Below are positions 1 through 64,000 of a DNA stretch of 64,000 nt, piece by piece. Source of the stretch: Olleya sediminilitoris (GTDB lineage Bacteria > Bacteroidota > Bacteroidia > Flavobacteriales > Flavobacteriaceae); contig NZ_JAEMEF010000001.1 in NCBI RefSeq assembly GCF_016785945.1, forward strand, positions 248,001-312,000. The letters are read 5' to 3'. Below the pieces are notes generated by a model. The model saw only the letters and a program-made list of their open reading frames with translations. It was not told the origin of the DNA and made no database searches. The number at the start of each line of letters is the position of its first letter. The first letter of the stretch is position 1. Made by a program: the position numbers and the translations under genes.

Positions 1-577
1 TCGTACTACAGAATTATTGGAAGTTGTAGAGCTAACAGAATTAGCAAAAACCAAAGTAAAAACCCTGAGTGGAGGACAAAAACAACGTGTTGCTTTAGCA
101 CGCGCTTTAGCTAAACAACCAGAAATTATTTTATTAGACGAGCCCTTTAGTCATATTGATAATTTCCAGAAACAATCTTTACGCAGAAATGTGTTTAAAT
201 ATCTTAAAGATAAAAATATTACTTGCCTTGTTGCAACACATGACAAAGAGGACGTTTTGGGTTATGCAGATAGAATGATTGTTTTAAACAATCACAAAAT
301 AGCTGTTAACAACAGTCCTGAACAATTATTTTTAAATCCCGAAACACCTTTAATTGCTTCCTTTTTTGGAGAATTTAATATAATAGACAATACTATTGTT
401 TATGCACACCAATTGAAAATTGTTGAGCAATCAAATTTAAAAGCAACAGTTATTGAAAACTATTTTAAAGGCAGTTATTACTTGGTTGAAGCCTACTTGA
501 ACGACGATATTGTGTTTTTTGAATCAAAACACAAACAAGCATTAAACAAAATAATTAATCTTGAGGTTTGTAAATAA
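1..577 (+). CDS. ABC transporter ATP-binding protein, 3' part only
   Basis: The gene enters from the left edge, with the frame open from base 2, so its true start and Walker A motif lie outside the window. What remains begins just before the ABC signature LSGGQKQRVALARAL, followed by Walker B (IILLDEP) and the H-loop region (VATHDKED). After the ATPase core comes the segment SPEQLFLNPETPLIASFFGE, typical of importer ATPases of the FbpC/PotA type, then about 70 residues of a TOBE-like tail. It probably energises an uptake system, but the substrate cannot be told from this fragment. It is convergent with the WYL gene at 654. The 76-bp gap has no clear terminator. Confidence 0.85.
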   Translation, partial: RTTELLEVVELTELAKTKVKTLSGGQKQRVALARALAKQPEIILLDEPFSHIDNFQKQSLRRNVFKYLKDKNITCLVATHDKEDVLGYADRMIVLNNHKIAVNNSPEQLFLNPETPLIASFFGEFNIIDNTIVYAHQLKIVEQSNLKATVIENYFKGSYYLVEAYLNDDIVFFESKHKQALNKIINLEVCK

Positions 578-653
578 GGTCAATCACCTCAACAACAGAC
601 GTGTAAAAACACAGTTAAATCTCAATAAGGGAAACCTTGAAATAAATGAATAA

Positions 654-2375
654 TTAAAAATCTTCACGCTCAGCATATTCTAACCCCTCAGGTAATTCGA
701 TTGAAGAAAATTCTAAATGTAAAACCCGTCTTGATTTCTGAGAGGTTGTTCTTGATGAAGCGTGTAATAAAAAAGGTTTCATTAATTGAACACCTCCTGA
801 ATTAACTTCACTTAACAAAGGAATTGAATTATTAGAAATCAATTTGATTTCTTCATCAGTCAATCGTTTATTATGTGATCCAGGAATCACTTTTAAAGCA
901 CCATTTTTAACCGTAACATCATCTAAATGTATACGCATTGCAAACGTATTTTTAGATATTTTTTCAGGAGGACACACACTAACAACACCTTGTTTATTAG
1001 TCCAAGACTTAAAACCATCTACCTCTTTTTTTTCTAAAACATTTATCGGAACATCTTGATGCCAGTTTACATACCAATTGTCATTAGTGGATTTATCAAA
1101 ATAGATTGCTTTTGTTAAAAATGCCTGTTTATCAATGGACTTAATTACTTTTTTAAAATTTTTATTAAATAAAATAGCTTTTATTTCTGGTATCTTTTTA
1201 AGCACCTCACGCATTCCAAAAGAGGCTTCGTCATTAAACTTAAAATAAGCATCAAATTTTGCCTTTAATTTTCTAATGTCTCTTTTTGTATATACATGAT
1301 TTAAAATTCCAAAACCTTTATATTCTAAACGTCTTGCAATAGTCCGTAAATTTTTGTCGCTAATTTCAGTTTCATAAGCATCAACAGCATCATATAACCG
1401 TTCTTTTATATTTCGTTTTAAACGTTCTGGAGCCAAAACTTTGATACCTTCACCTAAACCTAAAATATCTTTTTCTAACTCAAAATTTAACTGAACCATT
1501 AATGATATTGTGACACCATAATTATCACGACTAATTTCTTTTTGCGAGTGATGTAAAGGTTTTGTCAACACATAAGGCGCTTGCTTATGGGTAACATAAA
1601 GCAATACAGTTTCAGGTTTTAAATTTGGACTAACCGACACTCCAATAGCATTATTATAATATGTTTCAGAGTTAAAATTAGTGTCTAAAACAAATTTAAC
1701 ATCGCTTTTATCGACAGACAAAATTCGGTCTAAAGCCAAATTCATAATACCTTCATTTTTATTTCGTCTACCAATAACAAACCATCTATTTCTAAACTCT
1801 TTTAACAAATAAGGATAAAAAATAAACGTGCTTTCACTTCTAGCTTTAAAAGATTGATATGTAATATTTATTGTTTGTTTTTTTTGGATAAATTGATACA
1901 GTGTATCCAAAAACTCTAAGCCTTTTAAATTTTCATTTTTTTCAAAATCAATTAATGATTTTTCATGTGTCTTTTGTGTATAAACATGATCTTCTAACTT
2001 TTGAACCATACTACCCAATTCATTAAAATGAGAAAACCCTTGAAATTGTTTTAAAAACGAAACTGCTTCAGATAGCTTATCCAAATCATGGTTAGAAATT
2101 GGACTGTTTGTAATACTGTAATTAACATCTTCATACTTATAATATTTTCTGTTATAAACCACAATTGGTGCATTGTAACCTAATTTATCACTACGCATCA
2201 TTTGTAAATCCAATTGCACTGTACGTTTACTAACATCTACATCTTTGCCTTCATAGTCATATAACGCATCAGAAACAGCTTCAATTAAATCATTAAGTGT
2301 CCATTGTTTAAATGTATTTTGAAGACATTTATCAATGGTTTTATATCTAATTAAAGCATTTTTATTAACTGCCAT
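654..2375 (-). CDS. WYL-domain transcriptional regulator fused to a phytanoyl-CoA dioxygenase-like domain
   Basis: A single 573-residue frame with two parts. Residues 1-65 form a winged HTH-like segment. A WYL domain follows at about 165-250, with ITYQSFKARSESTFIFYPYL and FRNRWFVIGRR, then a WCX-like region to about 340, the usual length of a stand-alone WYL regulator. From residue 345 it continues without an internal start into a PhyH-like 2OG-Fe(II) dioxygenase fold. That part has the metal triad H439-x-D441 (NWHQD) and H538 (LLHAS), and Arg549/550 placed to bind 2-oxoglutarate. WYL proteins sense ligands, often nucleic acid, and control defence or stress genes. A dioxygenase fusion is unusual. 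The gene is divergent from prfH, and a perfect palindrome lies 40 bp upstream of its ATG. The substrate of the oxygenase part is unknown. Confidence 0.85.
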   Translation of the reverse strand: MAVNKNALIRYKTIDKCLQNTFKQWTLNDLIEAVSDALYDYEGKDVDVSKRTVQLDLQMMRSDKLGYNAPIVVYNRKYYKYEDVNYSITNSPISNHDLDKLSEAVSFLKQFQGFSHFNELGSMVQKLEDHVYTQKTHEKSLIDFEKNENLKGLEFLDTLYQFIQKKQTINITYQSFKARSESTFIFYPYLLKEFRNRWFVIGRRNKNEGIMNLALDRILSVDKSDVKFVLDTNFNSETYYNNAIGVSVSPNLKPETVLLYVTHKQAPYVLTKPLHHSQKEISRDNYGVTISLMVQLNFELEKDILGLGEGIKVLAPERLKRNIKERLYDAVDAYETEISDKNLRTIARRLEYKGFGILNHVYTKRDIRKLKAKFDAYFKFNDEASFGMREVLKKIPEIKAILFNKNFKKVIKSIDKQAFLTKAIYFDKSTNDNWYVNWHQDVPINVLEKKEVDGFKSWTNKQGVVSVCPPEKISKNTFAMRIHLDDVTVKNGALKVIPGSHNKRLTDEEIKLISNNSIPLLSEVNSGGVQLMKPFLLHASSRTTSQKSRRVLHLEFSSIELPEGLEYAEREDF

Positions 2376-2414
2376 TTTAAAAAATATTTGCTCTAATTTA
2401 TGACAAAATATTTA

Positions 2415-2435
2415 TTACGCAAAGTTATTGCGTAA
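2415..2435. promoter_or_regulatory. Perfect 8-5-8 palindrome, putative operator of the WYL regulator
   Basis: The arms TTACGCAA (2415-2422) and TTGCGTAA (2428-2435) are exact reverse complements around a 5-bp spacer. The site lies 40 bp before the WYL-PhyH start codon, in the divergent gap facing prfH. A second copy with the same geometry lies at 4138-4158, ahead of the tRNA array. The pairing of the two sites points to autoregulation plus control of the array. Binding by the WYL protein is inferred, not shown. Confidence 0.6.
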
Positions 2436-2544
2436 ACAAGAAACACCTTCAACATCTAATTTTAAACAAAAAATTGTTGCTTTTTTCAAAAAAATATAAT
2501 ACTTCGTATTATGAGGCTAAATTTTAACCACTTAGAAAAATAAA

Positions 2545-2577
2545 TTTGGAAAATTCGAAAATAAATGTAGATATTTG
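2545..2577 (+). promoter_or_regulatory. Putative Bacteroidota-type promoter for the prfH leader
   Basis: A TTTG at 2545-2548 is followed after 21 bp by GATATTTG (2570-2577), one base off the TAnnTTTG -7 consensus. The same ATATTTGCA ending occurs at the array promoter near 4174. It would start transcription about 40 bp before the 24-codon ORF at 2624 and run on to prfH. Confidence 0.4.
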
Positions 2578-2623
2578 CAACGCATTTCAACCAAAACTAA
2601 GTTGAATTAAAAAATTAGAAACT

Positions 2624-2698
2624 ATGAGTTTATTTATAACATATCAAAACGATCCAAAAGGAATTCTTCCTTTTGTGACGCTTCGTGATTATCGTTAG
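2624..2698 (+). CDS. Possible 24-aa leader peptide ahead of prfH
   Basis: An ATG-initiated 24-codon ORF ending in TAG. Its 5' context (AAAAAATTAGAAAC then TATG) closely resembles the context of the slipin start at 5056, which suggests real translation initiation. The peptide starts MSLFITYQNDPKG and ends TLRDYR; I recognise no family. An 11-bp terminator hairpin follows 25 bp after the stop, and prfH begins 114 bp beyond that hairpin. It could be a regulatory leader whose translation decides readthrough into prfH, or a chance ORF. Confidence 0.35.
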   Translation: MSLFITYQNDPKGILPFVTLRDYR

Positions 2699-2722
2699 AT
2701 AAACTTTTCAATTTTATAAATG

Positions 2723-2765
2723 AAACATCCGAAGCAACTTAAAAACTGTTTCGGATGTTTTGTTT
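2723..2765 (+). terminator. Rho-independent terminator or attenuator upstream of prfH
   Basis: Arms AAACATCCGAA (2723-2733) and TTCGGATGTTT (2750-2760) pair perfectly over 11 bp with a 16-nt loop, followed by TGTTTT. It sits inside the transcript that would lead to prfH, so it either ends the leader RNA or acts as an attenuator. Confidence 0.65.
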
Positions 2766-2878
2766 TCCAGTATTAGCAAACCTGCTAAGCACATTTCCAA
2801 AATAGTAAAACACAAACTGAATTGTATTTAGCATGCCAATAACGCATGCTTATATCCATCTCAGAAAATAATATTACA

Positions 2879-3574
2879 ATGAAAACTAAAATAATACAAA
2901 TCACCTCTGGTCGTGGACCAGCTGAGTGTTGTTGGGTTGTAGCGCAAGTATTAAAACACTTTATAGCTGACTTAAAACACAATAACATTAATTATAAAAT
3001 AATACAAAGAGAAAAAGGTACTGAAAACTTGACGCTTCAATCCGTCACAATTCAATTACAGGCAGAATCCCTAGATCGGTTTTTAAGCCAATGGATTGGA
3101 ACAATACAATGGGTTGGCGTGTCAGCTTTTAGACCACAACACAAACGTAAAAACTGGTTTATAGCAATGTACTTAATAAATCAGGATCAAGAGTTTAAAA
3201 TTAATGACAATGACATTATTTATCAAGCCACAAAAAGCTCTGGACCTGGAGGACAACATGTAAACAAAGTAAGCTCTGCAATAAGAGCCATTCATATACC
3301 AACTAAAACACAAGTGTTAGTTATGGATAGTCGCTCTCAGCATCAAAACAAAAAAATTGCAAAAATACGCTTACATGAAAAAATAAATCAAATGCAGTTA
3401 GACCAATTAAAATCTAATACTAAAAACCAATGGGAAAACCACTTAAATATAGAAAGAGGAAACCCAATACAAATTTTTAAAGGCTCTGATTTTAAAAAAA
3501 ATACAATTTTAAAAACATTTAAAAAACAACGCAATACCTTAAAAAAAGAATTGCGAAACGAATTAAACAACTAA
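2879..3574 (+). CDS. prfH: Peptide chain release factor H
   Basis: A class I release-factor relative of 231 residues, shorter than RF1/RF2 because it lacks their codon-recognition domain. The N-terminus TSGRGPAECCWVVAQ, the middle FRPQHKRKNWF and the catalytic SSGPGGQHVNKVSSAIRA (GGQ at residues 124-126) are hallmarks of PrfH. The tail is lysine-rich and ribosome-binding in style. I chose the ATG at 2879 because homologues begin just before the TSGRGP motif; an in-frame ATG at 2846 adds 11 unmatched residues. PrfH is known to pair with RtcB and to release peptide from ribosomes damaged in the decoding centre so that RtcB can reseal the RNA. The rtcB gene lies 3 kb downstream here. The TPR gene follows after 5 bp. 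Confidence 0.92.
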   Translation: MKTKIIQITSGRGPAECCWVVAQVLKHFIADLKHNNINYKIIQREKGTENLTLQSVTIQLQAESLDRFLSQWIGTIQWVGVSAFRPQHKRKNWFIAMYLINQDQEFKINDNDIIYQATKSSGPGGQHVNKVSSAIRAIHIPTKTQVLVMDSRSQHQNKKIAKIRLHEKINQMQLDQLKSNTKNQWENHLNIERGNPIQIFKGSDFKKNTILKTFKKQRNTLKKELRNELNN

Positions 3575-3579
3575 AAATA

Positions 3580-4131
3580 ATGGACACTAATTTGTTAAAT
3601 AATTACGTGCTTAAAGCCATAGACGCTTATCCATATGAGCTAGAAGAAACCGTAGAGAATCTAAATTATGCCTTGTCATACCAAAGTAATAACGCTTATG
3701 CGTTGTACTTAATGGCACGTTTGCAAGCAGAACAATTTGGTGACTACACAATGGCTAAGCAATATTATGCTGAAGCTTTAGCTTGTAAAATGGACTTTCA
3801 GAAAGTCTATCCAAGATACATACAAGTCCTTTTGGATAATGAAGATTTTAATGAAGCCCAGAAACTAATAGATTTTGCTTTAACAGTTAAAGGTATTGAC
3901 AAAGGAAGTATTTGGTGCAAACAAGGTCAGCTTTATGAAATAAAGTTAAAGCATAAAAAAGCTATTAAAGCACTTAAAACAGCAAAACAATTTGGATTTA
4001 ATAACGATTTTATTAGCTATATAGACACAGAGATATCAAGAAATAAAAGCAAGATAAAATCTAATAAGAAGCCCTCAAAAAGCAAAACAAAGAAAAAAAA
4101 GTGCTGTAATAAGAAGAAAAAACAAAAGTAA
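3580..4131 (+). CDS. TPR-like protein with lysine-rich C-terminal tail
   Basis: A 183-residue protein with helical repeats of TPR type, for example residues 40-75 (NAYALYLMARLQAEQFGDYT) and a second pair near 80-145. There is no signal peptide or membrane segment. From about residue 153 the tail is almost pure Lys/Ser/Asn with a Cys pair (KKKKCCNKKKKQK), which suggests RNA or ribosome contact. It starts 5 bp after prfH, so the two are co-transcribed. Function is not established; a scaffold for PrfH or RNA substrates is an inference. The stop is followed within 7 bp by the second operator palindrome. Confidence 0.8.
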   Translation: MDTNLLNNYVLKAIDAYPYELEETVENLNYALSYQSNNAYALYLMARLQAEQFGDYTMAKQYYAEALACKMDFQKVYPRYIQVLLDNEDFNEAQKLIDFALTVKGIDKGSIWCKQGQLYEIKLKHKKAIKALKTAKQFGFNNDFISYIDTEISRNKSKIKSNKKPSKSKTKKKKCCNKKKKQK

Positions 4132-4137
4132 TTTTAA

Positions 4138-4158
4138 GTACGCAAAAACATTGCGCAA
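4138..4158. promoter_or_regulatory. Second 8-5-8 palindrome, putative operator of the tRNA array and slipin-rtcB operon
   Basis: The arms GTACGCAA (4138-4145) and TTGCGCAA (4151-4158) with a 5-bp spacer match the 2415 site in size, spacing and core (TACGCAA and TTGCG), with two mismatches in arm symmetry. The site lies just upstream of the TATAATATTTG box at 4164-4174, where a repressor or activator would act. Confidence 0.55.
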
Positions 4159-4163
4159 TACTG

Positions 4164-4174
4164 TATAATATTTG
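4164..4174 (+). promoter_or_regulatory. Putative -7 promoter element of the non-coding array
   Basis: TATAATATTTG followed by CAG resembles the Bacteroidota -7 box (TAnnTTTG, one mismatch) and sits 5 bp after the operator palindrome. A start near 4180 would give an RNA that begins with two hairpins, then tRNA-Tyr and the tRNA mimics, and could read on into the slipin gene. Confidence 0.45.
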
Positions 4175-4221
4175 CAGTGTAATTAAAAGGAAGTCTTTTG
4201 GAATCTGACTTTAAAAGTAAC

Positions 4222-4250
4222 GCTCTGCTAGATAATGAAGCTAGCAGAGC
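4222..4250 (+). ncRNA. Perfect 10-bp hairpin at the 5' end of the array transcript
   Basis: GCTCTGCTAG (4222-4231) and CTAGCAGAGC (4241-4250) pair without mismatch around a 9-nt loop. A smaller 5-bp stem precedes it (AAGTC near 4191, GACTT near 4207). No T-run follows, so it is not an ordinary terminator. It lies between the promoter and tRNA-Tyr and may be a 5' structure or processing signal. Confidence 0.5.
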
Positions 4251-4280
4251 TTAATAAAAGTTCTTTAAAATATTAAAACT

Positions 4281-4363
4281 GGAAGTATTGAGCAATTGGT
4301 TGGCTCGCCTGACTGTAAATCAGGTCTTTTATTAGCATGTAGGTTCGAGTCCTACTACTTCCA
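4281..4363 (+). tRNA. tRNA-Tyr (GTA anticodon)
   Basis: A complete cloverleaf. The 7-bp acceptor GGAAGTA/TACTTCC ends with discriminator A at 4363. The D-stem is GAGC/GCTC, the anticodon stem CCTGA/TCAGG with loop CTGTAAA (GTA at 4315-4317), and the T-arm GTAGG, TTCGAGT, CCTAC. The 14-nt variable region (4325-4338) fits the type II size of bacterial tRNA-Tyr but forms no obvious stem. No CCA is encoded. The gene stands alone inside the RNA-repair island and not in the usual tRNA-tuf operon, so it may be an extra copy serving the repair system. Confidence 0.85.
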
Positions 4364-4365
4364 CA

Positions 4366-4450
4366 TCAAGTAAGTCTTGTTACGTGTTTCGATATAGCAC
4401 TATTGTATAAATCCTTGCGGTTTCGCATCAGGTATTTATATCCAACTTGA
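4366..4450 (+). ncRNA. Structured element with long hairpin, possible degenerate tRNA-like unit
   Basis: TCAAGT (4366-4371) can pair with ACTTGA (4445-4450) to close an 80-nt unit. Inside it a strong hairpin runs 4406-4440: TATAAAT with ATTTATA, CCT with AGG, and TGCG with CGCA around a GTTT loop. The size and the closing stem resemble a tRNA-sized module, but I see no D- or T-arm consensus. Function unknown. Confidence 0.4.
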
Positions 4451-4491
4451 CTTGAAGGCTTTAAGGTTATTTGGCCAAATAAATAATCTCC

Positions 4492-4558
4492 TCTATGTAC
4501 ACAGGTTCGAATCCTGTCTTCCGTAACAGGAAGTAGCTAAGTCTGGTTAAGCAATAGA
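4492..4558 (+). ncRNA. Circularly permuted tRNA mimic (element A)
   Basis: The parts of a tRNA occur in rotated order. An anticodon-stem-like closing stem TCTAT (4492-4496) pairs with ATAGA (4554-4558). A 4-nt variable loop follows, then the T-arm ACAGG/CCTGT with loop TTCGAAT (4501-4517). Next is an acceptor-like hairpin CTTCC/GGAAG closed by GTAACA (4518-4533), TA at positions equivalent to 8-9, and a D-arm GCT/AGC with a GG-containing loop (4536-4552). All junction lengths match a tRNA cut in the anticodon loop and closed at the acceptor end. The same order is known from bacterial YrlA Y RNAs, but no Ro60 gene is in the window. Confidence 0.6.
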
Positions 4559-4565
4559 CAATTTT

Positions 4566-4665
4566 GTAGGTTCGAGTCCTACCAAAACCAAATGGTTTTG
4601 TGGCGAAACGGTAAACGCACTGTATTTAGGTTACAGCAATTAGGATGGACTAAAAATCCATAATT
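4566..4665 (+). ncRNA. Circularly permuted tRNA-Leu-like RNA (element B)
   Basis: A T-arm GTAGG/CCTAC with loop TTCGAGT (4566-4582) leads directly into CAAAACC (4583-4589). After AAAT comes its exact complement GGTTTTG (4594-4600). Then follow TG, a D-arm GCG/CGC (4603-4618) and an intact anticodon arm CTGTA/TACAG with loop TTTAGGT (4620-4636), which gives anticodon TAG. The stretch from TGGCGAAA to TTTAGGTT is strikingly like the 5' part of bacterial tRNA-Leu(UAG). A hairpin (4638-4665) follows where the variable arm would be. No T-arm lies downstream, so the 3' part of the molecule is encoded before its 5' part. Confidence 0.6.
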
Positions 4666-5055
4666 CAACAAAGAAGGTCACTTAAAAAAATAGACCACCA
4701 TTGTGTGTCTCACATAAAACGATAAAAAACAAAGTAAAGGACGACTAGCTTAAACACTTGTTGTTAAAGCAGTCTAGAAAACACCTTGAAATACAATTGT
4801 ATTTTAAGACAATTTAGGTTTCCTTTTAAAGATTAACTTTTCATTAAATAGTTTGAAAATTTTTCAACTAAAAATGATAAATCATCTGCAAAACGCTACT
4901 TAAATCACTTTTAATCGCTTGTATTTCCGTAGTTAGAAAGATGGTTATCTTTTGCTTTGTTTTACCAAGAATAGTCATTTCAGCTAGACTGAAATTCTAT
5001 TATAAATGTTTAATCATTCTGTAAAAATAAAACGCAGAATAAAAAATTAGAAATC
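4666..5055 (+). other. Non-coding remainder of the array, hairpin-rich leader of the slipin gene
   Basis: No plausible gene. Visible structures are a hairpin at 4692-4710 (AGAC, CAC with GTG, GTCT), a bulged stem at 4743-4774 (GACT with AGTC, GCTT with AAGC), a 16-bp AT palindrome at about 4788-4803, and ATTTCAG/CTGAAAT at 4977-4995. None has a convincing T-run, so the array RNA may continue into the slipin gene at 5056. No additional T-arm consensus was seen here. Confidence 0.45.
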
Positions 5056-6156
5056 ATGAAGAGAGTAAGAATTCATGCAGGCAACGTAGGTTTGGTATTT
5101 AAAAATGGTGATTACAAACGTGTCATTACACAAGGTGCACATTGGTTAATGTTTAACGAAAGCGTAATAACATATAGCTTAACATCTGCTTTTAATGCAC
5201 CAAAAGCATTGGATATCTTACTTAAAGATGATGCTTTGGCAAACAAGTTACATGTTATAGATATTGAAGACAATCAAATAGTATTGGTATATAGCAATAA
5301 TAATTTTAAACATGTATTAACAGCTGGTCGTCATGCGTATTGGAAAGGAGTAATTGACTACAAATTTATTACGGTAGATTTTAACAATATTACCATTCCA
5401 AATACAATTGACAAAGCATTATACACCAATAATGCATTGCGACAATACATCAGAAGCTTTGAAGTTGCAGCACACGAAAAAGCTGTTATGATTGTAGATG
5501 ATACGTTTGATAAAATTTTAGACCATGGTACATACCATTTCTGGAGAAACAATCAAACCATTAAAATTGCTAAAGCAGATTTACGTCAATTACAATTAGA
5601 AATTGCTGGTCAAGAGTTGTTAACCAAAGACAAAGCAACTGTACGTATTAATTTTTACGCACAATACAAAGTTACAGATATTGAAACTGCGTTAATGCGT
5701 AACAAAGATTACGAAAAACAATTGTACACTAATTTACAATTAGCATTAAGATCTTTTGTTGGCACTTATACTTTAGACGAGTTGTTAGACCAAAAAGACA
5801 ATATTGCAAAAGCAGTATTAGAAGACGTAAAAACACAAGCTACCAAATTAGGTGTTAATGTGTTACACACAGGTATTAGAGATGTAATTTTACCAGGTGA
5901 CATGAAAGATATTATGAACCAAGTATTAATAGCTCAGAAAAAAGCACAAGCTAATGTCGTAACAAGACGTGAAGAAACAGCTTCAACCAGAAGCTTATTA
6001 AATACTGCAAAATTAATGGAAGACAACACCATGTTGTTTAAGTTAAAAGAAATGGAATATGTAGAAAAAATTGCTGATAAAATTGGCGAAATTACAGTCG
6101 CTGGAAACGGTAATGTAATTGAGCAATTAAAAGATATTTTTTCTGTGAATAAGTAA
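5056..6156 (+). CDS. Slipin-like SPFH/band-7 family protein
   Basis: 366 residues. The region at about 120-310 reads as an SPFH domain (FEVAAHEKAVMIVDD, AQYKVTDIETALMRNKDYE, GVNVLHTGIRDVILPGDMKD), followed by a helical stretch (QVLIAQKKAQANVVTRREET) typical of slipins. An N-terminal 110-residue segment has a repeat-like pattern (KRVITQGAHW, KHVLTAGRHAYW). There is no hydrophobic N-terminal membrane segment, unlike stomatin. SPFH proteins form oligomeric scaffolds. Slipin genes are recurrent partners of rtcB in bacterial RNA-repair operons, and here rtcB is the second gene downstream. Its exact role in repair is unknown. It starts 13 nt after the A-rich AAAAAATTAG context shared with the 24-codon ORF at 2624. 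Confidence 0.85.
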   Translation: MKRVRIHAGNVGLVFKNGDYKRVITQGAHWLMFNESVITYSLTSAFNAPKALDILLKDDALANKLHVIDIEDNQIVLVYSNNNFKHVLTAGRHAYWKGVIDYKFITVDFNNITIPNTIDKALYTNNALRQYIRSFEVAAHEKAVMIVDDTFDKILDHGTYHFWRNNQTIKIAKADLRQLQLEIAGQELLTKDKATVRINFYAQYKVTDIETALMRNKDYEKQLYTNLQLALRSFVGTYTLDELLDQKDNIAKAVLEDVKTQATKLGVNVLHTGIRDVILPGDMKDIMNQVLIAQKKAQANVVTRREETASTRSLLNTAKLMEDNTMLFKLKEMEYVEKIADKIGEITVAGNGNVIEQLKDIFSVNK

Positions 6157-6162
6157 GGTTAT

Positions 6163-6256
6163 GGCGTAACCCAAACCAAAAAGGGTTTGGGTCGCGCTTT
6201 CCGCTAAATCTTTTGCAAAAAAAGCAAAAGGATACCGCATCAATCGCTTACGCAAC
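6163..6256. repeat. Dispersed intergenic repeat family 1, copy 1
   Basis: Starts GGCGTAACC, contains the conserved block GGTCGCGCTTTCCGCTAAATC, then AAAAGGATACCGCATC and ends in ATCGCTTACGCAAC. Two internal hairpins are visible: ACCCAAACC with GGTTTGGGT, and CTTTTGC with GCAAAAG. The same ordered blocks occur at 42211-42340 and, reversed, at 58853-58936. It lies between the slipin and the small gene at 6288. Confidence 0.7.
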
Positions 6257-6287
6257 AATCAGCTAAAATATTATACCACCCAAAAAC

Positions 6288-7998
<1,711 letters not shown>

Positions 7999-8046
7999 AT
8001 TTTAGAAGGGAAAAGTGGACTGATTTAGGTTGGTCTGCTTTTTGTA

Positions 8047-8514
8047 TTAATATACCTCTGTAATAGTAAACTCTTGCTCTCTAAACAAAATATTATCTCC
8101 AATAGTTTTACCCAATAATAATTGTGCAATTGGTGTATTAGCTGCAATAGCGTAAAATTTATTACTATCCACTTGTAACTCTCCAGCACTAATAGCAATA
8201 TAATAATTAGCTTTAGTTGTAAACACAACACTACCTAAACCAATAATTTTAGATTGCTTTTCGGTACTTATTTTAACTAGCAATTGATTTACTTTTTGGA
8301 TTTGTGCTAACTGCTTACCAGCCTTTTCACGTTCTAATTGGACCATTGCACGACCCGTTTCGTGTTTATCTCCTGCACTACTTTTAGTTTCAGAAGTTAA
8401 CGATTCTTGTAACTCTTCAATTGTGTTACTAATTGTATCTAATCTGCTTTGTGTAAACTGCACACATTGATTATGTAAACTGGTTTTAATGCTTTGTTTT
8501 ATTTTCATCTTCAT
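8047..8514 (-). CDS. GreA/GreB-like transcription elongation factor homologue
   Basis: 155 residues. The first 95 are a charged helical stretch expected to form the antiparallel coiled coil of Gre factors (TSETKSSAGDKHETGRAMVQ). The rest matches the compact C-terminal Gre/FKBP-like fold (VFTTKANYYIAISAGEL, TPIAQLLLGKTIGDNILF). Gre proteins bind RNA polymerase and stimulate transcript cleavage. Whether this short variant does so depends on acidic residues at the coiled-coil tip; DKHE near residues 49-52 could serve. The start overlaps the end of mtgA by 29 bp, so it is translated from the same operon. Confidence 0.75.
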   Translation of the reverse strand: MKMKIKQSIKTSLHNQCVQFTQSRLDTISNTIEELQESLTSETKSSAGDKHETGRAMVQLEREKAGKQLAQIQKVNQLLVKISTEKQSKIIGLGSVVFTTKANYYIAISAGELQVDSNKFYAIAANTPIAQLLLGKTIGDNILFREQEFTITEVY

Positions 8515-9184
8515 TTTTATAATTTAAAGCACCATAAAAATTCATCTGTGTTGTAATCCATGTTTTTCTTGATGCTATGTATTTGGTCACAGGATTAGCT
8601 TTATATTTTCTAGGACTTGGTAATATAGCAGCAATTGCAGAGGCTTCTAATTTTGATAATGTAGAAGCTGGTTTTTTAAACCAATAATATGCAGCAGCTT
8701 CTGCACCATAAATACCATTTCCCATTTCAATGCTATTTAAATAGACTTCCATGATACGTTGTTTAGACCAAGTCAACTCTATTAAAAACGTAAAATAAGT
8801 TTCTAAACCTTTACGCAACCAGCTTCTTTCTGGCCATAAAAACACATTTTTAGCTGTTTGCTGACTTATTGTACTTCCGCCTTTTATACGTTTTCCTTTT
8901 TTATTGTCTTGGTAAGCTTTTTCAATAGCCTTTAAATTAAACCCATTATGTTTTACAAACGTTTGATCTTCGCTACAAATAACTGCTAACTGTAAGTTTT
9001 TAGATATATTTTCAATAGGTTGCCAATCGTGTTTTAAAACTTTAGGACTATCTTTTTCAAAATATCTTATAACCATCAAAGGTGTTATTGGCACAGGGAA
9101 CCACTTAAAAACTAATACTAATCCAAAAGTTATTATAACAAACCAAACTGCTATTTTAGCCAAAAATCTAAAAAATCTATTCAT
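8486..9184 (-). CDS. mtgA: Monofunctional biosynthetic peptidoglycan transglycosylase
   Basis: 232 residues with one N-terminal membrane anchor (about 8-30) and a GT51 domain. The catalytic glutamate lies in CSEDQTFVKHNGF (E72). Other GT51 motifs follow: KGGSTISQQTAKN, ELTWSKQRIMEVYLN and EMGNGIYGAEAAA. It polymerises lipid II into glycan strands on the periplasmic side. There is no transpeptidase domain, and the length matches stand-alone MtgA. It lies 4 bp after the FAD oxidoreductase gene and overlaps the Gre-like gene, so the three form an operon. Confidence 0.92.
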   Translation of the reverse strand: MNRFFRFLAKIAVWFVIITFGLVLVFKWFPVPITPLMVIRYFEKDSPKVLKHDWQPIENISKNLQLAVICSEDQTFVKHNGFNLKAIEKAYQDNKKGKRIKGGSTISQQTAKNVFLWPERSWLRKGLETYFTFLIELTWSKQRIMEVYLNSIEMGNGIYGAEAAAYYWFKKPASTLSKLEASAIAAILPSPRKYKANPVTKYIASRKTWITTQMNFYGALNYKNEDENKTKH

Positions 9185-9188
9185 TAGT

Positions 9189-10301
9189 TTAATTAATAAG
9201 GTTTGCTAAATCTTCACCAATCAAGCTACCAATAGCGACTCCCATTCCGCCTAAACGCACACCACAATAGACGTGATTACTAAGCTGTTTTACAATTGGC
9301 TTTTTTTGATATCCAACTCCCATAATTCCACTCCAGCGATAATCAATTTCAAAATTAGTGGCAGGTAAAATAGTAGACTTTAAAAGCGATTCAAGTTTAT
9401 TTTGTATTAAATCTGTTTGATTTAAATCCGTCGTTTCTTCAGCTTTAAAATCTAAATTCCGACCACCTCCAAAAAGGATACGATTGTCAATATTTCTGAA
9501 ATAATAATAGCCTTCATCCAAATGAAAAGTTCCTTTTACATGAAGATTTTTAATTGGTTTTGTTATTAAAACCTGAGCTCTAGCTGGTTTAACTTTTGGT
9601 ATATTTAAACCCGAAGCAAAACCATTTGTTGCAATTAATAATTTTGAAGTTGAAAAACTAAATTGATTAGTTTCTATTTTTACAGCATTTGTATCCTCTG
9701 AAAAATTAGTTACCAAAACATTATTTAAGATTTTAATGTCATTTAAGCGTACTTTACGCAGCAAAGCCTCCATCATTAATCCTGTGTCTATTTGCCCCTC
9801 AAATTGATTAAAACTGTACTGAGATTTGATGTTTTTAAAGCCAAAGGCATTAGGTTTTAAACTAAAAACAGACTTTTTAAAAATTGGATTCAATAATGCA
9901 TTAACCTCGTTTAGTTTAGCTTCACATGTTTCAAATAAATTAGTATCTTCTGTAAACAGCTCATAACCTCCAAATTCTTGATAGTTTATAGTTTTGTCTC
10001 CTAAATTATCTCTTAATTTTTGTAAGCCTTTTTTTCGGTTGTTAACCAAATCTATAACCTCTTGCTCTGTGTGATTTTTAAGGTCGTCAATAATTTCGCT
10101 TAAGCTTCCATAACAAGCAAAACCAGCATTTTTGGTACTTGCACCTTGTGGCAAGGTCCCTTTTTCAAGAACTAAAATATTAGCTTTAGGAAAACGTTTT
10201 TTAAGTTGTAATGCGCAATTTAAACCTACAATACCACTACCAACAATAGTATAATCTACGTTGGTTAACCATGATTTAATTTCCCAGTAACTTAATGTCA
10301 T
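9189..10301 (-). CDS. FAD-dependent oxidoreductase of the DAO family
   Basis: 370 residues with an N-terminal Rossmann motif for FAD (YTIVGSGIVGLNCALQL, residues 18-34) and a second nucleotide loop (GASTKNAGFACYG). The C-terminal part has GIMGVGYQKKPIVKQL and GVRLGGMGVAIGSLIGE, typical of glycine oxidase/D-amino-acid oxidase relatives (DAO fold). The substrate is an amine or amino acid by family inference only. There is no signal peptide. It is the first clear gene of the operon with mtgA and the Gre-like gene and follows the membrane protein gene by 21 bp. Confidence 0.85.
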   Translation of the reverse strand: MTLSYWEIKSWLTNVDYTIVGSGIVGLNCALQLKKRFPKANILVLEKGTLPQGASTKNAGFACYGSLSEIIDDLKNHTEQEVIDLVNNRKKGLQKLRDNLGDKTINYQEFGGYELFTEDTNLFETCEAKLNEVNALLNPIFKKSVFSLKPNAFGFKNIKSQYSFNQFEGQIDTGLMMEALLRKVRLNDIKILNNVLVTNFSEDTNAVKIETNQFSFSTSKLLIATNGFASGLNIPKVKPARAQVLITKPIKNLHVKGTFHLDEGYYYFRNIDNRILFGGGRNLDFKAEETTDLNQTDLIQNKLESLLKSTILPATNFEIDYRWSGIMGVGYQKKPIVKQLSNHVYCGVRLGGMGVAIGSLIGEDLANLIN

Positions 10302-10322
10302 TGTAGCAAGGTAGTAAATAGT

Positions 10323-11678
10323 TTATTGTTTTAAACTAAAAATAAACTGAGCCAAAGCATTAATGTTTTTATCTTTTAAATCTATTTGACCCTCAATTGC
10401 AATGGTTTCATCTGGATTACTAACTCCTGTAATCGTTAAGTTTTCAAGTTTATCAAAATAGGTGTTTAATAACGGAAAATAATTTTGTTGCTGCAGTTTT
10501 TCAAAATCTATATTAAAATCTAAAACATTAGAGGATTTGATGTTTTTAGGTGCGTAATTTTTATTTAAGTCTGTACTAGCGTACAATCCGTTGTCTGTAG
10601 CATCAATTTTAAATTGATATAAAGGAAACACTCTTTTACTTAATTTACCTTGTCTAATTATTGTTAATTTCTCTAAATAATTATATAATTTTTGTCCTTG
10701 TGATGACAACTGAACATTAATTTCTGGCACTTGCTTTTGTACAGCTGATACAGTTTCGACTTTTTCAAAATCATCATTATACTCGTAAGACACTACAGAA
10801 TCTGTTTGATAGGTTGCCTTAGCGACTTCTAATGCTAAATGCCCATTATAATACGTGTTTAGACTATCTGTATCCACATCTTGATTATTATGTTTAAATG
10901 ACACATAATTGATAGTGGATAATAAATTAAGATCAAAAGTTATGCTAGCATCCTCTGAAAATGTTGTTCCAGACAACGTTTTTGGAACATCAAAAAATTG
11001 AGGCAACACCAAATTACCATTTAACTGTGCTTGACCTGATTTAAAGTTTATATCTAAATTATTATCCTTTGTCAAATAACTGATATGCGAGTCTGCATCT
11101 TTAATTTTAGACCACAATTCACCATTACTATCTAATGATTTACCCTCTACCAAAAGCTCTTGAAAAACTTGATTAACATCTATTGGTTGATCACTATAAG
11201 CTAATACACAACGTTTGTTGTTATAAGCAATTTGCAAGGTATTACTTGTATTACTTGACACGACATAGTTAGCTTGAGACCTAAAGTTTACAATTTTAAA
11301 ATTTTGTGAAATAAAATTTTTAAAGTCAGATGAATCTGAAATTTTTAAAGATGAAAATACAGATGTTTTAGGCTGGTTTTTTATAGTATATAAAAACATA
11401 TTAGAAGGAATATTAAACCCTTTACCTTGATCTTGACCATCTTCTTCAATCGTATCTTTTTCTGTTTTATTTTGAAGGTAAAAATCACTATTAGTTATAG
11501 CATTAACAAGCATTGATTGACCAATACCATCAATATCTATTTTAACAATCTGATCTGCGTTTTCATGTATCACATCTTTATATGACTTATAATCACGAAA
11601 CATTAAAAACCCTTTAAAAACCAAGAGCAGCACTATTATAATAATGGCTGCTCTTTTTATAACTTTTTTAAAATTCAT
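10323..11678 (-). CDS. Membrane-anchored envelope protein of unknown function, paralogue of the next gene
   Basis: 451 residues with an N-terminal membrane segment (AAIIIIVLLLVFKGFLMF, about 10-27) and a large extracytoplasmic part. The region near residues 295-320 has YEYNDDFEKVE, almost identical to YEYNDDYEYVE in the 618-aa protein encoded just upstream. The spacing of their beta-rich segments is also similar, so the two look like diverged duplicates. No catalytic motif is visible. The gene starts 6 bp after the 618-aa gene, so they are co-transcribed. Confidence 0.75.
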   Translation of the reverse strand: MNFKKVIKRAAIIIIVLLLVFKGFLMFRDYKSYKDVIHENADQIVKIDIDGIGQSMLVNAITNSDFYLQNKTEKDTIEEDGQDQGKGFNIPSNMFLYTIKNQPKTSVFSSLKISDSSDFKNFISQNFKIVNFRSQANYVVSSNTSNTLQIAYNNKRCVLAYSDQPIDVNQVFQELLVEGKSLDSNGELWSKIKDADSHISYLTKDNNLDINFKSGQAQLNGNLVLPQFFDVPKTLSGTTFSEDASITFDLNLLSTINYVSFKHNNQDVDTDSLNTYYNGHLALEVAKATYQTDSVVSYEYNDDFEKVETVSAVQKQVPEINVQLSSQGQKLYNYLEKLTIIRQGKLSKRVFPLYQFKIDATDNGLYASTDLNKNYAPKNIKSSNVLDFNIDFEKLQQQNYFPLLNTYFDKLENLTITGVSNPDETIAIEGQIDLKDKNINALAQFIFSLKQ

Positions 11679-11684
11679 TGAGTT

Positions 11685-13541
11685 TTACTTTGCTATATTT
11701 TCAATAATATCAAAAATATATTTTAATGCATTTTCTTGGCTTGATGGCACACCTATTACCATATTTGTATCAACAGTATTTCCTTTAATTTTTGAAGCTG
11801 TTATGTATGCATCTTCAGAAGTGTTTAAAAACCACTCTAATTTACCTGATCTATCAATTCCCATTTCTTCAATTGGTAATTGATCTGCTAATTGTTGTGC
11901 ACTAACATACATTGAATAGTTGTTTTTCGACATAATATTTTTATGTTTACTTGACACTTTAGCATTAAAAGTACCTGTTACTATTTTTTTCATCTCTACA
12001 GCTGAGGTACCAACAAATATGATATCATCCTTGATTAAAAAATGTAATGATATTGGACTGCTTTTTTCTTTAAAAGTATAAAAGCCATCATTAAATGTTA
12101 CAAACTCTTTATTTTTTGAGTATTTAATTAATTTAGTGATTATTTCAGAATCATCACTTGAAGCCATTAATAAAAAGTCTGGTAATGTTTCTGTTTTTTT
12201 CTTTTCAACTTCAACATATTCGTAATCATCATTATATTCATAAGTTGTATAAGTTACTTCTTGTTTAGAAATACCAGATAATAAGAATAACATATCTCCT
12301 TTAAGTACCTCTGCAACTGCTTCTTCATCTAATAACAATGAAAACAAATCAATTGCCAATACAGCCTCTTCACCATAATATGGCATATTTTGATAAATAG
12401 ATTTCATTAATTTTGGATACTCTTCTAACATTGCTTTAGTATCCATAGCATAACTCATGTATGCAATCATTTTATCTTCATTAACATAATCAAAAAACTT
12501 TTTATTCAGTTTTCTAGAGCTCATTTTTTTGTAGCTTTTAGCCATCATATCTGACATCGTGTACTTTGTATTAAGCATCATTTTGTCATCCTCCAAAAAT
12601 AACTTTGCAGTTAAATTATTGTCTGCATACATCGCTCCTAAATTAAATCCTGCTAAATCTCTAAAATAAGCAGACCCTAGCATTTGAGAATATATTTTAC
12701 CAAAATCGTTTACCCATAAAGTCGCTTCTGCTGTATTATCAATACTACTTAAATAAGATTTATTTTTTAGTATAGAATTAGCTTCGATTTGTAATAAAAC
12801 TTCTTTTGCTTTTTTTAAATCCCACTGTTTAGACAATGTTCTTTTAATATCATAATTAGTATTATAGCTATCATAATAATTATAAGTATTATTATCTTCT
12901 GTAGACTCTATAACTGTTTCTTCGATTTCTTCTTCTTCATAGATCTCTTCAGAAGCTTCCTTAACTGTTTCTGCTTCTTCAACCTCTATTGCTTCTGTTA
13001 CAGCATCATCTGTGTAACCATAAATATTATCAGGCTTAAGACCATAACGTTTGGCTACTGTTTTATCATTAAAATAAGAATCAACAAGCGATCCTTCTAC
13101 AATTACCAATGTATTATCATTCCAGATAATACCGCCTTCGCTATTATCTTTAAAAGATCGGACTCCGTTATTATCAACAAATTCATGTCGACTATTTGTG
13201 TTTTTGACAAAGGCATCAAATTTATCACCATTACTAATAGGAATAATAAAAGCATTATACATAATACTATCATTTACCTGAAAAAAATAATGAGAGGATG
13301 CTTTAATGTTAACTCCAAAATCCTCAATACTACTATAATCAGCTTCTTTTCTAGAAAGCTCTTTAAGCATCTCTTGCATGACAAAAGAGTTATTCAACTC
13401 TTCAACAGACATTAACTGTGTTAAGTTCTCTCCTTTTATGGATGCTACAATTGATGCATCTTTTGGGACTTTTGTTATAGTATTTTGTGCAAATACAATT
13501 GATGCCGCAAACAGCATTACTGCTGTAAATAATTTTTTCAT
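11685..13541 (-). CDS. Exported DUF4836-like protein
   Basis: 618 residues with a clear signal peptide (LFTAVMLFAASIVFAQ, cleavage after residue 18 or so). The mature protein opens with ITKVPKDASIVASIKGENL, a pattern I associate with DUF4836 proteins of Bacteroidota. A Glu/Thr/Tyr-rich low-complexity stretch lies at about 185-225, and YEYNDDYEYVE near 435. The cell-surface or periplasmic role is unknown. It heads a group of three envelope genes, with the lipoprotein gene at 13577 upstream. Confidence 0.75.
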   Translation of the reverse strand: MKKLFTAVMLFAASIVFAQNTITKVPKDASIVASIKGENLTQLMSVEELNNSFVMQEMLKELSRKEADYSSIEDFGVNIKASSHYFFQVNDSIMYNAFIIPISNGDKFDAFVKNTNSRHEFVDNNGVRSFKDNSEGGIIWNDNTLVIVEGSLVDSYFNDKTVAKRYGLKPDNIYGYTDDAVTEAIEVEEAETVKEASEEIYEEEEIEETVIESTEDNNTYNYYDSYNTNYDIKRTLSKQWDLKKAKEVLLQIEANSILKNKSYLSSIDNTAEATLWVNDFGKIYSQMLGSAYFRDLAGFNLGAMYADNNLTAKLFLEDDKMMLNTKYTMSDMMAKSYKKMSSRKLNKKFFDYVNEDKMIAYMSYAMDTKAMLEEYPKLMKSIYQNMPYYGEEAVLAIDLFSLLLDEEAVAEVLKGDMLFLLSGISKQEVTYTTYEYNDDYEYVEVEKKKTETLPDFLLMASSDDSEIITKLIKYSKNKEFVTFNDGFYTFKEKSSPISLHFLIKDDIIFVGTSAVEMKKIVTGTFNAKVSSKHKNIMSKNNYSMYVSAQQLADQLPIEEMGIDRSGKLEWFLNTSEDAYITASKIKGNTVDTNMVIGVPSSQENALKYIFDIIENIAK

Positions 13542-13576
13542 TTAATTTCGAATATTAAGTTTAAGTGTTGGTTATT

Positions 13577-14254
13577 TTATTTTGATAATTTTATTTGAGT
13601 ACTTAAGTTTCCACTTCCGTCAATAATTTCCATAGCATTTAGACGTTGCATAACTGCTTTTTTAGATTTAGAAACTTTAGCTTTTGGGTTGTTTTGAGAC
13701 AATACAGTTTTATCAAATCTATAAATAGCTGTATATGATGCATCATCAAACACTTTTTTATTTTTACTATTTAATTTGCTGTATTGTTTTTTAATCTGAT
13801 CAGAATAAGTATATTTTCTTTTAAATTGACTGTTATTTTTATCAAAAAAATAAGATGAAATCACCATTTTATTTTTTTGTTTATTGGATACATTAGTCGC
13901 AATCTTATTTATCTTGTCTACATCTTTAAAATTACATTTAACCGAAAAAATAAAGTTTTCATAATCGGCAGTTTTAGTAACATTTGTAATACCGTCAGCT
14001 TTATTAAGCTCGGCAACAATATCGTTTAACCCTTTTTGAATATCTTGTCTTGAAGGTACTTTATATCCATTTATTGAATCTAACAACATGATTGAAGCAA
14101 TCTTGGACTTGCTTTTACTTAAGTTAAGCGTGTAAGTCATGGTTCCAGAACCGTCACTTTTAAGATCTATTTCCTCTATGACTTCAAAACAAGAGGTTAT
14201 TGTTATTAGTGTTACTAGTAAAACACAGATTTTAAATAAGTTATATGGTTTCAT
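13577..14254 (-). CDS. Putative lipoprotein of unknown function
   Basis: 225 residues. The N-terminus is a lipoprotein signal with lipobox VTLITITSC, giving a lipid-anchored Cys at about residue 22. The mature part opens with EVIEEIDLKSDGSGTMTYTL, a beta-strand pattern found in exported Bacteroidota lipoproteins, and ends in a basic region. No enzymatic motif is seen. It lies 36 bp upstream of the 618-aa exported protein and probably forms a transcription unit with it. A terminator separates it from accC. Confidence 0.75.
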   Translation of the reverse strand: MKPYNLFKICVLLVTLITITSCFEVIEEIDLKSDGSGTMTYTLNLSKSKSKIASIMLLDSINGYKVPSRQDIQKGLNDIVAELNKADGITNVTKTADYENFIFSVKCNFKDVDKINKIATNVSNKQKNKMVISSYFFDKNNSQFKRKYTYSDQIKKQYSKLNSKNKKVFDDASYTAIYRFDKTVLSQNNPKAKVSKSKKAVMQRLNAMEIIDGSGNLSTQIKLSK

Positions 14255-14309
14255 AAAAGCGATTTTTTTTGAAAAATCAAATATACAGAGGTTTTAGTTT
14301 ATAAATAAA

Positions 14310-14337
14310 AAAACTCCGAAAGAGATTTCGGAGTTTT
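14310..14337 (-). terminator. Terminator of the fabH-accB-accC operon
   Basis: AAAACTCCGAAA and TTTCGGAGTTTT pair over 12 bp around GAGA, with a T-run on the minus strand just after accC. The symmetric A/T flanks would also allow function on the plus strand. Confidence 0.8.
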
Positions 14338-14345
14338 AATTTTAT

Positions 14346-15698
14346 TTAATTTTCTTCTTGCTTTTGCATGACAAAATCTTCCATGAATTTTGTGGTATAA
14401 TTACCAGCAATATAATCAGGATGATCCATTAACTGTCTATGAAAAGGTATTGTTGTTTTTATACCTTCAATAACAAACTCATCTAAAGCACGTTTCATTT
14501 TGTTAATTGCTTCTTCACGTGTTTGTGCAGTAGTAATTAACTTTGCAATCATCGAGTCGTAGTTTGGCGGAATACTATATCCTGCGTAAACATGTGTATC
14601 TAGACGTACACCATGTCCACCTGGAGCATGTAATGTAGTGATTTTTCCCGGAGAAGGACGGAAGTCATTAAAAGGATCTTCAGCGTTTATACGACACTCG
14701 ATTGAATGTAAATTTGGAGTATAATTTTTACCCGAAATTGGAACACCAGCTGCTACTAATATTTGCTCACGGATTAGGTCAAAATCAATTACTTGTTCAG
14801 TAATTGGATGCTCAACTTGAATACGTGTATTCATTTCCATGAAATAGAAATTTCTGTGTTTATCCACTAAAAACTCAACAGTTCCTGCACCTTCGTATTT
14901 TATGTATTCGGCTGCTTTGACAGCTGCTTCACCCATTTTTTTACGCAATGCTGTTGTCATAAAAGGAGAAGGAACTTCTTCTGTTAATTTTTGGTGACGA
15001 CGTTGTACAGAACAATCTCTTTCTGATAAGTGACAAGCTTTACCAGTACTATCTCCTACAATTTGTATTTCAATATGACGTGGCTCTTCAATAAGTTTTT
15101 CCATGTACATATCATCATTTCCAAAAGCAGCTTTTGACTCTGTTCTAGCAGACTCCCAAGCGTTTTGTAAATCTTCTTCTTTCCATACAGCACGCATCCC
15201 TTTACCTCCACCTCCAGCAGAAGCTTTTAGCATGACTGGATAACCGGTTTCTTTAGCTACTTTTACACAGTCTTCAAAGTTTTCTATAACTCCTTCACTT
15301 CCTGGGACAACAGGTACTCCTGCAGCAATCATTGTTGCTTTTGCATTAGCTTTATCTCCCATTCTGTCAATCATTTCTTCAGAGGCACCAATAAATTTGA
15401 TTTGGTGTTCTTCACAAATTTTAGAAAATTTTGCGTTTTCAGATAAAAATCCATAACCTGGATGTATGGCATCTGCATTTGTAATTTCTGCTGCTGCAAT
15501 AATGTTTGACATTTTCAAATAAGACTCGCTACTAGCTGCTGGTCCTATACAAACTGCTTCATCAGCAAATTTAACATGTAGGCTTTCTGCATCAGCAGTA
15601 CTATATACTGCTACTGTTTTAATGCCCATTTCTTTACAGGTTCTAATAACACGTAGTGCTATTTCACCTCTATTGGCTATTAATACTTTTTTAAACAT
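14346..15698 (-). CDS. accC: Acetyl-CoA carboxylase, biotin carboxylase subunit
   Basis: 450 residues, the normal AccC length. It opens with [19 protein letters not shown], then the ATP-grasp region with the glycine-rich loop [12 protein letters not shown] (about 159-170). The catalytic-site motifs [16 protein letters not shown] and [14 protein letters not shown] follow. It carboxylates biotin on AccB using ATP and bicarbonate, the first step of malonyl-CoA synthesis. It is last in the order fabH-accB-accC, 82 bp after accB, and is followed by a strong terminator. Confidence 0.97.
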
Positions 15699-15780
15699 CT
15701 TTTTTAAATTAGATAATTAGACAATTGGATTATTTGATAATTAAAACTGTTTAAACAGTATTAATTCTAATAATCTAAAA

Positions 15781-16263
15781 TTAAGATGGGTCTACTAAAA
15801 ATAATGGTTGATCAAACTCTACAGGTGAAGAATCGTCAACTAAAATTTTAACTATTTTACCTGATACTTCAGACTCAATTTCGTTAAATAATTTCATAGC
15901 TTCAATTATACAAAGCACATCACCTTCACCAATAGTTTGCCCTACTTCTACAAATAATGGTTTATCAGGGGATGGTTTTCTATAAAACGTACCTATTATT
16001 GGTGATTTTACTGTAATATATTTAGAGTTTTCTTCTGCTTTAGGAGCTGCTGTTTCTGGCGCTGCAGGTGTTGCTACTGGAGCAGGTTGCATAGCTTGCT
16101 GCATTGGCATTTGTGCTTGCATTGGCACTTGTTGGACATACGTTGTTTCTGTCTCAGAACCAGTTCTGATAGTTATTTTTACATCGTCAGTTTCTAATTT
16201 AACCTCACTTGCTCCTGATTTTGCAACAAATTTAATTAAGTTTTGAATGTCTTTTAAATCCAT
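15781..16263 (-). CDS. accB: Acetyl-CoA carboxylase biotin carboxyl carrier protein
   Basis: 160 residues. The N-terminal part is followed by a Pro/Ala/Met/Gln-rich flexible linker (about 46-75). The C-terminal biotinyl domain has CIIEAMKLFNEIESE, in which K124 of the EAMKL motif is the biotinylation site. It carries CO2 from AccC to the carboxyltransferase. It lies between fabH (34 bp upstream) and accC. Confidence 0.96.
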   Translation of the reverse strand: MDLKDIQNLIKFVAKSGASEVKLETDDVKITIRTGSETETTYVQQVPMQAQMPMQQAMQPAPVATPAAPETAAPKAEENSKYITVKSPIIGTFYRKPSPDKPLFVEVGQTIGEGDVLCIIEAMKLFNEIESEVSGKIVKILVDDSSPVEFDQPLFLVDPS

Positions 16264-16297
16264 AATTATAAGTTATTAATTAAGTTTTTTAGTTAGT

Positions 16298-17293
16298 TTA
16301 AGAGTTGTAAGCCCATTTTAGATATATTGAGCCCCAAGTAAATCCACCTCCAAAAGCAGCAAACACTAGGTTGTCTCCTTTTTTAAGTTTAGATTCAAAA
16401 TCGTTAAGTAATAATGGTAATGTTGCAGATGTTGTATTACCGTATCTGTGTATATTTTTTAAGACTTTATCGTCTTGTAAGTTCATTCTGTTAGCTGTAG
16501 CGTCAATGATGCGCATGTTAGCTTGGTGTGGCACTAACCATGATACATCATCATGAGATAAGTTATTACGTTGCATTATTTTTTCGCAAACGTCTGCCAT
16601 ATTTGAAACCGCAAACTTAAATACCGTACGTCCATCTTGGTGTACAAAATGTTGTTTGTTGTCTAGAGTTTCTTGAGATGGAGGTAATATTGACCCTCCT
16701 GCTTCTATTTTTAAAAATTCTCGTCCTGTACCGTCACTTCTTAGATATTCATCTTGAAATCCTAAACCTTCAGTATTTGGCTCTAGCAAGACTGCTCCAG
16801 CTCCATCACCAAAAATAATACAGGTTGCACGATCGGTGTAGTCTATAATAGAAGACATTTTGTCTGCACCTATAAGTAACACTTTTTTATATCGTCCAGA
16901 TTCTATATAACTTGTTGCTGTAGACAGTCCGTATAAAAAACTAGAACATGCTGCTTGTAAGTCATAAGCAAAAGCATTAGTTGCTCCAATTTGAGTGGCA
17001 GTATACACTGCAGTTGAAGCTACAGGCATATCAGGAGTAGCAGTAGCTACTATAACTAAATCTATCTCTTTTGGATCTAGATTTTGTTTTTTAAGCAGGT
17101 CTTTAGCTGCGTTTATGGCTAAGAAAGAGGTTCCTTGGCCTTCTTCTTTAAGGATTCTACGCTCCTTAATACCTGTTCTGGAGGTAATCCATTCGTCATT
17201 AGTATCTACAAGGGTTTCTAACACCTTATTAGATAAAACATAGTCTGGCACATAGGCACCAACAGCAGTAATTGCAGCAGAGATCTTGCTCAT
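16298..17293 (-). CDS. fabH: 3-oxoacyl-ACP synthase III
   Basis: 331 residues, full length. The Cys-His-Asn triad is visible: C116 in LQAACSSFLYG, H256 in WLVPHQANMR and N286 in HRYGNTTSA. It condenses acetyl-CoA (or a branched starter) with malonyl-ACP to begin fatty-acid synthesis. It leads the fabH-accB-accC unit and follows rpmF, matching the common order rpmF-fabH-accB-accC. A terminator at 17426-17449 separates it from rpmF, so it may have its own promoter in the 130-bp gap. Confidence 0.96.
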   Translation of the reverse strand: MSKISAAITAVGAYVPDYVLSNKVLETLVDTNDEWITSRTGIKERRILKEEGQGTSFLAINAAKDLLKKQNLDPKEIDLVIVATATPDMPVASTAVYTATQIGATNAFAYDLQAACSSFLYGLSTATSYIESGRYKKVLLIGADKMSSIIDYTDRATCIIFGDGAGAVLLEPNTEGLGFQDEYLRSDGTGREFLKIEAGGSILPPSQETLDNKQHFVHQDGRTVFKFAVSNMADVCEKIMQRNNLSHDDVSWLVPHQANMRIIDATANRMNLQDDKVLKNIHRYGNTTSATLPLLLNDFESKLKKGDNLVFAAFGGGFTWGSIYLKWAYNS

Positions 17294-17425
17294 ATTTTAG
17301 CTATTTTAGTCAAAAAAAGGTCTAAAAATGACCCTATTCAACTTAATTTTATTAAAATTAGTCATTTACCGACTATTTCGTGCAAAGTAAATGCTTTTTA
17401 ACGTAAAGAAAAACAAATCATAAAA

Positions 17426-17449
17426 AAAACGCCCACAAGTGAGCGTTTT
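17426..17449 (-). terminator. Terminator after rpmF
   Basis: AAAACGC (17426-17432) and GCGTTTT (17443-17449) pair, with a further CAC/GTG inside. The run of T on the minus strand lies about 20 bp after the rpmF stop. Confidence 0.65.
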
Positions 17450-17469
17450 ATTGTATGCGTGCATAGTAA

Positions 17470-17670
17470 TTATGCTACGTTTTCTTCTACTGAATTGTCA
17501 ATTAAAACTTGACCTCTGTAGTAAAGTTTTCCTTCACTCCAGTGAGCTCTATGGTATAAATGAGCTTCACCAGTTGTTGGGCAAGTTGCAATTTGTGGCG
17601 CAGTTGCTTTATAATGTGTTCTTCTCTTATCTCTTCTTGTTTTCGAGATTTTTCTTTTAGGATGTGCCAT
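17470..17670 (-). CDS. rpmF: 50S ribosomal protein L32
   Basis: 66 residues beginning [19 protein letters not shown], the canonical L32 N-terminus. The usual CxxC zinc site is reduced: one Cys is seen (IATCPTTGE) and the second CxxC pair is absent, as in zinc-independent L32 variants. It sits 9 bp after the DUF177 gene, the widespread yceD-rpmF pair. Confidence 0.96.
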
Positions 17671-17679
17671 TTTATATAA

Positions 17680-18219
17680 TTATTTATCCGTTAATAGTTT
17701 TTTTAATGTATTCCAACGAGGATCTGTTTCCTCTTTGTCTTCTTTTTTATCTTTTAGCTTTGGGCTAAGTTCTTCTAATTTATCTAATATTTCAGAATCT
17801 AACGTTCCGTCTTCAACACCTGGATGAATACGCTTACTAGGTAGTGCTAACACTACTAATTCATAAATATACTGTTGTACATTTATTTCATATTCACCAT
17901 GAGGAATAATTAATATATCAATGTGATCATCGTTATATTCTTCCCCAAATTTTATTACCAAATCAAACTGATTTGCTATTGGTAGGTCAAAAGGCTCATT
18001 AGTAACATCACAATTGACATTAACTGTTCCTGAAACTTGAAAATTTAACTCTAGTAAAGTTGCTTTTTTTTCTAAAAGCAAATCTACTTTAATATCACTG
18101 GAGTTAAAATCCTCATATTCAAAATGATCAAAGAACGCTTGTTCAATTTTATAGTCAAAATGATGTTTCCCTACTTTTAAACCTACAAATGGTATTGTAA
18201 ATTCTTTTAATTGCTTCAT
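17680..18219 (-). CDS. DUF177/YceD family protein
   Basis: 179 residues from the ATG at 18219; an in-frame GTG two codons upstream is less likely. It has the DUF177 pattern with a beta-rich core (LELNFQVSGTVNVNCDVTNEPF), an acidic stretch (FGEEYNDDH) and a Lys/Glu-rich tail (KLKDKKEDKEETDPRWNTL). The Cys usually found after the VSGTV strand is present. The family is linked to 23S rRNA accumulation and is encoded directly before rpmF in most bacteria, as here (9 bp). Confidence 0.88.
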   Translation of the reverse strand: MKQLKEFTIPFVGLKVGKHHFDYKIEQAFFDHFEYEDFNSSDIKVDLLLEKKATLLELNFQVSGTVNVNCDVTNEPFDLPIANQFDLVIKFGEEYNDDHIDILIIPHGEYEINVQQYIYELVVLALPSKRIHPGVEDGTLDSEILDKLEELSPKLKDKKEDKEETDPRWNTLKKLLTDK

Positions 18220-18291
18220 TACCACATCTGTTTTGAGCCTGCAAATATATAAAATTTTCTTTACTTCTAAGACTTATAAACATTTTTTTGT

Positions 18292-19338
18292 TTATATCTT
18301 TCTTTTAGAGAATCTTAATGGGTTTTTATTAAGCTCTTGATATTCTTTTCTATTATTAAATATATGTATTCCTGTAAAGATTGCTTCTTTAAAAGAATTT
18401 ACATCTGCAGTACCTTTTCCTGCTATTTCATAGGCTGTACCGTGATCTGGACTAGTTCGCACACGATTTAAGCCTGCTGTATAATTTACACCTTGACCAA
18501 AAGATAATGTTTTAAATGGTATTAATCCTTGGTCATGATAAGAAGCTATAATGGCGTCAAAGTTTTTATAATTATCAGATCCAAAAAAGCTATCTGCTGC
18601 ATATGGACCAAAAACCAGCTTTCCTGAAGCTTTAATTTTTTGTAAAGTTGGCCTTAAAACAGTATCATCCTCTTCTCCAATAACACCATTATCTCCTGTA
18701 TGTGGATTAATACCTAGTACTGCTATTTTAGGTTTATTAATTTTAAAATCTTGTTTTAAAGAATTATAAACTGTTTCTACCTTTTTTTCAATAAGTTCTG
18801 GTGTAATATGTGTTGCAACATCTTTAACAGGTACATGATCTGTTAATAGTCCAACCCTTAATCCTTCTGAGACCATAAACATTAAACTATCACCTTCTAA
18901 TTCTTGATTTAAATAATCTGTATGTCCAGGAAATTTAAAAGATTCCGATTGAATATTATGTTTGTTTATTGGTGCTGTGACCAATACATCAATTGTGTTT
19001 TCTTTTAACGCTTTTGTAGCTTCTTCAAGAGATTTAATAGAATAAGCTCCTATTTTTTTATCCTCTTGACCAAATTTAATAATCACATTTTCTTTCCAGC
19101 AATTTAAAACATTAACACGCCCAGGAATAGCCTGAGCTACATTATGTATACCATTTAAATTAATATTTAATTTAAAATGGCTTTTAACAAAACTCATAGT
19201 TTTAATAGAGGCAAAAATAATAGGTGTACAAAAATCCAACATTCTATTATCTTCAAAAATCCTTAAGACAATTTCTGCTCCAATACCGTTTAAATCTCCA
19301 ATCGAGATTCCTAATTTAATATTTTCTTCTTTCTTCAT
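18292..19338 (-). CDS. pdxA: 4-hydroxythreonine-4-phosphate dehydrogenase
   Basis: 348 residues. Characteristic motifs are GISIGDLNGIGAEIVL at the N-terminus, APINKHNIQ, FPGHTDYLNQEL, LTDHVPVKDV and YHDQGLIPFKTLSFGQGVNYTAGL, with metal-binding His in GHTD, DHVP and YHDQG. It oxidises 4-phosphohydroxy-L-threonine in pyridoxal-phosphate synthesis, which indicates the DXP-dependent route. It is divergent from ribE with a 66-bp gap that contains TAAATTTG (19375-19382, minus strand), a good -7 box for pdxA. DUF177 and rpmF follow. Confidence 0.95.
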   Translation of the reverse strand: MKKEENIKLGISIGDLNGIGAEIVLRIFEDNRMLDFCTPIIFASIKTMSFVKSHFKLNINLNGIHNVAQAIPGRVNVLNCWKENVIIKFGQEDKKIGAYSIKSLEEATKALKENTIDVLVTAPINKHNIQSESFKFPGHTDYLNQELEGDSLMFMVSEGLRVGLLTDHVPVKDVATHITPELIEKKVETVYNSLKQDFKINKPKIAVLGINPHTGDNGVIGEEDDTVLRPTLQKIKASGKLVFGPYAADSFFGSDNYKNFDAIIASYHDQGLIPFKTLSFGQGVNYTAGLNRVRTSPDHGTAYEIAGKGTADVNSFKEAIFTGIHIFNNRKEYQELNKNPLRFSKRKI

Positions 19339-19374
19339 TAATACTACTAACTATTGTTTGTAAATTTACCAAAG

Positions 19375-19382
19375 CAAATTTA
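19375..19382 (-). promoter_or_regulatory. Putative -7 box for pdxA
   Basis: TAAATTTG on the minus strand is an exact TAnnTTTG match, 37 bp before the pdxA start codon. No clear -33 TTG at canonical distance was found. Confidence 0.45.
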
Positions 19383-19404
19383 ACCAAATAATACGATTAA
19401 GTAG

Positions 19405-19995
19405 ATGTTTACAGGAATAATTGAAACCCTTGGTACAGTCAAGCAACTAACTAGACTGAAAGATAATTTAGATATCACTATTGAAAGTACAATTACTAAC
19501 GAACTTAAAATTGATCAAAGTGTAGCGCATAATGGTGTTTGTTTGACTGTTGTCGAAATAAATGAAAACCAATACAAAGTTACTGCCATAAAAGAAACTT
19601 TAGACAAGACCAATATTGGTGACTTGCAATTAAATGATATTGTAAACATCGAGCGCGCAATGAAGCTTGGTGACAGACTAGATGGCCATATTGTACAAGG
19701 ACATGTAGATCAAACTGCAACTTGTGTTGAAGCGTCAGAAACTAATGGAAGTTGGCTATATACTTTTGAATACAATCCAAAATTAAATAACATTACTATT
19801 GAAAAAGGATCTATTACAGTTAACGGAGTAAGTTTAACGGTTGTAAACTCGCAAAAAAACAGTTTTAGTGTTGCTATTATACCTTACACACATGAACACA
19901 CTAATTTTAAGCACTTTAAAATTGGAACTAAAATAAACTTAGAATTTGATGTAATAGGTAAATATGTAAAACGATTAAATGAATTAAACGTTTAA
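19405..19995 (+). CDS. ribE: Riboflavin synthase (alpha subunit type)
   Basis: 196 residues made of two similar lumazine-binding repeats. The first opens MFTGIIETLGTVKQL with VAHNGVCLTVVEI; the second has GHIVQGHVDQTATC and KGSITVNGVSLTVV. It dismutates two 6,7-dimethyl-8-ribityllumazine molecules to riboflavin. The gene is also called ribC in some species. It stands alone, divergent from pdxA. Its last 12 bp overlap the convergent small gene at 19984. Confidence 0.96.
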   Translation: MFTGIIETLGTVKQLTRLKDNLDITIESTITNELKIDQSVAHNGVCLTVVEINENQYKVTAIKETLDKTNIGDLQLNDIVNIERAMKLGDRLDGHIVQGHVDQTATCVEASETNGSWLYTFEYNPKLNNITIEKGSITVNGVSLTVVNSQKNSFSVAIIPYTHEHTNFKHFKIGTKINLEFDVIGKYVKRLNELNV

Positions 19996-20211
19996 AGTTT
20001 TTTGTTTCATTATCAGCTTATAAACTCCATAAACCATACCTAAAGCAATTAAAATAACTAAACCACCATCTATAGGAAGACCAGGAGGTGGTGTGCTAGC
20101 TGCGCCACCAGGAGCTGCTGGCATTGGAGGTGTCGCAATATTTTGAGACACTACCACTGAACTTATTAACAAAAATAAGACAGGTACGATTAATGTTTTT
20201 ATTTTTTTCAT
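19984..20211 (-). CDS. Small exported protein with Pro/Ala/Gly linker and one membrane segment
   Basis: 75 residues from the ATG at 20211, whose first residues MKKIKTLIVPVLFLLISSVV form a good signal peptide; a longer frame to 20256 adds non-signal residues. The mature part is a Pro/Ala/Gly-rich linker (TPPMPAAPGGAAS, then TPPPGLPIDGG) and a C-terminal hydrophobic segment (LVILIALGMVYGVYKLI) ending in Lys. This architecture (signal, PPG-like linker, membrane tail) is common among short flavobacterial proteins of unknown role. It overlaps ribE tail to tail by 12 bp. Confidence 0.65.
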   Translation of the reverse strand: MKKIKTLIVPVLFLLISSVVVSQNIATPPMPAAPGGAASTPPPGLPIDGGLVILIALGMVYGVYKLIMKQKTLNV

Positions 20212-20427
20212 TGCTAATTTGAGGCTGTAAATGTATAAAAAAAACGTTTCTAACAAAACATTTAGTTCTCTTTTTTATTCAAAAACATCTTTAAAACGCT
20301 TTTTTTTTCGCTGAAATACAATTACCTAAGTGTTTTTACCGATTAATGTCAATTAATTTACATTTATATAATATAACCTTTTTATTACTTATTAATTATA
20401 TTTAAATCCTAATCTATAAAAATAATC

Positions 20428-21975
20428 CTATTCGTACATTTTTAAATATTTATCTTTTACTACTTGACCTACTGGTTTATTATCAATTTTACTTTCTAAC
20501 CAAGAAATAACATCTAGATATAAAAAAGCACGACGCTCAAATGGATGACCTTCATATTGCTTTAAAACTTCCAACAATTTAATAAATTCTTTTTTTATGT
20601 CCTGAGGATAAACATCCTGCAAGCCTCTAATAAATTTAATCATTTCTTTTTGCACTTCATGCAAATCATTCATTTTAATTAAAAACTTGTAGGTACTACG
20701 AAGCAAAGTTTCTAAATGATAATCTAAACCAGCTTCATAATGTGCTACAAGATTCAACACCCTTGAAAAACACAACAAATCTTCACGCATGGATAACGAT
20801 TTGTTAGAAATAATTTTATCTAAATAAAAGATGCACTCTTTATTATTACCTGCTCCAAAATGCAAACTAGCAAACTTATAGTAAAAGACCATTTTATGAT
20901 GCTCATCTATCTTACTACTAAATTTAATTAACTCTGTTTCAATTTGCGGTATTAACGTTAAACCTTCTTCAAAGCTTCCATCTATAAAAAATTGATTGAT
21001 TTTATGAAAATTACCATATAAAAAGACTAGAGAAGAGACATTTTCATCTTTAGGAAAATGTTTCTGATTAACAACCTCATAGAATTCGTCTAATTTTTTT
21101 ATAAATTTAGGCTTATTCTTGATAAAATATAAAGACTCTAATAAATAATTGTTTCCTTTTAAAAAAAACACAGGATTTAAACTAATCATATTTGGGTTTT
21201 CATAAAATAAATCCACCCACTTTAGGGCATACTTATAGCAGTTCAAAAAATCTTGCATTAAAAAACTATACCACAAATAAGCTTTGTATAACCATAATTT
21301 TTCTCTGAAACCTAAATCAGCACGCTTTACTTTAGGCAACCTGTCTTCAAAATAAGTAGTTACCGCTTGACTTTCTTCTTCATTTTTAACATAACCTGTT
21401 TTTAAAATTATACTATATAATTGTAATGATAAATTAGACAATTTACTAGTTATTACATTAGCTTCACTTAATGACTTTGCCTGTACAGTCAACTCGTCTG
21501 CACGACTACTTATACTTCTAGTTATGTATTGTGACTCAATAACCTTTTCAAGTTCTACAATTTCGTAAGCTAAATTTTTCTCCTCATTAACAATTGCAAG
21601 CTCTTTTGCTTTATCTAAAATTTTAAGACTTTGTTTATACAGTCCCTTGTGGTATAAAATAGAAGCAAAATCTAATTGCTCTCTTATTTGAGAACGTATA
21701 TTTTGATGAGACGGGTTAAGCTTTAAACTAATTAGTATTTGCTTGTACAAATGCGCTTTAACATTGGCTAATTGCTGTTTTTTAACAACTCCGCTTTTAA
21801 ATATAACAGCCTCGTTGTAAGATTGTGCTTTATCTAAAAGGTTAAATAAATTTAAAAATTTAGAATCCTGATTAACACCAAGCCTTCCCACATACAGCTT
21901 AAACTGTCGTTTTTCCGACTTAGTTAAAGATTTAACTAATAAAAATAAATTATCTTTTTGATCTTTAGTCATCAA
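20428..21975 (-). CDS. Cytosolic helical-repeat protein of unknown function
   Basis: 515 residues, with a double Met start (21975 or 21972). There is no signal peptide or membrane segment. Nearly the whole sequence is predicted helical. The N-terminus has KSLTKSEKRQFKLYV, and TPR-like pairs follow (ILYHKGLYKQSLKILDKAKELA, about 113-134, and others). I recognise no named family. It is divergent from leuA with a 144-bp gap, and its 3' neighbour is the small exported protein. Function cannot be assigned. Confidence 0.75.
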   Translation of the reverse strand: MMTKDQKDNLFLLVKSLTKSEKRQFKLYVGRLGVNQDSKFLNLFNLLDKAQSYNEAVIFKSGVVKKQQLANVKAHLYKQILISLKLNPSHQNIRSQIREQLDFASILYHKGLYKQSLKILDKAKELAIVNEEKNLAYEIVELEKVIESQYITRSISSRADELTVQAKSLSEANVITSKLSNLSLQLYSIILKTGYVKNEEESQAVTTYFEDRLPKVKRADLGFREKLWLYKAYLWYSFLMQDFLNCYKYALKWVDLFYENPNMISLNPVFFLKGNNYLLESLYFIKNKPKFIKKLDEFYEVVNQKHFPKDENVSSLVFLYGNFHKINQFFIDGSFEEGLTLIPQIETELIKFSSKIDEHHKMVFYYKFASLHFGAGNNKECIFYLDKIISNKSLSMREDLLCFSRVLNLVAHYEAGLDYHLETLLRSTYKFLIKMNDLHEVQKEMIKFIRGLQDVYPQDIKKEFIKLLEVLKQYEGHPFERRAFLYLDVISWLESKIDNKPVGQVVKDKYLKMYE

Positions 21976-22119
21976 TCTGTTTTTATTTTAATAAACTGAT
22001 TACCAGTATTTTATGTGGTTAATTTAAGCTTGAACATCGTAGTAATGCACTTAACAAGCCTACAAACGGTTATCCAAAGTATAAATTAGTAATTCAATAG
22101 AAAAATAATTCTCTCGAAA

Positions 22120-23295
22120 ATGTCGAAAAATAAAATACAAATATTTGATACTACACTAAGAGATGGCGAGCAAGTCCCTGGATGTAAACTTAATACAGAA
22201 CAAAAAGTTATCATCGCCAAACAGCTTGACAAATTAGGTGTAGATGTCATAGAAGCAGGATTTCCGGTATCTAGTCCAGGTGATTTTAAATCGGTTGAAG
22301 CCATATCAAAAATAGTGAAAAACGCGACAGTTTGTGGATTAACACGATCTGTTGAAAATGATATTAAAGTTGCTGGAGAAGCATTAAAACATGCTGTAAA
22401 ACCCAGAATACACACAGGAATAGGAACCTCTGACTCTCATATAAATCATAAATTTAAAAGCAACAAAGAAGACATTATACAACGTGCTTTTGCTGCTGTT
22501 AAATATGCAAAATCTTTTGTGGAAGATGTCGAGTTTTATGCTGAAGACGCAGGTAGAACAGATAACGAGTATTTAGCAAGAGTGTGCGAAGCTGCTATTA
22601 AAGCAGGAGCAACAGTACTAAATATACCAGATACAACAGGTTACTGCTTACCAAGTGAGTATGGTGCAAAAATTAAATACCTAAAAGAAAACGTAAAAGG
22701 TATTGAAAAAGCTATTTTATCTTGTCATTGCCACAACGATTTAGGTCTGGCAACAGCAAATTCTATTGAAGGTGTCATTAATGGAGCAAGACAAATAGAA
22801 TGTACCATAAACGGAATAGGTGAACGCGCAGGAAACACTGCTTTAGAAGAAGTTGTTATGGTATTAAAACAGCATCCTTATCTTAATCTTGACACCAATA
22901 TTAACACCCAAATGCTTTATGGACTAAGCCAACTAGTATCAGACAGTATGGGAATTTACACACAGCCTAATAAAGCCATTGTTGGGGCAAATGCTTTTGC
23001 ACATAGTTCTGGAATCCATCAAGATGGCGTTATAAAAAACAGAGCTACTTATGAGATTATCGACCCAAAAGATGTTGGTGTTACAGAATCTGCTATTGTA
23101 TTAACAGCAAGAAGCGGAAGAGCTGCTTTAGCATACAGAGCAAAAAATGTAGGCTATGAGCTTACGAAGCTTCAATTAGATGATGTTTATGCAAACTTTT
23201 TATCTTTTGCTGACAGAAAGAAAGAGGTAAACGATAATGATATTCATCAAATAATCGAAACAAGTAATGTTTATCAACAAATTAAATCAGCTTAA
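22120..23295 (+). CDS. leuA: 2-isopropylmalate synthase, short form
   Basis: 391 residues, against about 510 in the common bacterial enzyme. The HMGL-like TIM barrel is complete ([15 protein letters not shown] with the metal Asp; [16 protein letters not shown] and [14 protein letters not shown] with metal His residues), followed by a short linker domain. The C-terminal allosteric domain for leucine feedback is missing, so leucine inhibition may be absent or handled otherwise. It starts the leuACDB operon; leuC follows after 1 bp. A homocitrate or citramalate synthase role is excluded only by context. Confidence 0.92.
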
Positions 23296-23296
23296 A

Positions 23297-24679
23297 ATGG
23301 GACAAACATTATTTGATAAAGTTTGGGATGCACATGTGGTTGATACAATTAAAAATGGCCCACAAATACTATACATTGACAAACACCTTATACATGAAGT
23401 TACCAGCCCACAAGCTTTTAACGAACTAGAAAACAGAAACATTCCTGTTTTTAGACCACAACAAATTGTCGCCACAGCAGACCACAACACACCGACTCAA
23501 AATCAACACCTGCCAGTAAAAGATGAATTATCAAGAAAACAACTAAAACAATTGTCCGAAAACTGTAAAAAAAACAATATAACTCTATACGAGCTAGGCC
23601 ATAAATACAATGGAATTGTACATGTCATGGCTCCAGAATTGGGTATCACTCAACCTGGTATGACTATAGTTTGTGGTGACTCACACACATCAACTCATGG
23701 TGCTTTTGGCTCTATAGCTTTTGGTATTGGCACCAGTCAAGTAGCACAAGTTTTTGCCAGCCAATGTTTATTGTTAACTAAGCCAAAAAGCTTAAGAGTA
23801 ACCGTTAACGGTACACTTAAAAAAGGCGTACTACCAAAAGATGTTATTCTATATATTATTTCAAAATTAGGCACAAATGCTGGCACAGGATACTTCTGTG
23901 AATACGCAGGAGATGTTTTTGAAAACATGTCTATGGAAGGCAGAATGACTGTCTGTAATATGAGTATCGAAATGGGAGCACGAGGAGGCATGATTGCACC
24001 AGACCAAACCACTTTTGACTATGTAAAAGGGAAAAAATTCGCACCTAAAGGCGAAGCGTTTGAAAAAAAAGTTAAGTATTGGAAAACACTACCAACCGAA
24101 GCAAACGCAACTTTTGATAAAGAATACACGTTTGAAGCTTCAGATATTGAACCAATGGTAACCTATGGTACAAATCCTGGAATGGGAATTAAAGTCACAG
24201 AAAATATCCCTACACTAAAAGACGCTTCGTTTGAAAAATCTTTAAAATATATGAATTTCAAACAAGGTGAATCTCTAATCAATAAACCTATTAATTTTGT
24301 ATTTATTGGAAGTTGCACAAATTCTAGAATTGAAGACTTTAGAGTTGCTGCAAGTTTTATAAAAGGAAAGAAAAAAGCCAATAACGTAACCGCTTGGTTA
24401 GTTCCAGGAAGTAAACAAGTAGAAACCCAAATAATTGAAGAAGGTTTAAAAACTATTTTTGATGACGCTGGTTTTGAACTGAGACAGCCAGGTTGTAGCG
24501 CTTGCCTAGCAATGAATGACGATAAGATACCACAAGGAGAGTATTGCGTTTCAACATCAAACAGAAATTTTGAAGGTCGACAAGGACAAGGTTCAAGAAC
24601 GATTTTAGCCAGTCCACTTGTTGCTGCAGCTACCGCTGTAGAAGGTAAAATTGTAGACGTCACTAAACAATTAAATTAA
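23297..24679 (+). CDS. leuC: 3-isopropylmalate dehydratase large subunit
   Basis: 460 residues from the ATG at 23297; a longer frame from 23267 overlaps leuA and is unlikely. Aconitase-family Fe-S ligands are visible: [14 protein letters not shown] upstream, [11 protein letters not shown] and [12 protein letters not shown]. With LeuD it isomerises 2- to 3-isopropylmalate. leuD follows after 2 bp. Confidence 0.97.
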
Positions 24680-24681
24680 TT

Positions 24682-25272
24682 ATGGAAAAGTTTAAAACAT
24701 TACAATCAACAGCTATTCCATTAGCCATAGAAAACATTGACACAGACCAAATTATTCCTGCTAGATTTTTAAAAGCTACAGACAGAAAAGGTTTTGGTGA
24801 TAACGTATTTAGAGACTGGAGATTTAATAAAGACGAAACCACAAACAGTAGCTTTGTTTTAAACAATCCTAAGTATAATGGTCAAATTTTAGTTGCAGGA
24901 GACAATTTTGGTTGTGGTTCAAGCAGAGAACATGCTGCTTGGGCTTTAAGCGATTATGGACTTAAAGTAATTGTATCTAGTTTTTTTGCAGATATCTTTA
25001 AAGGTAATGCATTAAATAACGGACTATTACCTGTTCAAGTTTCAAAAGACTTTTTAAAAGTACTTCTTGACATAGTCACTAAAAATCCAAAAACACAACT
25101 AACGGTTGATTTAGAAAAACAATCTATATCTGTTAAAGGAACTTCATTTAAAGAATCCTTTGAAATTGACACTTATAAAAAAACATGTCTAATTAATGGC
25201 TATGATGATATTGACTATCTATTAAGTAAAAAAGAAACTATCAAAGCTTTTGAAGCTAAAAAAACCTACTAA
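24682..25272 (+). CDS. leuD: 3-isopropylmalate dehydratase small subunit
   Basis: 196 residues, normal LeuD length. Signature stretches are [31 protein letters not shown] and [19 protein letters not shown]. It forms the swivel domain of the LeuCD heteromer. It is tightly packed between leuC (2 bp) and leuB (11 bp). Confidence 0.97.
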
Positions 25273-25283
25273 CTATATACAAC

Positions 25284-26402
25284 ATGAAAATTAATATAGC
25301 TGTTTTACCAGGAGATGGTATTGGTCCAGAAGTAACAAACCAAGCCATTAAAGTATTAAAAGCAATTGCTTTAGAATTTGATCACACCTTTTTGTTTAAA
25401 GAAGCACCTGTTGGCGCTATAGCAATAGACCAACAAAACAACCCATTACCAGATCAAACATTAGATTTATGCAAATCTAGTGATGCTATATTATTTGGAG
25501 CTATTGGAGATCCAAAATATGATAACGATCCTACCGCTAAAGTAAGACCAGAACAAGGCCTATTAAAACTAAGAAAAGAATTAGGGCTATACGCCAACAT
25601 AAGACCTGTAAAAGCTTACGACATGCTACTAGAGAAGTCTCCTTTAAAAAGAGAAATTATTGAAGGCACAGATATTAGCATTTATCGTGAATTAACAGGA
25701 GGAATCTATTTTGGAAAAAAACACCTTAGCGAAGACGGAAACACTGCGTCTGATTTATGTGAATATTCTAAATATGAAATAGAACGCATTGCACATTTAG
25801 CTTTTAAAGCTGCCAGAAATAGAAAACAAAAAGTCACCTTAGTAGACAAAGCCAACGTGCTAGAAACATCACGTTTATGGCGCAAAGTTGTAACTAATTT
25901 AGCCAAAGGTTATCCAGATGTCACTTTAGACTTTTTATTTGTAGACAATGCTGCTATGCAAATGATACTTAACCCTAATCAGTTTGATGTTATTTTAACC
26001 GAAAATCTTTTTGGAGACGTCATTAGCGACGAAGCTAGCGTGATTGGAGGCTCTATTGGATTATTAGCATCTGCATCTGTTGGAAATAAACATGCTATGT
26101 TTGAACCAATCCATGGTTCATACCCTCAAGCCACAGGTAAAGATATAGCCAATCCTGTAGCATCAATCTTGAGCGCAGCAATGTTATTAGAACATTTTGA
26201 CTTACACGACGAAGCCAACCTAATTAAGAAAGGTGTAGAAAAGTCACTAAAGCTAGAAATTACTACACCTGATTTAAATACATCTTATGATAATATCACA
26301 ACATCTAAAGTTGGTGATTTTATAGCTGATTTTATTAGTAATCCAAATGATTCAAATATTAATTTTAACAATATTCACTTAGGACAATCTACTATTATAT
26401 AA
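25284..26402 (+). CDS. leuB: 3-isopropylmalate dehydrogenase
   Basis: 372 residues. It begins IAVLPGDGIGPEV and has the substrate Arg region (RPEQGLLKLRKELGLYANIRP), ELTGGIYFG, the Lys of VTLVDKANVLETS, and the metal/NAD motif ENLFGDVISDEASVIGGSIGLL. It oxidatively decarboxylates 3-isopropylmalate with NAD+. It is last in leuACDB, with a strong terminator 18 bp after the stop. Confidence 0.97.
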   Translation: MKINIAVLPGDGIGPEVTNQAIKVLKAIALEFDHTFLFKEAPVGAIAIDQQNNPLPDQTLDLCKSSDAILFGAIGDPKYDNDPTAKVRPEQGLLKLRKELGLYANIRPVKAYDMLLEKSPLKREIIEGTDISIYRELTGGIYFGKKHLSEDGNTASDLCEYSKYEIERIAHLAFKAARNRKQKVTLVDKANVLETSRLWRKVVTNLAKGYPDVTLDFLFVDNAAMQMILNPNQFDVILTENLFGDVISDEASVIGGSIGLLASASVGNKHAMFEPIHGSYPQATGKDIANPVASILSAAMLLEHFDLHDEANLIKKGVEKSLKLEITTPDLNTSYDNITTSKVGDFIADFISNPNDSNINFNNIHLGQSTII

Positions 26403-26419
26403 TCACTTACATTTTACAA

Positions 26420-26456
26420 AAAAAATGCCTGATATTGTTGTATCAGGCATTTTTTT
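26420..26456 (+). terminator. Terminator of the leuACDB operon
   Basis: ATGCCTGATA and TATCAGGCAT pair over 10 bp around TTGTTG. They are flanked by A-run and T-run, so the stem extends to about 15 bp and ends in seven T. Confidence 0.9.
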
Positions 26457-26481
26457 ACTTTACACATAAAAACAATACTTA

Positions 26482-26518
26482 AAAAAAGCCCCAAAACTAG
26501 ACGATTCGAGGCTTTTTT
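26482..26518 (-). terminator. Probable terminator of the amtB-glnB unit
   Basis: AAAAAAGCC (26482-26490) and GGCTTTTTT (26510-26518) pair, with a 19-nt loop. On the minus strand it ends in a T-run about 100 bp after glnB. It is weaker than the leu terminator opposite. Confidence 0.5.
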
Positions 26519-26615
26519 AACAAACTAACTAAAGATTAATATTCACATAAACAGTAGATCTGGATAGGATCTTATATTGTTTATTTTAGAATATTAAGCG
26601 TCTTTGATGTTTTAA

Positions 26616-26957
26616 TTATCTTAATGTTTTATTTCCTTTTTCTTTAGTTCTTATTTTATATGCTTCATCAATAGTTGATACAAAAATTCTACCATCACCA
26701 ATCTGCTCTGTACAGGCAGCTTCCATTATAGCCTTTATTGTTACTGCTTCAAAATCATCATTAACTATGATTGATAAATAACTTTTTACAGTAGTCTTTT
26801 TAGCTTTTTCAGAGGACTTCAAATCTAAATAGTCAGCATTTTCTTGACCCACTCCTGTAACATCCCAATGCGTAAAAAAAGTAACTCCAACTTCATGTAA
26901 TGCTGCTTTAACTTCTTCAAACTTTGATTGCCTTATAATAGCTTCTACTTTTTTCAT
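26616..26957 (-). CDS. PII-type nitrogen regulatory protein
   Basis: 113 residues with the PII fold: KKVEAIIRQSKFEEVKAAL at the start and the nucleotide-binding GDGRIFVSTIDEAYKIRT near the end. The T-loop (about residues 36-58, DVTGVGQENADYLDL onward) does not show the usual YRGxEY sequence with the uridylylated Tyr51, although a Tyr is present in NADYLD. It may be regulated by ligand binding alone. It lies 79 bp after amtB, the standard glnK-amtB partnership in reversed order, and probably gates AmtB. Confidence 0.9.
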   Translation of the reverse strand: MKKVEAIIRQSKFEEVKAALHEVGVTFFTHWDVTGVGQENADYLDLKSSEKAKKTTVKSYLSIIVNDDFEAVTIKAIMEAACTEQIGDGRIFVSTIDEAYKIRTKEKGNKTLR

Positions 26958-27036
26958 ATTTATCTCTTAAACTTAAGATACATAGTCCTTAAAATTATTA
27001 AGGACTATATTATCACACTTAAAACAAACTATTATT

Positions 27037-28362
27037 TTATCCTCTGTCTCGTTTACCTGGATAAGCTATTTCACCATGCTCTGATAGATCTAAACCTACC
27101 AATTCTTCTTCTTCTGTAACACGAAGTCCCATTGTAGATTTTAATATTTTAAATATTATAAATGATAACACTATAGACCAAACTGCATAAGCTAAAACTC
27201 CAATTGCTTGAGATCCTAATTGACTAGCTCCTCCACCGTTAAACAAACCTATTCCTTTATCTCCATCAATACCCCAAAGCCCAATCACTAAAGTTCCCCA
27301 AGCACCTGCTACTCCATGTACAGATACCGCACCAATAGCATCATCTATTTTTAATTTTTTCTCTATAAATTCTATTGAAAACACGACTATAATTCCGCCT
27401 ATCAATCCAGCAAATATTGCTCCTATTGCAGACATATTTCCACATCCAGCAGTAATACTTACCAAACCTGCCAATGCACCATTTAAAGTTTGTGGTAAAT
27501 TTGGTTTACCATACCAAATCCAAGTTGTTACTAATGCACCAAGTCCACCTGCTGCTGCTGCTAAATTTGTAATTAAAACAACGTTTGAAGCTCCAATTGC
27601 ATCGGTTCCTCCCCAAGCTAATTGAGATCCTCCATTAAATCCAAACCATCCTAACCACAATACAAAAACCCCTAAAGTTGCTAATATTTGATTATGACCT
27701 GGAATTGGCATAACTTTTCCGTTAACAAATTTCCCTATTCTTGGTCCAACCATAAAAGCAGCAATTAATGCTGCCCAACCACCAACAGAATGAACAATTG
27801 AAGAGCCTGCAAAGTCGATAAAACCAATATCAGCTAACCATCCTCCTACGACACCACCTTCCGTAGCACCTTTCCATTGCCATCCACCTGCTATCGGGTA
27901 AATTAACGCTGTCATCATTATTGAAAATATTGCATATGTAGAATACTTTGTTCTTCCTGCTATCGCACCAGATACTATCGTTGCTGCTGTTGCTGCAAAC
28001 ATTGTTTGAAAAAACAAATCTGCTCCTTCTCCCTGCATTAGTCCACTCCAGAAAAACCATCCATTAGATGTATCTCCATACATAAGCGAGTATCCCACAA
28101 GCCAATATGTTAAAGATCCCACACAAATATCAAGCAAATTTTTCATTGCAATATTTGCAGCATTTTTAGACCTAGTCATTCCTGTTTCTACAAGAGTAAA
28201 ACCTGCTTGCATAAAAAATACCAAAATACCTGATATAAGCATCCATAGCATTCCTAAATCTCCGTTAATTGCAGTTACTGCATCCTCTACATCTTTTGTT
28301 GTTGCTGCCACAACATCTTGAGTGGCCATTAAATTTGGTAAAAATGATAATAAATTATCCAT
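27037..28362 (-). CDS. amtB: Ammonium transporter
   Basis: 441 residues with eleven expected membrane helices. Family signatures include MQAGFTLVETGMTRSKNAAN, LDICVGSLTYWLVGY, GSSIVHSVGGWAALIAAFMVGPR (pore His region) and AIGAVSVHGVAGAWGTLVIG (second pore His). It opens with a segment of about 35 residues before the first helix. It imports ammonium across the inner membrane and pairs with the PII protein downstream. A putative porin gene lies upstream, and the three may be a nitrogen-responsive unit. Confidence 0.95.
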   Translation of the reverse strand: MDNLLSFLPNLMATQDVVAATTKDVEDAVTAINGDLGMLWMLISGILVFFMQAGFTLVETGMTRSKNAANIAMKNLLDICVGSLTYWLVGYSLMYGDTSNGWFFWSGLMQGEGADLFFQTMFAATAATIVSGAIAGRTKYSTYAIFSIMMTALIYPIAGGWQWKGATEGGVVGGWLADIGFIDFAGSSIVHSVGGWAALIAAFMVGPRIGKFVNGKVMPIPGHNQILATLGVFVLWLGWFGFNGGSQLAWGGTDAIGASNVVLITNLAAAAGGLGALVTTWIWYGKPNLPQTLNGALAGLVSITAGCGNMSAIGAIFAGLIGGIIVVFSIEFIEKKLKIDDAIGAVSVHGVAGAWGTLVIGLWGIDGDKGIGLFNGGGASQLGSQAIGVLAYAVWSIVLSFIIFKILKSTMGLRVTEEEELVGLDLSEHGEIAYPGKRDRG

Positions 28363-28400
28363 AATAATAGTTTGTTGTTTTATAGTTAGTTATTCTTATA

Positions 28401-29387
28401 CTAAAATTTGTAAATAGCTGCCACAACGAAAGAACCCAAGCTTTTTGTTGCCATTAAATCTGTATCTATAAAAATATCTTCAGACCCACTATCTAATCTA
28501 AATTCTGGTTTTACAATTAAATCTTCATCAATCACATAACTTCCGGTAAGCGTTACAGAAAACACACTTGGATCATCATCAATAGACTCGCTTTGAGTTT
28601 GAAAATATTCACCTCTTAATCCAACAGTAAAATCATCACTTAAACTAAACTGCGGATACAAATCAACACCATAAAAACCCTCTCCATCATTATCAGCATA
28701 AGCCGCATTAACACCTATAAAAAACTCGTCTGAAGCATCAAAACCTCCAGTATAATCTACTTCAAAACCTAATCCAGCATCATCATATAATAGATTTAAA
28801 AACTGACCACTATACCCTAATTGAGCTCCAACAGCATAACTTCCATCAGGATTAAACTCGGTAACATCTGTCTGATTAAACACACCAAGCATCAAACTAA
28901 AATCATCAGACAATGTAAAGTCAGCCTTAATACCTGTATGAGAAAAAGGACCATTAGAAAACAAATAAGACGTACTATAGTTAAAGTTTCCCGCAGGAGC
29001 AATAACCTCATAACCTAAAAATGTATTAAACTTACCTAGTGTAAACTTAGTGTTTTCACTAATATTATAAAAAGCAAATAATTGATTTAAAACCGTTGCA
29101 CTTGCAGCTTCTCCTCTTGGTCCAAACACTAAATCAGCAACAGCACCAACTCGACCTTTCTCGTAAGACGCAATAATATTACCCATACCTAAAGAAAAAC
29201 CTGCTGTATCTGCAAATGATGTTTCAGGAGCTATTTGATTCTCATCATTTGGAGCTGTTAAGTTAGCTCTATAATAAGCATCTACACTCCCTTCAAAAGA
29301 AAACTTTTTTTCAAGACCATCAGAATCATCCTGAGCAAATAATGTAATAGATAAAAGCAAAATAGCCAGACTAGTTAATTGTTTCAT
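28401..29387 (-). CDS. Outer-membrane beta-barrel porin-like protein
   Basis: 328 residues from the ATG at 29387 (signal peptide TSLAILLLSITLFAQ). A longer frame to 29420 adds 11 residues with no support. The mature protein is a run of alternating beta-strands ending in a terminal aromatic (SFVVAAIYKF), as expected of a barrel. Strand patterns such as FSLMLGVFNQTD and LKADFTLS-like repeats resemble short flavobacterial porins often found next to amtB. It could admit ammonium or small solutes; the specificity is inferred from the neighbour only. Confidence 0.75.
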   Translation of the reverse strand: MKQLTSLAILLLSITLFAQDDSDGLEKKFSFEGSVDAYYRANLTAPNDENQIAPETSFADTAGFSLGMGNIIASYEKGRVGAVADLVFGPRGEAASATVLNQLFAFYNISENTKFTLGKFNTFLGYEVIAPAGNFNYSTSYLFSNGPFSHTGIKADFTLSDDFSLMLGVFNQTDVTEFNPDGSYAVGAQLGYSGQFLNLLYDDAGLGFEVDYTGGFDASDEFFIGVNAAYADNDGEGFYGVDLYPQFSLSDDFTVGLRGEYFQTQSESIDDDPSVFSVTLTGSYVIDEDLIVKPEFRLDSGSEDIFIDTDLMATKSLGSFVVAAIYKF

Positions 29388-29420
29388 AAATATCAATTTT
29401 TTAGTTAGTATACATTTCAA

Positions 29421-29829
29421 AACTATATTAAAATAATATTAACCCCTAAAAAAATAGGGGTAACTAATAAATTTTTATGATTTTAATAAACAGAACCCTG
29501 TTTTAAGAAGGGTGAAATAAAAAATATAGTCGTTTTTTGTTAAATCAACAAAAAACAGTATTCACATTTATTCAAAAAAGAAGCTTTTAAATAAATTATA
29601 TTCAATTTTTTAATATTAACTCAATCGATTTAGTGATAAATTAGTTAAAAAATACAATTATTTACATTATGTAATTCTCAAAAAAAAGTAATTAAATTTT
29701 ATATACATTAATATATGTGCAACAAAATCAGAATATCCTAAAAGTGTTTTCTCTTTTTTCAAATTTAACTGATAGCGTGTATCTTAGGTAAAAAATAAGG
29801 CACAAAAAGCCTTGAAAATTTCACTTATT
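29421..29829 (+). other. Intergenic region between the amtB cluster and gltB
   Basis: About 410 bp, very AT-rich, no gene. A hairpin ACCCCTA/TAGGGGT (29442-29461, loop AAAAAA) lies just upstream of the porin gene. No consensus TAnnTTTG promoter was found with confidence. The divergent layout suggests promoters for both the amtB group and gltBD lie here and may share nitrogen control. Confidence 0.4.
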
Positions 29830-32800
29830 ATGCTTAAAAAACAAGGACTTTATTTACCAGAATTCGAACACGACAATTGTGGTGCAGGATTTATATGTAG
29901 TCTAACCGGAAAACGATCTAATGACATCATCCATAAAGCACTTGAAATACTAGTAAAATTAGAGCATCGTGGCGCTGTAAGCTCTGATGGTGTTACAGGT
30001 GATGGAGCAGGTATATTAATTGATATTCCGCATAAATTTTTCAAGATTTTTTGCGAATTTGAACTACCGGAATCTGGAGACTACGCAGTGAGTAATGTTT
30101 TTCTTCCAAGAAAGGAAAATCAACGTCAATTTTGTATAGATATTTTTGAGAAAGAAATCCAAAATCAAGGACTAAATTTAATTGGATGGAGAGACGTACC
30201 TGTTAACAGTAAAGTTTTAGGAAAAGTAGCCAAAGAAACCGAACCTTTTGTTAAGCAAATATTTATAGGTAAAGCTAACAATGAACAAACCGAAAGAGAT
30301 TTTAATATAAAACTATATGCTGCACGTAAAATTGCAGAACACACAATATACGACTCTAAACTATCGGAATGTAAATATTTCTATCTACCTAGTTTATCCA
30401 CAAAAATTATCATTTTTAAAGGCTTATTAATGCCTGAGCATATTAATGAGTATTATCTGGATTTATTCAATTCGGCTTTAGATACACGTTTAGCATTAGT
30501 ACACCAACGTTTTTCAACTAATACATTTCCAACTTGGGATTTAGCACAACCGTTTAGATACATTTGTCATAATGGAGAAATAAACACTGTTAGAGGTAAC
30601 GTTTCTAGAATGTTTTCTCGTGAAGAAATCATGGAAAGCCCATTATTTGGTGACGACATCAAAAGGATAATACCAACAGTATTAAAAGGAAAATCAGATT
30701 CTGCAACCTTAGATATGGTTGTTGAGCTGTTATTAATGACTGGTCGTTCGCTACCTGAAGCAATGATGATGTTAGTACCAGAAGCATGGGAAAAAAACCC
30801 AAACATGTCTGACGCTAAAAAAGCATTTTATGAATATAATTCTTGTCTAATGGAACCTTGGGATGGACCAGCTTCCATACCTTTTACAGATGGTAATTTT
30901 ATTGGTGCTGTTTTAGACAGAAATGGTTTACGTCCTTCACGTTACACAGTAACTAAATTAGGCAATGTTATTATGTCTTCGGAAACAGGTGTTGTAGATA
31001 TTAAACCTGAAAACGTAGAATATCATGGTCGTTTAGAACCAGGTAAAATGTTTTTAGTAAACATGAATGAAGGTCGAATTGTTAACGATGAAGAAATAAA
31101 AGAAGAAATTGCTGCAAAACACCCTTACAGAAAATGGTTAAACGAAAACCTAATTCATTTAAAAGATATTGAAGCCAAACAAGGACCTATTAAATATGAT
31201 GAAATCGACCTTAAAAAACGTGAAGTTATTTTCGGATATACACAAGAGGATTTCAACACTATTATTCGTCCTATGGCGCAATTAGCAAAAGAACCAATAG
31301 GATCTATGGGAAGTGATACACCTATTGCTATCTTATCAGAAAAACCACAGTTAATTTACAACTATTTTAAACAAATTTTCGCACAAGTTACCAATCCACC
31401 TTTAGATGGTATTCGTGAAGAGTTAATTACGGACATCAGTTTAACCCTAGGAAGCGATGTTAATATTTTTGATATCAACGCAGATCACTGTAAAAAGTTA
31501 AAAATCCAAAATCCAGTAATTTCAAAACACGATTTAGATAAAATTAGAGATTACGATACCAATCCTGACTTTAAGGTTGAATCTATTTCTATGCTATATG
31601 AAGTAAATAAAGGGTTAAACGAATTAGAAGTTGCACTTGAAAACTTAGTAAACAAAGCATCAAAAGCAATTGATAATGGAGCAAATATTATTATTCTTTC
31701 TGATAGATTTGTAGACGAAAATCATGCACCAATTCCTGCGTTATTAGCTTGTTCTTATGTGAATCATGCGCTTCATAAATTAAAAAAACGTTCAAAAATT
31801 AGCTTAATTATTGAGTCTGCAGAACCTCGTGAAGTACATCATTTTGCCTTACTATTTGGCTATGGAGCAAGTGCTGTTAACCCTTATATTGTTAATGAAA
31901 TTGTTCAAAAACAGATAGAAAATCAAGATGTTACAGATTTAGAATATTTAACAGCAATTAAAAATTACAACAAAGCAGTTGGAAAAGGTATCTTAAAGGT
32001 TATGAACAAAATTGGGATTTCTACCTTAAACTCTTACAGAGGATCTCAACTATTTGAATGTATCGGAATTAAATCGTCTACAGTCGAAAAATATTTCCCA
32101 AATACAACCACTCGTATTCAAGGTATTGGTTTAAGGGAAATTGAACAAGAAATTGTAAAACGTCACAAAAAAGCATTCCATAAAAATACAGAACCAACTA
32201 TTGAAGTTGGTGGTGATTATAGATGGAGACGTGGACAAGAAAAACACATGTTTAATCCATTAACAGTTGCTAAACTTCAAGAATCAGTAAGAACCAACAA
32301 AGCTTCTACTTTCAAAGAGTACTCAGAGCTAATAAACAACCAATCTAAAAGTTTAATGACCATTAGAGGACTGTTTGAATTTGATCAATTTGACCCAATT
32401 CCGTTAGAGGAAGTAGAACCTTGGACAGAAATTGTAAAGCGTTTTAAAACAGGAGCTATGTCTTATGGTTCTATTAGTAAAGAAGCTCATGAAAATTTAG
32501 CAGTAGCCATGAATAGAATTGGAGGGAAATCTAATTCTGGTGAAGGTGGAGAAGATCAAGAACGCTTTTATAAAACCTCACAAGGTGATTGGAAAAACTC
32601 AGCAATAAAACAAGTGGCTTCTGGTCGTTTTGGTGTGACTTCAAATTATTTAACTAGTGCCAATGAAATTCAAATAAAAATAGCACAAGGTGCAAAACCT
32701 GGTGAAGGCGGACAATTACCAGGACCAAAAGTAAATCGTGAAATTGCAAAAACAAGAAACTCTACGCCTTATGTAGGATTAATTTCACCTCCACCACACC

Positions 32801-34326
32801 ATGATATTTATTCTATTGAAGATTTATCGCAATTAATCTACGATGTAAAATGCGCTAATCGCGAAGCTAGAATTAATGTCAAACTAGTATCTGAAGTTGG
32901 TGTTGGTACAGTAGCTGCAGGAGTTGCTAAAGCTAAAGCAGATGTTATTTTAGTATCTGGTTTTGATGGTGGTACTGGTGCTTCTCCTTTAACATCGTTA
33001 CGTCACGCAGGTTTACCTTGGGAACTTGGTATTGCAGAAGCACAGCAAACCTTAGTAATGAACGATCTTAGAAACCGTGTGGTTTTAGAATGTGACGGAC
33101 AACTAAAAACAGGACGTGATGTAGCTATCGCCTGCCTATTAGGAGCCGAAGAATTTGGTTTTGCAACAGCTCCTTTAGTAGCATCTGGCTGTATCATGAT
33201 GCGTGTTTGCCACTTAAATACGTGTCCTGTTGGAATTGCAACACAAAACCCAGAACTACGTAAAAAGTTTAAAGGTAAACCAGAACACGTAGTAAACTAC
33301 ATGTATTTTGTAGCACAAGAATTACGTGAAATCATGGCTAAATTAGGGTTTAGAACTATAAATGAAATGGTTGGTCAATCTCAAAAACTAAATAGAAATA
33401 AAGCGATAGATCATTATAAATCTTCAGGAATTGATTTAACACCAATTCTTCACAAAGTAAAAGTTGATGAAGAGGTACAATTATTTAACACTTACTGTCA
33501 AGACCACAATTTAAATGCACATTTAGATTTTAAAATTATCAAACAAGCACACCAAGCTTTATTTAGAAGACAAAAAACACATTTTGAATTACCCATAACA
33601 AACATTGATAGAGCAGTTGGAGCTATTGTTAGTAATGAAATCTCAAAAATTTATGGTGCGGATGGCTTACCAGAAGATACAATTGACATTGAATTTAGTG
33701 GTTCTGCTGGGCAAAGTTTTGGAGCATTTGCCACCAAAGGGTTAAAATTCACAGTTCACGGAAATACTAATGACTACTTAGGAAAAGGGTTATCTGGAGG
33801 AAAATTAATTATTAAAGTTCCAGAAAAATGTACCATTGTTCCAGAAGATAATATCATTACTGGAAACGTAACGCTTTATGGAGCAACTTCTGGCGAAGTG
33901 TATATTAACGGAAAGGCTGGAGAACGTTTTTGCGTTAGAAACTCTGGTGCAAAAGCAGTTGTAGAAGGTATTGGAGATCATGGTTGTGAATACATGACAG
34001 GTGGTGTTGCAGTAATACTTGGAGCTGTAGGTAGAAACTTCGGAGCAGGAATGAGTGGTGGTGTTGCTTATGTTTTAGATGAAGAAGGAACGTTTAAGAA
34101 AAACTGTAATTCAGACGATTTAAATATCGATCCTGTTGAAAATGTTGAAGACCAACTACAACTAGAGCAGCTTATTGAAAATCATTTCCTTGCAACCGGA
34201 AGCCCTTTAGCAAGACGTATTTTAGATGATTGGAAAAACTACCTTCCAAAATTCAAGAAAGTATTACCAGAAGAATACAGACAAGCATTATTAAGATTAG
34301 AACAAGAAGAATTAGAATTAGCGTAA
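29830..34326 (+). CDS. gltB: Glutamate synthase (NADPH) large subunit
   Basis: 1498 residues from the ATG at 29830; a TTG start 18 bp earlier is less likely. The N-terminal glutaminase nucleophile is C17 in [10 protein letters not shown], which implies removal of a 16-residue propeptide. The FMN domain has [23 protein letters not shown] and [12 protein letters not shown]. The 3Fe-4S cluster Cys residues are in [20 protein letters not shown]. The C-terminal GXGXG beta-helix ([21 protein letters not shown]) is complete. It makes two glutamates from glutamine and 2-oxoglutarate with GltD, which follows after 3 bp. Confidence 0.97.
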
Positions 34327-34329
34327 ATT

Positions 34330-35796
34330 ATGGGAAAGACAACAGGATTTTTAGAGTTTAAGCGCCAAAACGAAAGTTATATTGAGCCAGAAAAACGAAT
34401 TGAAAACTATAACGAATTTACGGTTCCTCTAAAAGAAGAAAAGTTAAAAGATCAAGGTGCACGTTGTATGGATTGCGGTATTCCATTTTGCCATAGCGGT
34501 TGTCCACTAGGTAATTTAATTCCAGATTTTAATGACAAAGTCTACAAGGGAAAATGGAAAGAAGCTGCCGAAATTTTACATAAAACAAATAACTTTCCAG
34601 AGTTTACAGGAAGATTATGCCCAGCACCTTGCGAAGAAGCTTGCGTTTTAGGTATTAACGAAGATCCTGTAACTATTGAGAATATTGAGAAAAATATAGT
34701 TGAAACCGCCTTTAACGAAGGATGGATTACAGCAAAACCACCAAAATTAAGAACAGATAAAACGGTTGCTGTTATAGGTTCTGGGCCTGCTGGTTTAGCT
34801 GCTGCACAACAATTAAATCGCGCAGGACACAATGTAACTGTATTTGAACGTGACGAAAAAGTTGGTGGTTTATTACGTTATGGTATTCCAGATTTTAAGA
34901 TGGAAAAAAACGTAATAGATAGACGTGTTGCTGTTTTAGAAGAGGAAGGAATCACTTTTAAAACCAATGCTCATGTTGGTGTAAACATAGACGCAAACCA
35001 ACTTAAAGACGATTTTGACGCAGTAGTTTTATGTGGTGGAGCAACGGTAAGAAGAAATATCCCGATTCCTGGAGCTGATTTGAAAGGTGTCACGCAAGCA
35101 ATGGATTTTTTAAAACTAAACAATCAATATGTAGATGGTTTAGTGGATTTTAAAGATATTATTTCTGCAGAAGGAAAAGATGTTATCGTAATTGGCGGTG
35201 GAGATACCGGAAGTGACTGTATTGGAACTTCTAATCGTCATGGAGCAACTTCGGTTACCAATTTTGAAATCTTAAGTAAACCTACTGAAGGTCGTCCAGC
35301 ACATCAACCTTGGCCTTATTGGCCTATGAAGCTAAAAATAACCTCATCACACCAAGAAGGTGTAGAACGTTTTTTTAGCATTTCTACTAAAGAATTTTTA
35401 GGAGACAAAGAAGGCAATTTAACAGGATTAAAAACCGTTGAAGTAGAATGGATTTTTACTCCAGGAGAAAGACCACAACTTAAAGAAGTTCCAAATACCG
35501 AAAAAGAATGGAAATGCGACATCGCATTATTAGCTCTTGGATTTACAGGCGCTGAAAAAACGCTAGCAGAACAATTTGGATTAAACATGGATTTTAGAAC
35601 CAATATTGAAGCTACAACAAAAGATTACAAAACAAATATCCCTGGTGTTTTTGCAGCTGGAGATATGCGTCGTGGACAATCATTGATTGTTTGGGCTATT
35701 TCTGAAGGTAGACAAGCAGCGTATCATATAGACACGTATTTGATGGGAGAGTCTTGTTTACCTTTAAAGGATGATAGCGATTTGCCTCGTGTTTAA
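34330..35796 (+). CDS. gltD: Glutamate synthase (NADPH) small subunit
   Basis: 488 residues. Two N-terminal cysteine clusters for 4Fe-4S (RCMDCGIPFCHSGCPLGN and LCPAPCEEACVLG) are followed by an FAD-binding motif (VAVIGSGPAGLAAAQQL) and an NADPH site (VIVIGGGDTGSDCIG), then AAGDMRRGQSLIVWAI near the end. It passes electrons from NADPH to GltB. Its 3' side carries a large inverted repeat and faces argH. Confidence 0.97.
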   Translation: MGKTTGFLEFKRQNESYIEPEKRIENYNEFTVPLKEEKLKDQGARCMDCGIPFCHSGCPLGNLIPDFNDKVYKGKWKEAAEILHKTNNFPEFTGRLCPAPCEEACVLGINEDPVTIENIEKNIVETAFNEGWITAKPPKLRTDKTVAVIGSGPAGLAAAQQLNRAGHNVTVFERDEKVGGLLRYGIPDFKMEKNVIDRRVAVLEEEGITFKTNAHVGVNIDANQLKDDFDAVVLCGGATVRRNIPIPGADLKGVTQAMDFLKLNNQYVDGLVDFKDIISAEGKDVIVIGGGDTGSDCIGTSNRHGATSVTNFEILSKPTEGRPAHQPWPYWPMKLKITSSHQEGVERFFSISTKEFLGDKEGNLTGLKTVEVEWIFTPGERPQLKEVPNTEKEWKCDIALLALGFTGAEKTLAEQFGLNMDFRTNIEATTKDYKTNIPGVFAAGDMRRGQSLIVWAISEGRQAAYHIDTYLMGESCLPLKDDSDLPRV

Positions 35797-35811
35797 ATAA
35801 ACGTAACTCTT

Positions 35812-35884
35812 TGTCACATTGAGCGCAGTCGAAATGCTACTAAACCTAAATCTTAAGATTTTCGACTGCGCTCAAACTGACGGT
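35812..35884. repeat. Inverted repeat of family 2 (CGACTGCGCTC) between gltD and argH
   Basis: The 16-bp arms at 35819-35834 and 35860-35875 are perfect complements containing GAGCGCAGTCG and CGACTGCGCTC, with a 25-bp loop. Lying between two convergent genes, it could act as a bidirectional terminator. Related copies are at 37188, 40196 and 43371. Confidence 0.8.
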
Positions 35885-35899
35885 TATATGCCTAAAATT

Positions 35900-37174
35900 T
35901 TACTCAGGATACTTGCCTCTAATCCCATCTAAACACAAATTACCAATACTACCAACATGCGTGTGTTTTTTAGAGGTATCTGGCACATAAGTTCCACTTT
36001 CCACTTCGCCTCCAATTTTTTGATACGCTTCTCTAAAAGGCATACCTCCCACAACCAACGTGTTAATATTATCTACCGTAAACAAGTATTGATACTTAGC
36101 ATCATTTAAATCGATGTCTTTTACAATAACTTGCTGAATAGCGTAATTAAAAATATCCAATAAGTCTTTTACATCTTCAATTGCTGCAATAATATTTTCT
36201 TTTAATAACTGAAAATCTCTATGGTAACCACTTGGTAAATTATTAGTAATTAATACCATTTCATGATGTAAGGCTTGAATTTTATTGGCTTTACCTCTAA
36301 TCAATTCAAAAACATCTGGATTCTTTTTATGTGGCATAATGCTACTTCCTGTAGTTAACTCGTCTGGAAAGGCAATAAAGCCAAAATTCTGACTATTATA
36401 CACACAAATATCCATTGCAAAACGCGCTAAGGTATTACACACACCCCCTAAAGCTAAAGCAATAGTACGCTCGCTTTTTCCTCTGCTCATTTGTGCAGCA
36501 ACGACGTTATATTTTAAAGTAGAAAACTTTAATTCTTTAGTAGTTAAATCTCTATCAATAGGAAAAGAGCTTCCGTAACCTGCTGCAGAACCTAAGGGAT
36601 TTTGGTCTACTGTTTTTAAAGCTGCATTTAACAGATAAACATCGTCAATCAGCACCTCAGCATAAGCAGAAAACCACAAACCGAAAGAAGAAGGCATTGC
36701 TACTTGTAAATGTGTATAACCAGGAAGTAAAGCTTCTTTATGCGTTTCTGCCAAACCTAAAAGGGTATCAAAAAACGTTTTTGTCTTCGTATTAATTTCT
36801 TTTAAATTCTCCTTGTAATAAAGCTGAAGCGCAACTAAAACTTGATCATTTCTTGAACGTGCTGTGTGAATTTTTTTTCCAACATCGCCTAAAGTTTTTG
36901 TTAGTTCGTATTCAATTTTAGAATGCACATCTTCAAAGGACGCTTCAATAACAAAGGTTCCGTTTTCTATAGTTTCCGCAACAGCGTGCAAACCACTTTT
37001 AAGCTGTTGTAATTCTTCCGAAGAAATAATGCCAATAGACTCCAACATTATTGCATGCGCTAAAGATGCTTGCACATCATACTTTGCAATATGTAGGTCA
37101 ATCTCTCTATCGTTTCCAACGGTAAATTGTTCTATTTTTTTATCGATACTTATTCCTTTGTCCCAGAGTTTCAT
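35900..37174 (-). CDS. argH: Argininosuccinate lyase
   Basis: 424 residues. Fumarase/aspartase-superfamily motifs are present: HTARSRNDQVLVALQLYYKE, LPGYTHLQVAMPSSFGLW and TGSSIMPHKKNPDVFELIRG, the last with the catalytic Ser loop. It cleaves argininosuccinate to arginine and fumarate, the last step of the pathway. It is the final gene of the arginine operon. An inverted repeat fills the 78-bp gap before it. Confidence 0.96.
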   Translation of the reverse strand: MKLWDKGISIDKKIEQFTVGNDREIDLHIAKYDVQASLAHAIMLESIGIISSEELQQLKSGLHAVAETIENGTFVIEASFEDVHSKIEYELTKTLGDVGKKIHTARSRNDQVLVALQLYYKENLKEINTKTKTFFDTLLGLAETHKEALLPGYTHLQVAMPSSFGLWFSAYAEVLIDDVYLLNAALKTVDQNPLGSAAGYGSSFPIDRDLTTKELKFSTLKYNVVAAQMSRGKSERTIALALGGVCNTLARFAMDICVYNSQNFGFIAFPDELTTGSSIMPHKKNPDVFELIRGKANKIQALHHEMVLITNNLPSGYHRDFQLLKENIIAAIEDVKDLLDIFNYAIQQVIVKDIDLNDAKYQYLFTVDNINTLVVGGMPFREAYQKIGGEVESGTYVPDTSKKHTHVGSIGNLCLDGIRGKYPE

Positions 37175-37187
37175 AATTATTTTTTTT

Positions 37188-37250
37188 TGTCTCCTCGAGC
37201 GCAGTCGAGAGGTCTTTAATACTAATAGGTCTCGACTGCGCTCGACCTGA
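37188..37250. repeat. Inverted repeat of family 2 between argE and argH
   Basis: The arms at 37195-37210 and 37230-37245 are perfect 16-bp complements with core GAGCGCAGTCG/CGACTGCGCTC, and a 19-bp loop. The repeat lies inside the operon, so it may stabilise mRNA ends or attenuate argH. Confidence 0.8.
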
Positions 37251-37252
37251 CA

Positions 37253-38314
37253 TTACAATACTTTTTCTAATAATTCAATATATATTTTAATCCCTTCTTC
37301 AATCTCATTCACGTAAATAAACTCGTCAGCAGAATGGGAACGCGTGCTATCTCCTGGTCCCAATTTTAAAGAAGGACAACTCAACACCGCTTGATCTGAT
37401 AAGGTTGGCGAACCATAAGTGCTTCTACCAATTTCTATTCCTGCAATTACCAATGGATGATCGATTGGAATGGACGACGAATTTAATTTTATGCTACGCG
37501 GAATAATACTATCACAAGACGCTTCTTTCTGTAAAATATCGACAATGTCTTGGTTTGAATATTTATCATTTACACGGACATCAACCACTAGTTTCACATC
37601 TGCAGGAACCGCATTATGCTGCTTTCCTGCATTTATTTGCGTAACAGTCATCTTTACATCTCCCAAAGCTTCCGAAGTTTTATCGAACGTGTAATTTTTA
37701 AACCATTCTAAAACTGGAATTGTTTTATAAATGGCGTTATCGTGATTTGGATGCGCAGCATGACTTGGCGTTCCTTTTACAACTGCATCAAACACGACTA
37801 AGCCTTTTTCGGCAACAGCCAAATTCATTAAAGTTGGCTCTCCAACAATAGCGACATCCACTTTTGGAATAACCGACAACATACTATTTAACCCATTGTC
37901 TCCACTGCTTTCTTCTTCAGCGGAAGCGACAATAACCAGATTAAAATTTAGATTTTCTCTGCTATAGAAATAAGCAAACGTTGCTAATAAACTCACCAAA
38001 CAACCTCCAGCATCATTACTACCTAAACCATATAATTTTCCGTCTTCAACAATGGCTTTAAAAGGATCTTTGGTGTAGCCATTATTTGGTTTTACAGTAT
38101 CGTGATGCGAGTTTAATAACAACGTTGGTTTACTATCGTCAAAATATTTATTAGTTGCCCACACATTATGATTGGTTCTTTTAAAAGGAATATCCTGTTG
38201 CACAAACCATTGCTCAATATGTGCTGCTGTAGGGCCTTCTTCTGAAGAAAACGACTGCGTTTCTATCAATTGTTTTAATAAAGCAATTGCTCTTGTTGTT
38301 AGTTTTTCTATCAT
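37253..38314 (-). CDS. argE: M20 family deacylase, acetylornithine/succinylornithine deacetylase-like
   Basis: 353 residues. M20 metallopeptidase motifs are LLLNSHHDTVKPNNG (first metal His), GSNDAGGCLVSLL (bridging Asp) and VASAEEESSGDNGL (general base Glu and metal Glu), with IVGEPT after. It would remove the acyl group from N-acyl-ornithine. Bacteroidota relatives can use succinyl intermediates, and the sequence alone does not decide which. It starts with a 4-bp overlap with the argB stop. Confidence 0.9.
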   Translation of the reverse strand: MIEKLTTRAIALLKQLIETQSFSSEEGPTAAHIEQWFVQQDIPFKRTNHNVWATNKYFDDSKPTLLLNSHHDTVKPNNGYTKDPFKAIVEDGKLYGLGSNDAGGCLVSLLATFAYFYSRENLNFNLVIVASAEEESSGDNGLNSMLSVIPKVDVAIVGEPTLMNLAVAEKGLVVFDAVVKGTPSHAAHPNHDNAIYKTIPVLEWFKNYTFDKTSEALGDVKMTVTQINAGKQHNAVPADVKLVVDVRVNDKYSNQDIVDILQKEASCDSIIPRSIKLNSSSIPIDHPLVIAGIEIGRSTYGSPTLSDQAVLSCPSLKLGPGDSTRSHSADEFIYVNEIEEGIKIYIELLEKVL

Positions 38315-39087
38315 TTTGAAATGGTTGTGTGTTTATTATTTTTATCGAAAAGCATTTCTGATTTACCAATACAAACTTTTTTAACTTGATTATTTACAGC
38401 ATGAAAACAGTTGTTTAATTTTGGCAACATGCCTTCATAAATAATACCATTTTCAATCAACGGTTGATAGCTTTTAGTGTTTATATTTTGGATAACAGAA
38501 TCGTCATTATTTACATCTTCTAAAACACCCTTTTTTTCGAAGCAATAATATAATTCAGTTTTATATTTTGTTGCGAAACCTATTGCTAATTCCGAAGCAA
38601 TCGTATCTGCATTGGTATTTAATAATTGCCCGTTTTTATCATGAGTAATCGCGCAAAACACAGGTGTAATTGTATTGTTTAAAAGAATTTCTAAGGTTTC
38701 TGTATTTACCTTTTTGACGTCTCCAGCAAATCCATAATCGATAGGTTTAGATGGTCTTAAATCCGAAACTATCGTGTTGCCATCTGCTCCTGAAAAACCA
38801 ATAGCATTACAACTGTTAGCTTGTAATTGTGCGACTATAGTTTTATTGATTTTTCCAGCATACACCATGGTGATAATATCTAAAGTGACTTGATCGGTTA
38901 CGCGTCTTCCGTCAATCATTTTAACCTCAACTTGCATTTGTCGTGCTAATTTAGTTGCTAATTTTCCACCACCATGCACTAGGATTTTAGGAGCATCTAT
39001 AGTCGCGAATGCTTTTAGGAATTGCTGCAAAGCGTTATCATCATCGATGATGTTTCCTCCAATTTTTATGATTTTTAGTGTTTTCAT
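38311..39087 (-). CDS. argB: Acetylglutamate kinase-family protein
   Basis: 258 residues from the ATG at 39087. A longer frame to 39147 reads through a dispersed repeat and is not supported. Amino-acid-kinase motifs are KIIKIGGNIIDDD (phosphate binding), VHGGGKLATKLARQM, MIDGRRVTD and NTNADTIASELAI. It phosphorylates N-acyl-glutamate in the second step of arginine synthesis. It overlaps argE by 4 bp. The 150-bp gap to argF' is filled with repeats. Confidence 0.93.
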   Translation of the reverse strand: MKTLKIIKIGGNIIDDDNALQQFLKAFATIDAPKILVHGGGKLATKLARQMQVEVKMIDGRRVTDQVTLDIITMVYAGKINKTIVAQLQANSCNAIGFSGADGNTIVSDLRPSKPIDYGFAGDVKKVNTETLEILLNNTITPVFCAITHDKNGQLLNTNADTIASELAIGFATKYKTELYYCFEKKGVLEDVNNDDSVIQNINTKSYQPLIENGIIYEGMLPKLNNCFHAVNNQVKKVCIGKSEMLFDKNNKHTTISK

Positions 39088-39105
39088 GCTTATTCTTCTC
39101 TTGAT

Positions 39106-39254
39106 GTGATACTGAAATGAATTCAGTATGACGTGACGGATTAACATTAACTTATTGCTTACTTTAAAAGCTCAATCGTCAAGCTGAACTTGTTTCAGCT
39201 TCTCATTATTTACTAATTGTGTGATACTGAAATAAACTCAGCACGACGTAACAT
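39106..39254. repeat. Dispersed ACTGAAAT..TTCAGTATGACG-type repeats between argF' and argB
   Basis: Three related stretches are GTGATACTGAAATG then AATTCAGTATGACG (39106-39136), AAGCTGAACTTG then TTTCAGCTT (39180-39201), and GTGATACTGAAATA then AACTCAGCACGACG (39220-39248). The last one supplies the end of argF', including its stop codon. Similar units occur near 43424-43452 and in weaker form at 47000. Confidence 0.65.
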
Positions 39255-40188
39255 TACAATTTCCCAAAATTTGCTTCAAGACAATTTGCGCAGCAAAAGT
39301 CCTATTATTAGCTTGTTTAATTACAACAGACTGTTCACTATCTAAAACCGCATCTTCCACAACCACATTACGTCTTACAGGCAAGCAATGCATAAATTTC
39401 GCATTACCCAACTTCGCTTTTGTCATCATCCAATTTTCGTCTTGACTAAGTACTTTTCCGTAATCTTTATAATTACTCCAGTTTTTCACATAGACAAAAT
39501 CGGCATCTTTTAAAGCCTCTTCTTGATTGTGATTTACTGGTGTTTTTTTCGTGATTGCTTCGCTTAACTCATAACCTTCAGGATGTGTAATGGTTAAATC
39601 TACATCCAAGTTTTGCATCATTTCTACAAAAGAATTTGCAACTGCTTGTGGTAACGCTTTTGGGTGTGGTGCCCAAGACAAAACAACTTTTGGTTTCGCT
39701 TTTTTTGATAATTCAGTAATAGTAATCGCATCTGCCAACGCCTGTAAAGGATGCGCTGTTGCACTTTCCATATTTACAATTGGAACCGTTGCATATTTTA
39801 TAAAGCTGTTAATCACAAACTCACTTTCATCTTTTTTCTTATCGGTTAAACTAGGAAAAGCTCTAACCGCAATCACATCTGCATACTGCGAAATAACTGC
39901 TGCAGCTTCTTTTATATGTTCTGAAGTATTTGTATTCATGATGGTACCATCTTCAAACTCTAGATTCCAAGCGTCATTTACGTTTAAAACCATAACGTTC
40001 ATACCCAGGTTTTTTGCTGCTTTTTCTGTGCTTAGCCTTGTTCTTAAACTGGCATTAAAGAAAAGCATGACTAAGGTTTTATTTTTTCCTAATTCCTGAA
40101 ACTCAAAAGGATTCATTTTTAGCAAAATGGCTTCTTTAATGGTTTCTTGAAGATTTGAAATATCTTTTATATTGGTGTATTTTTTCAT
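39238..40188 (-). CDS. argF': N-acyl-ornithine carbamoyltransferase
   Basis: 316 residues. The carbamoyl-phosphate motif appears as FFNASLRTRLST in place of the STRTR of ordinary ornithine carbamoyltransferase, as in the N-acetylornithine and N-succinylornithine enzymes. NMESATAHPLQALADAITI and FMHCLPVRRNVVVEDAVLD follow. The position among acyl-pathway genes supports use of an acylated substrate. Which acyl group cannot be told here. The last codons and the stop come from a dispersed repeat. Confidence 0.9.
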   Translation of the reverse strand: MKKYTNIKDISNLQETIKEAILLKMNPFEFQELGKNKTLVMLFFNASLRTRLSTEKAAKNLGMNVMVLNVNDAWNLEFEDGTIMNTNTSEHIKEAAAVISQYADVIAVRAFPSLTDKKKDESEFVINSFIKYATVPIVNMESATAHPLQALADAITITELSKKAKPKVVLSWAPHPKALPQAVANSFVEMMQNLDVDLTITHPEGYELSEAITKKTPVNHNQEEALKDADFVYVKNWSNYKDYGKVLSQDENWMMTKAKLGNAKFMHCLPVRRNVVVEDAVLDSEQSVVIKQANNRTFAAQIVLKQILGNCNVTSC

Positions 40189-40195
40189 AATAAAT

Positions 40196-40256
40196 AGGTC
40201 TCGACTGCGCTCGACCAGACAGTATGTATGTCTCCTCGAGCGCAGTCGAGAGGTTT
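40196..40256. repeat. Inverted repeat of family 2 between argD and argF'
   Basis: The arms at 40199-40214 and 40236-40251 are perfect 16-bp complements with the CGACTGCGCTC core. They are flanked by ACCAGACA and TGTCTCC, the same flanks as the copy at 37188. Confidence 0.8.
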
Positions 40257-41394
40257 AAGTTGTTATCTCTTTTAATTCGTTTTTTAAAGCCTCAAAAAAC
40301 AAATCCACGTGTTCTTTTTTAATGGTTAAAGGCGGAAGAATTCGTAATAAATTAGGATTCTTCGCACTTCCAGTAAATATCTTATGTTCAAAAATTAGCT
40401 TTTTACGTAGTTCAGCAATCGGGAAATCAAACTCCAACCCTAACATTAAACCACGTCCTTTAATGTTTTTAATTGCCGAAATTTCTTTTGCTTGCTCCAG
40501 AAAATAAGCTGAGATGTCTTCAGCATTTTGCATCAAATCCTCTTCTTCAATAACTTCTAATACAGTCGAAGATGCAACACATGCCAAGTGATTCCCACCA
40601 AAAGTGGTTCCTAATAAACCAAAAGAGGCTTTAATATTTGGGTGAATTAAAATTCCACCAATCGGAAAACCATTTCCCATGCCTTTGGCAATCGAAACAA
40701 TATCTGGTATCACATTATATTTCTGATATGCGAAGAAATCGCCAGTTCTTCCAAAACCTGATTGCACCTCATCTGCAATAAAACACGTATTATATTTTTT
40801 GCACAAAACATCTACACCTTCGTAGAACGCAGCAGTACTTTCATCTAATCCTCCAACACCTTGAATACATTCAATAATTACAGCACAGACATCGTTTTTA
40901 GCCAATGCTTTTTCAACACCTTCTAAGTCACCTAATTCCAGAATCTCAACCTCTTGCTGTGCGTTTATTGGTGCTATAATCTTCGCATTATCGGTTGCTG
41001 CAACAGCTGCTGATGTACGACCATGAAAGCCATTTTTAAAAGCAACAACTTTTTTCTTTTCGTTATGGAATGACGCCAGTTTTAAAGCATTTTCATTGGC
41101 TTCTGCTCCAGAATTACACAAAAACAAATCATAGTCTTTGCAGCCGGATAATTGCTCTAACTTGTCGGCTAATTTTACTTGTAATGGATTCTGAATCGAG
41201 TTGCTATAAAACCCTAATTTGGCAACTTGATCAGAAATTGCAGCCACATATTTAGGATGTGAATGCCCTATAGAAATCACAGCATGTCCACCATATAAAT
41301 CTAAATATTTGGTGTTATTTTCATCAAAAACAAAGACATCATCTGCCTTTACAGGTGTGATATCAAACAAAGGATACACGTTAAATAAACTCAT
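40255..41394 (-). CDS. argD: Acetylornithine aminotransferase-type class III aminotransferase
   Basis: 379 residues. PLP-enzyme motifs are LDLYGGHAVISIGHSHP, FCNSGAEANENALKLA-like (LFLCNSGAEANENALK), CFIADEVQSGFGRTGDFFA and IVSIAKGMGNGFPIGG with the PLP lysine (AKGMG). It transaminates N-acyl-glutamate semialdehyde to N-acyl-ornithine. It overlaps proC by 4 bp, which indicates coupled translation. Confidence 0.94.
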   Translation of the reverse strand: MSLFNVYPLFDITPVKADDVFVFDENNTKYLDLYGGHAVISIGHSHPKYVAAISDQVAKLGFYSNSIQNPLQVKLADKLEQLSGCKDYDLFLCNSGAEANENALKLASFHNEKKKVVAFKNGFHGRTSAAVAATDNAKIIAPINAQQEVEILELGDLEGVEKALAKNDVCAVIIECIQGVGGLDESTAAFYEGVDVLCKKYNTCFIADEVQSGFGRTGDFFAYQKYNVIPDIVSIAKGMGNGFPIGGILIHPNIKASFGLLGTTFGGNHLACVASSTVLEVIEEEDLMQNAEDISAYFLEQAKEISAIKNIKGRGLMLGLEFDFPIAELRKKLIFEHKIFTGSAKNPNLLRILPPLTIKKEHVDLFFEALKNELKEITT

Positions 41395-42191
41395 ATCTGC
41401 TCTTCTTTAATGTTACTAATCTTGTTAAACGAGGCAATCATACCTTGTATTAAAGACGAACTCAATCCTTTGTGTTCCATCTCATTCAAACCTTCAATCG
41501 TACACCCTTTTGGCGTCGTTACTCTGTCTATTTCCTCTTCCGGATGATTCCCATTGGTAATCAATAAACTCGCCGCACCTTCACTGGTATACATCGCTAG
41601 TTCTTGCGCTTCTTTAGCATCAAACCCTAACTGAATAGCAGCCTGTGTTGTTGCTCTAATTAAACGCATCCAAAACGCAACACCACTTGCACAAACCACA
41701 GTAGCAGCTTGCATTTGACTTTCCGGAATACTCAACGAATGTCCTAAACGGTTAAAAATAGCTTCAGCAATTTTAATGCGTTTTGCTCCTTGCTCATTAC
41801 TACACAAACACGTCATCGATTTACCAACTGCAATTGCGGTATTTGGCATCGCACGAATGATAAATTTATCCGCACCAACTTGCGCTTCAATCTTAGGAAT
41901 TAGAAAACCTGTAATAGTCGAAATCAAGACGTGTTTCTCTGTTAATTCCGGCTTAATGTCATTTAATATTTGCTCAAAATGAGCTGGTTGCACTGCAAAA
42001 ATGATGATATCAGATTGCCTTACAGCTTCAGTATTATCCGTTGTTAAATGCACATTTTTATAACCATCAAATTCTTGAATCTCATCCAAATTTCGTTTGG
42101 TTAAATACAAACTAGTAATGGCGTTGTTGGTTATCAATCCTTTTGCGATGGACTTTCCTAAGTTTCCTGTTCCTATAATTGCTATTTTCAT
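41391..42191 (-). CDS. proC: Pyrroline-5-carboxylate reductase
   Basis: 266 residues. It starts IAIIGTGNLGKSIAKGL (Rossmann NAD(P) motif), then IRAMPNTAIAVGKSMT and the C-terminal signature VTTPKGCTIEGLNEME. It reduces pyrroline-5-carboxylate to proline. Its place inside the arginine operon, overlapping argD, links proline to glutamate-semialdehyde chemistry. A dispersed family 1 repeat fills the upstream gap. Confidence 0.94.
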   Translation of the reverse strand: MKIAIIGTGNLGKSIAKGLITNNAITSLYLTKRNLDEIQEFDGYKNVHLTTDNTEAVRQSDIIIFAVQPAHFEQILNDIKPELTEKHVLISTITGFLIPKIEAQVGADKFIIRAMPNTAIAVGKSMTCLCSNEQGAKRIKIAEAIFNRLGHSLSIPESQMQAATVVCASGVAFWMRLIRATTQAAIQLGFDAKEAQELAMYTSEGAASLLITNGNHPEEEIDRVTTPKGCTIEGLNEMEHKGLSSSLIQGMIASFNKISNIKEEQI

Positions 42192-42210
42192 TTGTTTGTT
42201 TTTTTTGTTT

Positions 42211-42340
42211 GGGCGTTACCACAAGGGTCGCGTTTTCCGTTATATCTTTTTTGCCTTGTTCTCGATACAAATTTGCTCATGCTTCACAAATCCACTCGAA
42301 CTGACGTCAAAAAAGGATGCCACTTCAACCGCTAACGCAG
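42211..42340. repeat. Dispersed intergenic repeat family 1, copy 2
   Basis: GGGCGTTACCACAAGGGTCG, then CGTTTTCCGTTATATC, a variable middle, AAAAAAGGATGCCACTTC and finally CCGCTAACGCAG. The blocks and their order match the copies at 6163 and 58853. It lies in the gap between argC and proC. Confidence 0.75.
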
Positions 42341-42351
42341 CTGCTGTACTT

Positions 42352-43335
42352 TTAAAAATAAGTTGCTTTCAGTTTTAAACCTTCTGTTTCATCAAAACCA
42401 AACATTAAGTTCATGTTTTGAACAGCTTGACCCGAAGCGCCTTTTAATAAATTATCAATAATGCTTGTCACCAATAATTTGTCTTCATGTTTATGTAAAT
42501 GAAGAATACACTTATTAGTATTTACCACTTGTTTTAAATGAATCTCATCATCCGAAACCACAGTAAAAGCAGCATCTTTATAAAATTCGCTATACAATGC
42601 TTTTGCGTCTTCCAAGCTTCCTTTAAACTTAGTATACATAGTTGCAAAAATCCCTCTTGAAAAATCACCACGATTTGGCATAAAATTGATATCAAAATTA
42701 AAATTAGATTGCAACAGTTTCACCGATTGATTAATCTCACCCAAATGCTGATGTGTAAAAGCCTTATAATGCGAAAAGTTATTATCTCGCCACGTAAAAT
42801 GCGTAGTTGCAGATAACGATGTTCCTGCGCCTGTTGCTCCTGTAACCGCATTAATATGTACATCGTTTTGCAAAACTTCAGCTTTAGCTAAAGGCAATAA
42901 TGCTAACTGAATAGCTGAAGCAAAACACCCTGGATTTGCAATATAATTCGCTTTTTTAATCGCTTCTTTATTTAATTCCGGCAAACCATAGACAAACGTT
43001 TTGCCATCAAAAATGGCGTCTTTAGTTAGTCTAAAATCATTACTTAAATCAATAATTTTAGTTTTACTAGAAAATGAATTGTTCTCTAAAAATGCTTTAG
43101 AATTCCCGTGACCTAAACACAAAAACAACACATCCACTTCTGGGTTAATTTGATTTGAAAACTCCAAATCTGTACTCCCAATTAAATCTTGGTGTACTTT
43201 TGATATTTTGTTGCCAGCATTAGAAGTACTGTAAATAAAATTGATGCTTGTTTTTGAATGATTTAACAACAATCTAATAAGTTCTCCAGCTGTATAACCT
43301 GCACCTCCAATGATTCCTATTTCTAATTTTTTCAT
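42352..43335 (-). CDS. argC: N-acetyl-gamma-glutamyl-phosphate reductase
   Basis: 327 residues from the ATG at 43335. An extension to 43404 is translated from a dispersed repeat and rejected. It opens with LEIGIIGGAGYTAGELIRLL (NADP motif), has the catalytic Cys in ANPGCFASAIQLALLPL, and NRGDFSRGIFATMYTKF downstream. It reduces acyl-glutamyl phosphate to the semialdehyde. It lies between argG and proC in the operon. Confidence 0.94.
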   Translation of the reverse strand: MKKLEIGIIGGAGYTAGELIRLLLNHSKTSINFIYSTSNAGNKISKVHQDLIGSTDLEFSNQINPEVDVLFLCLGHGNSKAFLENNSFSSKTKIIDLSNDFRLTKDAIFDGKTFVYGLPELNKEAIKKANYIANPGCFASAIQLALLPLAKAEVLQNDVHINAVTGATGAGTSLSATTHFTWRDNNFSHYKAFTHQHLGEINQSVKLLQSNFNFDINFMPNRGDFSRGIFATMYTKFKGSLEDAKALYSEFYKDAAFTVVSDDEIHLKQVVNTNKCILHLHKHEDKLLVTSIIDNLLKGASGQAVQNMNLMFGFDETEGLKLKATYF

Positions 43336-43370
43336 TTTGATTCTTTTACTTTGCCATTCTTCGCTTAACA

Positions 43371-43452
43371 CTTCGACTGCGCTCAGTGTGACACAGGATA
43401 ACAATTTCCTTTAATTACCATTTTTGAGATACTGAAACAAGTTCAGCATGAC
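43371..43452. repeat. Two dispersed repeat units between argG and argC
   Basis: CTTCGACTGCGCTCAGTGTG (43371-43390) is a single arm of family 2. GAGATACTGAAAC then AAGTTCAGCATGAC (43425-43452) belongs to the type seen at 39106. No full inverted pair of family 2 is present here. Confidence 0.6.
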
Positions 43453-44639
43453 TAAAGCTTAGAGTTTACTTGTTGATAAATTTTATTCTGATTTCCAATA
43501 ATCTTAATAAATCCTTTAGCGTCATCAGCTGTCCAAGCTTTATTTTCTTCACCATAAGTACTAAATGCACTAGACATTAAATCGTGATCGGAAACAATAC
43601 CATCTAAAGAAAAATGATATGGTTTTAAAGTCACTACAACATTACCAGACACCATTTTTTGAGAGCTTTGTAAAAAAGCTTCTGTATCTCTCATCACTGG
43701 ATCTAAATATTGACCTTCGTGCAAATGCATGCCGTAAAAACTTGACAAGTATTCTTTATGTTGTAACTGCCATTTTGTAAGCGTATGTTTTTCTAATAAA
43801 TGATGTGCTTTTATTGTAATTAAAGCAGCAGCAGCTTCAAAACCAACTCGTCCTTTTGTACCAACAATAGTATCTCCAACATGAATATCTCTACCAATTG
43901 CATATGCAGAAGCAATAGTGTTTAGGTTTTCAATATTTACTTCTGGCGTATTTTCTTGTCCGTTTAAAGCAACAAACTCCCCATTTTTAAAGGTTAATGT
44001 TACTTTTTCTTCCCCTTCTTTTTCTAATGGAGAAGGATACGCTTCGCCTGGTAAAGGTTTTTCCGATTTTAAAGTTTCAACACCACCAACACTTGTTCCC
44101 CAAAGTCCTTTGTTTACAGAATATTTCGATTTTTCCCAAGACATATCTACACCTTCAGACTTCAAATATTCAATTTCTTCTTCTCTAGTCAGTTTTTGAT
44201 CTCTAATTGGTGTTATAATTTTAATATTAGGAGCCAAGGTTTGAAAAATCATATCAAAACGCACTTGATCGTTTCCTGCTCCTGTACTTCCATGAGCGAT
44301 ATATTCTGCATCAATACTTTTAGCATATTCTATAATTTCTATGGCTTGAATAATACGTTCTGCACTTACTGATAAAGGATACGTACTATTTTTTAATACA
44401 TTCCCGAAGATTAAATACTTGACTACTTTATTATAAAAAGTAGCAACCGCATCTATATTTTTATAAGTAGAAACTCCCATTTTATAGGCATTACTTTCTA
44501 TGTGTTTAATCTCTTCCGTAGTAAAACCTCCAGTATTTACGCTTACCGCATGTACATCGTATTCTTTTGATAAACTTACTGCGCAATACGACGTATCTAA
44601 ACCTCCACTATATGCTATAACTAATTTTTTATTACTCAT
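43452..44639 (-). CDS. argG: Argininosuccinate synthase
   Basis: 395 residues. The N-terminus KLVIAYSGGLDTSYCAVSL holds the PP-loop ATP site. YIAHGSTGAGNDQVRFD and IGRDIHVGDTIVGTKGRVGFEA are further family motifs. It ligates citrulline and aspartate with ATP. It starts 8 bp inside the end of the GNAT gene and is the second gene of the arginine operon. Confidence 0.96.
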   Translation of the reverse strand: MSNKKLVIAYSGGLDTSYCAVSLSKEYDVHAVSVNTGGFTTEEIKHIESNAYKMGVSTYKNIDAVATFYNKVVKYLIFGNVLKNSTYPLSVSAERIIQAIEIIEYAKSIDAEYIAHGSTGAGNDQVRFDMIFQTLAPNIKIITPIRDQKLTREEEIEYLKSEGVDMSWEKSKYSVNKGLWGTSVGGVETLKSEKPLPGEAYPSPLEKEGEEKVTLTFKNGEFVALNGQENTPEVNIENLNTIASAYAIGRDIHVGDTIVGTKGRVGFEAAAALITIKAHHLLEKHTLTKWQLQHKEYLSSFYGMHLHEGQYLDPVMRDTEAFLQSSQKMVSGNVVVTLKPYHFSLDGIVSDHDLMSSAFSTYGEENKAWTADDAKGFIKIIGNQNKIYQQVNSKL

Positions 44640-45255
44640 TTTTATCTTTTTTTAGGAATCTTGTTTGCTTAATGTTTTTTAATCTGGTCCAAACTTTTTT
44701 ATCGTATTTGTGTTGTTCAACAGGCTTAACCTCTTTGTCAGGATCGTATAACATACCTGTACATAGGCACATTACTTGTTCTGTACGTTGTAAAACATCG
44801 TAATTTTTACAAGTTTGACAGCCATTCCAAAAGGTTTGATCTTTAGTTAATTCGGAAAACGTTACTGGTTTATAACCTAATTCGCTATTCATTTTCATAA
44901 CAGCCAATCCTGTAGTAATACTAAATACTTTAGCGTTTGGAAACTTGGTTCTAGAGTGGTCGAAGATGACTTTCTTAATCTTTTTTGCAAGTCCTAAGTT
45001 TCTAAAATCTGGATGCACAATTAAACCAGAGTTGGCAACAAACTTACCATGACTCCATTGTTCGATATAGCAAAAACCTGCAAATTTATCGCCTTCTAAA
45101 GCGATAACAGCATTACCATTTTCCATTTTGGTAATGACGTATTCTGGTTTACGTTTTGCAATACCAGTGCCTCTAACTTGAGCAGCATCAGCAATGGTTT
45201 GGCAAATAATATCTGCGTAAATACTATGCGATTTATCAGCAATAACAATTTCCAT
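44632..45255 (-). CDS. GNAT acyltransferase, likely the N-acyl-glutamate synthase of the operon
   Basis: 207 residues with a GNAT fold. The acetyl-CoA loop is seen as HPDFRNLGLAKKIKK, preceded by the beta-strand GLIVHP and followed by NSELGYKPV. A C-terminal cysteine group (WNGCQTCKNYD, MCLCTGMLYD) is unusual and may bind metal. As first gene of the arginine operon, overlapping argG by 8 bp, it most likely acylates glutamate in the opening step. The window has no classic argA or argJ. Catalysis itself is inferred from position and fold. Confidence 0.8.
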   Translation of the reverse strand: MEIVIADKSHSIYADIICQTIADAAQVRGTGIAKRKPEYVITKMENGNAVIALEGDKFAGFCYIEQWSHGKFVANSGLIVHPDFRNLGLAKKIKKVIFDHSRTKFPNAKVFSITTGLAVMKMNSELGYKPVTFSELTKDQTFWNGCQTCKNYDVLQRTEQVMCLCTGMLYDPDKEVKPVEQHKYDKKVWTRLKNIKQTRFLKKDKNE

Positions 45256-45726
45256 TGTAATTGATTTTATTAATTAAAAATGTAATATTTTGATTTTAAG
45301 ATTCCTGTCTGTGCAGGAATTTTGTTTTGAATGGAGAACCGGACTCACCTAAGCTCTAAAATAGAAGTACACCCTAAGGGCGTCGACGTAAAATTGGACG
45401 CACAACAATCCTGTTATTATTTCTAATAACTGTATTTGGAAAAGTAAATATTTGTGATGTGTGATTCAATGTTAAAAAATAAAAAACGGTTAACTAAAGT
45501 GCTTTTAAAGTAGGAGCATTAGCGACGTCGTCTGCGCGCTGGCAAACTTGTGGGTCTTTCATTTTTATTTTGTGCTTTTAACATGGTGTAAAACTAGACA
45601 TTAATTTAATACGAAACTGTTTTTTATTTCTTTTTTAGTGAATTTTTATGAATTCATTAAAAAAAGCACTTTAAAATTATTTAATAATCATTTGAAAACC
45701 AGTCTTATAAACACTCTATTTTCAAC
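45256..45726 (-). other. Regulatory gap between ilvA and the arginine operon
   Basis: 471 bp without a supported gene. It contains a hairpin ATTCCTG/CAGGAAT (45301-45320) and an AT palindrome centred on ATGAATTCAT near 45654, with AAAAA/TTTTT flanks and outer AGTG/CACT. The same sequence loosely resembles an ARG box. AAAGTGCTTTTAAAG (about 45497) and AGCACTTTAAA (about 45665) form a distant inverted pair. The arginine operon promoter should lie here, but no clean TAnnTTTG was fixed. Confidence 0.4.
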
Positions 45727-46992
45727 TTAAACTAAAAACTGAAATAAATCAGGTTTATCATTTAAATAGTCTCCAAAAAAGTTATGCAACTTCATTTTTG
45801 TAATTAAAGGTTCTAAATCTTGAGGTGATTTTAACTCCAAACCAACCACTGCAACATCATTTTCACGGTTTACTTTTTTGGTATATTCAAAGTGAGTAAT
45901 ATCATCTGTTGGACCTAAAATATCTACAACAAATTCGCGCAAAGCACCTGCACGTTGCGGAAATTTAATTATAAAATAGTGTTTTAAATTAGCATGTAAC
46001 AAAGCACGTTCTTTAATCTCTGGAGTACGTGTGATATCGTTATTGCTTCCGCTAACAACACACACTACATTTTTACCTTTTATGTCGTCTTTATATTGCT
46101 CTAAAGCAGCGATGCTTAATGCTCCAGCAGGCTCTACAACCACAGCATCTTTGTTGTATAATTCTAAAATAGTTTGGCATATTTTACCTTCGTCTACAGT
46201 AATCATATCGCTTAAATTTTGCTGACAAATTGCAAAGTTTAAATCACCAACACGTTTTACTGCTGCTCCATCAACAAAGTTTTCGATATTTTTTAATTCG
46301 GTATTTTGTTTTCGTCTTAAAGACGTAGACATTGATGGTGCTCCTGTAGGCTCAACGCCAATTATTTTTGTGTTTGGAGATAATAATTTGAACACTGAAG
46401 ACAATCCTGCAGACAAACCTCCACCACCAACAGGAACAAACACATAATGGATTGGATGCTGCGCTTGATCTATAATTTCTAGTCCAACGGTTGCTTGACC
46501 TTCAATAACTTTTTCATCATTAAAAGGATGGATAAATGTTTTATTTAATACTTCACTTTGTTGCAAAGCTGCATGATAAGCATCATCAAAAGTATCACCA
46601 ATTAATACAACTTCAATATACTCTTCGCCAAACATTTTTACTTGTTCCACCTTTTGATTTGGTGTTGGAGAAGGCATAAAAATTGCACCTTTTATTTTTA
46701 ATAGTTTACATGAAATAGCTACACCTTGTGCATGATTTCCAGCACTTGCACATACAATTCCGTTTTCGATTTCTGCAAAACTTAAAGACGACATTTTATT
46801 GTAAGCTCCTCTAATTTTATAGGAACGTACTTGTTGTAAATCTTCACGCTTAAACATGATATTAGCGTTGAATTGCTTAGAATAATTTCTGTTAGACATT
46901 AAAGGAGTTACAGATGCAACTCCTTTTAATTTTTCTGCAGCAGCCTCAACAGATGCTAATGTTGGCTTATATATTGTTGTGGTATTTTCCAT
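45727..46992 (-). CDS. ilvA: Threonine deaminase
   Basis: 421 residues. PLP-binding motif VRSYKIRGAYNKM (Lys), then SAGNHAQGVAISCKLL, PVGGGGLSAGLSSVFKL and CVVSGSNNDITR. One C-terminal ACT-like regulatory domain (about 335-421, FIIKFPQRAGALREFVVDIL) replaces the doubled domain of long IlvA. It makes 2-oxobutyrate for isoleucine and is probably inhibited by isoleucine through that domain. It is the last gene of ilvDBNCA. Confidence 0.93.
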   Translation of the reverse strand: MENTTTIYKPTLASVEAAAEKLKGVASVTPLMSNRNYSKQFNANIMFKREDLQQVRSYKIRGAYNKMSSLSFAEIENGIVCASAGNHAQGVAISCKLLKIKGAIFMPSPTPNQKVEQVKMFGEEYIEVVLIGDTFDDAYHAALQQSEVLNKTFIHPFNDEKVIEGQATVGLEIIDQAQHPIHYVFVPVGGGGLSAGLSSVFKLLSPNTKIIGVEPTGAPSMSTSLRRKQNTELKNIENFVDGAAVKRVGDLNFAICQQNLSDMITVDEGKICQTILELYNKDAVVVEPAGALSIAALEQYKDDIKGKNVVCVVSGSNNDITRTPEIKERALLHANLKHYFIIKFPQRAGALREFVVDILGPTDDITHFEYTKKVNRENDVAVVGLELKSPQDLEPLITKMKLHNFFGDYLNDKPDLFQFLV

Positions 46993-47033
46993 GTTTTATG
47001 AGATCCTGAAATTAATTCGGGATAACAATTGAT

Positions 47034-48536
47034 TTAAGCTAATACTGAATCTTCAGTTTTAACATCAGATTTTATAATTTTCATTGCTGTCATTGCTGCT
47101 CTTAATCGCTTACCAACCGTTTCGATTGGATGATTTCTAATGGCATCGTTTACTGCTATCAACTCGATATTATCAACACCTGTTGTTGTAGAAAATGATT
47201 TACCAATTATATCTGTTTCGACTGTTTTCATGAAATCTTTTAACAATGGTTTACATGCGTGATCAAATAAATAACAACCATATTCAGCAGTATCTGAAAT
47301 TACTCTGTTCATTTCAAATAATTTTTTTCTAGCAATGGTGTTTGCAATTAATGGTAATTCGTGAAGTGATTCGTAATACGCAGAATCTTCAATAATTCCT
47401 GCACTTACCATGGTTTCGTAAGCTAACTCAACACCAGATTTCACAAATGCGACTAGTAAAGTTCCATGATCAAAATATTCTTGCTCAGAAATATGATCTG
47501 TTGTTAACGTTGTTTTTTCAAAAGCAGTTTCACCTGTTTCTGCTCTCCATTTTAAAAGATTTACATCATCATTTGCCCAATCTTCCATCATAGTTTTAGA
47601 GAAATGACCAGATATAATATCGTCCATATGTTTTTCGAATAAAGGACGCATGATGTCTTTTAATTCTTCTGACAATTGGTATGCTTTTATTTTTGCTGGA
47701 TTAGACAAACGGTCCATCATGTTTGTAATTCCACCATGTTTTAAGGCTTCAGTAATGGTTTCCCAACCAAACTGAATTAATTTTGCAGCATAACCAGCTT
47801 CAATGCCTTCTGCAACCATTTTATCGAAAGACAAAATTGCTCCAGTTTGTAACAAACCACATAAAATAGTTTGCTCACCCATTAAATCACTTTTTACCTC
47901 AGCAACAAAAGACGATTCTAAAACACCAGCACGATGACCACCAGTTGCAGCTGCATAAGCTTTTGCCTGAGCCCAACCTTTATTTTCTGGATCATTTTCT
48001 GGATGCACAGCAATTAATGTTGGCACACCAAAACCACGTTTATACTCTTCACGTACTTCTGTTCCTGGACATTTTGGAGCAACCATAATGACGGTAATAT
48101 CTTCTCTTACTTTAGTGCCTTCTTCTACAATATTAAATCCATGAGAATAACTTAGCGTAGCACCTTTTTTCATTAAAGGCATTACTGCTTCTACAACATT
48201 TGTGTGCTGTTTGTCTGGTGTTAAATTTAGCACCAAATCTGCAGTAGGAATTAAATCGTTGTAAGTTCCAACATTAAAGTCGTTAGACGTTGCGTTTTTG
48301 TACGATTCGCGTTCTTGATCAATTGCAACTTGCCTTAATGCAAACGCAATATCTAAACCTGAATCACGCATGTTTAGTCCTTGGTTTAAGCCTTGTGCAC
48401 CACAACCAACAATTACGATTTTCTTTCCTTTTAATGCATTGACACCATCTTCAAACTCTGAAGCATCCATGAATCTACATTTACCTAATTGATCTAATTG
48501 GTTTCTTAATGATAATGTGTTGAAATAATTTGACAT
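47034..48536 (-). CDS. ilvC: Ketol-acid reductoisomerase, long class II form
   Basis: 500 residues, the E. coli-type length with duplicated knotted domain. The NADPH motif is [20 protein letters not shown]. Mg-binding acidic residues lie in [15 protein letters not shown] and [20 protein letters not shown]. It converts acetolactate or acetohydroxybutyrate to dihydroxy acids. It lies 23 bp after ilvN and 41 bp before ilvA. Confidence 0.96.
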
Positions 48537-48559
48537 TGTCTTTTTATTTTAATTGTTGG

Positions 48560-49090
48560 TTATGCTTGAAAAGCTTCTAGCATTGTTGATATTTTCATTT
48601 CATCTTTTGTAACAGCAATACGTCCTGAGCGCGTAAATTGCATGATTCCAAAAGCACTTAATTCTCTATATAATAATTCTATTTCTTCTTTACGTCCGGA
48701 CTTTTCAATAACAAAAAAGTCACGATTTACAGTTACAATTCTAGCATTACTTTCTTTAATAATATTCTGAATTTGTCGTTCTTCAAACAATAAATCAGAC
48801 TTCATTTTAAAAATGCAAGACTCTTGATAAATGGTGTCTTCATCTGTATGAAAGTAAGCCTTAATAACTTCTACTTGTTTTTCAATTTGACCAATTATTT
48901 TTTTCATTTGGTCTTCGGTAATATTAACAACAATTGTAAATTTTGAAACACCTTCAATTTCTGAAACGGAAGAATTTATACTTTCAATATTTATATGCCT
49001 ACGTTGAAATATTGCCGAAATACGATTTAATAATCCTATATTATTTTCGGTGTAAACCGAAACAGTATATATGTTGTTTTCTGCTTCCAT
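48560..49090 (-). CDS. ilvN: Acetolactate synthase small (regulatory) subunit
   Basis: 176 residues. The N-terminal ACT domain has VYTENNIGLLNRISAIFQRR and INIESINSSVSEIEGVSKFT, and a second regulatory domain follows (MQFTRSGRIAVTKDE). It confers valine sensitivity on IlvB. It begins 1 bp after the ilvB stop. It may also be called ilvH; only one small subunit gene is present. Confidence 0.93.
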   Translation of the reverse strand: MEAENNIYTVSVYTENNIGLLNRISAIFQRRHINIESINSSVSEIEGVSKFTIVVNITEDQMKKIIGQIEKQVEVIKAYFHTDEDTIYQESCIFKMKSDLLFEERQIQNIIKESNARIVTVNRDFFVIEKSGRKEEIELLYRELSAFGIMQFTRSGRIAVTKDEMKISTMLEAFQA

Positions 49091-49091
49091 A

Positions 49092-50825
49092 TTATTCTAA
49101 TCTTACGTCTGAAACTGATGCTCCTGTTGGTATCATTGGGAACACGTTACCTTCCTTTTCTACACAAACCTCTAAAAAGTATGGTCCATCTGTGTTTATC
49201 ATTTTAGCAACTGCATCTTTTAAATCTTCTCGCTTAGTTACTTTTTCGGCTTCAATAAAATAGCCTTTTGCAATGGCAACAAAATCTGGATTTGTCATTT
49301 CTGTAGACGCATAACGTTTATCAAAAAACAACTGTTGCCATTGGCGAACCATACCTAAAAACTCGTTATTTAAAACCACAATTTTTACTGGTACTTTTTG
49401 CTGAAAAATAGTACCCAATTCTTGAATGGTCATTTGGTAACCACCATCTCCAGAAATTGAAATAACTTCTCGATCTGGAGCAGCCATTTTTGCTCCAATT
49501 GCAGCAGGCAAACCAAAGCCCATTGTACCTAATCCACCAGAAGTGATATTGCTTCTTGTTTTGTTGAAATTGGCATAACGACAAGCTATCATTTGATGTT
49601 GACCAACGTCTGTAACAATAGCTGCATCACCTTTAGTTTGCGAATTAATTTCTTTTAAAACTTCACCCATTGTTAAACCTTCTTTTGTAGGATAGATGTC
49701 GTTTTTTATTACTTTTTCATATTCAATAGCATATAAATCCTTAAATTTTTGATGCCATTCTGGATGTGTTTTTTCTTCTAAAAGCGGAAGTAAGGCAGCT
49801 AAACTTTCTTTTGCATCACCTAAAACTGCCACATCTGTTTTAACGTTTTTATCAATTTCGGCTGGATCAATTTCAAAATGAATCACTTTAGCCTGTTTAG
49901 CGTATGTAGATAAACTTCCGGTTACACGATCGTCGAAACGCATACCAATTGCAATTAAAAGGTCACACTGATTAGTCAACACATTTGGTGCATAATTACC
50001 ATGCATACCTACCATACCAATATTTAAAGGATGAGATGTTGGTATTGCTCCTGCACCTAATATGGTCCAAGCAGAAGGGATTCCTGCTTTTTCAACAACC
50101 GCTTTAAATTCGGCTTCAGCCTGACCTAAAGACACACCTTGACCCCAAACAATCATTGGTTTTTTAGCAGCATTAATTAATTTTGCAGCAGCATCAACCT
50201 CACTATCATTTAATTTAGGAATTGGAATATAACTTCTAACACCTTTACATTTTTCGTATTTAAAATCGAACTCTTCGAATTGAGCATCCTTTGTAATATC
50301 TACTAAAACAGGACCTGGACGTCCACTTTTAGCAATATAAAAGGCTTTAGCCATAACTTCAGGAATCTCTGACGCTTTTGTAACTTGACAATTCCATTTT
50401 GTAACTGGCGTAGAAATACCAACAATATCTGTTTCTTGAAATGCATCACTACCCAATAAATGTGACGCTACTTGACCCGTAATACAAACCATTGGTGTGC
50501 TATCTATTTGTGCGTCTGCAATACCTGTAATTAAGTTTGTTGCTCCTGGTCCAGAGGTTGCAATTGCGACACCAACTTTACCCGAAATACGTGCATAACC
50601 TTGAGCAGAATGTGTTGCACCTTGCTCATGACGGGTTAACACATGGTGAATTTTATCTTGGTATTTGTAAAGCTCATCATAAACTGGCATGATTGCTCCT
50701 CCAGGATATCCATAAAGGACATCTACACCTTCGGCTAACAAACATTTTATAATTGCTTCACTTCCAGAAATACGCTCTGTAGTTTGCGTTGTGTTTGTTT
50801 CTTTCTTTATAGTTTTTGTATCCAT
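49092..50825 (-). CDS. ilvB: Acetolactate synthase large subunit
   Basis: 577 residues, ThDP-dependent. SEAIIKCLLAEGVDVLYGYP holds the first domain start, HEQGATHSAQGYARISGKVG the catalytic Glu (in RHEQGA), and SISGDGGYQMTIQELGTIFQ the ThDP-Mg GDG motif. It condenses pyruvate units to acetolactate or acetohydroxybutyrate. It is second in the operon, 31 bp after ilvD. Confidence 0.96.
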   Translation of the reverse strand: MDTKTIKKETNTTQTTERISGSEAIIKCLLAEGVDVLYGYPGGAIMPVYDELYKYQDKIHHVLTRHEQGATHSAQGYARISGKVGVAIATSGPGATNLITGIADAQIDSTPMVCITGQVASHLLGSDAFQETDIVGISTPVTKWNCQVTKASEIPEVMAKAFYIAKSGRPGPVLVDITKDAQFEEFDFKYEKCKGVRSYIPIPKLNDSEVDAAAKLINAAKKPMIVWGQGVSLGQAEAEFKAVVEKAGIPSAWTILGAGAIPTSHPLNIGMVGMHGNYAPNVLTNQCDLLIAIGMRFDDRVTGSLSTYAKQAKVIHFEIDPAEIDKNVKTDVAVLGDAKESLAALLPLLEEKTHPEWHQKFKDLYAIEYEKVIKNDIYPTKEGLTMGEVLKEINSQTKGDAAIVTDVGQHQMIACRYANFNKTRSNITSGGLGTMGFGLPAAIGAKMAAPDREVISISGDGGYQMTIQELGTIFQQKVPVKIVVLNNEFLGMVRQWQQLFFDKRYASTEMTNPDFVAIAKGYFIEAEKVTKREDLKDAVAKMINTDGPYFLEVCVEKEGNVFPMIPTGASVSDVRLE

Positions 50826-50856
50826 ATTACTCTATTTTGGATAATTAGTTTTTTTT

Positions 50857-52533
50857 TTAAAACTCGTCAGTTACACATCCTTTTGATGCTGATGATACCG
50901 TTTTAGCATATTTATATAGTACACCTTGTTTAAACTTTAAATCTGGTGCTTTCCATTCTTGTCTTCTTTTTTGTAAATCTTCTTCTGTAACTTCTAAAAC
51001 AATGGAGTTTGTTTCGGCATCAATGGTAATCATGTCGCCATCTTTTACTAAAGCTATGTTACCACCTTCTTGAGCTTCTGGAGTAATGTGCCCAACTACA
51101 AAACCATGCGTTCCACCAGAGAAGCGACCATCTGTAATTAATGCTACATCTTTACCTAAACCTGCTCCCATAATTGCAGCAGTTGGCTTTAACATTTCTG
51201 GCATTCCTGGTCCTCCTTTTGGACCTTCGTAACGTATTACGACAACATCTCCTTTTTCTACTAATCCATCACGAATGCCATCATTGGCAGCATATTCGCC
51301 TTCAAACACTTTAGCTTTACCAATAAAACTTAAACCTTCTTTTCCTGTAATTTTAGCGACAGAACCTTCTGTGGCAAGATTACCATAAAGCATTCTTAAA
51401 TGACCTGATATTTTTATTGGTTTTTCAATTGGCTTAATAACATCTTGACCTTCTTTTAGATCTTTTACATCCAATAAATTCTCTGCAATTGTTTTTCCTG
51501 TAACGGTTAAACAATCGCCATGAATTAATCCTTTTTTCAATAAATATTTTAAAACCGCAGGAATTCCGCCAACAGCATGAACATCTTCCATTAGGTATTT
51601 TCCGCTAGGCTTTAAGTCGGCTAAAAATGGTGTATTGTCACTTATATCTTGAAAATCTTTTAAAGTGAAATCGATATCTGCTGCTCTTGCAATTGCTAAA
51701 AAGTGAAGTACTGCATTTGTAGAACCTCCTAATATAGTAACTAATCGTACTGCGTTTTCTAGAGATTTACGCGTAATAATATCTGAAGGCTTAATATCCT
51801 TTTCTAATAACACACGCATGGCTTCACCTGCTTTAACAGACTCTTCTTTTTTATCATCACTTAATGCTGGATTAGACGAGTTAAACGGTAAAGTCATCCC
51901 TAAAGCCTCAATAGCTGAAGCCATAGTATTTGCAGTATACATACCACCACAAGCTCCTGCTCCTGGACAAGCTTTTTCGACTATATTTTGATATTCTGTT
52001 TCTTCCATGGTTCCAGCAACTTTGCTTCCCCAAGCTTCAAAAGCAGAAACGACATCTAGTTTTTTTCCATTATGGCAACCAGAATCAATGGTACCACCAT
52101 AAACCAAAATGGATGGACGATTTAGCCTAATCATGGCAATTAAAGCTCCTGGCATATTTTTATCGCATCCAACCACTGTAATCAAACCATCATAACTCAT
52201 GGCTTGTACTACGGTTTCCATAGAATCTGCAATAATATCTCTAGATGGTAATGAGTAACGCATTCCTGGTGTTCCCATAGAAATACCATCACTTACTCCA
52301 ATAGTATTAAAAATAAGCCCGACAACATCTTCGTTTTTAGTACCCTTTTTAGCCAATTTAGCTAAATCATTAAGGTGCATGTTGCATGGATTACCTTCGT
52401 ATCCTGTACTGGCAATACCAATAATAGGCTTAAAAAAATCTTCTTTTGTTAATCCAATAGCATGCAACATGGCTTGTGCTGCTGGTTGTGTTGGATCTTG
52501 CGTGACTGTTTTACTGTATTTATTTAACTCCAT
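50857..52533 (-). CDS. ilvD: Dihydroxy-acid dehydratase
   Basis: 558 residues. The Fe-S cysteines appear in [30 protein letters not shown] and [15 protein letters not shown]. The ILV/Edd signatures and [17 protein letters not shown] are present near the end. It dehydrates dihydroxy acids to the branched-chain 2-oxo acids. It is first in the operon, with a 310-bp leader region upstream that contains a possible leader peptide. Confidence 0.96.
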
Positions 52534-52612
52534 TGATGGTCGACTTCTATTTAAATATTAATCTAAATTAGAGGTTTGACATTTGGAAGATGGTTTTTTT
52601 TAAAAAAATAGA

Positions 52613-52684
52613 CTAAGGCCAGGTAAGAAAAAGACGAATTAAACAATTGATAATCAGATGGCTGCGTGTTGTATAATATGACAC
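52613..52684 (-). CDS. Possible Leu/Ile-rich leader peptide of the ilv operon
   Basis: A GTG-initiated ORF of 23 codons ending in TAG, about 80 bp before ilvD. Its C-terminal part reads HLIINCLIRLFLTWP, with seven Leu or Ile in eleven residues, the composition expected of a BCAA attenuation peptide. An AT-rich hairpin (GTTCTT near 52690, AAGAAC near 52710) lies just upstream, and a T-rich stretch lies downstream in the transcript. No GC-rich terminator follows, so attenuation is not proven. The start codon is uncertain. Confidence 0.4.
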   Translation of the reverse strand: MSYYTTRSHLIINCLIRLFLTWP

Positions 52685-52845
52685 CCAAGGTTCTTATTTT
52701 TTAAAAAAAAGAACTAGATATTAAAACAATAGACCATACTATGAAACATAATATATGTGTTATTTTGAAAATCAAATTTTACACTTAGTTATTGGACTTT
52801 AACAAAGTAGTTAAACTTGGGTAAATAGATTTTATGACTTAAAAT

Positions 52846-54489
52846 TTATTTAGTATTGCTAATACTATCTGCCATAATTAAAGCATTGTAAGCATTAACA
52901 ATTTTTCCAGACTTTGATAACTTATTAAAAGGTGTTTTAATTGAATCATTCCTTGTTAACTTAACAGGAAAAGTATATTCTACACCACTATCCATTATAA
53001 TATGCTTTATTTCTGATGCTGTAAGGTTTGGGTAATATGATCTAATTAAAGCAGCGACACCAGTTGTTAGTGCACAGGATGCCGAAGTACCACCTGAAAC
53101 AAATTTATAACTTTCTACTGAAGGAGTTGTGGTATAAATTTTTGTTCCTGGTGCAAATACATCAATATCTATTTTTCCATAATTAGAAAATGTTGCAAAT
53201 AAATTTTCATTTGGATAATAAGTTGATGCTCCTACCTTGATAAAATTATCAGAAACTTCCTTACCGTTGTTAATGTTATCATTTGGATAATAGTTATTAA
53301 AAACATTTAAATTATAACTTGAATTACCAGCTCCAGAAACTACTAACACATCTTTTTCTTCAGCATATTTTAAAGCCTCGAAAACCCATTCTTTGTGTAG
53401 TGAAAATTCTTTACCAATACTCATATTAATAACTTTAGCACCATTATCTACAGCATATCGAATCGCTAAAGCTATATCTTTATCATGTTCGTCTCCACTT
53501 GACGATATTGATAACGCCATTATTTTTATATAATTAGAAAAACCATTAATACCTGTTTTATTGTTTCTTTTAGCAGCAATCAATCCAGCCATTAATGTTC
53601 CATGTTCTAAAAAATCAAGATCTTGATTAACTGTGTTATTTCCATAATTTGTGTCGTTTAAGTCTTCTGAATTATCATTAATTATAATTCTGTCATTGTA
53701 TGAAGTATTTAATAACTTAGCCAAACGCTCGTTAGCTTGTATTGTACTTGATTTAATTTTTTCATCAGGAGCATACTTTATAAAGTTACTCATTCTTAGA
53801 GCATTAAATTGTAATATTGAATCATTAGTATGTGCCTGTTTTAAACTATCTAATTGCTTAATAGTGTAATTACCATCTTTGAAGTAAGAACTTAAAAATA
53901 CCTTAGATTCCTTTTTCCACTTAGCAACATTTTGGATATTTATACTATCGTCTTTGGCAGATAATAATCGTTCAGCATATCTTTTTTTAGCACTTATATA
54001 ATTACTATATAGTAATGAATCTTTTATTTCATTATTTAAAAAAGAAGAATTGTATTTTTTTAAAACTCTTGTAATTTCATAATTTACAAACAAGGTGTTT
54101 TCACCATTTTTATTACCAATAAAATTCCAGCCTTGTAGATCATCTGTATAACCATTCTCATCGTCATCAATATTATTATTGGGCACTTCATTTATATTAG
54201 TCCAAAAACTACTATTTAAATCCTCATGATTAATATCTATTGAGGTGTCAATAACAGCCACAATAATATCTTTTCCTTTTTTATCTTTTAAAATCGTATT
54301 GTATGCTTTGTCCAGACTTATGCCTGGAATAGAATCATCAATAATATCTTTATGATACCAAATTTTTAACTTTTTTTCAGAAAGATTTTTGATTGGTATA
54401 ACTTTTTCTTGCTTTGATATGTAATTGTAATTCTTACACTGAAAAAATAAAAAAGGTATTGATAATAATAATATATACAAATTCTTCAT
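52846..54489 (-). CDS. Subtilisin-family (S8) serine protease, lipoprotein
   Basis: 547 residues. The N-terminus is a lipoprotein signal (LLLSIPFLFFQC, acylated C18). The catalytic triad is D81 (AVIDTSIDINHEDL), H296 (FLEHGTLMAGLIAA) and S469 (VSGGTSASCALTTG), with oxyanion Asn389 (SGAGNSS). About 215 residues separate Asp and His, far more than in subtilisin. The insert holds a charged helical region (about 125-275) common in Bacteroidota S8 proteases. No sorting domain is seen at the C-terminus. It likely degrades proteins in the envelope or at the surface; the substrate is unknown. Confidence 0.88.
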   Translation of the reverse strand: MKNLYILLLSIPFLFFQCKNYNYISKQEKVIPIKNLSEKKLKIWYHKDIIDDSIPGISLDKAYNTILKDKKGKDIIVAVIDTSIDINHEDLNSSFWTNINEVPNNNIDDDENGYTDDLQGWNFIGNKNGENTLFVNYEITRVLKKYNSSFLNNEIKDSLLYSNYISAKKRYAERLLSAKDDSINIQNVAKWKKESKVFLSSYFKDGNYTIKQLDSLKQAHTNDSILQFNALRMSNFIKYAPDEKIKSSTIQANERLAKLLNTSYNDRIIINDNSEDLNDTNYGNNTVNQDLDFLEHGTLMAGLIAAKRNNKTGINGFSNYIKIMALSISSSGDEHDKDIALAIRYAVDNGAKVINMSIGKEFSLHKEWVFEALKYAEEKDVLVVSGAGNSSYNLNVFNNYYPNDNINNGKEVSDNFIKVGASTYYPNENLFATFSNYGKIDIDVFAPGTKIYTTTPSVESYKFVSGGTSASCALTTGVAALIRSYYPNLTASEIKHIIMDSGVEYTFPVKLTRNDSIKTPFNKLSKSGKIVNAYNALIMADSISNTK

Positions 54490-54650
54490 TGGAAATGGCT
54501 AAACAGCTTTAATGTTTGATTTTACAAATCTAAAAAGTCAAAAATAACTTTTTAGATTTTAAGCAAATAATTCACATACAATAATCCAATTTTTAGAACT
54601 TTTTCTTTTCTATTTTTTTTTAGGCTTTGAAAATAAAAACTATTAAAAAC
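54490..54650. other. Short AT-rich gap upstream of the S8 protease gene
   Basis: No gene or structure identified. It probably holds the protease promoter on the minus strand, but no TAnnTTTG match stands out. Confidence 0.3.
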
Positions 54651-54684
54651 AAAAAAACCGATTCAAATTAATGAATCGGTTTTA
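54651..54684 (-). terminator. Terminator after the CAT tRNA
   Basis: AAAACCGATTCA and TGAATCGGTTTT pair over 12 bp around AATTAA, with a T-run on the minus strand directly after the tRNA 3' end. Confidence 0.85.
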
Positions 54685-54685
54685 A

Positions 54686-54762
54686 TGGTGGTCCCACATG
54701 GGCTCGAACCATGGACTTTCTGATTATGAGTCAGATACTCTAACCAACTGAGTTATAGGACC
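54686..54762 (-). tRNA. tRNA with CAT anticodon (Met elongator or Ile2)
   Basis: A full cloverleaf on the minus strand. The acceptor GGTCCTA/TGGGACC contains one wobble pair. The D-stem is ACTC/GAGT, the anticodon stem TCTGA/TCAGA with loop CTCATAA, and the T-arm CATGG, TTCGAGC, CCATG. Discriminator A and an encoded CCA are at 54686-54689. A CAT anticodon with this loop can be elongator Met or lysidine-modified Ile2, and the sequence alone does not settle it. Confidence 0.9.
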
Positions 54763-54818
54763 CGAAATTGGAGTGCAATATTACTATTTATTTTAAAGTC
54801 TTACAAGTCTTTTTTAAA

Positions 54819-55220
54819 TTATTTGATCTCTTGACAAAGTTCTATCAGTACTCCGTTAGACGATTTTGGATGTAAAAATGCAACTAACTTATTGTCTGCT
54901 CCCTTTTTAGGGGTTTCATTTAAGACAATAAATCCTTCAGATTTTAATCTTAAAATTTCTGCATTTATATCATCTACAGCAAAAGCAATGTGATGAATTC
55001 CTTCTCCTTTTTTCTCTAAAAACTTTGCAATTGGGCTTTCTGGCTTAGTAGCCTCTAATAATTCTATCTTATTTGGTCCAACTTCAAAAAAAGAGGTATT
55101 AACACCTTCGCTTTCTACAGTTTCAATTTTATAGTGTGATTTGCCAAAAAGTTTTGCAAAAAGTGCATTAGATTGCTCTAAATTTTTGACTGCTATACCA
55201 ATATGTTCTATTTTTTCCAT
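54819..55220 (-). CDS. mce: Methylmalonyl-CoA epimerase
   Basis: 133 residues, VOC fold. Metal and active-site pattern: EHIGIAVKNLEQS at the start, GEGIHHIAFAVDDI in the middle and GVLIELCQE at the end, with metal His and Glu in each. It interconverts the R and S forms of methylmalonyl-CoA in propionate metabolism. It is divergent from rbfA. The downstream tRNA lies 56 bp away on the same strand. Confidence 0.92.
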   Translation of the reverse strand: MEKIEHIGIAVKNLEQSNALFAKLFGKSHYKIETVESEGVNTSFFEVGPNKIELLEATKPESPIAKFLEKKGEGIHHIAFAVDDINAEILRLKSEGFIVLNETPKKGADNKLVAFLHPKSSNGVLIELCQEIK

Positions 55221-55292
55221 CTTATTATATAATTTAAGGTATAATAATTGCTTAATTATGCCTTAAAAGTAATATATTCTTGTAATAACAAC

Positions 55293-55300
55293 TATTTTTG
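55293..55300 (+). promoter_or_regulatory. Putative -7 box of rbfA
   Basis: TATTTTTG exactly matches TAnnTTTG and ends 5 bp before the rbfA ATG. The expected start site falls on or next to the ATG, which suggests a leaderless or near-leaderless mRNA. A -33 element was not found at canonical spacing. Confidence 0.45.
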
Positions 55301-55304
55301 CAGT

Positions 55305-55700
55305 ATGGAAGAAAGTCAAAGACAAAAAAAAATAGCTTCGGTTTTACAACGTGATTTAGTAGATATCCTTCAAGGTGCTGCTACACAAGGTGGAATGCGA
55401 GGTGTAATTATATCTGTATCTAAAGTTAGAGTAACTGCCGATTTAACAGACGCTAAAGTGTATTTAAGTATTTTCCCTAACAATAAGGCTAAAGAGCTTT
55501 TAGAAGGAATTAGAGCTAACAAACCCATGATTAGACATGAGTTAGCACAACGCACAAAAAATCAATTGCGTAGAATGCCTGTGTTAGAATTTTATGTAGA
55601 TGATAGCTTAGAGCACATTGATAAAATTGAAAAATCGCTTAAAGGTGAAGATAACCCGATACAAAATCCTGATTTACTAGATAACCGTAAAAAAGGATAA
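55305..55700 (+). CDS. rbfA: Ribosome-binding factor A
   Basis: 131 residues from the ATG at 55305; an upstream extension to 55248 is not supported. It begins EESQRQKKIASVLQRDLVDIL and has VSKVRVTADLTDAKVYLSIF and RRMPVLEFYVDDSLEHIDKI, the KH-like core. It assists late 16S rRNA 5'-end maturation of the 30S subunit. The permease gene starts immediately after its stop. Confidence 0.93.
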   Translation: MEESQRQKKIASVLQRDLVDILQGAATQGGMRGVIISVSKVRVTADLTDAKVYLSIFPNNKAKELLEGIRANKPMIRHELAQRTKNQLRRMPVLEFYVDDSLEHIDKIEKSLKGEDNPIQNPDLLDNRKKG

Positions 55701-56906
55701 TTGAATTTTTCATTATACATAGCTAAACGCTACATACGTAGTAAAAGTAGTAACAACGCCATAAACTTTATTACAATAATTGCTATTGTAGGTATTGTTT
55801 TAGGTGCTGCTTCTTTATTTATTGTTTTATCTGGTTTTGCAGGATTACGTGATTTTACTTTAGAATTTTCTAGTATTATAGATCCTGATTTAAAAGCCGA
55901 AACGTCCATAGGCAAATCCTTTGCTATAAATACAAATCAAGACAAACAGTTACAAGCTATTGATGGTGTTGCTAATTTTTCTAAAATAGTTGAAGAGCGT
56001 ATCATTGCTTCTTCTGATGGTACTAATCATCCTGCTTACATCAAAGGAGTAGACGAGAATTATCAAAAAATAACAGCTATTGACTCTGTAATACCATATG
56101 GTAATTGGTTATATCCAGATACACCGCAAATTGTTTCAGGTTGGGCTATTTCCAATCGTTTATCTTTTTTTATAAACGATTACAATAAAACTATAACCTT
56201 ATCTGTGCCAAAACCAGGTAAAGGCCAAATAAACTCTCAAAGTCAAGCCTTAAACCAAGTTAATACAGTTAATGTTGGTATTTATGATATAAACGAAGAA
56301 CTAAATAACAAATACATATTTGCGTCCATAGAGACTGCACGTCGTCTTTTAAATTATCAACCAAACCAAGTAACTAGTTTAGAGTTTAAATTAACAGAAA
56401 ACGCAGACGAAGACGTTGTTAAAGCTAAAATTAAAACCATTTTAGGTCAAAATATTATCTTAAAAAACAAAGACCAACTAAACGATGCTATCTATAAAAT
56501 GTTAAATACCGAAAATTTAGCAGTTTATTTAATCTTTACTTTAGTCCTAATTATTGCATTATTTAATGTAATAGGCTCTATTGTTATGATGATATTAGAT
56601 AAAAAGAAAACCTTAAACACCCTTTTTAACCTTGGAGCTTCGGTTAAAGACATCCGAAACATCTTTTTTTATCAAGGTATTTTAATGACGTTTATTGGCG
56701 GATTTATTGGACTATTAATAGGTTACATTGTAATACAATTACAAGCAAGCTATGATTTAATTATGATTACTCCTAGCCTACCTTACCCTGTAGCAATTCA
56801 TTTTAAAAACTTTATAATAGTCATGCTTACAATTTCTGTTTTAGGTCTTATTGCCTCAAAAATTGCAGCTTCACGTATTACACGAGACTTAGTAAAGACT
56901 AATTAA
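55701..56906 (+). CDS. ABC transporter permease of the LolC/E-FtsX type
   Basis: 401 residues starting with TTG directly after the rbfA TAA. The TTG start is supported by the reading NFSLYIAKRYIRSKSSNNAI, which matches the usual family N-terminus. One membrane helix at about 21-48, a large periplasmic domain, and three helices at about 275-395. A MacB-like core is likely. It could move lipoproteins out of the inner membrane with an ATPase encoded elsewhere. Confidence 0.87.
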   Translation: MNFSLYIAKRYIRSKSSNNAINFITIIAIVGIVLGAASLFIVLSGFAGLRDFTLEFSSIIDPDLKAETSIGKSFAINTNQDKQLQAIDGVANFSKIVEERIIASSDGTNHPAYIKGVDENYQKITAIDSVIPYGNWLYPDTPQIVSGWAISNRLSFFINDYNKTITLSVPKPGKGQINSQSQALNQVNTVNVGIYDINEELNNKYIFASIETARRLLNYQPNQVTSLEFKLTENADEDVVKAKIKTILGQNIILKNKDQLNDAIYKMLNTENLAVYLIFTLVLIIALFNVIGSIVMMILDKKKTLNTLFNLGASVKDIRNIFFYQGILMTFIGGFIGLLIGYIVIQLQASYDLIMITPSLPYPVAIHFKNFIIVMLTISVLGLIASKIAASRITRDLVKTN

Positions 56907-57045
56907 AATTTGGGCAAGTTGCCTTAACAGGCAAACAGGCTCACGCAACTCGCTCTCTTCGAGGAGCTCAAACACATTGCTTCATCCTTCTTGCGCTTAC
57001 TGTTATATTTAGTTAGCGCTTTGCTTAACTAAGTAAGCATATAAA
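56907..57045. other. Convergent gap with inverted repeats
   Basis: 139 bp between the permease and dusB. It contains GCCT/AGGC (near 56930), GAGCGA-like and GAGGAGCTC stretches, and TTAGTTAGCG near CTTAACTAAG. They probably form terminators for both sides, but the stems are imperfect and no T-run is clear. Confidence 0.35.
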
Positions 57046-58041
57046 TTAATTTGTAAACTGAAAATCACCAAACTTTTCTAAAACCTCATCAAAAGCAGCA
57101 AAAACATCTACTGAAGCATCACTAGTTACCATTTTCATGCGGTGTTCTTTAAAATGCGGAATACCTTTAAAGTAATTTGTGTAATGACGTCTGGTTTCAA
57201 AAACCCCAAGGATTTCTCCTTTCCAATCAATAGACATTTGTAAGTGTCTTCTAGCAGCTTCTACACGCTCTTGCATAGTAATTGGTCTGTAATGTTCTCC
57301 TGTTTCAAAAAAGTGCTTTACTTGTTTAAAAAACCAAGGATTACCAATTGTTGCACGACCAATCATACAACCATCTAAACCATATTGATCACGCATCAAC
57401 ATTGCTTTTTCCGGACTGTCTACATCTCCATTTCCAAATACAGGAATATGCATACGTGGATTATTTTTTACAGCTGCAATAGGTTTCCAGTCGGCTTCAC
57501 CTTTATACATTTGTGCTCTGGTACGACCATGTATTGCTATAGATTTTATACCAACGTCCTGAAGACGTTCTGCAACCTCAACTATTTTAATAGAGTCATG
57601 ATCCCAACCTAATCTGGTTTTAACGGTAACAGGTATATCTGTACGTTTAACCATTTCGGCAGTTAGTTGCTCCATTAAACAGATATCTTTTAAAATACCA
57701 GCACCTGCACCTTTACTTACAACTTTTTTAACAGGACAACCAAAATTAATATCTATAATATCCGGTTTAGACTCTGCTACTATATCTATGGTTTGTAACA
57801 TACTATCTAGATTAGCTCCAAATATTTGAATACCGACAGGACGTTCTTTTTCGTAAATATCTAATTTCATAACGCTTTTTGCTGCGTTACGTATTAAACC
57901 TTCACTACTAACAAACTCTGTATACACCACATCTGCACCTTGCTCTTTACACAACGCTCTAAATGGTGGGTCTGACACATCTTCCATTGGCGCTAACAAC
58001 AATGGGAAGTCTGGAAGTTCTATATTACCTATTTTTACCAC
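57046..58041 (-). CDS. dusB: tRNA-dihydrouridine synthase B
   Basis: 331 residues from a GTG start at 58041, which gives MVKIGNIELPDFPLLLAPME, the normal family N-terminus; an ATG at 58059 adds six unlikely residues. FMN and catalytic motifs are APMEDVSDPPFRALC, DINFGCPVKKVVSKGAG (with the general-acid Cys) and SIAIHGRTRAQMYKGEADW. It reduces uridines in tRNA D-loops. Confidence 0.94.
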   Translation of the reverse strand: MVKIGNIELPDFPLLLAPMEDVSDPPFRALCKEQGADVVYTEFVSSEGLIRNAAKSVMKLDIYEKERPVGIQIFGANLDSMLQTIDIVAESKPDIIDINFGCPVKKVVSKGAGAGILKDICLMEQLTAEMVKRTDIPVTVKTRLGWDHDSIKIVEVAERLQDVGIKSIAIHGRTRAQMYKGEADWKPIAAVKNNPRMHIPVFGNGDVDSPEKAMLMRDQYGLDGCMIGRATIGNPWFFKQVKHFFETGEHYRPITMQERVEAARRHLQMSIDWKGEILGVFETRRHYTNYFKGIPHFKEHRMKMVTSDASVDVFAAFDEVLEKFGDFQFTN

Positions 58042-58111
58042 GATACAATTTTGGTGCAAAATTAGTATTTTTTAGGTAATTGTGTATATTTAACTAATAA
58101 TCTATCTTTAT

Positions 58112-58861
58112 TTGGATCTACCTTTAAATCTTAAAATTTTTGATATTGCTATAAACATCCATCTAGTTTTAGAATATCTAGCCTTTTTTATAGCCTTTAG
58201 ATATTATGTGTTTTTAAGAAAAAGTCACACAGATATTATTACTAGTAACAATAGATTATCTATAATTTTAGGTGCTGCTTTAGGCGCTTTAATTGGATCA
58301 CGATTGGTTGGTTTTTTAGAAAACCCAACAATATCCTTAAGTGTTAATAACCTTTTTACATTATTAAATACTAAAACCATAATGGGTGGATTATTTGGTG
58401 GTTTACTTGGTGTGGAATTAGCAAAAAAAATTATTGGCGAAAAACACTCGTCTGGAGATTTATTTGTGTTTCCTATTATATTAGGCATCTTTATTGGTCG
58501 TATTGGTTGTTTTTTATCTGGTATTAACGAGTTTACTTATGGTAAAGTAACTACTTCTGCTTTTGGAATGGATTTAGGTGACGGTTTGATGCGTCATCCT
58601 ACGTCTTTACATGAGCTTGTTTTTTTAATCTTTTTATTTGTTGCTTTAAAAGCTGTAAACCATAATTTCCGATTGAAAAATGGTGATTTATTCAAGCTTT
58701 TTATGCTTAGTTATTTTGGTTTTAGATTTTGTATCGAATTTATAAAACCTAATGTGTTTTATACTTTTGGCTTAAGTAGTATCCAAATATTATGTGTAAT
58801 TTGTTGGTTGTATTACAGCAAGTTTATTGTTAGTCTATTAATTGGCAAACACCTGCGTTAG
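58112..58861 (+). CDS. Lgt-like integral membrane protein
   Basis: 249 residues from a TTG start; no closer ATG fits. About seven membrane helices. Motifs resemble prolipoprotein diacylglyceryl transferase: TIMGGLFGGLLG (about 89-100), GRIGCFLSG (129-137) and RHPTSLHE (161-168, compare RHPSQLYE). The Asn of the Lgt signature GRIGNF is replaced by Cys. The neighbour 80 bp downstream is a radical SAM protein resembling tetraether lipid synthase, so this may be a lipid-modifying relative and not a true Lgt. Its stop codon lies in a dispersed repeat. Confidence 0.75.
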   Translation: MDLPLNLKIFDIAINIHLVLEYLAFFIAFRYYVFLRKSHTDIITSNNRLSIILGAALGALIGSRLVGFLENPTISLSVNNLFTLLNTKTIMGGLFGGLLGVELAKKIIGEKHSSGDLFVFPIILGIFIGRIGCFLSGINEFTYGKVTTSAFGMDLGDGLMRHPTSLHELVFLIFLFVALKAVNHNFRLKNGDLFKLFMLSYFGFRFCIEFIKPNVFYTFGLSSIQILCVICWLYYSKFIVSLLIGKHLR

Positions 58862-58936
58862 CGATAGAAACGGTATCCTTTTTTGAGGTACGATAAAAAA
58901 GATTTAGTGGATAGCGCGACCCTTGTGGTAACGCCC
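58853..58936. repeat. Dispersed intergenic repeat family 1, copy 3 (reversed)
   Basis: On the minus strand it reads GGGCGTTACCACAAGGGTCG, then CGCTATCCACTAAATC, AAAAAAGGATACCG and ATCGCTAACGCAG, the same blocks as at 42211 and 6163. It overlaps the last codons of the Lgt-like gene. Confidence 0.75.
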
Positions 58937-58941
58937 AAATA

Positions 58942-60351
58942 ATGATAAAAAAACAAAAAATGCCTGTTAGAAAATATACCTATTACGATTTTACTTTAAG
59001 CTTATGTCCTGAGTGTTTAAAGCGTGTGGATGCTAAAATTGTCTTTGAAGATGGTAATGTGTACATGCTTAAGCGTTGTAAGGAACATGGCAATAGTAAA
59101 GTGCTAATTGCAGACGATATTGAGTATTATAAAAACATACGTAACTACAATAAGCCTAGCGAAACACCTTATACCTTTAACACGAAAACGGACTATGGTT
59201 GCCCTTACGATTGCGGTTTATGCCCTGACCATGAGCAACATAGTTGTTTGACTGTTGTAGAAGTGACGGATCGTTGTAATTTAACGTGTCCAACTTGTTA
59301 TGCAGGATCGTCTCCGACGTATGGTAGACATCGTACTTTGGACGAAGTTAAAGCCATGCTAGACACTATTGTTAGAAATGAAAAGGAACCTGATGTGGTA
59401 CAGATATCTGGTGGAGAACCAACCATACATCCCCAGTTTTGGGACATTATGGACTACGCCAAAACGTTACCGATTAGGCATTTAATGCTGAATACTAATG
59501 GGATTAAAATTGCTAAAGATTTTGCTTTCGCGGAAAGATTAAAAACCTACGCTCCTGACTTTGAAATTTATTTACAATTTGATTCGTTTGAAAACAGTGT
59601 GTTGCGCGAGCTTCGTGGTGCAGATTTAAATGATATCCGTAAACAGGCTATTAAAAACCTAAACAAATTAAACCTATCAACAACTTTAGTGGTCACTCTA
59701 CAGAAGGGATTAAATGATGGCGAGATTGGTAAAATTATTGACTATGCTTTGAAACAAAAGTGTGTTAGAGGTGTAACTTTACAACCAACACAAATTGCTG
59801 GTAGATTAGATAATTTTAATCCGGAAACGGATAGAATGACCATTACTGAGGTACGTCGAAAAATAATGGAACAAACCAATATTTTTAATGCCGACGATTT
59901 GCTTCCTGTACCTTGTAATCCGGATGCATTGGTTATGGGATATGCGCTTAAATTGGAAGATGAAGTGTTTCCGTTAACGCGCTATATTAATCCAAACGAT
60001 TTATTAGATAACAGTAAAAACACTATTATTTATGAGCAAGATGAAGCGTTGCAAGGTAAAATGGTAGAGTTATTTAGCACAGGAAACTCGGTTGAGGTTG
60101 CTGAAGAAAACCTAAAATCCATTATGTGTTGTTTACCAAATATTGATGCACCAGAATTAGGTTACGATAATTTATTTAGAGTCATTATTATGCAATTTAT
60201 TGATGCTTATAATTTTGATGTTAGAGCCATTAAAAAATCATGTGTGCATATTGTGGATAAAGACAATAAAATTATCCCGTTTGAAACCATGAATTTATTT
60301 TATCGTGATGATAAAAAAGCGCGTTTAGAACAACTTAGAAACGACATATAA
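58942..60351 (+). CDS. Radical SAM protein resembling archaeal tetraether synthase (Tes/MJ0619 type)
   Basis: 469 residues; Met1 or Met7 may start. An N-terminal cysteine-rich zone has CPEC (22-25), C46, and the block YGCPYDCGLCPDHEQHSC (85-102). The radical SAM motif DRCNLTCPTC (C112, C116, C119) and SGGEP (156-160) follow. The YDCGLCPxHxxH...EVTDRCN arrangement is the one I know from archaeal Tes and MJ0619-type enzymes, which act on lipid chains or pterins. The C-terminal part has a further MCCLPNID cysteine pair. The neighbouring Lgt-like gene supports a membrane-lipid role, but the substrate is not known. Confidence 0.8.
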   Translation: MIKKQKMPVRKYTYYDFTLSLCPECLKRVDAKIVFEDGNVYMLKRCKEHGNSKVLIADDIEYYKNIRNYNKPSETPYTFNTKTDYGCPYDCGLCPDHEQHSCLTVVEVTDRCNLTCPTCYAGSSPTYGRHRTLDEVKAMLDTIVRNEKEPDVVQISGGEPTIHPQFWDIMDYAKTLPIRHLMLNTNGIKIAKDFAFAERLKTYAPDFEIYLQFDSFENSVLRELRGADLNDIRKQAIKNLNKLNLSTTLVVTLQKGLNDGEIGKIIDYALKQKCVRGVTLQPTQIAGRLDNFNPETDRMTITEVRRKIMEQTNIFNADDLLPVPCNPDALVMGYALKLEDEVFPLTRYINPNDLLDNSKNTIIYEQDEALQGKMVELFSTGNSVEVAEENLKSIMCCLPNIDAPELGYDNLFRVIIMQFIDAYNFDVRAIKKSCVHIVDKDNKIIPFETMNLFYRDDKKARLEQLRNDI

Positions 60352-60460
60352 ATGTCTATCGTGTTTATACCGTATTTACTATTATCTAATAATAGTTTAA
60401 GTAACTGTGAAAATATTTTTATATAACTGAAGACAAATAAACCTTTTAATAAATAATACT

Positions 60461-60679
60461 ATGACTACATTTTTTTTAATCGAGGCTACAGGAGGTGGTG
60501 GTGGCTATGGAGGTATTGTTGTGTTTTTTTTAGCTTTAATGTTAATTCCTCCAATTTTATTTTGTGTAATTGGTTTTTATTTACTCAAAAAAAATAAAAA
60601 AGCAGCTAAAGTATTATTTATACTAGCTGCTGTTTATTTAATTATAAGCTTAGGTGTCTGTGGAAGTATGTTAAGCTAA
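60461..60679 (+). CDS. Small membrane protein with Gly-rich N-terminus
   Basis: 72 residues: a short start, a glycine cluster (TGGGGGYGG, about 10-18), then two hydrophobic segments (VVFFLALMLIPPILFCVIGFY and VLFILAAVYLIISLGVC) separated by a basic KKNKKAAK turn. This is a two-helix hairpin with the positive loop expected in the cytoplasm. I recognise no family. It follows the radical SAM gene by 110 bp and is convergent with the barrel protein gene. Confidence 0.55.
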   Translation: MTTFFLIEATGGGGGYGGIVVFFLALMLIPPILFCVIGFYLLKKNKKAAKVLFILAAVYLIISLGVCGSMLS

Positions 60680-60686
60680 ATTTTTG

Positions 60687-63086
60687 TTATTTTAAGCGGT
60701 TACGCTCTGTATGGCTTTTAGTATTTTGATTAGTTTGTAATGTGGTGTTACCAAACTTATAGCTAAATCCTAGTTTTACGTATCTTGTATCTAAATCATG
60801 AAATACGTAGTTATTTTGATTTGCAAATCTACTTCTTGACCCAATATCTTGTAGGTTTGGTATATCCGAAAACATTAAACTTACCGATCCTTTATTATTT
60901 AAAACCTTTTTACTTAAAGATAAGTTTGAAAATAAAAACGAGTCACCAAAAACTGTTCCCTGTAAAAATTTAGTAGAATATGCAAGAGACAAATTAACGG
61001 ATAAACTATTATCTTTTAGCATACTAAAGCTACTACTTAGCTCTGAGTAATTAATCCATTGATTAAAATTATAGGTTTGATTATTATAATCTACATCCAA
61101 ATCGTGATTATAAATACTGTTTAAAAAATAAACTGAATATTTATTAGATATGTATAAATCTGCTAAAAAATCAAGACCATACTCGTTAATACTTTTAATG
61201 TTGGTTGGAGAAAACACAAACAGGTTAGCTGCATTATCTTGGATAGGTAACTCTACAATTTGATTAGAAATGGTTTTATAATATGCTTCTATTGTAAAAC
61301 TATTATTTATAGTAGTTCCAATGGTTGAATAAGTTGTAAATGAAGGTCGTAAATCAGGATTACCGGTTACTATAGTATTATCGTTTAAAAAGAAATTAAA
61401 TGGGTTAAGATTTGTGTATTTTGGTCTTTGAATAAATCTACTAAAACTAGCATGTAAACTAGCTTTATCAAAAGCTTCCCAACTAATATTAAATTTAGGA
61501 AACCATTCTAAATAATCTTGGATATTTGTGGTATTTGTTTCCGGAGAAAACCCTTCAATATTAGTTTGCTCTAACCTTAATCCACCAGAAACACTCCATT
61601 TATCCCAACTTTTGTCGTAACTAATATAACCTGCAAAAACGGATTCGTCATAATCAAAAGCATTTGTATTAGCTGTATTTAAAGTTTGGTTTCCAGTGGT
61701 TTGATCAATATCAAACTGCGTAATATCACTATAGGTTTTAATATTAGACATTTTAATACCCATTGCTAAATTAGCACTATCATCTAATGCTAAATCATAA
61801 TCTAGTTTAGACGATAAAATTTCGGTAGTTTGATTATTTAATGTTTTAAATCCTGTACTAAAATCTGATGTTGGATCTTGAAAGTAGTAATCCGAATTTA
61901 CATGTTGATTTCTTTGGTAATCGTACTTTGTATAATGCGCGTTAATTGAAAGTTTAGACTGGTCAGTAAACTTTAGCTTATAATCTAAATCTGTACCTAT
62001 ATTATACTTATCATCTTGAGATGAATTATGGGATCTAAAATTATAATTATCTGTACCTTGCAAATCGTTTACAACAGTGTTACCCTTTGTATTGTAATCA
62101 AAATACGGTAAATACAATACATTTGAAGTCAAGCTTAATGTATTATTATCATCAATAAAATAATCGAAATTTAAATTAGCATTGTGCGTTTTTGAAGTTG
62201 TATTTCTGTTTAAATCTGTTTTCCAAAACTGAGAAAAAATATCGTTATTTTGATAAGTAATTTCTTCTATATTATTTCTATTAACTTTACTGTGTTTATA
62301 ATTATAATTTAAATTAATATTTAATTTATTAGTTTTATAAAACTGACTTAAACCACCTGTATATCTTGGAAAAACACCTTGCGTATAACTTGTATTAACG
62401 ACTCCTCTGTAACCCATAATTAGGTTTTTACCCATAATAATTTTTAAAACTACTCCGCTTGAAGCATCATATTTAGCTGGTGGATTTGTAATGACTTCAA
62501 CTTTTTGAATAGAGTTAGCAGATGAGTTATCTAATAACGTTGACAACTCAGATGCAGATAAATTTACCTTTCGGTCGTTAATATAAATTGTTGGATTGGT
62601 GTTTTTAACCATTATATCACCATTCATAACTAAAACTCCTGGTGTACTTTTTAGTACATCAAGTACTGTACCTTCAATTAAGGCTGTATTTTCTACATTA
62701 AATACTAACCGATCAACTTGTTTAGTAAAAGTTGGTTTTTTAACGTTAACAGTTACTTCTCCTAAAGTTTCAGTTGATGGACTTAATATTATTGTAGCAA
62801 CAGACTGACTAGAATCTAATGTTATATTCTGACTTTTACTATCACATCCTACATAAGACACCTTTAAAGTATAACTTCCTGATTGTAATGAAGTAATATT
62901 ATATTGTCCAGCATCATCAGTACTTGAACCTGAAATAATTTCAGAAGCATCTGCATTATAAAGTATAGCATTTGCGTAAGCTATTGGTGTGTTATTGCTA
63001 TCTACAACTTGTCCAGAAATGGTTAAATCCTGTGCAAAGCCAGTTACAGAAATGCATAAAAAAAGCAAAAAATTAAAGCGATTCAT
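60687..63086 (-). CDS. Outer-membrane beta-barrel protein with carboxypeptidase-regulatory-like domain
   Basis: 799 residues. A signal peptide (FNFLLFLCISVTGFAQ) is followed by a CarboxypepD_reg-like domain (about 20-105, TISGQVVDSNNTPIAYANAI). A plug-like region comes next (about 115-220, VLDVLKSTPGVLVMNGDIMV, then VEVITNPPAKYDASSGVVLK), and a long barrel with many aromatic strand ends. It is of the TonB-receptor-related outer_memb_beta-barrel type without a visible TonB box. It may take up or bind large substrates; the ligand is unknown. Confidence 0.88.
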   Translation of the reverse strand: MNRFNFLLFLCISVTGFAQDLTISGQVVDSNNTPIAYANAILYNADASEIISGSSTDDAGQYNITSLQSGSYTLKVSYVGCDSKSQNITLDSSQSVATIILSPSTETLGEVTVNVKKPTFTKQVDRLVFNVENTALIEGTVLDVLKSTPGVLVMNGDIMVKNTNPTIYINDRKVNLSASELSTLLDNSSANSIQKVEVITNPPAKYDASSGVVLKIIMGKNLIMGYRGVVNTSYTQGVFPRYTGGLSQFYKTNKLNINLNYNYKHSKVNRNNIEEITYQNNDIFSQFWKTDLNRNTTSKTHNANLNFDYFIDDNNTLSLTSNVLYLPYFDYNTKGNTVVNDLQGTDNYNFRSHNSSQDDKYNIGTDLDYKLKFTDQSKLSINAHYTKYDYQRNQHVNSDYYFQDPTSDFSTGFKTLNNQTTEILSSKLDYDLALDDSANLAMGIKMSNIKTYSDITQFDIDQTTGNQTLNTANTNAFDYDESVFAGYISYDKSWDKWSVSGGLRLEQTNIEGFSPETNTTNIQDYLEWFPKFNISWEAFDKASLHASFSRFIQRPKYTNLNPFNFFLNDNTIVTGNPDLRPSFTTYSTIGTTINNSFTIEAYYKTISNQIVELPIQDNAANLFVFSPTNIKSINEYGLDFLADLYISNKYSVYFLNSIYNHDLDVDYNNQTYNFNQWINYSELSSSFSMLKDNSLSVNLSLAYSTKFLQGTVFGDSFLFSNLSLSKKVLNNKGSVSLMFSDIPNLQDIGSRSRFANQNNYVFHDLDTRYVKLGFSYKFGNTTLQTNQNTKSHTERNRLK

Positions 63087-63205
63087 TATAAATAAGTTAA
63101 AAGCGCAAGATAATAATAGTGAAACTTATATAACTGTGGTAAAAACCATAAATTCAAGTCTCTTTGTATTAATAAGAAAAATCAAAAAAAGCTCAATAAT
63201 TACTT

Positions 63206-63213
63206 TATATTTG
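63206..63213 (+). promoter_or_regulatory. Putative -7 box of lepA
   Basis: TATATTTG is an exact TAnnTTTG match, 32 bp before the lepA ATG, with an AAGGAG-like stretch (63229-63236) as a possible ribosome-binding site between them. Confidence 0.55.
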
Positions 63214-63244
63214 CAACATCCTTAATTTATAAGGAGATTTGACT

Positions 63245-64000
63245 ATGAAGAACATCAGAAATTTTTGCATTATTGCACATATTGATCACGGAAAAAGCAC
63301 ATTAGCCGACCGTTTATTGGATACAACAGGATCAGTAACTGCTAGAGAAAAACAAAACCAGCTTTTAGATAATATGGATTTAGAGCGCGAACGTGGTATT
63401 ACCATTAAATCGCACGCTATTCAAATGGATTACATATACGAAGGTGAAGAGTATGTTTTAAACCTAATTGACACACCAGGTCACGTAGATTTTTCTTATG
63501 AAGTATCAAGATCTATTGCTGCCTGTGAAGGTGCATTACTAATTGTTGATGCTGCACAAAGTATACAAGCACAAACCATTTCTAATCTTTACTTAGCTTT
63601 AGAAAATGATTTAGAAATTATTCCTGTACTTAACAAAGTAGATTTACCTAGTGCAAATCCTGAAGAAGTTACAGATGATATCGTAGATTTATTAGGTTGT
63701 GATCCCTCTGAAGTTATTCATGCTAGTGGTAAAACTGGTTTTGGAGCAGAAGATATATTACAAGCCATTATTGAGCGTATTCCTGCACCAAAAGGAGATC
63801 CTGAAGCACCATTACAAGCTTTAATATTTGATTCGGTTTACAATACATTTAGAGGTATTGAAACGTATTTTAGAGTCTTTAATGGTGAAATTAAAAAAGG
63901 ACAAAAAATTAAATTTGTTGCCACAGGAAGAGATTATAATGCAGACGAAGTTGGTACACTTAAACTTACGCAAATAGCAAAACAAACCGTTAAAACTGGT
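63245..64000 (+). CDS. lepA: Elongation factor 4 (LepA), 5' part
   Basis: 252 codons are present and the gene runs off the right edge. The start [19 protein letters not shown] has the G1 motif (HIDHGKST). RGITIKSHA (G2), DTPGH (G3) and NKVD (G4) follow, then [21 protein letters not shown] and the domain II start. It is a ribosome-associated translational GTPase. Its promoter lies in the gap shared with the barrel protein gene. Confidence 0.97.

What the first reader, a model, noticed from the sequence alone, without database searches (positions are those of the whole stretch)
4492..4558. Element A: tRNA parts in circularly permuted order with every junction intact
Closing stem TCTAT/ATAGA, T-arm with TTCGAAT loop, acceptor hairpin CTTCC/GGAAG, TA and D-arm occur in one run, with spacings that fit a tRNA opened in the anticodon loop and sealed at the acceptor. 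The chance of T-arm consensus, acceptor complement and D-arm lining up this way is small. YrlA-type Y RNAs share this layout, but they are normally tied to Ro60, which is absent here. The RNA may be a damage decoy, a regulator ligand, or a substrate that RtcB circularises.
Basis: partly seen in the sequence, partly recalled or inferred. Interest (0 to 1): 0.85.

Follow-up and report, generated by a model that had tools for sequence, protein, structure and literature searches.

The report
Slipin-linked RNA of permuted tRNA mimics
The element is real: it is one tRNA-shaped module of a large, conserved and apparently unannotated RNA that sits just before a gene for a slipin (SPFH) protein, in a genome without the Ro60 protein that usually partners such tRNA-mimicking RNAs.

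Summary
Confirmed, and larger than reported. Positions 4492-4558 are a tRNA body opened in the anticodon loop, its acceptor stem closed by a loop. A covariance model built from 41 relatives without the window finds exactly 4492-4558 at 70.6 bits, E 1.4e-18; its four stems are 98.7% paired, with both-sided changes in 15 of 19 pairs. It is module A of a roughly 580-nt structured RNA (4365 to ~4945) with a 5' domain and a second module that keeps an anticodon-type loop. The RNA precedes slipin in 81 of 81 loci (window plus the best 80 slipin relatives). All 13 of 395 Bacteroidota genomes found with the 5'-domain model carry slipin. A T-arm lies upstream of slipin in 9 of 9 records (5 genera) from Pseudomonadota and Bacillota. 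Ro60 was not found in 42 of 42 genomes tested. The module is YrlA-like: the same model recovers YrlA-like RNAs near Ro60 genes. Most likely reading, inferred: a Y-RNA-like tRNA mimic that works with slipin in an RNA-repair/translation-stress locus. A cis-acting leader is the main rival. Maturation into tRNA or RtcB circularisation is not supported. No expression data were available.

The parts
4365..4945 (+). Large structured noncoding RNA (proposed limits; the 3' end is the last conserved block, not a mapped end)
   Evidence: start motif found in 75 of 81 loci with the first pattern, in 81 of 81 after the pattern was widened; RNAalifold on 67 sequences, helices with compensatory changes
4365..4490 (+). 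5' domain: five helices, not tRNA-like
   Evidence: 66 sequences, 97.2% of cells paired, both-sided changes in 18 of 34 pairs, 0 of 500 shuffles as high; model R1
4492..4558 (+). Module A (the finding): permuted tRNA body, entered and left through the anticodon-stem position
   Evidence: R2 70.6 bits E 1.4e-18; covariation
4501..4517 (+). T-arm of module A
4518..4533 (+). acceptor hairpin of module A (5 bp, 6-nt loop)
   Evidence: 47 distinct acceptor pairs among 80 parsed loci
4536..4552 (+). D-arm of module A (3 of 4 pairs)
4566..4636 (+). Module B: T-arm 4566-4582, acceptor hairpin 4583-4600 (7 bp, AAAT loop), D-arm 4603-4618, anticodon-type hairpin 4620-4636 with triplet TAG at 4627-4629
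   Evidence: R2 29.7 bits; such a module parsed in 81 of 81 loci; covariation over 72 non-redundant modules
4645..4661 (+). second hairpin with a 7-nt anticodon-like loop (CTAAAAA)
4924..4944 (+). last conserved block TTTCCGTA..GAAAGATG
4260..4270 (+). GTTCTTTAAAA, boxA-like (recalled motif, not tested)
   Evidence: sequence
4281..4364 (+). ordinary tRNA-Tyr(gta), directly 5' of the RNA; an extra copy
5056..6156 (+). slipin / Band_7 (SPFH) protein, constant neighbour of the RNA
6288..6611 (+). DUF6331 protein (similar sequence in 5 of 80 relative loci)
6595..7998 (+). RtcB RNA ligase
   Evidence: RtcB-like sequence in 36 of 80 relative loci
2846..3574 (+). RF-1 domain protein, PrfH-like (name PrfH recalled); similar sequence in 15 of 80 relative loci
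3580..4131 (+). TPR-like protein (weak Pfam match, below its cut-off), similar sequence in 59 of 80 relative loci
654..2375 (-). WYL + WCX + PhyH protein, divergent; possible regulator; similar sequence in 15 of 80 relative loci

Best explanation
The window encodes a large RNA whose core is two tRNA mimics in series. Module A is a tRNA body grafted onto the RNA through its anticodon stem. Module B is a tRNA opened between variable region and T-arm, keeping an anticodon-type loop. Shown: conserved sequence, structure and constant position 5' of slipin. Inferred: the RNA is made together with slipin under translation stress or RNA damage and binds slipin, an SPFH protein expected to form rings or cages, as YrlA binds Ro60 elsewhere. 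Its tRNA elbows and anticodon loops then attract enzymes that act on tRNA (anticodon nucleases, modifying enzymes or exonucleases), so it serves as decoy or tether while RtcB, the PrfH-like factor and the extra tRNA restore translation.
For: RNA-level selection. Pairing with slipin in both directions: all 13 genomes found with R1 (the window's own included) have slipin, seen beside the RNA in all 13 loci; 27 of 29 family slipin loci at E<1e-80 have an R1 match at E<=1e-9, and one more (L108) has the module by R2 at 61.6 bits. The link reaches beyond the phylum: T-arm within 1,200 nt upstream of slipin in 9 of 9 records (4 Burkholderia, 2 E. coli with the same sequence there, Citrobacter, Photobacterium, Subdoligranulum), against 2 such motifs elsewhere in 165,394 strand-bases. 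Repair context: RtcB, RF-1, tRNA genes; RtcR gene beside slipin in Citrobacter; in P. aeruginosa an SPFH gene lies in the rtc locus (PMC13086221, one passage); in Anabaena one repressor controls a tRNA operon, rtcB and a slipin gene (PMC10272220, passages). tRNA mimicry: of 86 modules, 73 have a fully paired anticodon-position hairpin; position 33 is T in 72 of the 73 and position 37 a purine in 72, while the triplet varies. Kinship with YrlA: R2 finds YrlA-like RNAs near TROVE genes. Four genomes picked for such RNAs lack the slipin orthologue (best E 1e-15, a distant SPFH match).
Against: No transcript, binding or phenotype was tested. The RNA always lies 5' of slipin on the same strand, as a leader would. 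RtcB-like sequence is in reach in only 36 of 80 loci. In Enterobacteriaceae the D-arm is unclear, and neither single-sequence fold (E. coli, Citrobacter) shows T-arm and acceptor hairpin together. In one Bacteroidota locus (L162) only a T-arm and a hairpin are seen. L028 and L057 lack the closing stem of module A and L070 has no detectable module A. One slipin locus (L109, a partial match) has neither R1 nor R2. One of five covariation measures for module A, further pair types, is reached by 27 of 500 shuffles.
Confidence: 0.45

Rival explanations
1. Cis-acting leader. The RNA is the 5' untranslated region of the slipin-rtcB transcript; its tRNA mimics are read by a tRNA-acting factor (processing, modifying or cutting enzyme), and the outcome sets slipin expression, as tRNA-like operators do elsewhere (T-box and thrS operator, mentioned in PMC8394870, passages).
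For: Same strand and upstream of slipin in every locus where I saw it; conserved block ends 111 nt before the start codon in the window.
Against: Very large for a leader; two to three tRNA-like modules; YrlA, the nearest relative, acts in trans (PMC8394870, passages). Terminators or helices that hide the start codon were not searched for.
Confidence: 0.3
2. A Y RNA proper whose Ro60-type partner has been missed or lost; slipin is only a neighbour.
For: Rfam YrlA aligns end to end over 4472-4576 (28.5 bits, E 7.5e-4); R2 and YrlA find the same kind of module.
Against: Below the YrlA gathering score (28.5 against 69); no TROVE match in 42 of 42 genomes nor in the own genome (completeness of the 42 is not told); slipin is kept instead.
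Confidence: 0.12
3. Permuted tRNA gene: the modules are cut out, joined by RtcB and mature into working tRNAs.
For: Circular order fits; ACCA follows the acceptor in 13 of 86 second or third modules; RtcB nearby.
Against: Module A has no anticodon; acceptors of 5-8 bp are sealed by loops; anticodon triplets vary (19 kinds in 73 hairpins); ordinary tRNA genes exist, Leu-TAG included.
Confidence: 0.04
4. Decaying remnant of a tandem tRNA array.
For: Real tRNA arrays lie just upstream in many relatives, and tandem tRNA genes imitate the order T-arm, acceptor, acceptor, D-arm (L192-L194); this may be the evolutionary source.
Against: Compensatory change in all four stems of module A, fixed spacing of the first T-arm (126-137 nt in the 78 of 81 loci where the pattern found it), constant partner gene.
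Confidence: 0.02

Closest known systems
YrlA / bacterial Y RNA (Rfam RF02553; structure 6CU1 as cited in PMC11472068 and PMC8394870, passages)
   Same: Circularly permuted tRNA domain: T-arm, closed acceptor, D-arm; RNA-repair context; R2 trained on this RNA finds YrlA-like RNAs 0.4-1.2 kb from TROVE genes (L188-L190) and in an RtcR-RtcB locus (L191).
   Different: About 580 nt instead of 90-150; two or three modules; a covarying 5' domain; a module with an anticodon-type loop; slipin in place of Ro60; below the Rfam cut-off.
tmRNA (RF00023)
   Same: Long RNA with an embedded tRNA-like part.
   Different: Own genome has an ordinary tmRNA on another contig (140.9 bits); a reading frame or tag in the element was not sought.
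Permuted tRNA genes of algae and archaea (PMC3978253, abstract start seen in a search listing; the hosts are recalled)
   Same: Same order of tRNA parts.
   Different: Anticodon absent in module A; ordinary tRNAs present; splicing motifs were not searched for.
Anabaena trn operon / TrcR regulon (PMC10272220, passages)
   Same: Extra tRNA genes, rtcB and a slipin gene under one stress-linked control.
   Different: TrcR is a ribbon-helix-helix protein; the window has a WYL protein; the terms tRNA-like and Y RNA do not occur in the paper's main text.
Major vault protein ribonucleoprotein
   Same: Slipin model shows three beta blocks, an SPFH domain and a long helix; vault chains are among the Foldseek hits (best E 4.8e-10).
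   Different: Best hits are stomatins; vault TM-scores by query length only 0.33-0.47 and rmsd 21-32 A; MVP_shoulder profile matches 1 of 28 slipins (E 0.0016).

Membership tests
YrlA Y RNA | permuted tRNA-like domain (T-arm, closed acceptor, D-arm) | tested here: met
YrlA Y RNA | score at or above the Rfam RF02553 gathering cut-off | tested here: not met
   28.5 bits against 69
YrlA Y RNA | Ro60/Rsr (TROVE) in the genome | tested here: not met
   0 in own genome, 0 of 42 relatives (44 of the 80 loci asked, 2 not held); positive control Deinobacterium chartae found
YrlA Y RNA | length 90-150 nt with one basal stem | tested here: not met
   conserved unit of about 580 nt with a 5' domain of five helices
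YrlA Y RNA | binding of Rsr and PNPase; D and pseudouridine in D and T loops | not testable with these tools
   needs biochemistry
tRNA gene | recognised as tRNA by ARAGORN or Rfam RF00005 at cut-off | tested here: not met
   element not called; partial RF00005 matches of 21.2 and 25.5 bits, below 29
tRNA gene | anticodon loop | tested here: inconclusive
   absent in module A, present in module B (triplet TAG); over relatives T33 in 72 of 73 fully paired hairpins
tmRNA | match to RF00023 | tested here: not met
   no tmRNA match on the window's contig at E<=0.001
RNA-repair (rtc) operon | RtcB in the same locus | tested here: met
   6595-7998; RtcB-like sequence in 36 of 80 relatives within the fetched flanks. 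Co-transcription not tested

The most novel reading that the evidence does not exclude
A bacterial vault-like ribonucleoprotein: slipin, built of three vault-like repeats plus an SPFH domain and a long helix, forms a cage or ring that holds a tRNA-mimic RNA, taking the place that Ro60 and YrlA hold in other RtcB loci. It is found from Bacteroidota to part of Escherichia coli, and displays permuted tRNA bodies and anticodon loops as bait for tRNA-cutting enzymes.
Probability: 0.2. Interest if true: 0.95.

Novelty: new variant of a known kind. Interest (0 to 1): 0.78.

Why it matters
The role of the tRNA mimicry in bacterial Y RNAs is unsettled, and the passages I saw give slipins in RNA-repair loci no clear role. 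A tRNA-mimic RNA tied to slipin in genomes where no Ro60 was found offers a second, independent protein partner for this kind of RNA and suggests what slipins in RtcB loci do. Because 1,624 of 5,426 complete E. coli genomes match a query made of the slipin gene and its upstream region (1,621 over at least 80% of it), the question can be tested in an ordinary laboratory species by simple gene removal.

Tried and rejected
Chance alignment of tRNA parts: rejected. Decaying tRNA array: rejected. Functional permuted tRNA: disfavoured, ordinary tRNAs present. tmRNA relative: the genome has its own. A known Rfam family: none over the element at cut-off. Phage origin: slipin has no match at 1e-20 in 50,697 phage records. 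TrcR as regulator: I suspected that the WYL gene might be TrcR; the paper says TrcR is a ribbon-helix-helix protein, so this was dropped. Model R2 as a genome-wide detector: 245 of 345 genomes have a hit at 1e-4. Of 7 regions that I chose from its list, 4 were YrlA-type loci and 3 were tandem ordinary tRNA genes scoring up to 58.5 bits, so R2 alone is not specific and its tally is not used; the window scores 70.6. My first module parser misread short acceptors and was replaced. The parser misplaced some D-arms and was replaced by that. Rows dropped before counts: L023 and L029 (misparsed), L028 and L057 (no closing stem), L070 (no module), leaving 76, or 62 after removal of near-duplicates (window included in both), only the 41 of 61 non-redundant relatives with an acceptor loop of at most 9 nt, window left out, 86 modules kept and 6 skipped, of which 4 are third T-arms (L046, L065, L076, L078). 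The 80 loci are the best 80 of 572. Literature: Chen 2014 (PMC4201824) and the paper with DOI 10.1093/nar/gkw722 (by recall Burroughs and Aravind 2016) are not held, so prior mention of this RNA cannot be excluded; searches listed no paper that I recognised as describing it.

Full report
The observation. All the parts are there, at those coordinates to the base. Read as a tRNA, the strand enters through the 3' side of the anticodon stem, runs through a 4-base variable stretch, the T-arm, the acceptor stem closed by a 6-base loop, TA at positions 8-9 and the D-arm, and leaves through the 5' side of the anticodon stem. In this region ARAGORN and Rfam at cut-off call only the neighbouring tRNA-Tyr. 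Rfam's YrlA model aligns end to end over 4472-4576 at 28.5 bits, far below its cut-off of 69.

Is it more than chance? A relaxed descriptor, set after seeing the window, is met with random flanks in 25 of 100,000 trials given the T-arm. Comparison with relatives is much stronger. I took 80 loci, the best of 572, that encode an orthologue of the slipin gene at 5056. The region upstream of slipin holds T-arms and permuted modules. A parser with fixed order recognises module A in 80 of 81 loci, window included. Two of those are misparsed, two lack the closing stem, and one locus (L070) has no module A, so 76 are clean. TA occupies positions 8-9 in 77 of 80, and the closing stem is 5 of 5 paired in 73 of 80. 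There are 47 different acceptor stem pairs. On an alignment of 41 relatives that excludes the window, 98.7% of cells pair, 15 of 19 pairs have changes on both sides, and none of 500 shuffles reaches the covariation score of 0.593 (shuffled mean 0.218). One of the five measures, further pair types, is reached by 27 of 500. Sliding the partner by 1-3 columns drops pairing to 36-54%. The model built from it (R2) finds the window element at exactly 4492-4558, 70.6 bits, E 1.4e-18, and module B at 29.7 bits.

The element belongs to something larger. A start motif at 4365, directly after tRNA-Tyr, is found in 75 of 81 loci with the first pattern and in all 81 once the pattern is widened. From there to about 4945 the sequence folds into a conserved structure in 67 non-redundant sequences. 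The 5' domain (4365-4490) has 34 pairs in five helices; in 66 sequences 97.2% of cells pair, 18 pairs have both-sided changes, and 0 of 500 shuffles are as high on any measure. Module B (4566-4636) has T-arm, acceptor hairpin, D-arm and a hairpin at the anticodon position; such a module is parsed in 81 of 81 loci. Over 72 non-redundant second or third modules, acceptor pairing is 91.7% against a shuffled mean of 52.9%, and anticodon-stem pairing 90.6% against 70.9%. In 73 of 86 such modules the anticodon-position stem is fully paired around a 7-base loop. Position 33 of that loop is T in 72 of 73 and position 37 a purine in 72 of 73, while the triplet varies: TTT 26, CAT 15, TCG 7, TAG 5 and 15 other kinds. 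The selection was on pairing, not on these bases. A second hairpin was found after it in 42 of the 73, with a loop of the form CTNNNAA in 32. Nine of 81 loci have three T-arms; in five of these the third module was parsed in full.

Its partner is slipin. The 5'-domain model (R1), run on 395 Bacteroidota genomes with strict filters, hits 13, the window's own among them; all 13 are among the 19 of 390 genomes that encode slipin at E<=1e-40, and slipin lies just downstream of the RNA in all 13 loci. In the family, 245 of 299 genomes match slipin at E<=0.001, mostly other SPFH proteins by their low scores; of 29 loci at E<1e-80, 27 have an R1 match at E<=1e-9. Of the other two, L108 carries the module by R2 (61.6 bits); L109, a partial slipin match, has neither R1 nor R2. 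In the 6 slipin loci from other families of the class, R1 is significant in one (L151), but T-arms lie 315-493 nt upstream of slipin in all 6, and R2 scores 34-59 bits in 5 of them, a range that tandem tRNA genes can also reach; L162 shows only a T-arm and a hairpin. In 9 plasmid-collection records from Pseudomonadota and Bacillota (5 genera) with a slipin of 33-40% identity, a T-arm lies within 1,200 nt upstream in 9 of 9; elsewhere in these loci the same motif occurs twice in 165,394 strand-bases. In E. coli and Citrobacter the T-arm is followed by letters that can form a hairpin with a different stem in each species, read by eye; neither minimum-energy fold shows T-arm and hairpin together, and the D-arm is unclear. 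The region further upstream resembles a sigma-54 promoter (recalled consensus), and in Citrobacter the RtcR gene is the divergent neighbour. A query spanning this region and slipin matches 1,624 of 5,426 E. coli genomes; RefSeq shows no RNA feature there in the one record read. RtcB-like sequence is found in 36 of 80 flavobacterial loci and just after slipin in 3 of the 5 foreign loci tested.

Kinship with Y RNAs. No TROVE (Ro60) match was found in the own genome or in 42 of 42 genomes with this RNA (44 of the 80 loci were asked, 2 not held, and completeness of the 42 is not told). R2, trained only on slipin-linked modules, also hits RNAs 0.4-1.2 kb from TROVE genes in three genomes (L188, L189, L190; Rfam YrlA 35-45 bits there, below its cut-off) and an array of five YrlA matches, two above the cut-off, between RtcR and RtcB genes in a fourth (L191). 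The module is therefore of the YrlA type. R2 also scores tandem ordinary tRNA genes at up to 58.5 bits (L192-L194), because one tRNA's T-arm followed by the next one's D-arm imitates the permuted order. That limits R2 as a detector and suggests how such RNAs could arise from tRNA arrays, which lie upstream in many relatives. The four genomes with YrlA-type RNAs have no slipin orthologue: three show only distant SPFH matches (best E 1e-15) and one none. Slipin here and Ro60 there hints at replacement, but rests on few, chosen genomes.

The protein. The slipin model (mean pLDDT 77, pTM 0.55; C-terminal part poor) shows three similar beta blocks (2-41, 65-108, 132-175), an SPFH domain and a long helix. 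Foldseek ranks stomatins first; vault protein chains follow, best E 4.8e-10, with TM-scores by query length of 0.33-0.47 and rmsd of 21-32 A. The vault comparison is a lead, not a result.

How it probably works. Shown: structure, conservation, position, partner gene, no Ro60 found. Inferred: the RNA is made with slipin when translation or RNA is damaged, binds slipin, and offers tRNA elbows and anticodon loops to enzymes that act on tRNA. Salmonella offers a parallel: its rtc operon contains YrlA and is activated by tRNA fragments (PMC8394870, passages), and one group suggests that the tRNA-like domain may inhibit the nuclease, having seen no YrlA fragments (PMC7790460, passages). YrlA is modified by DusA and TruB and tethers PNPase to Rsr (PMC8394870, passages). 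A cis-acting leader of the slipin transcript is the main alternative, because the full RNA was not seen away from slipin in these data. Maturation into tRNAs, or circularisation by RtcB, lacks support: module A has no anticodon, acceptors are closed by loops, and ordinary tRNA genes are present, with Leu-TAG and two other Tyr copies.

Novelty. The permuted tRNA module is a known kind. The RNA as a whole (length, several modules, an anticodon-type loop, a 5' domain, slipin as constant partner) was not found in Rfam 15 at cut-off nor recognised in nine searches of the open library. Two papers most likely to touch it were not held, so I claim only that I did not find it described.

Noticed in passing
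L066:4066-4269 and the same element in other loci (L010, L011, L012, L018, L022, L051, L055, L072 and more; 29 starts among 80 loci, 20 with the 3' part matched): A second conserved tRNA-like RNA upstream of the permuted one: tRNA acceptor and D-arm (CCTCTTTAGCTnAAAnGGAAGAGC), then about 150 conserved bases in place of the anticodon arm, then T-arm and acceptor. Not matched by Rfam in L066. The start motif was not seen in the part of the window that I read.
   Followed up: partly
   Followed up: partly
L028, L041, L052, L062 and others, up to 1.4 kb upstream of slipin: Arrays of ordinary tRNA genes (up to 8 found by ARAGORN) directly before the RNA, as if the locus carried spare tRNAs.
   Followed up: partly
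window 6186-6268 (-) and 58852-58925 (+): Two Flavo-1 RNAs (Rfam RF01705), one of them between slipin and DUF6331.
   Followed up: no
L168:4700-6922, L175:4001-6223 (E. coli): Slipin is followed by a nucleotidyltransferase / DNA polymerase beta superfamily gene, and in L175 a zeta toxin family gene lies beyond.
   Followed up: no
L169:3998-4070 and L172-L174 (Burkholderia): Upstream of slipin the second T-arm seems to belong to a tRNA-like unit in normal, not permuted, order; ARAGORN labels the one in L169 tRNA-??? (L172-L174 by eye).
   Followed up: no
window 654-2375 (-): One protein joins WYL/WCX and PhyH domains; a similar N-terminus is readable divergent to the RNA in L154, L162 and L165, so it may be the regulator (by eye).
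   Followed up: no
L041:3456 (+): The only strict permuted-module descriptor hit outside the 1.2 kb upstream of slipin in 80 loci.
   Followed up: no
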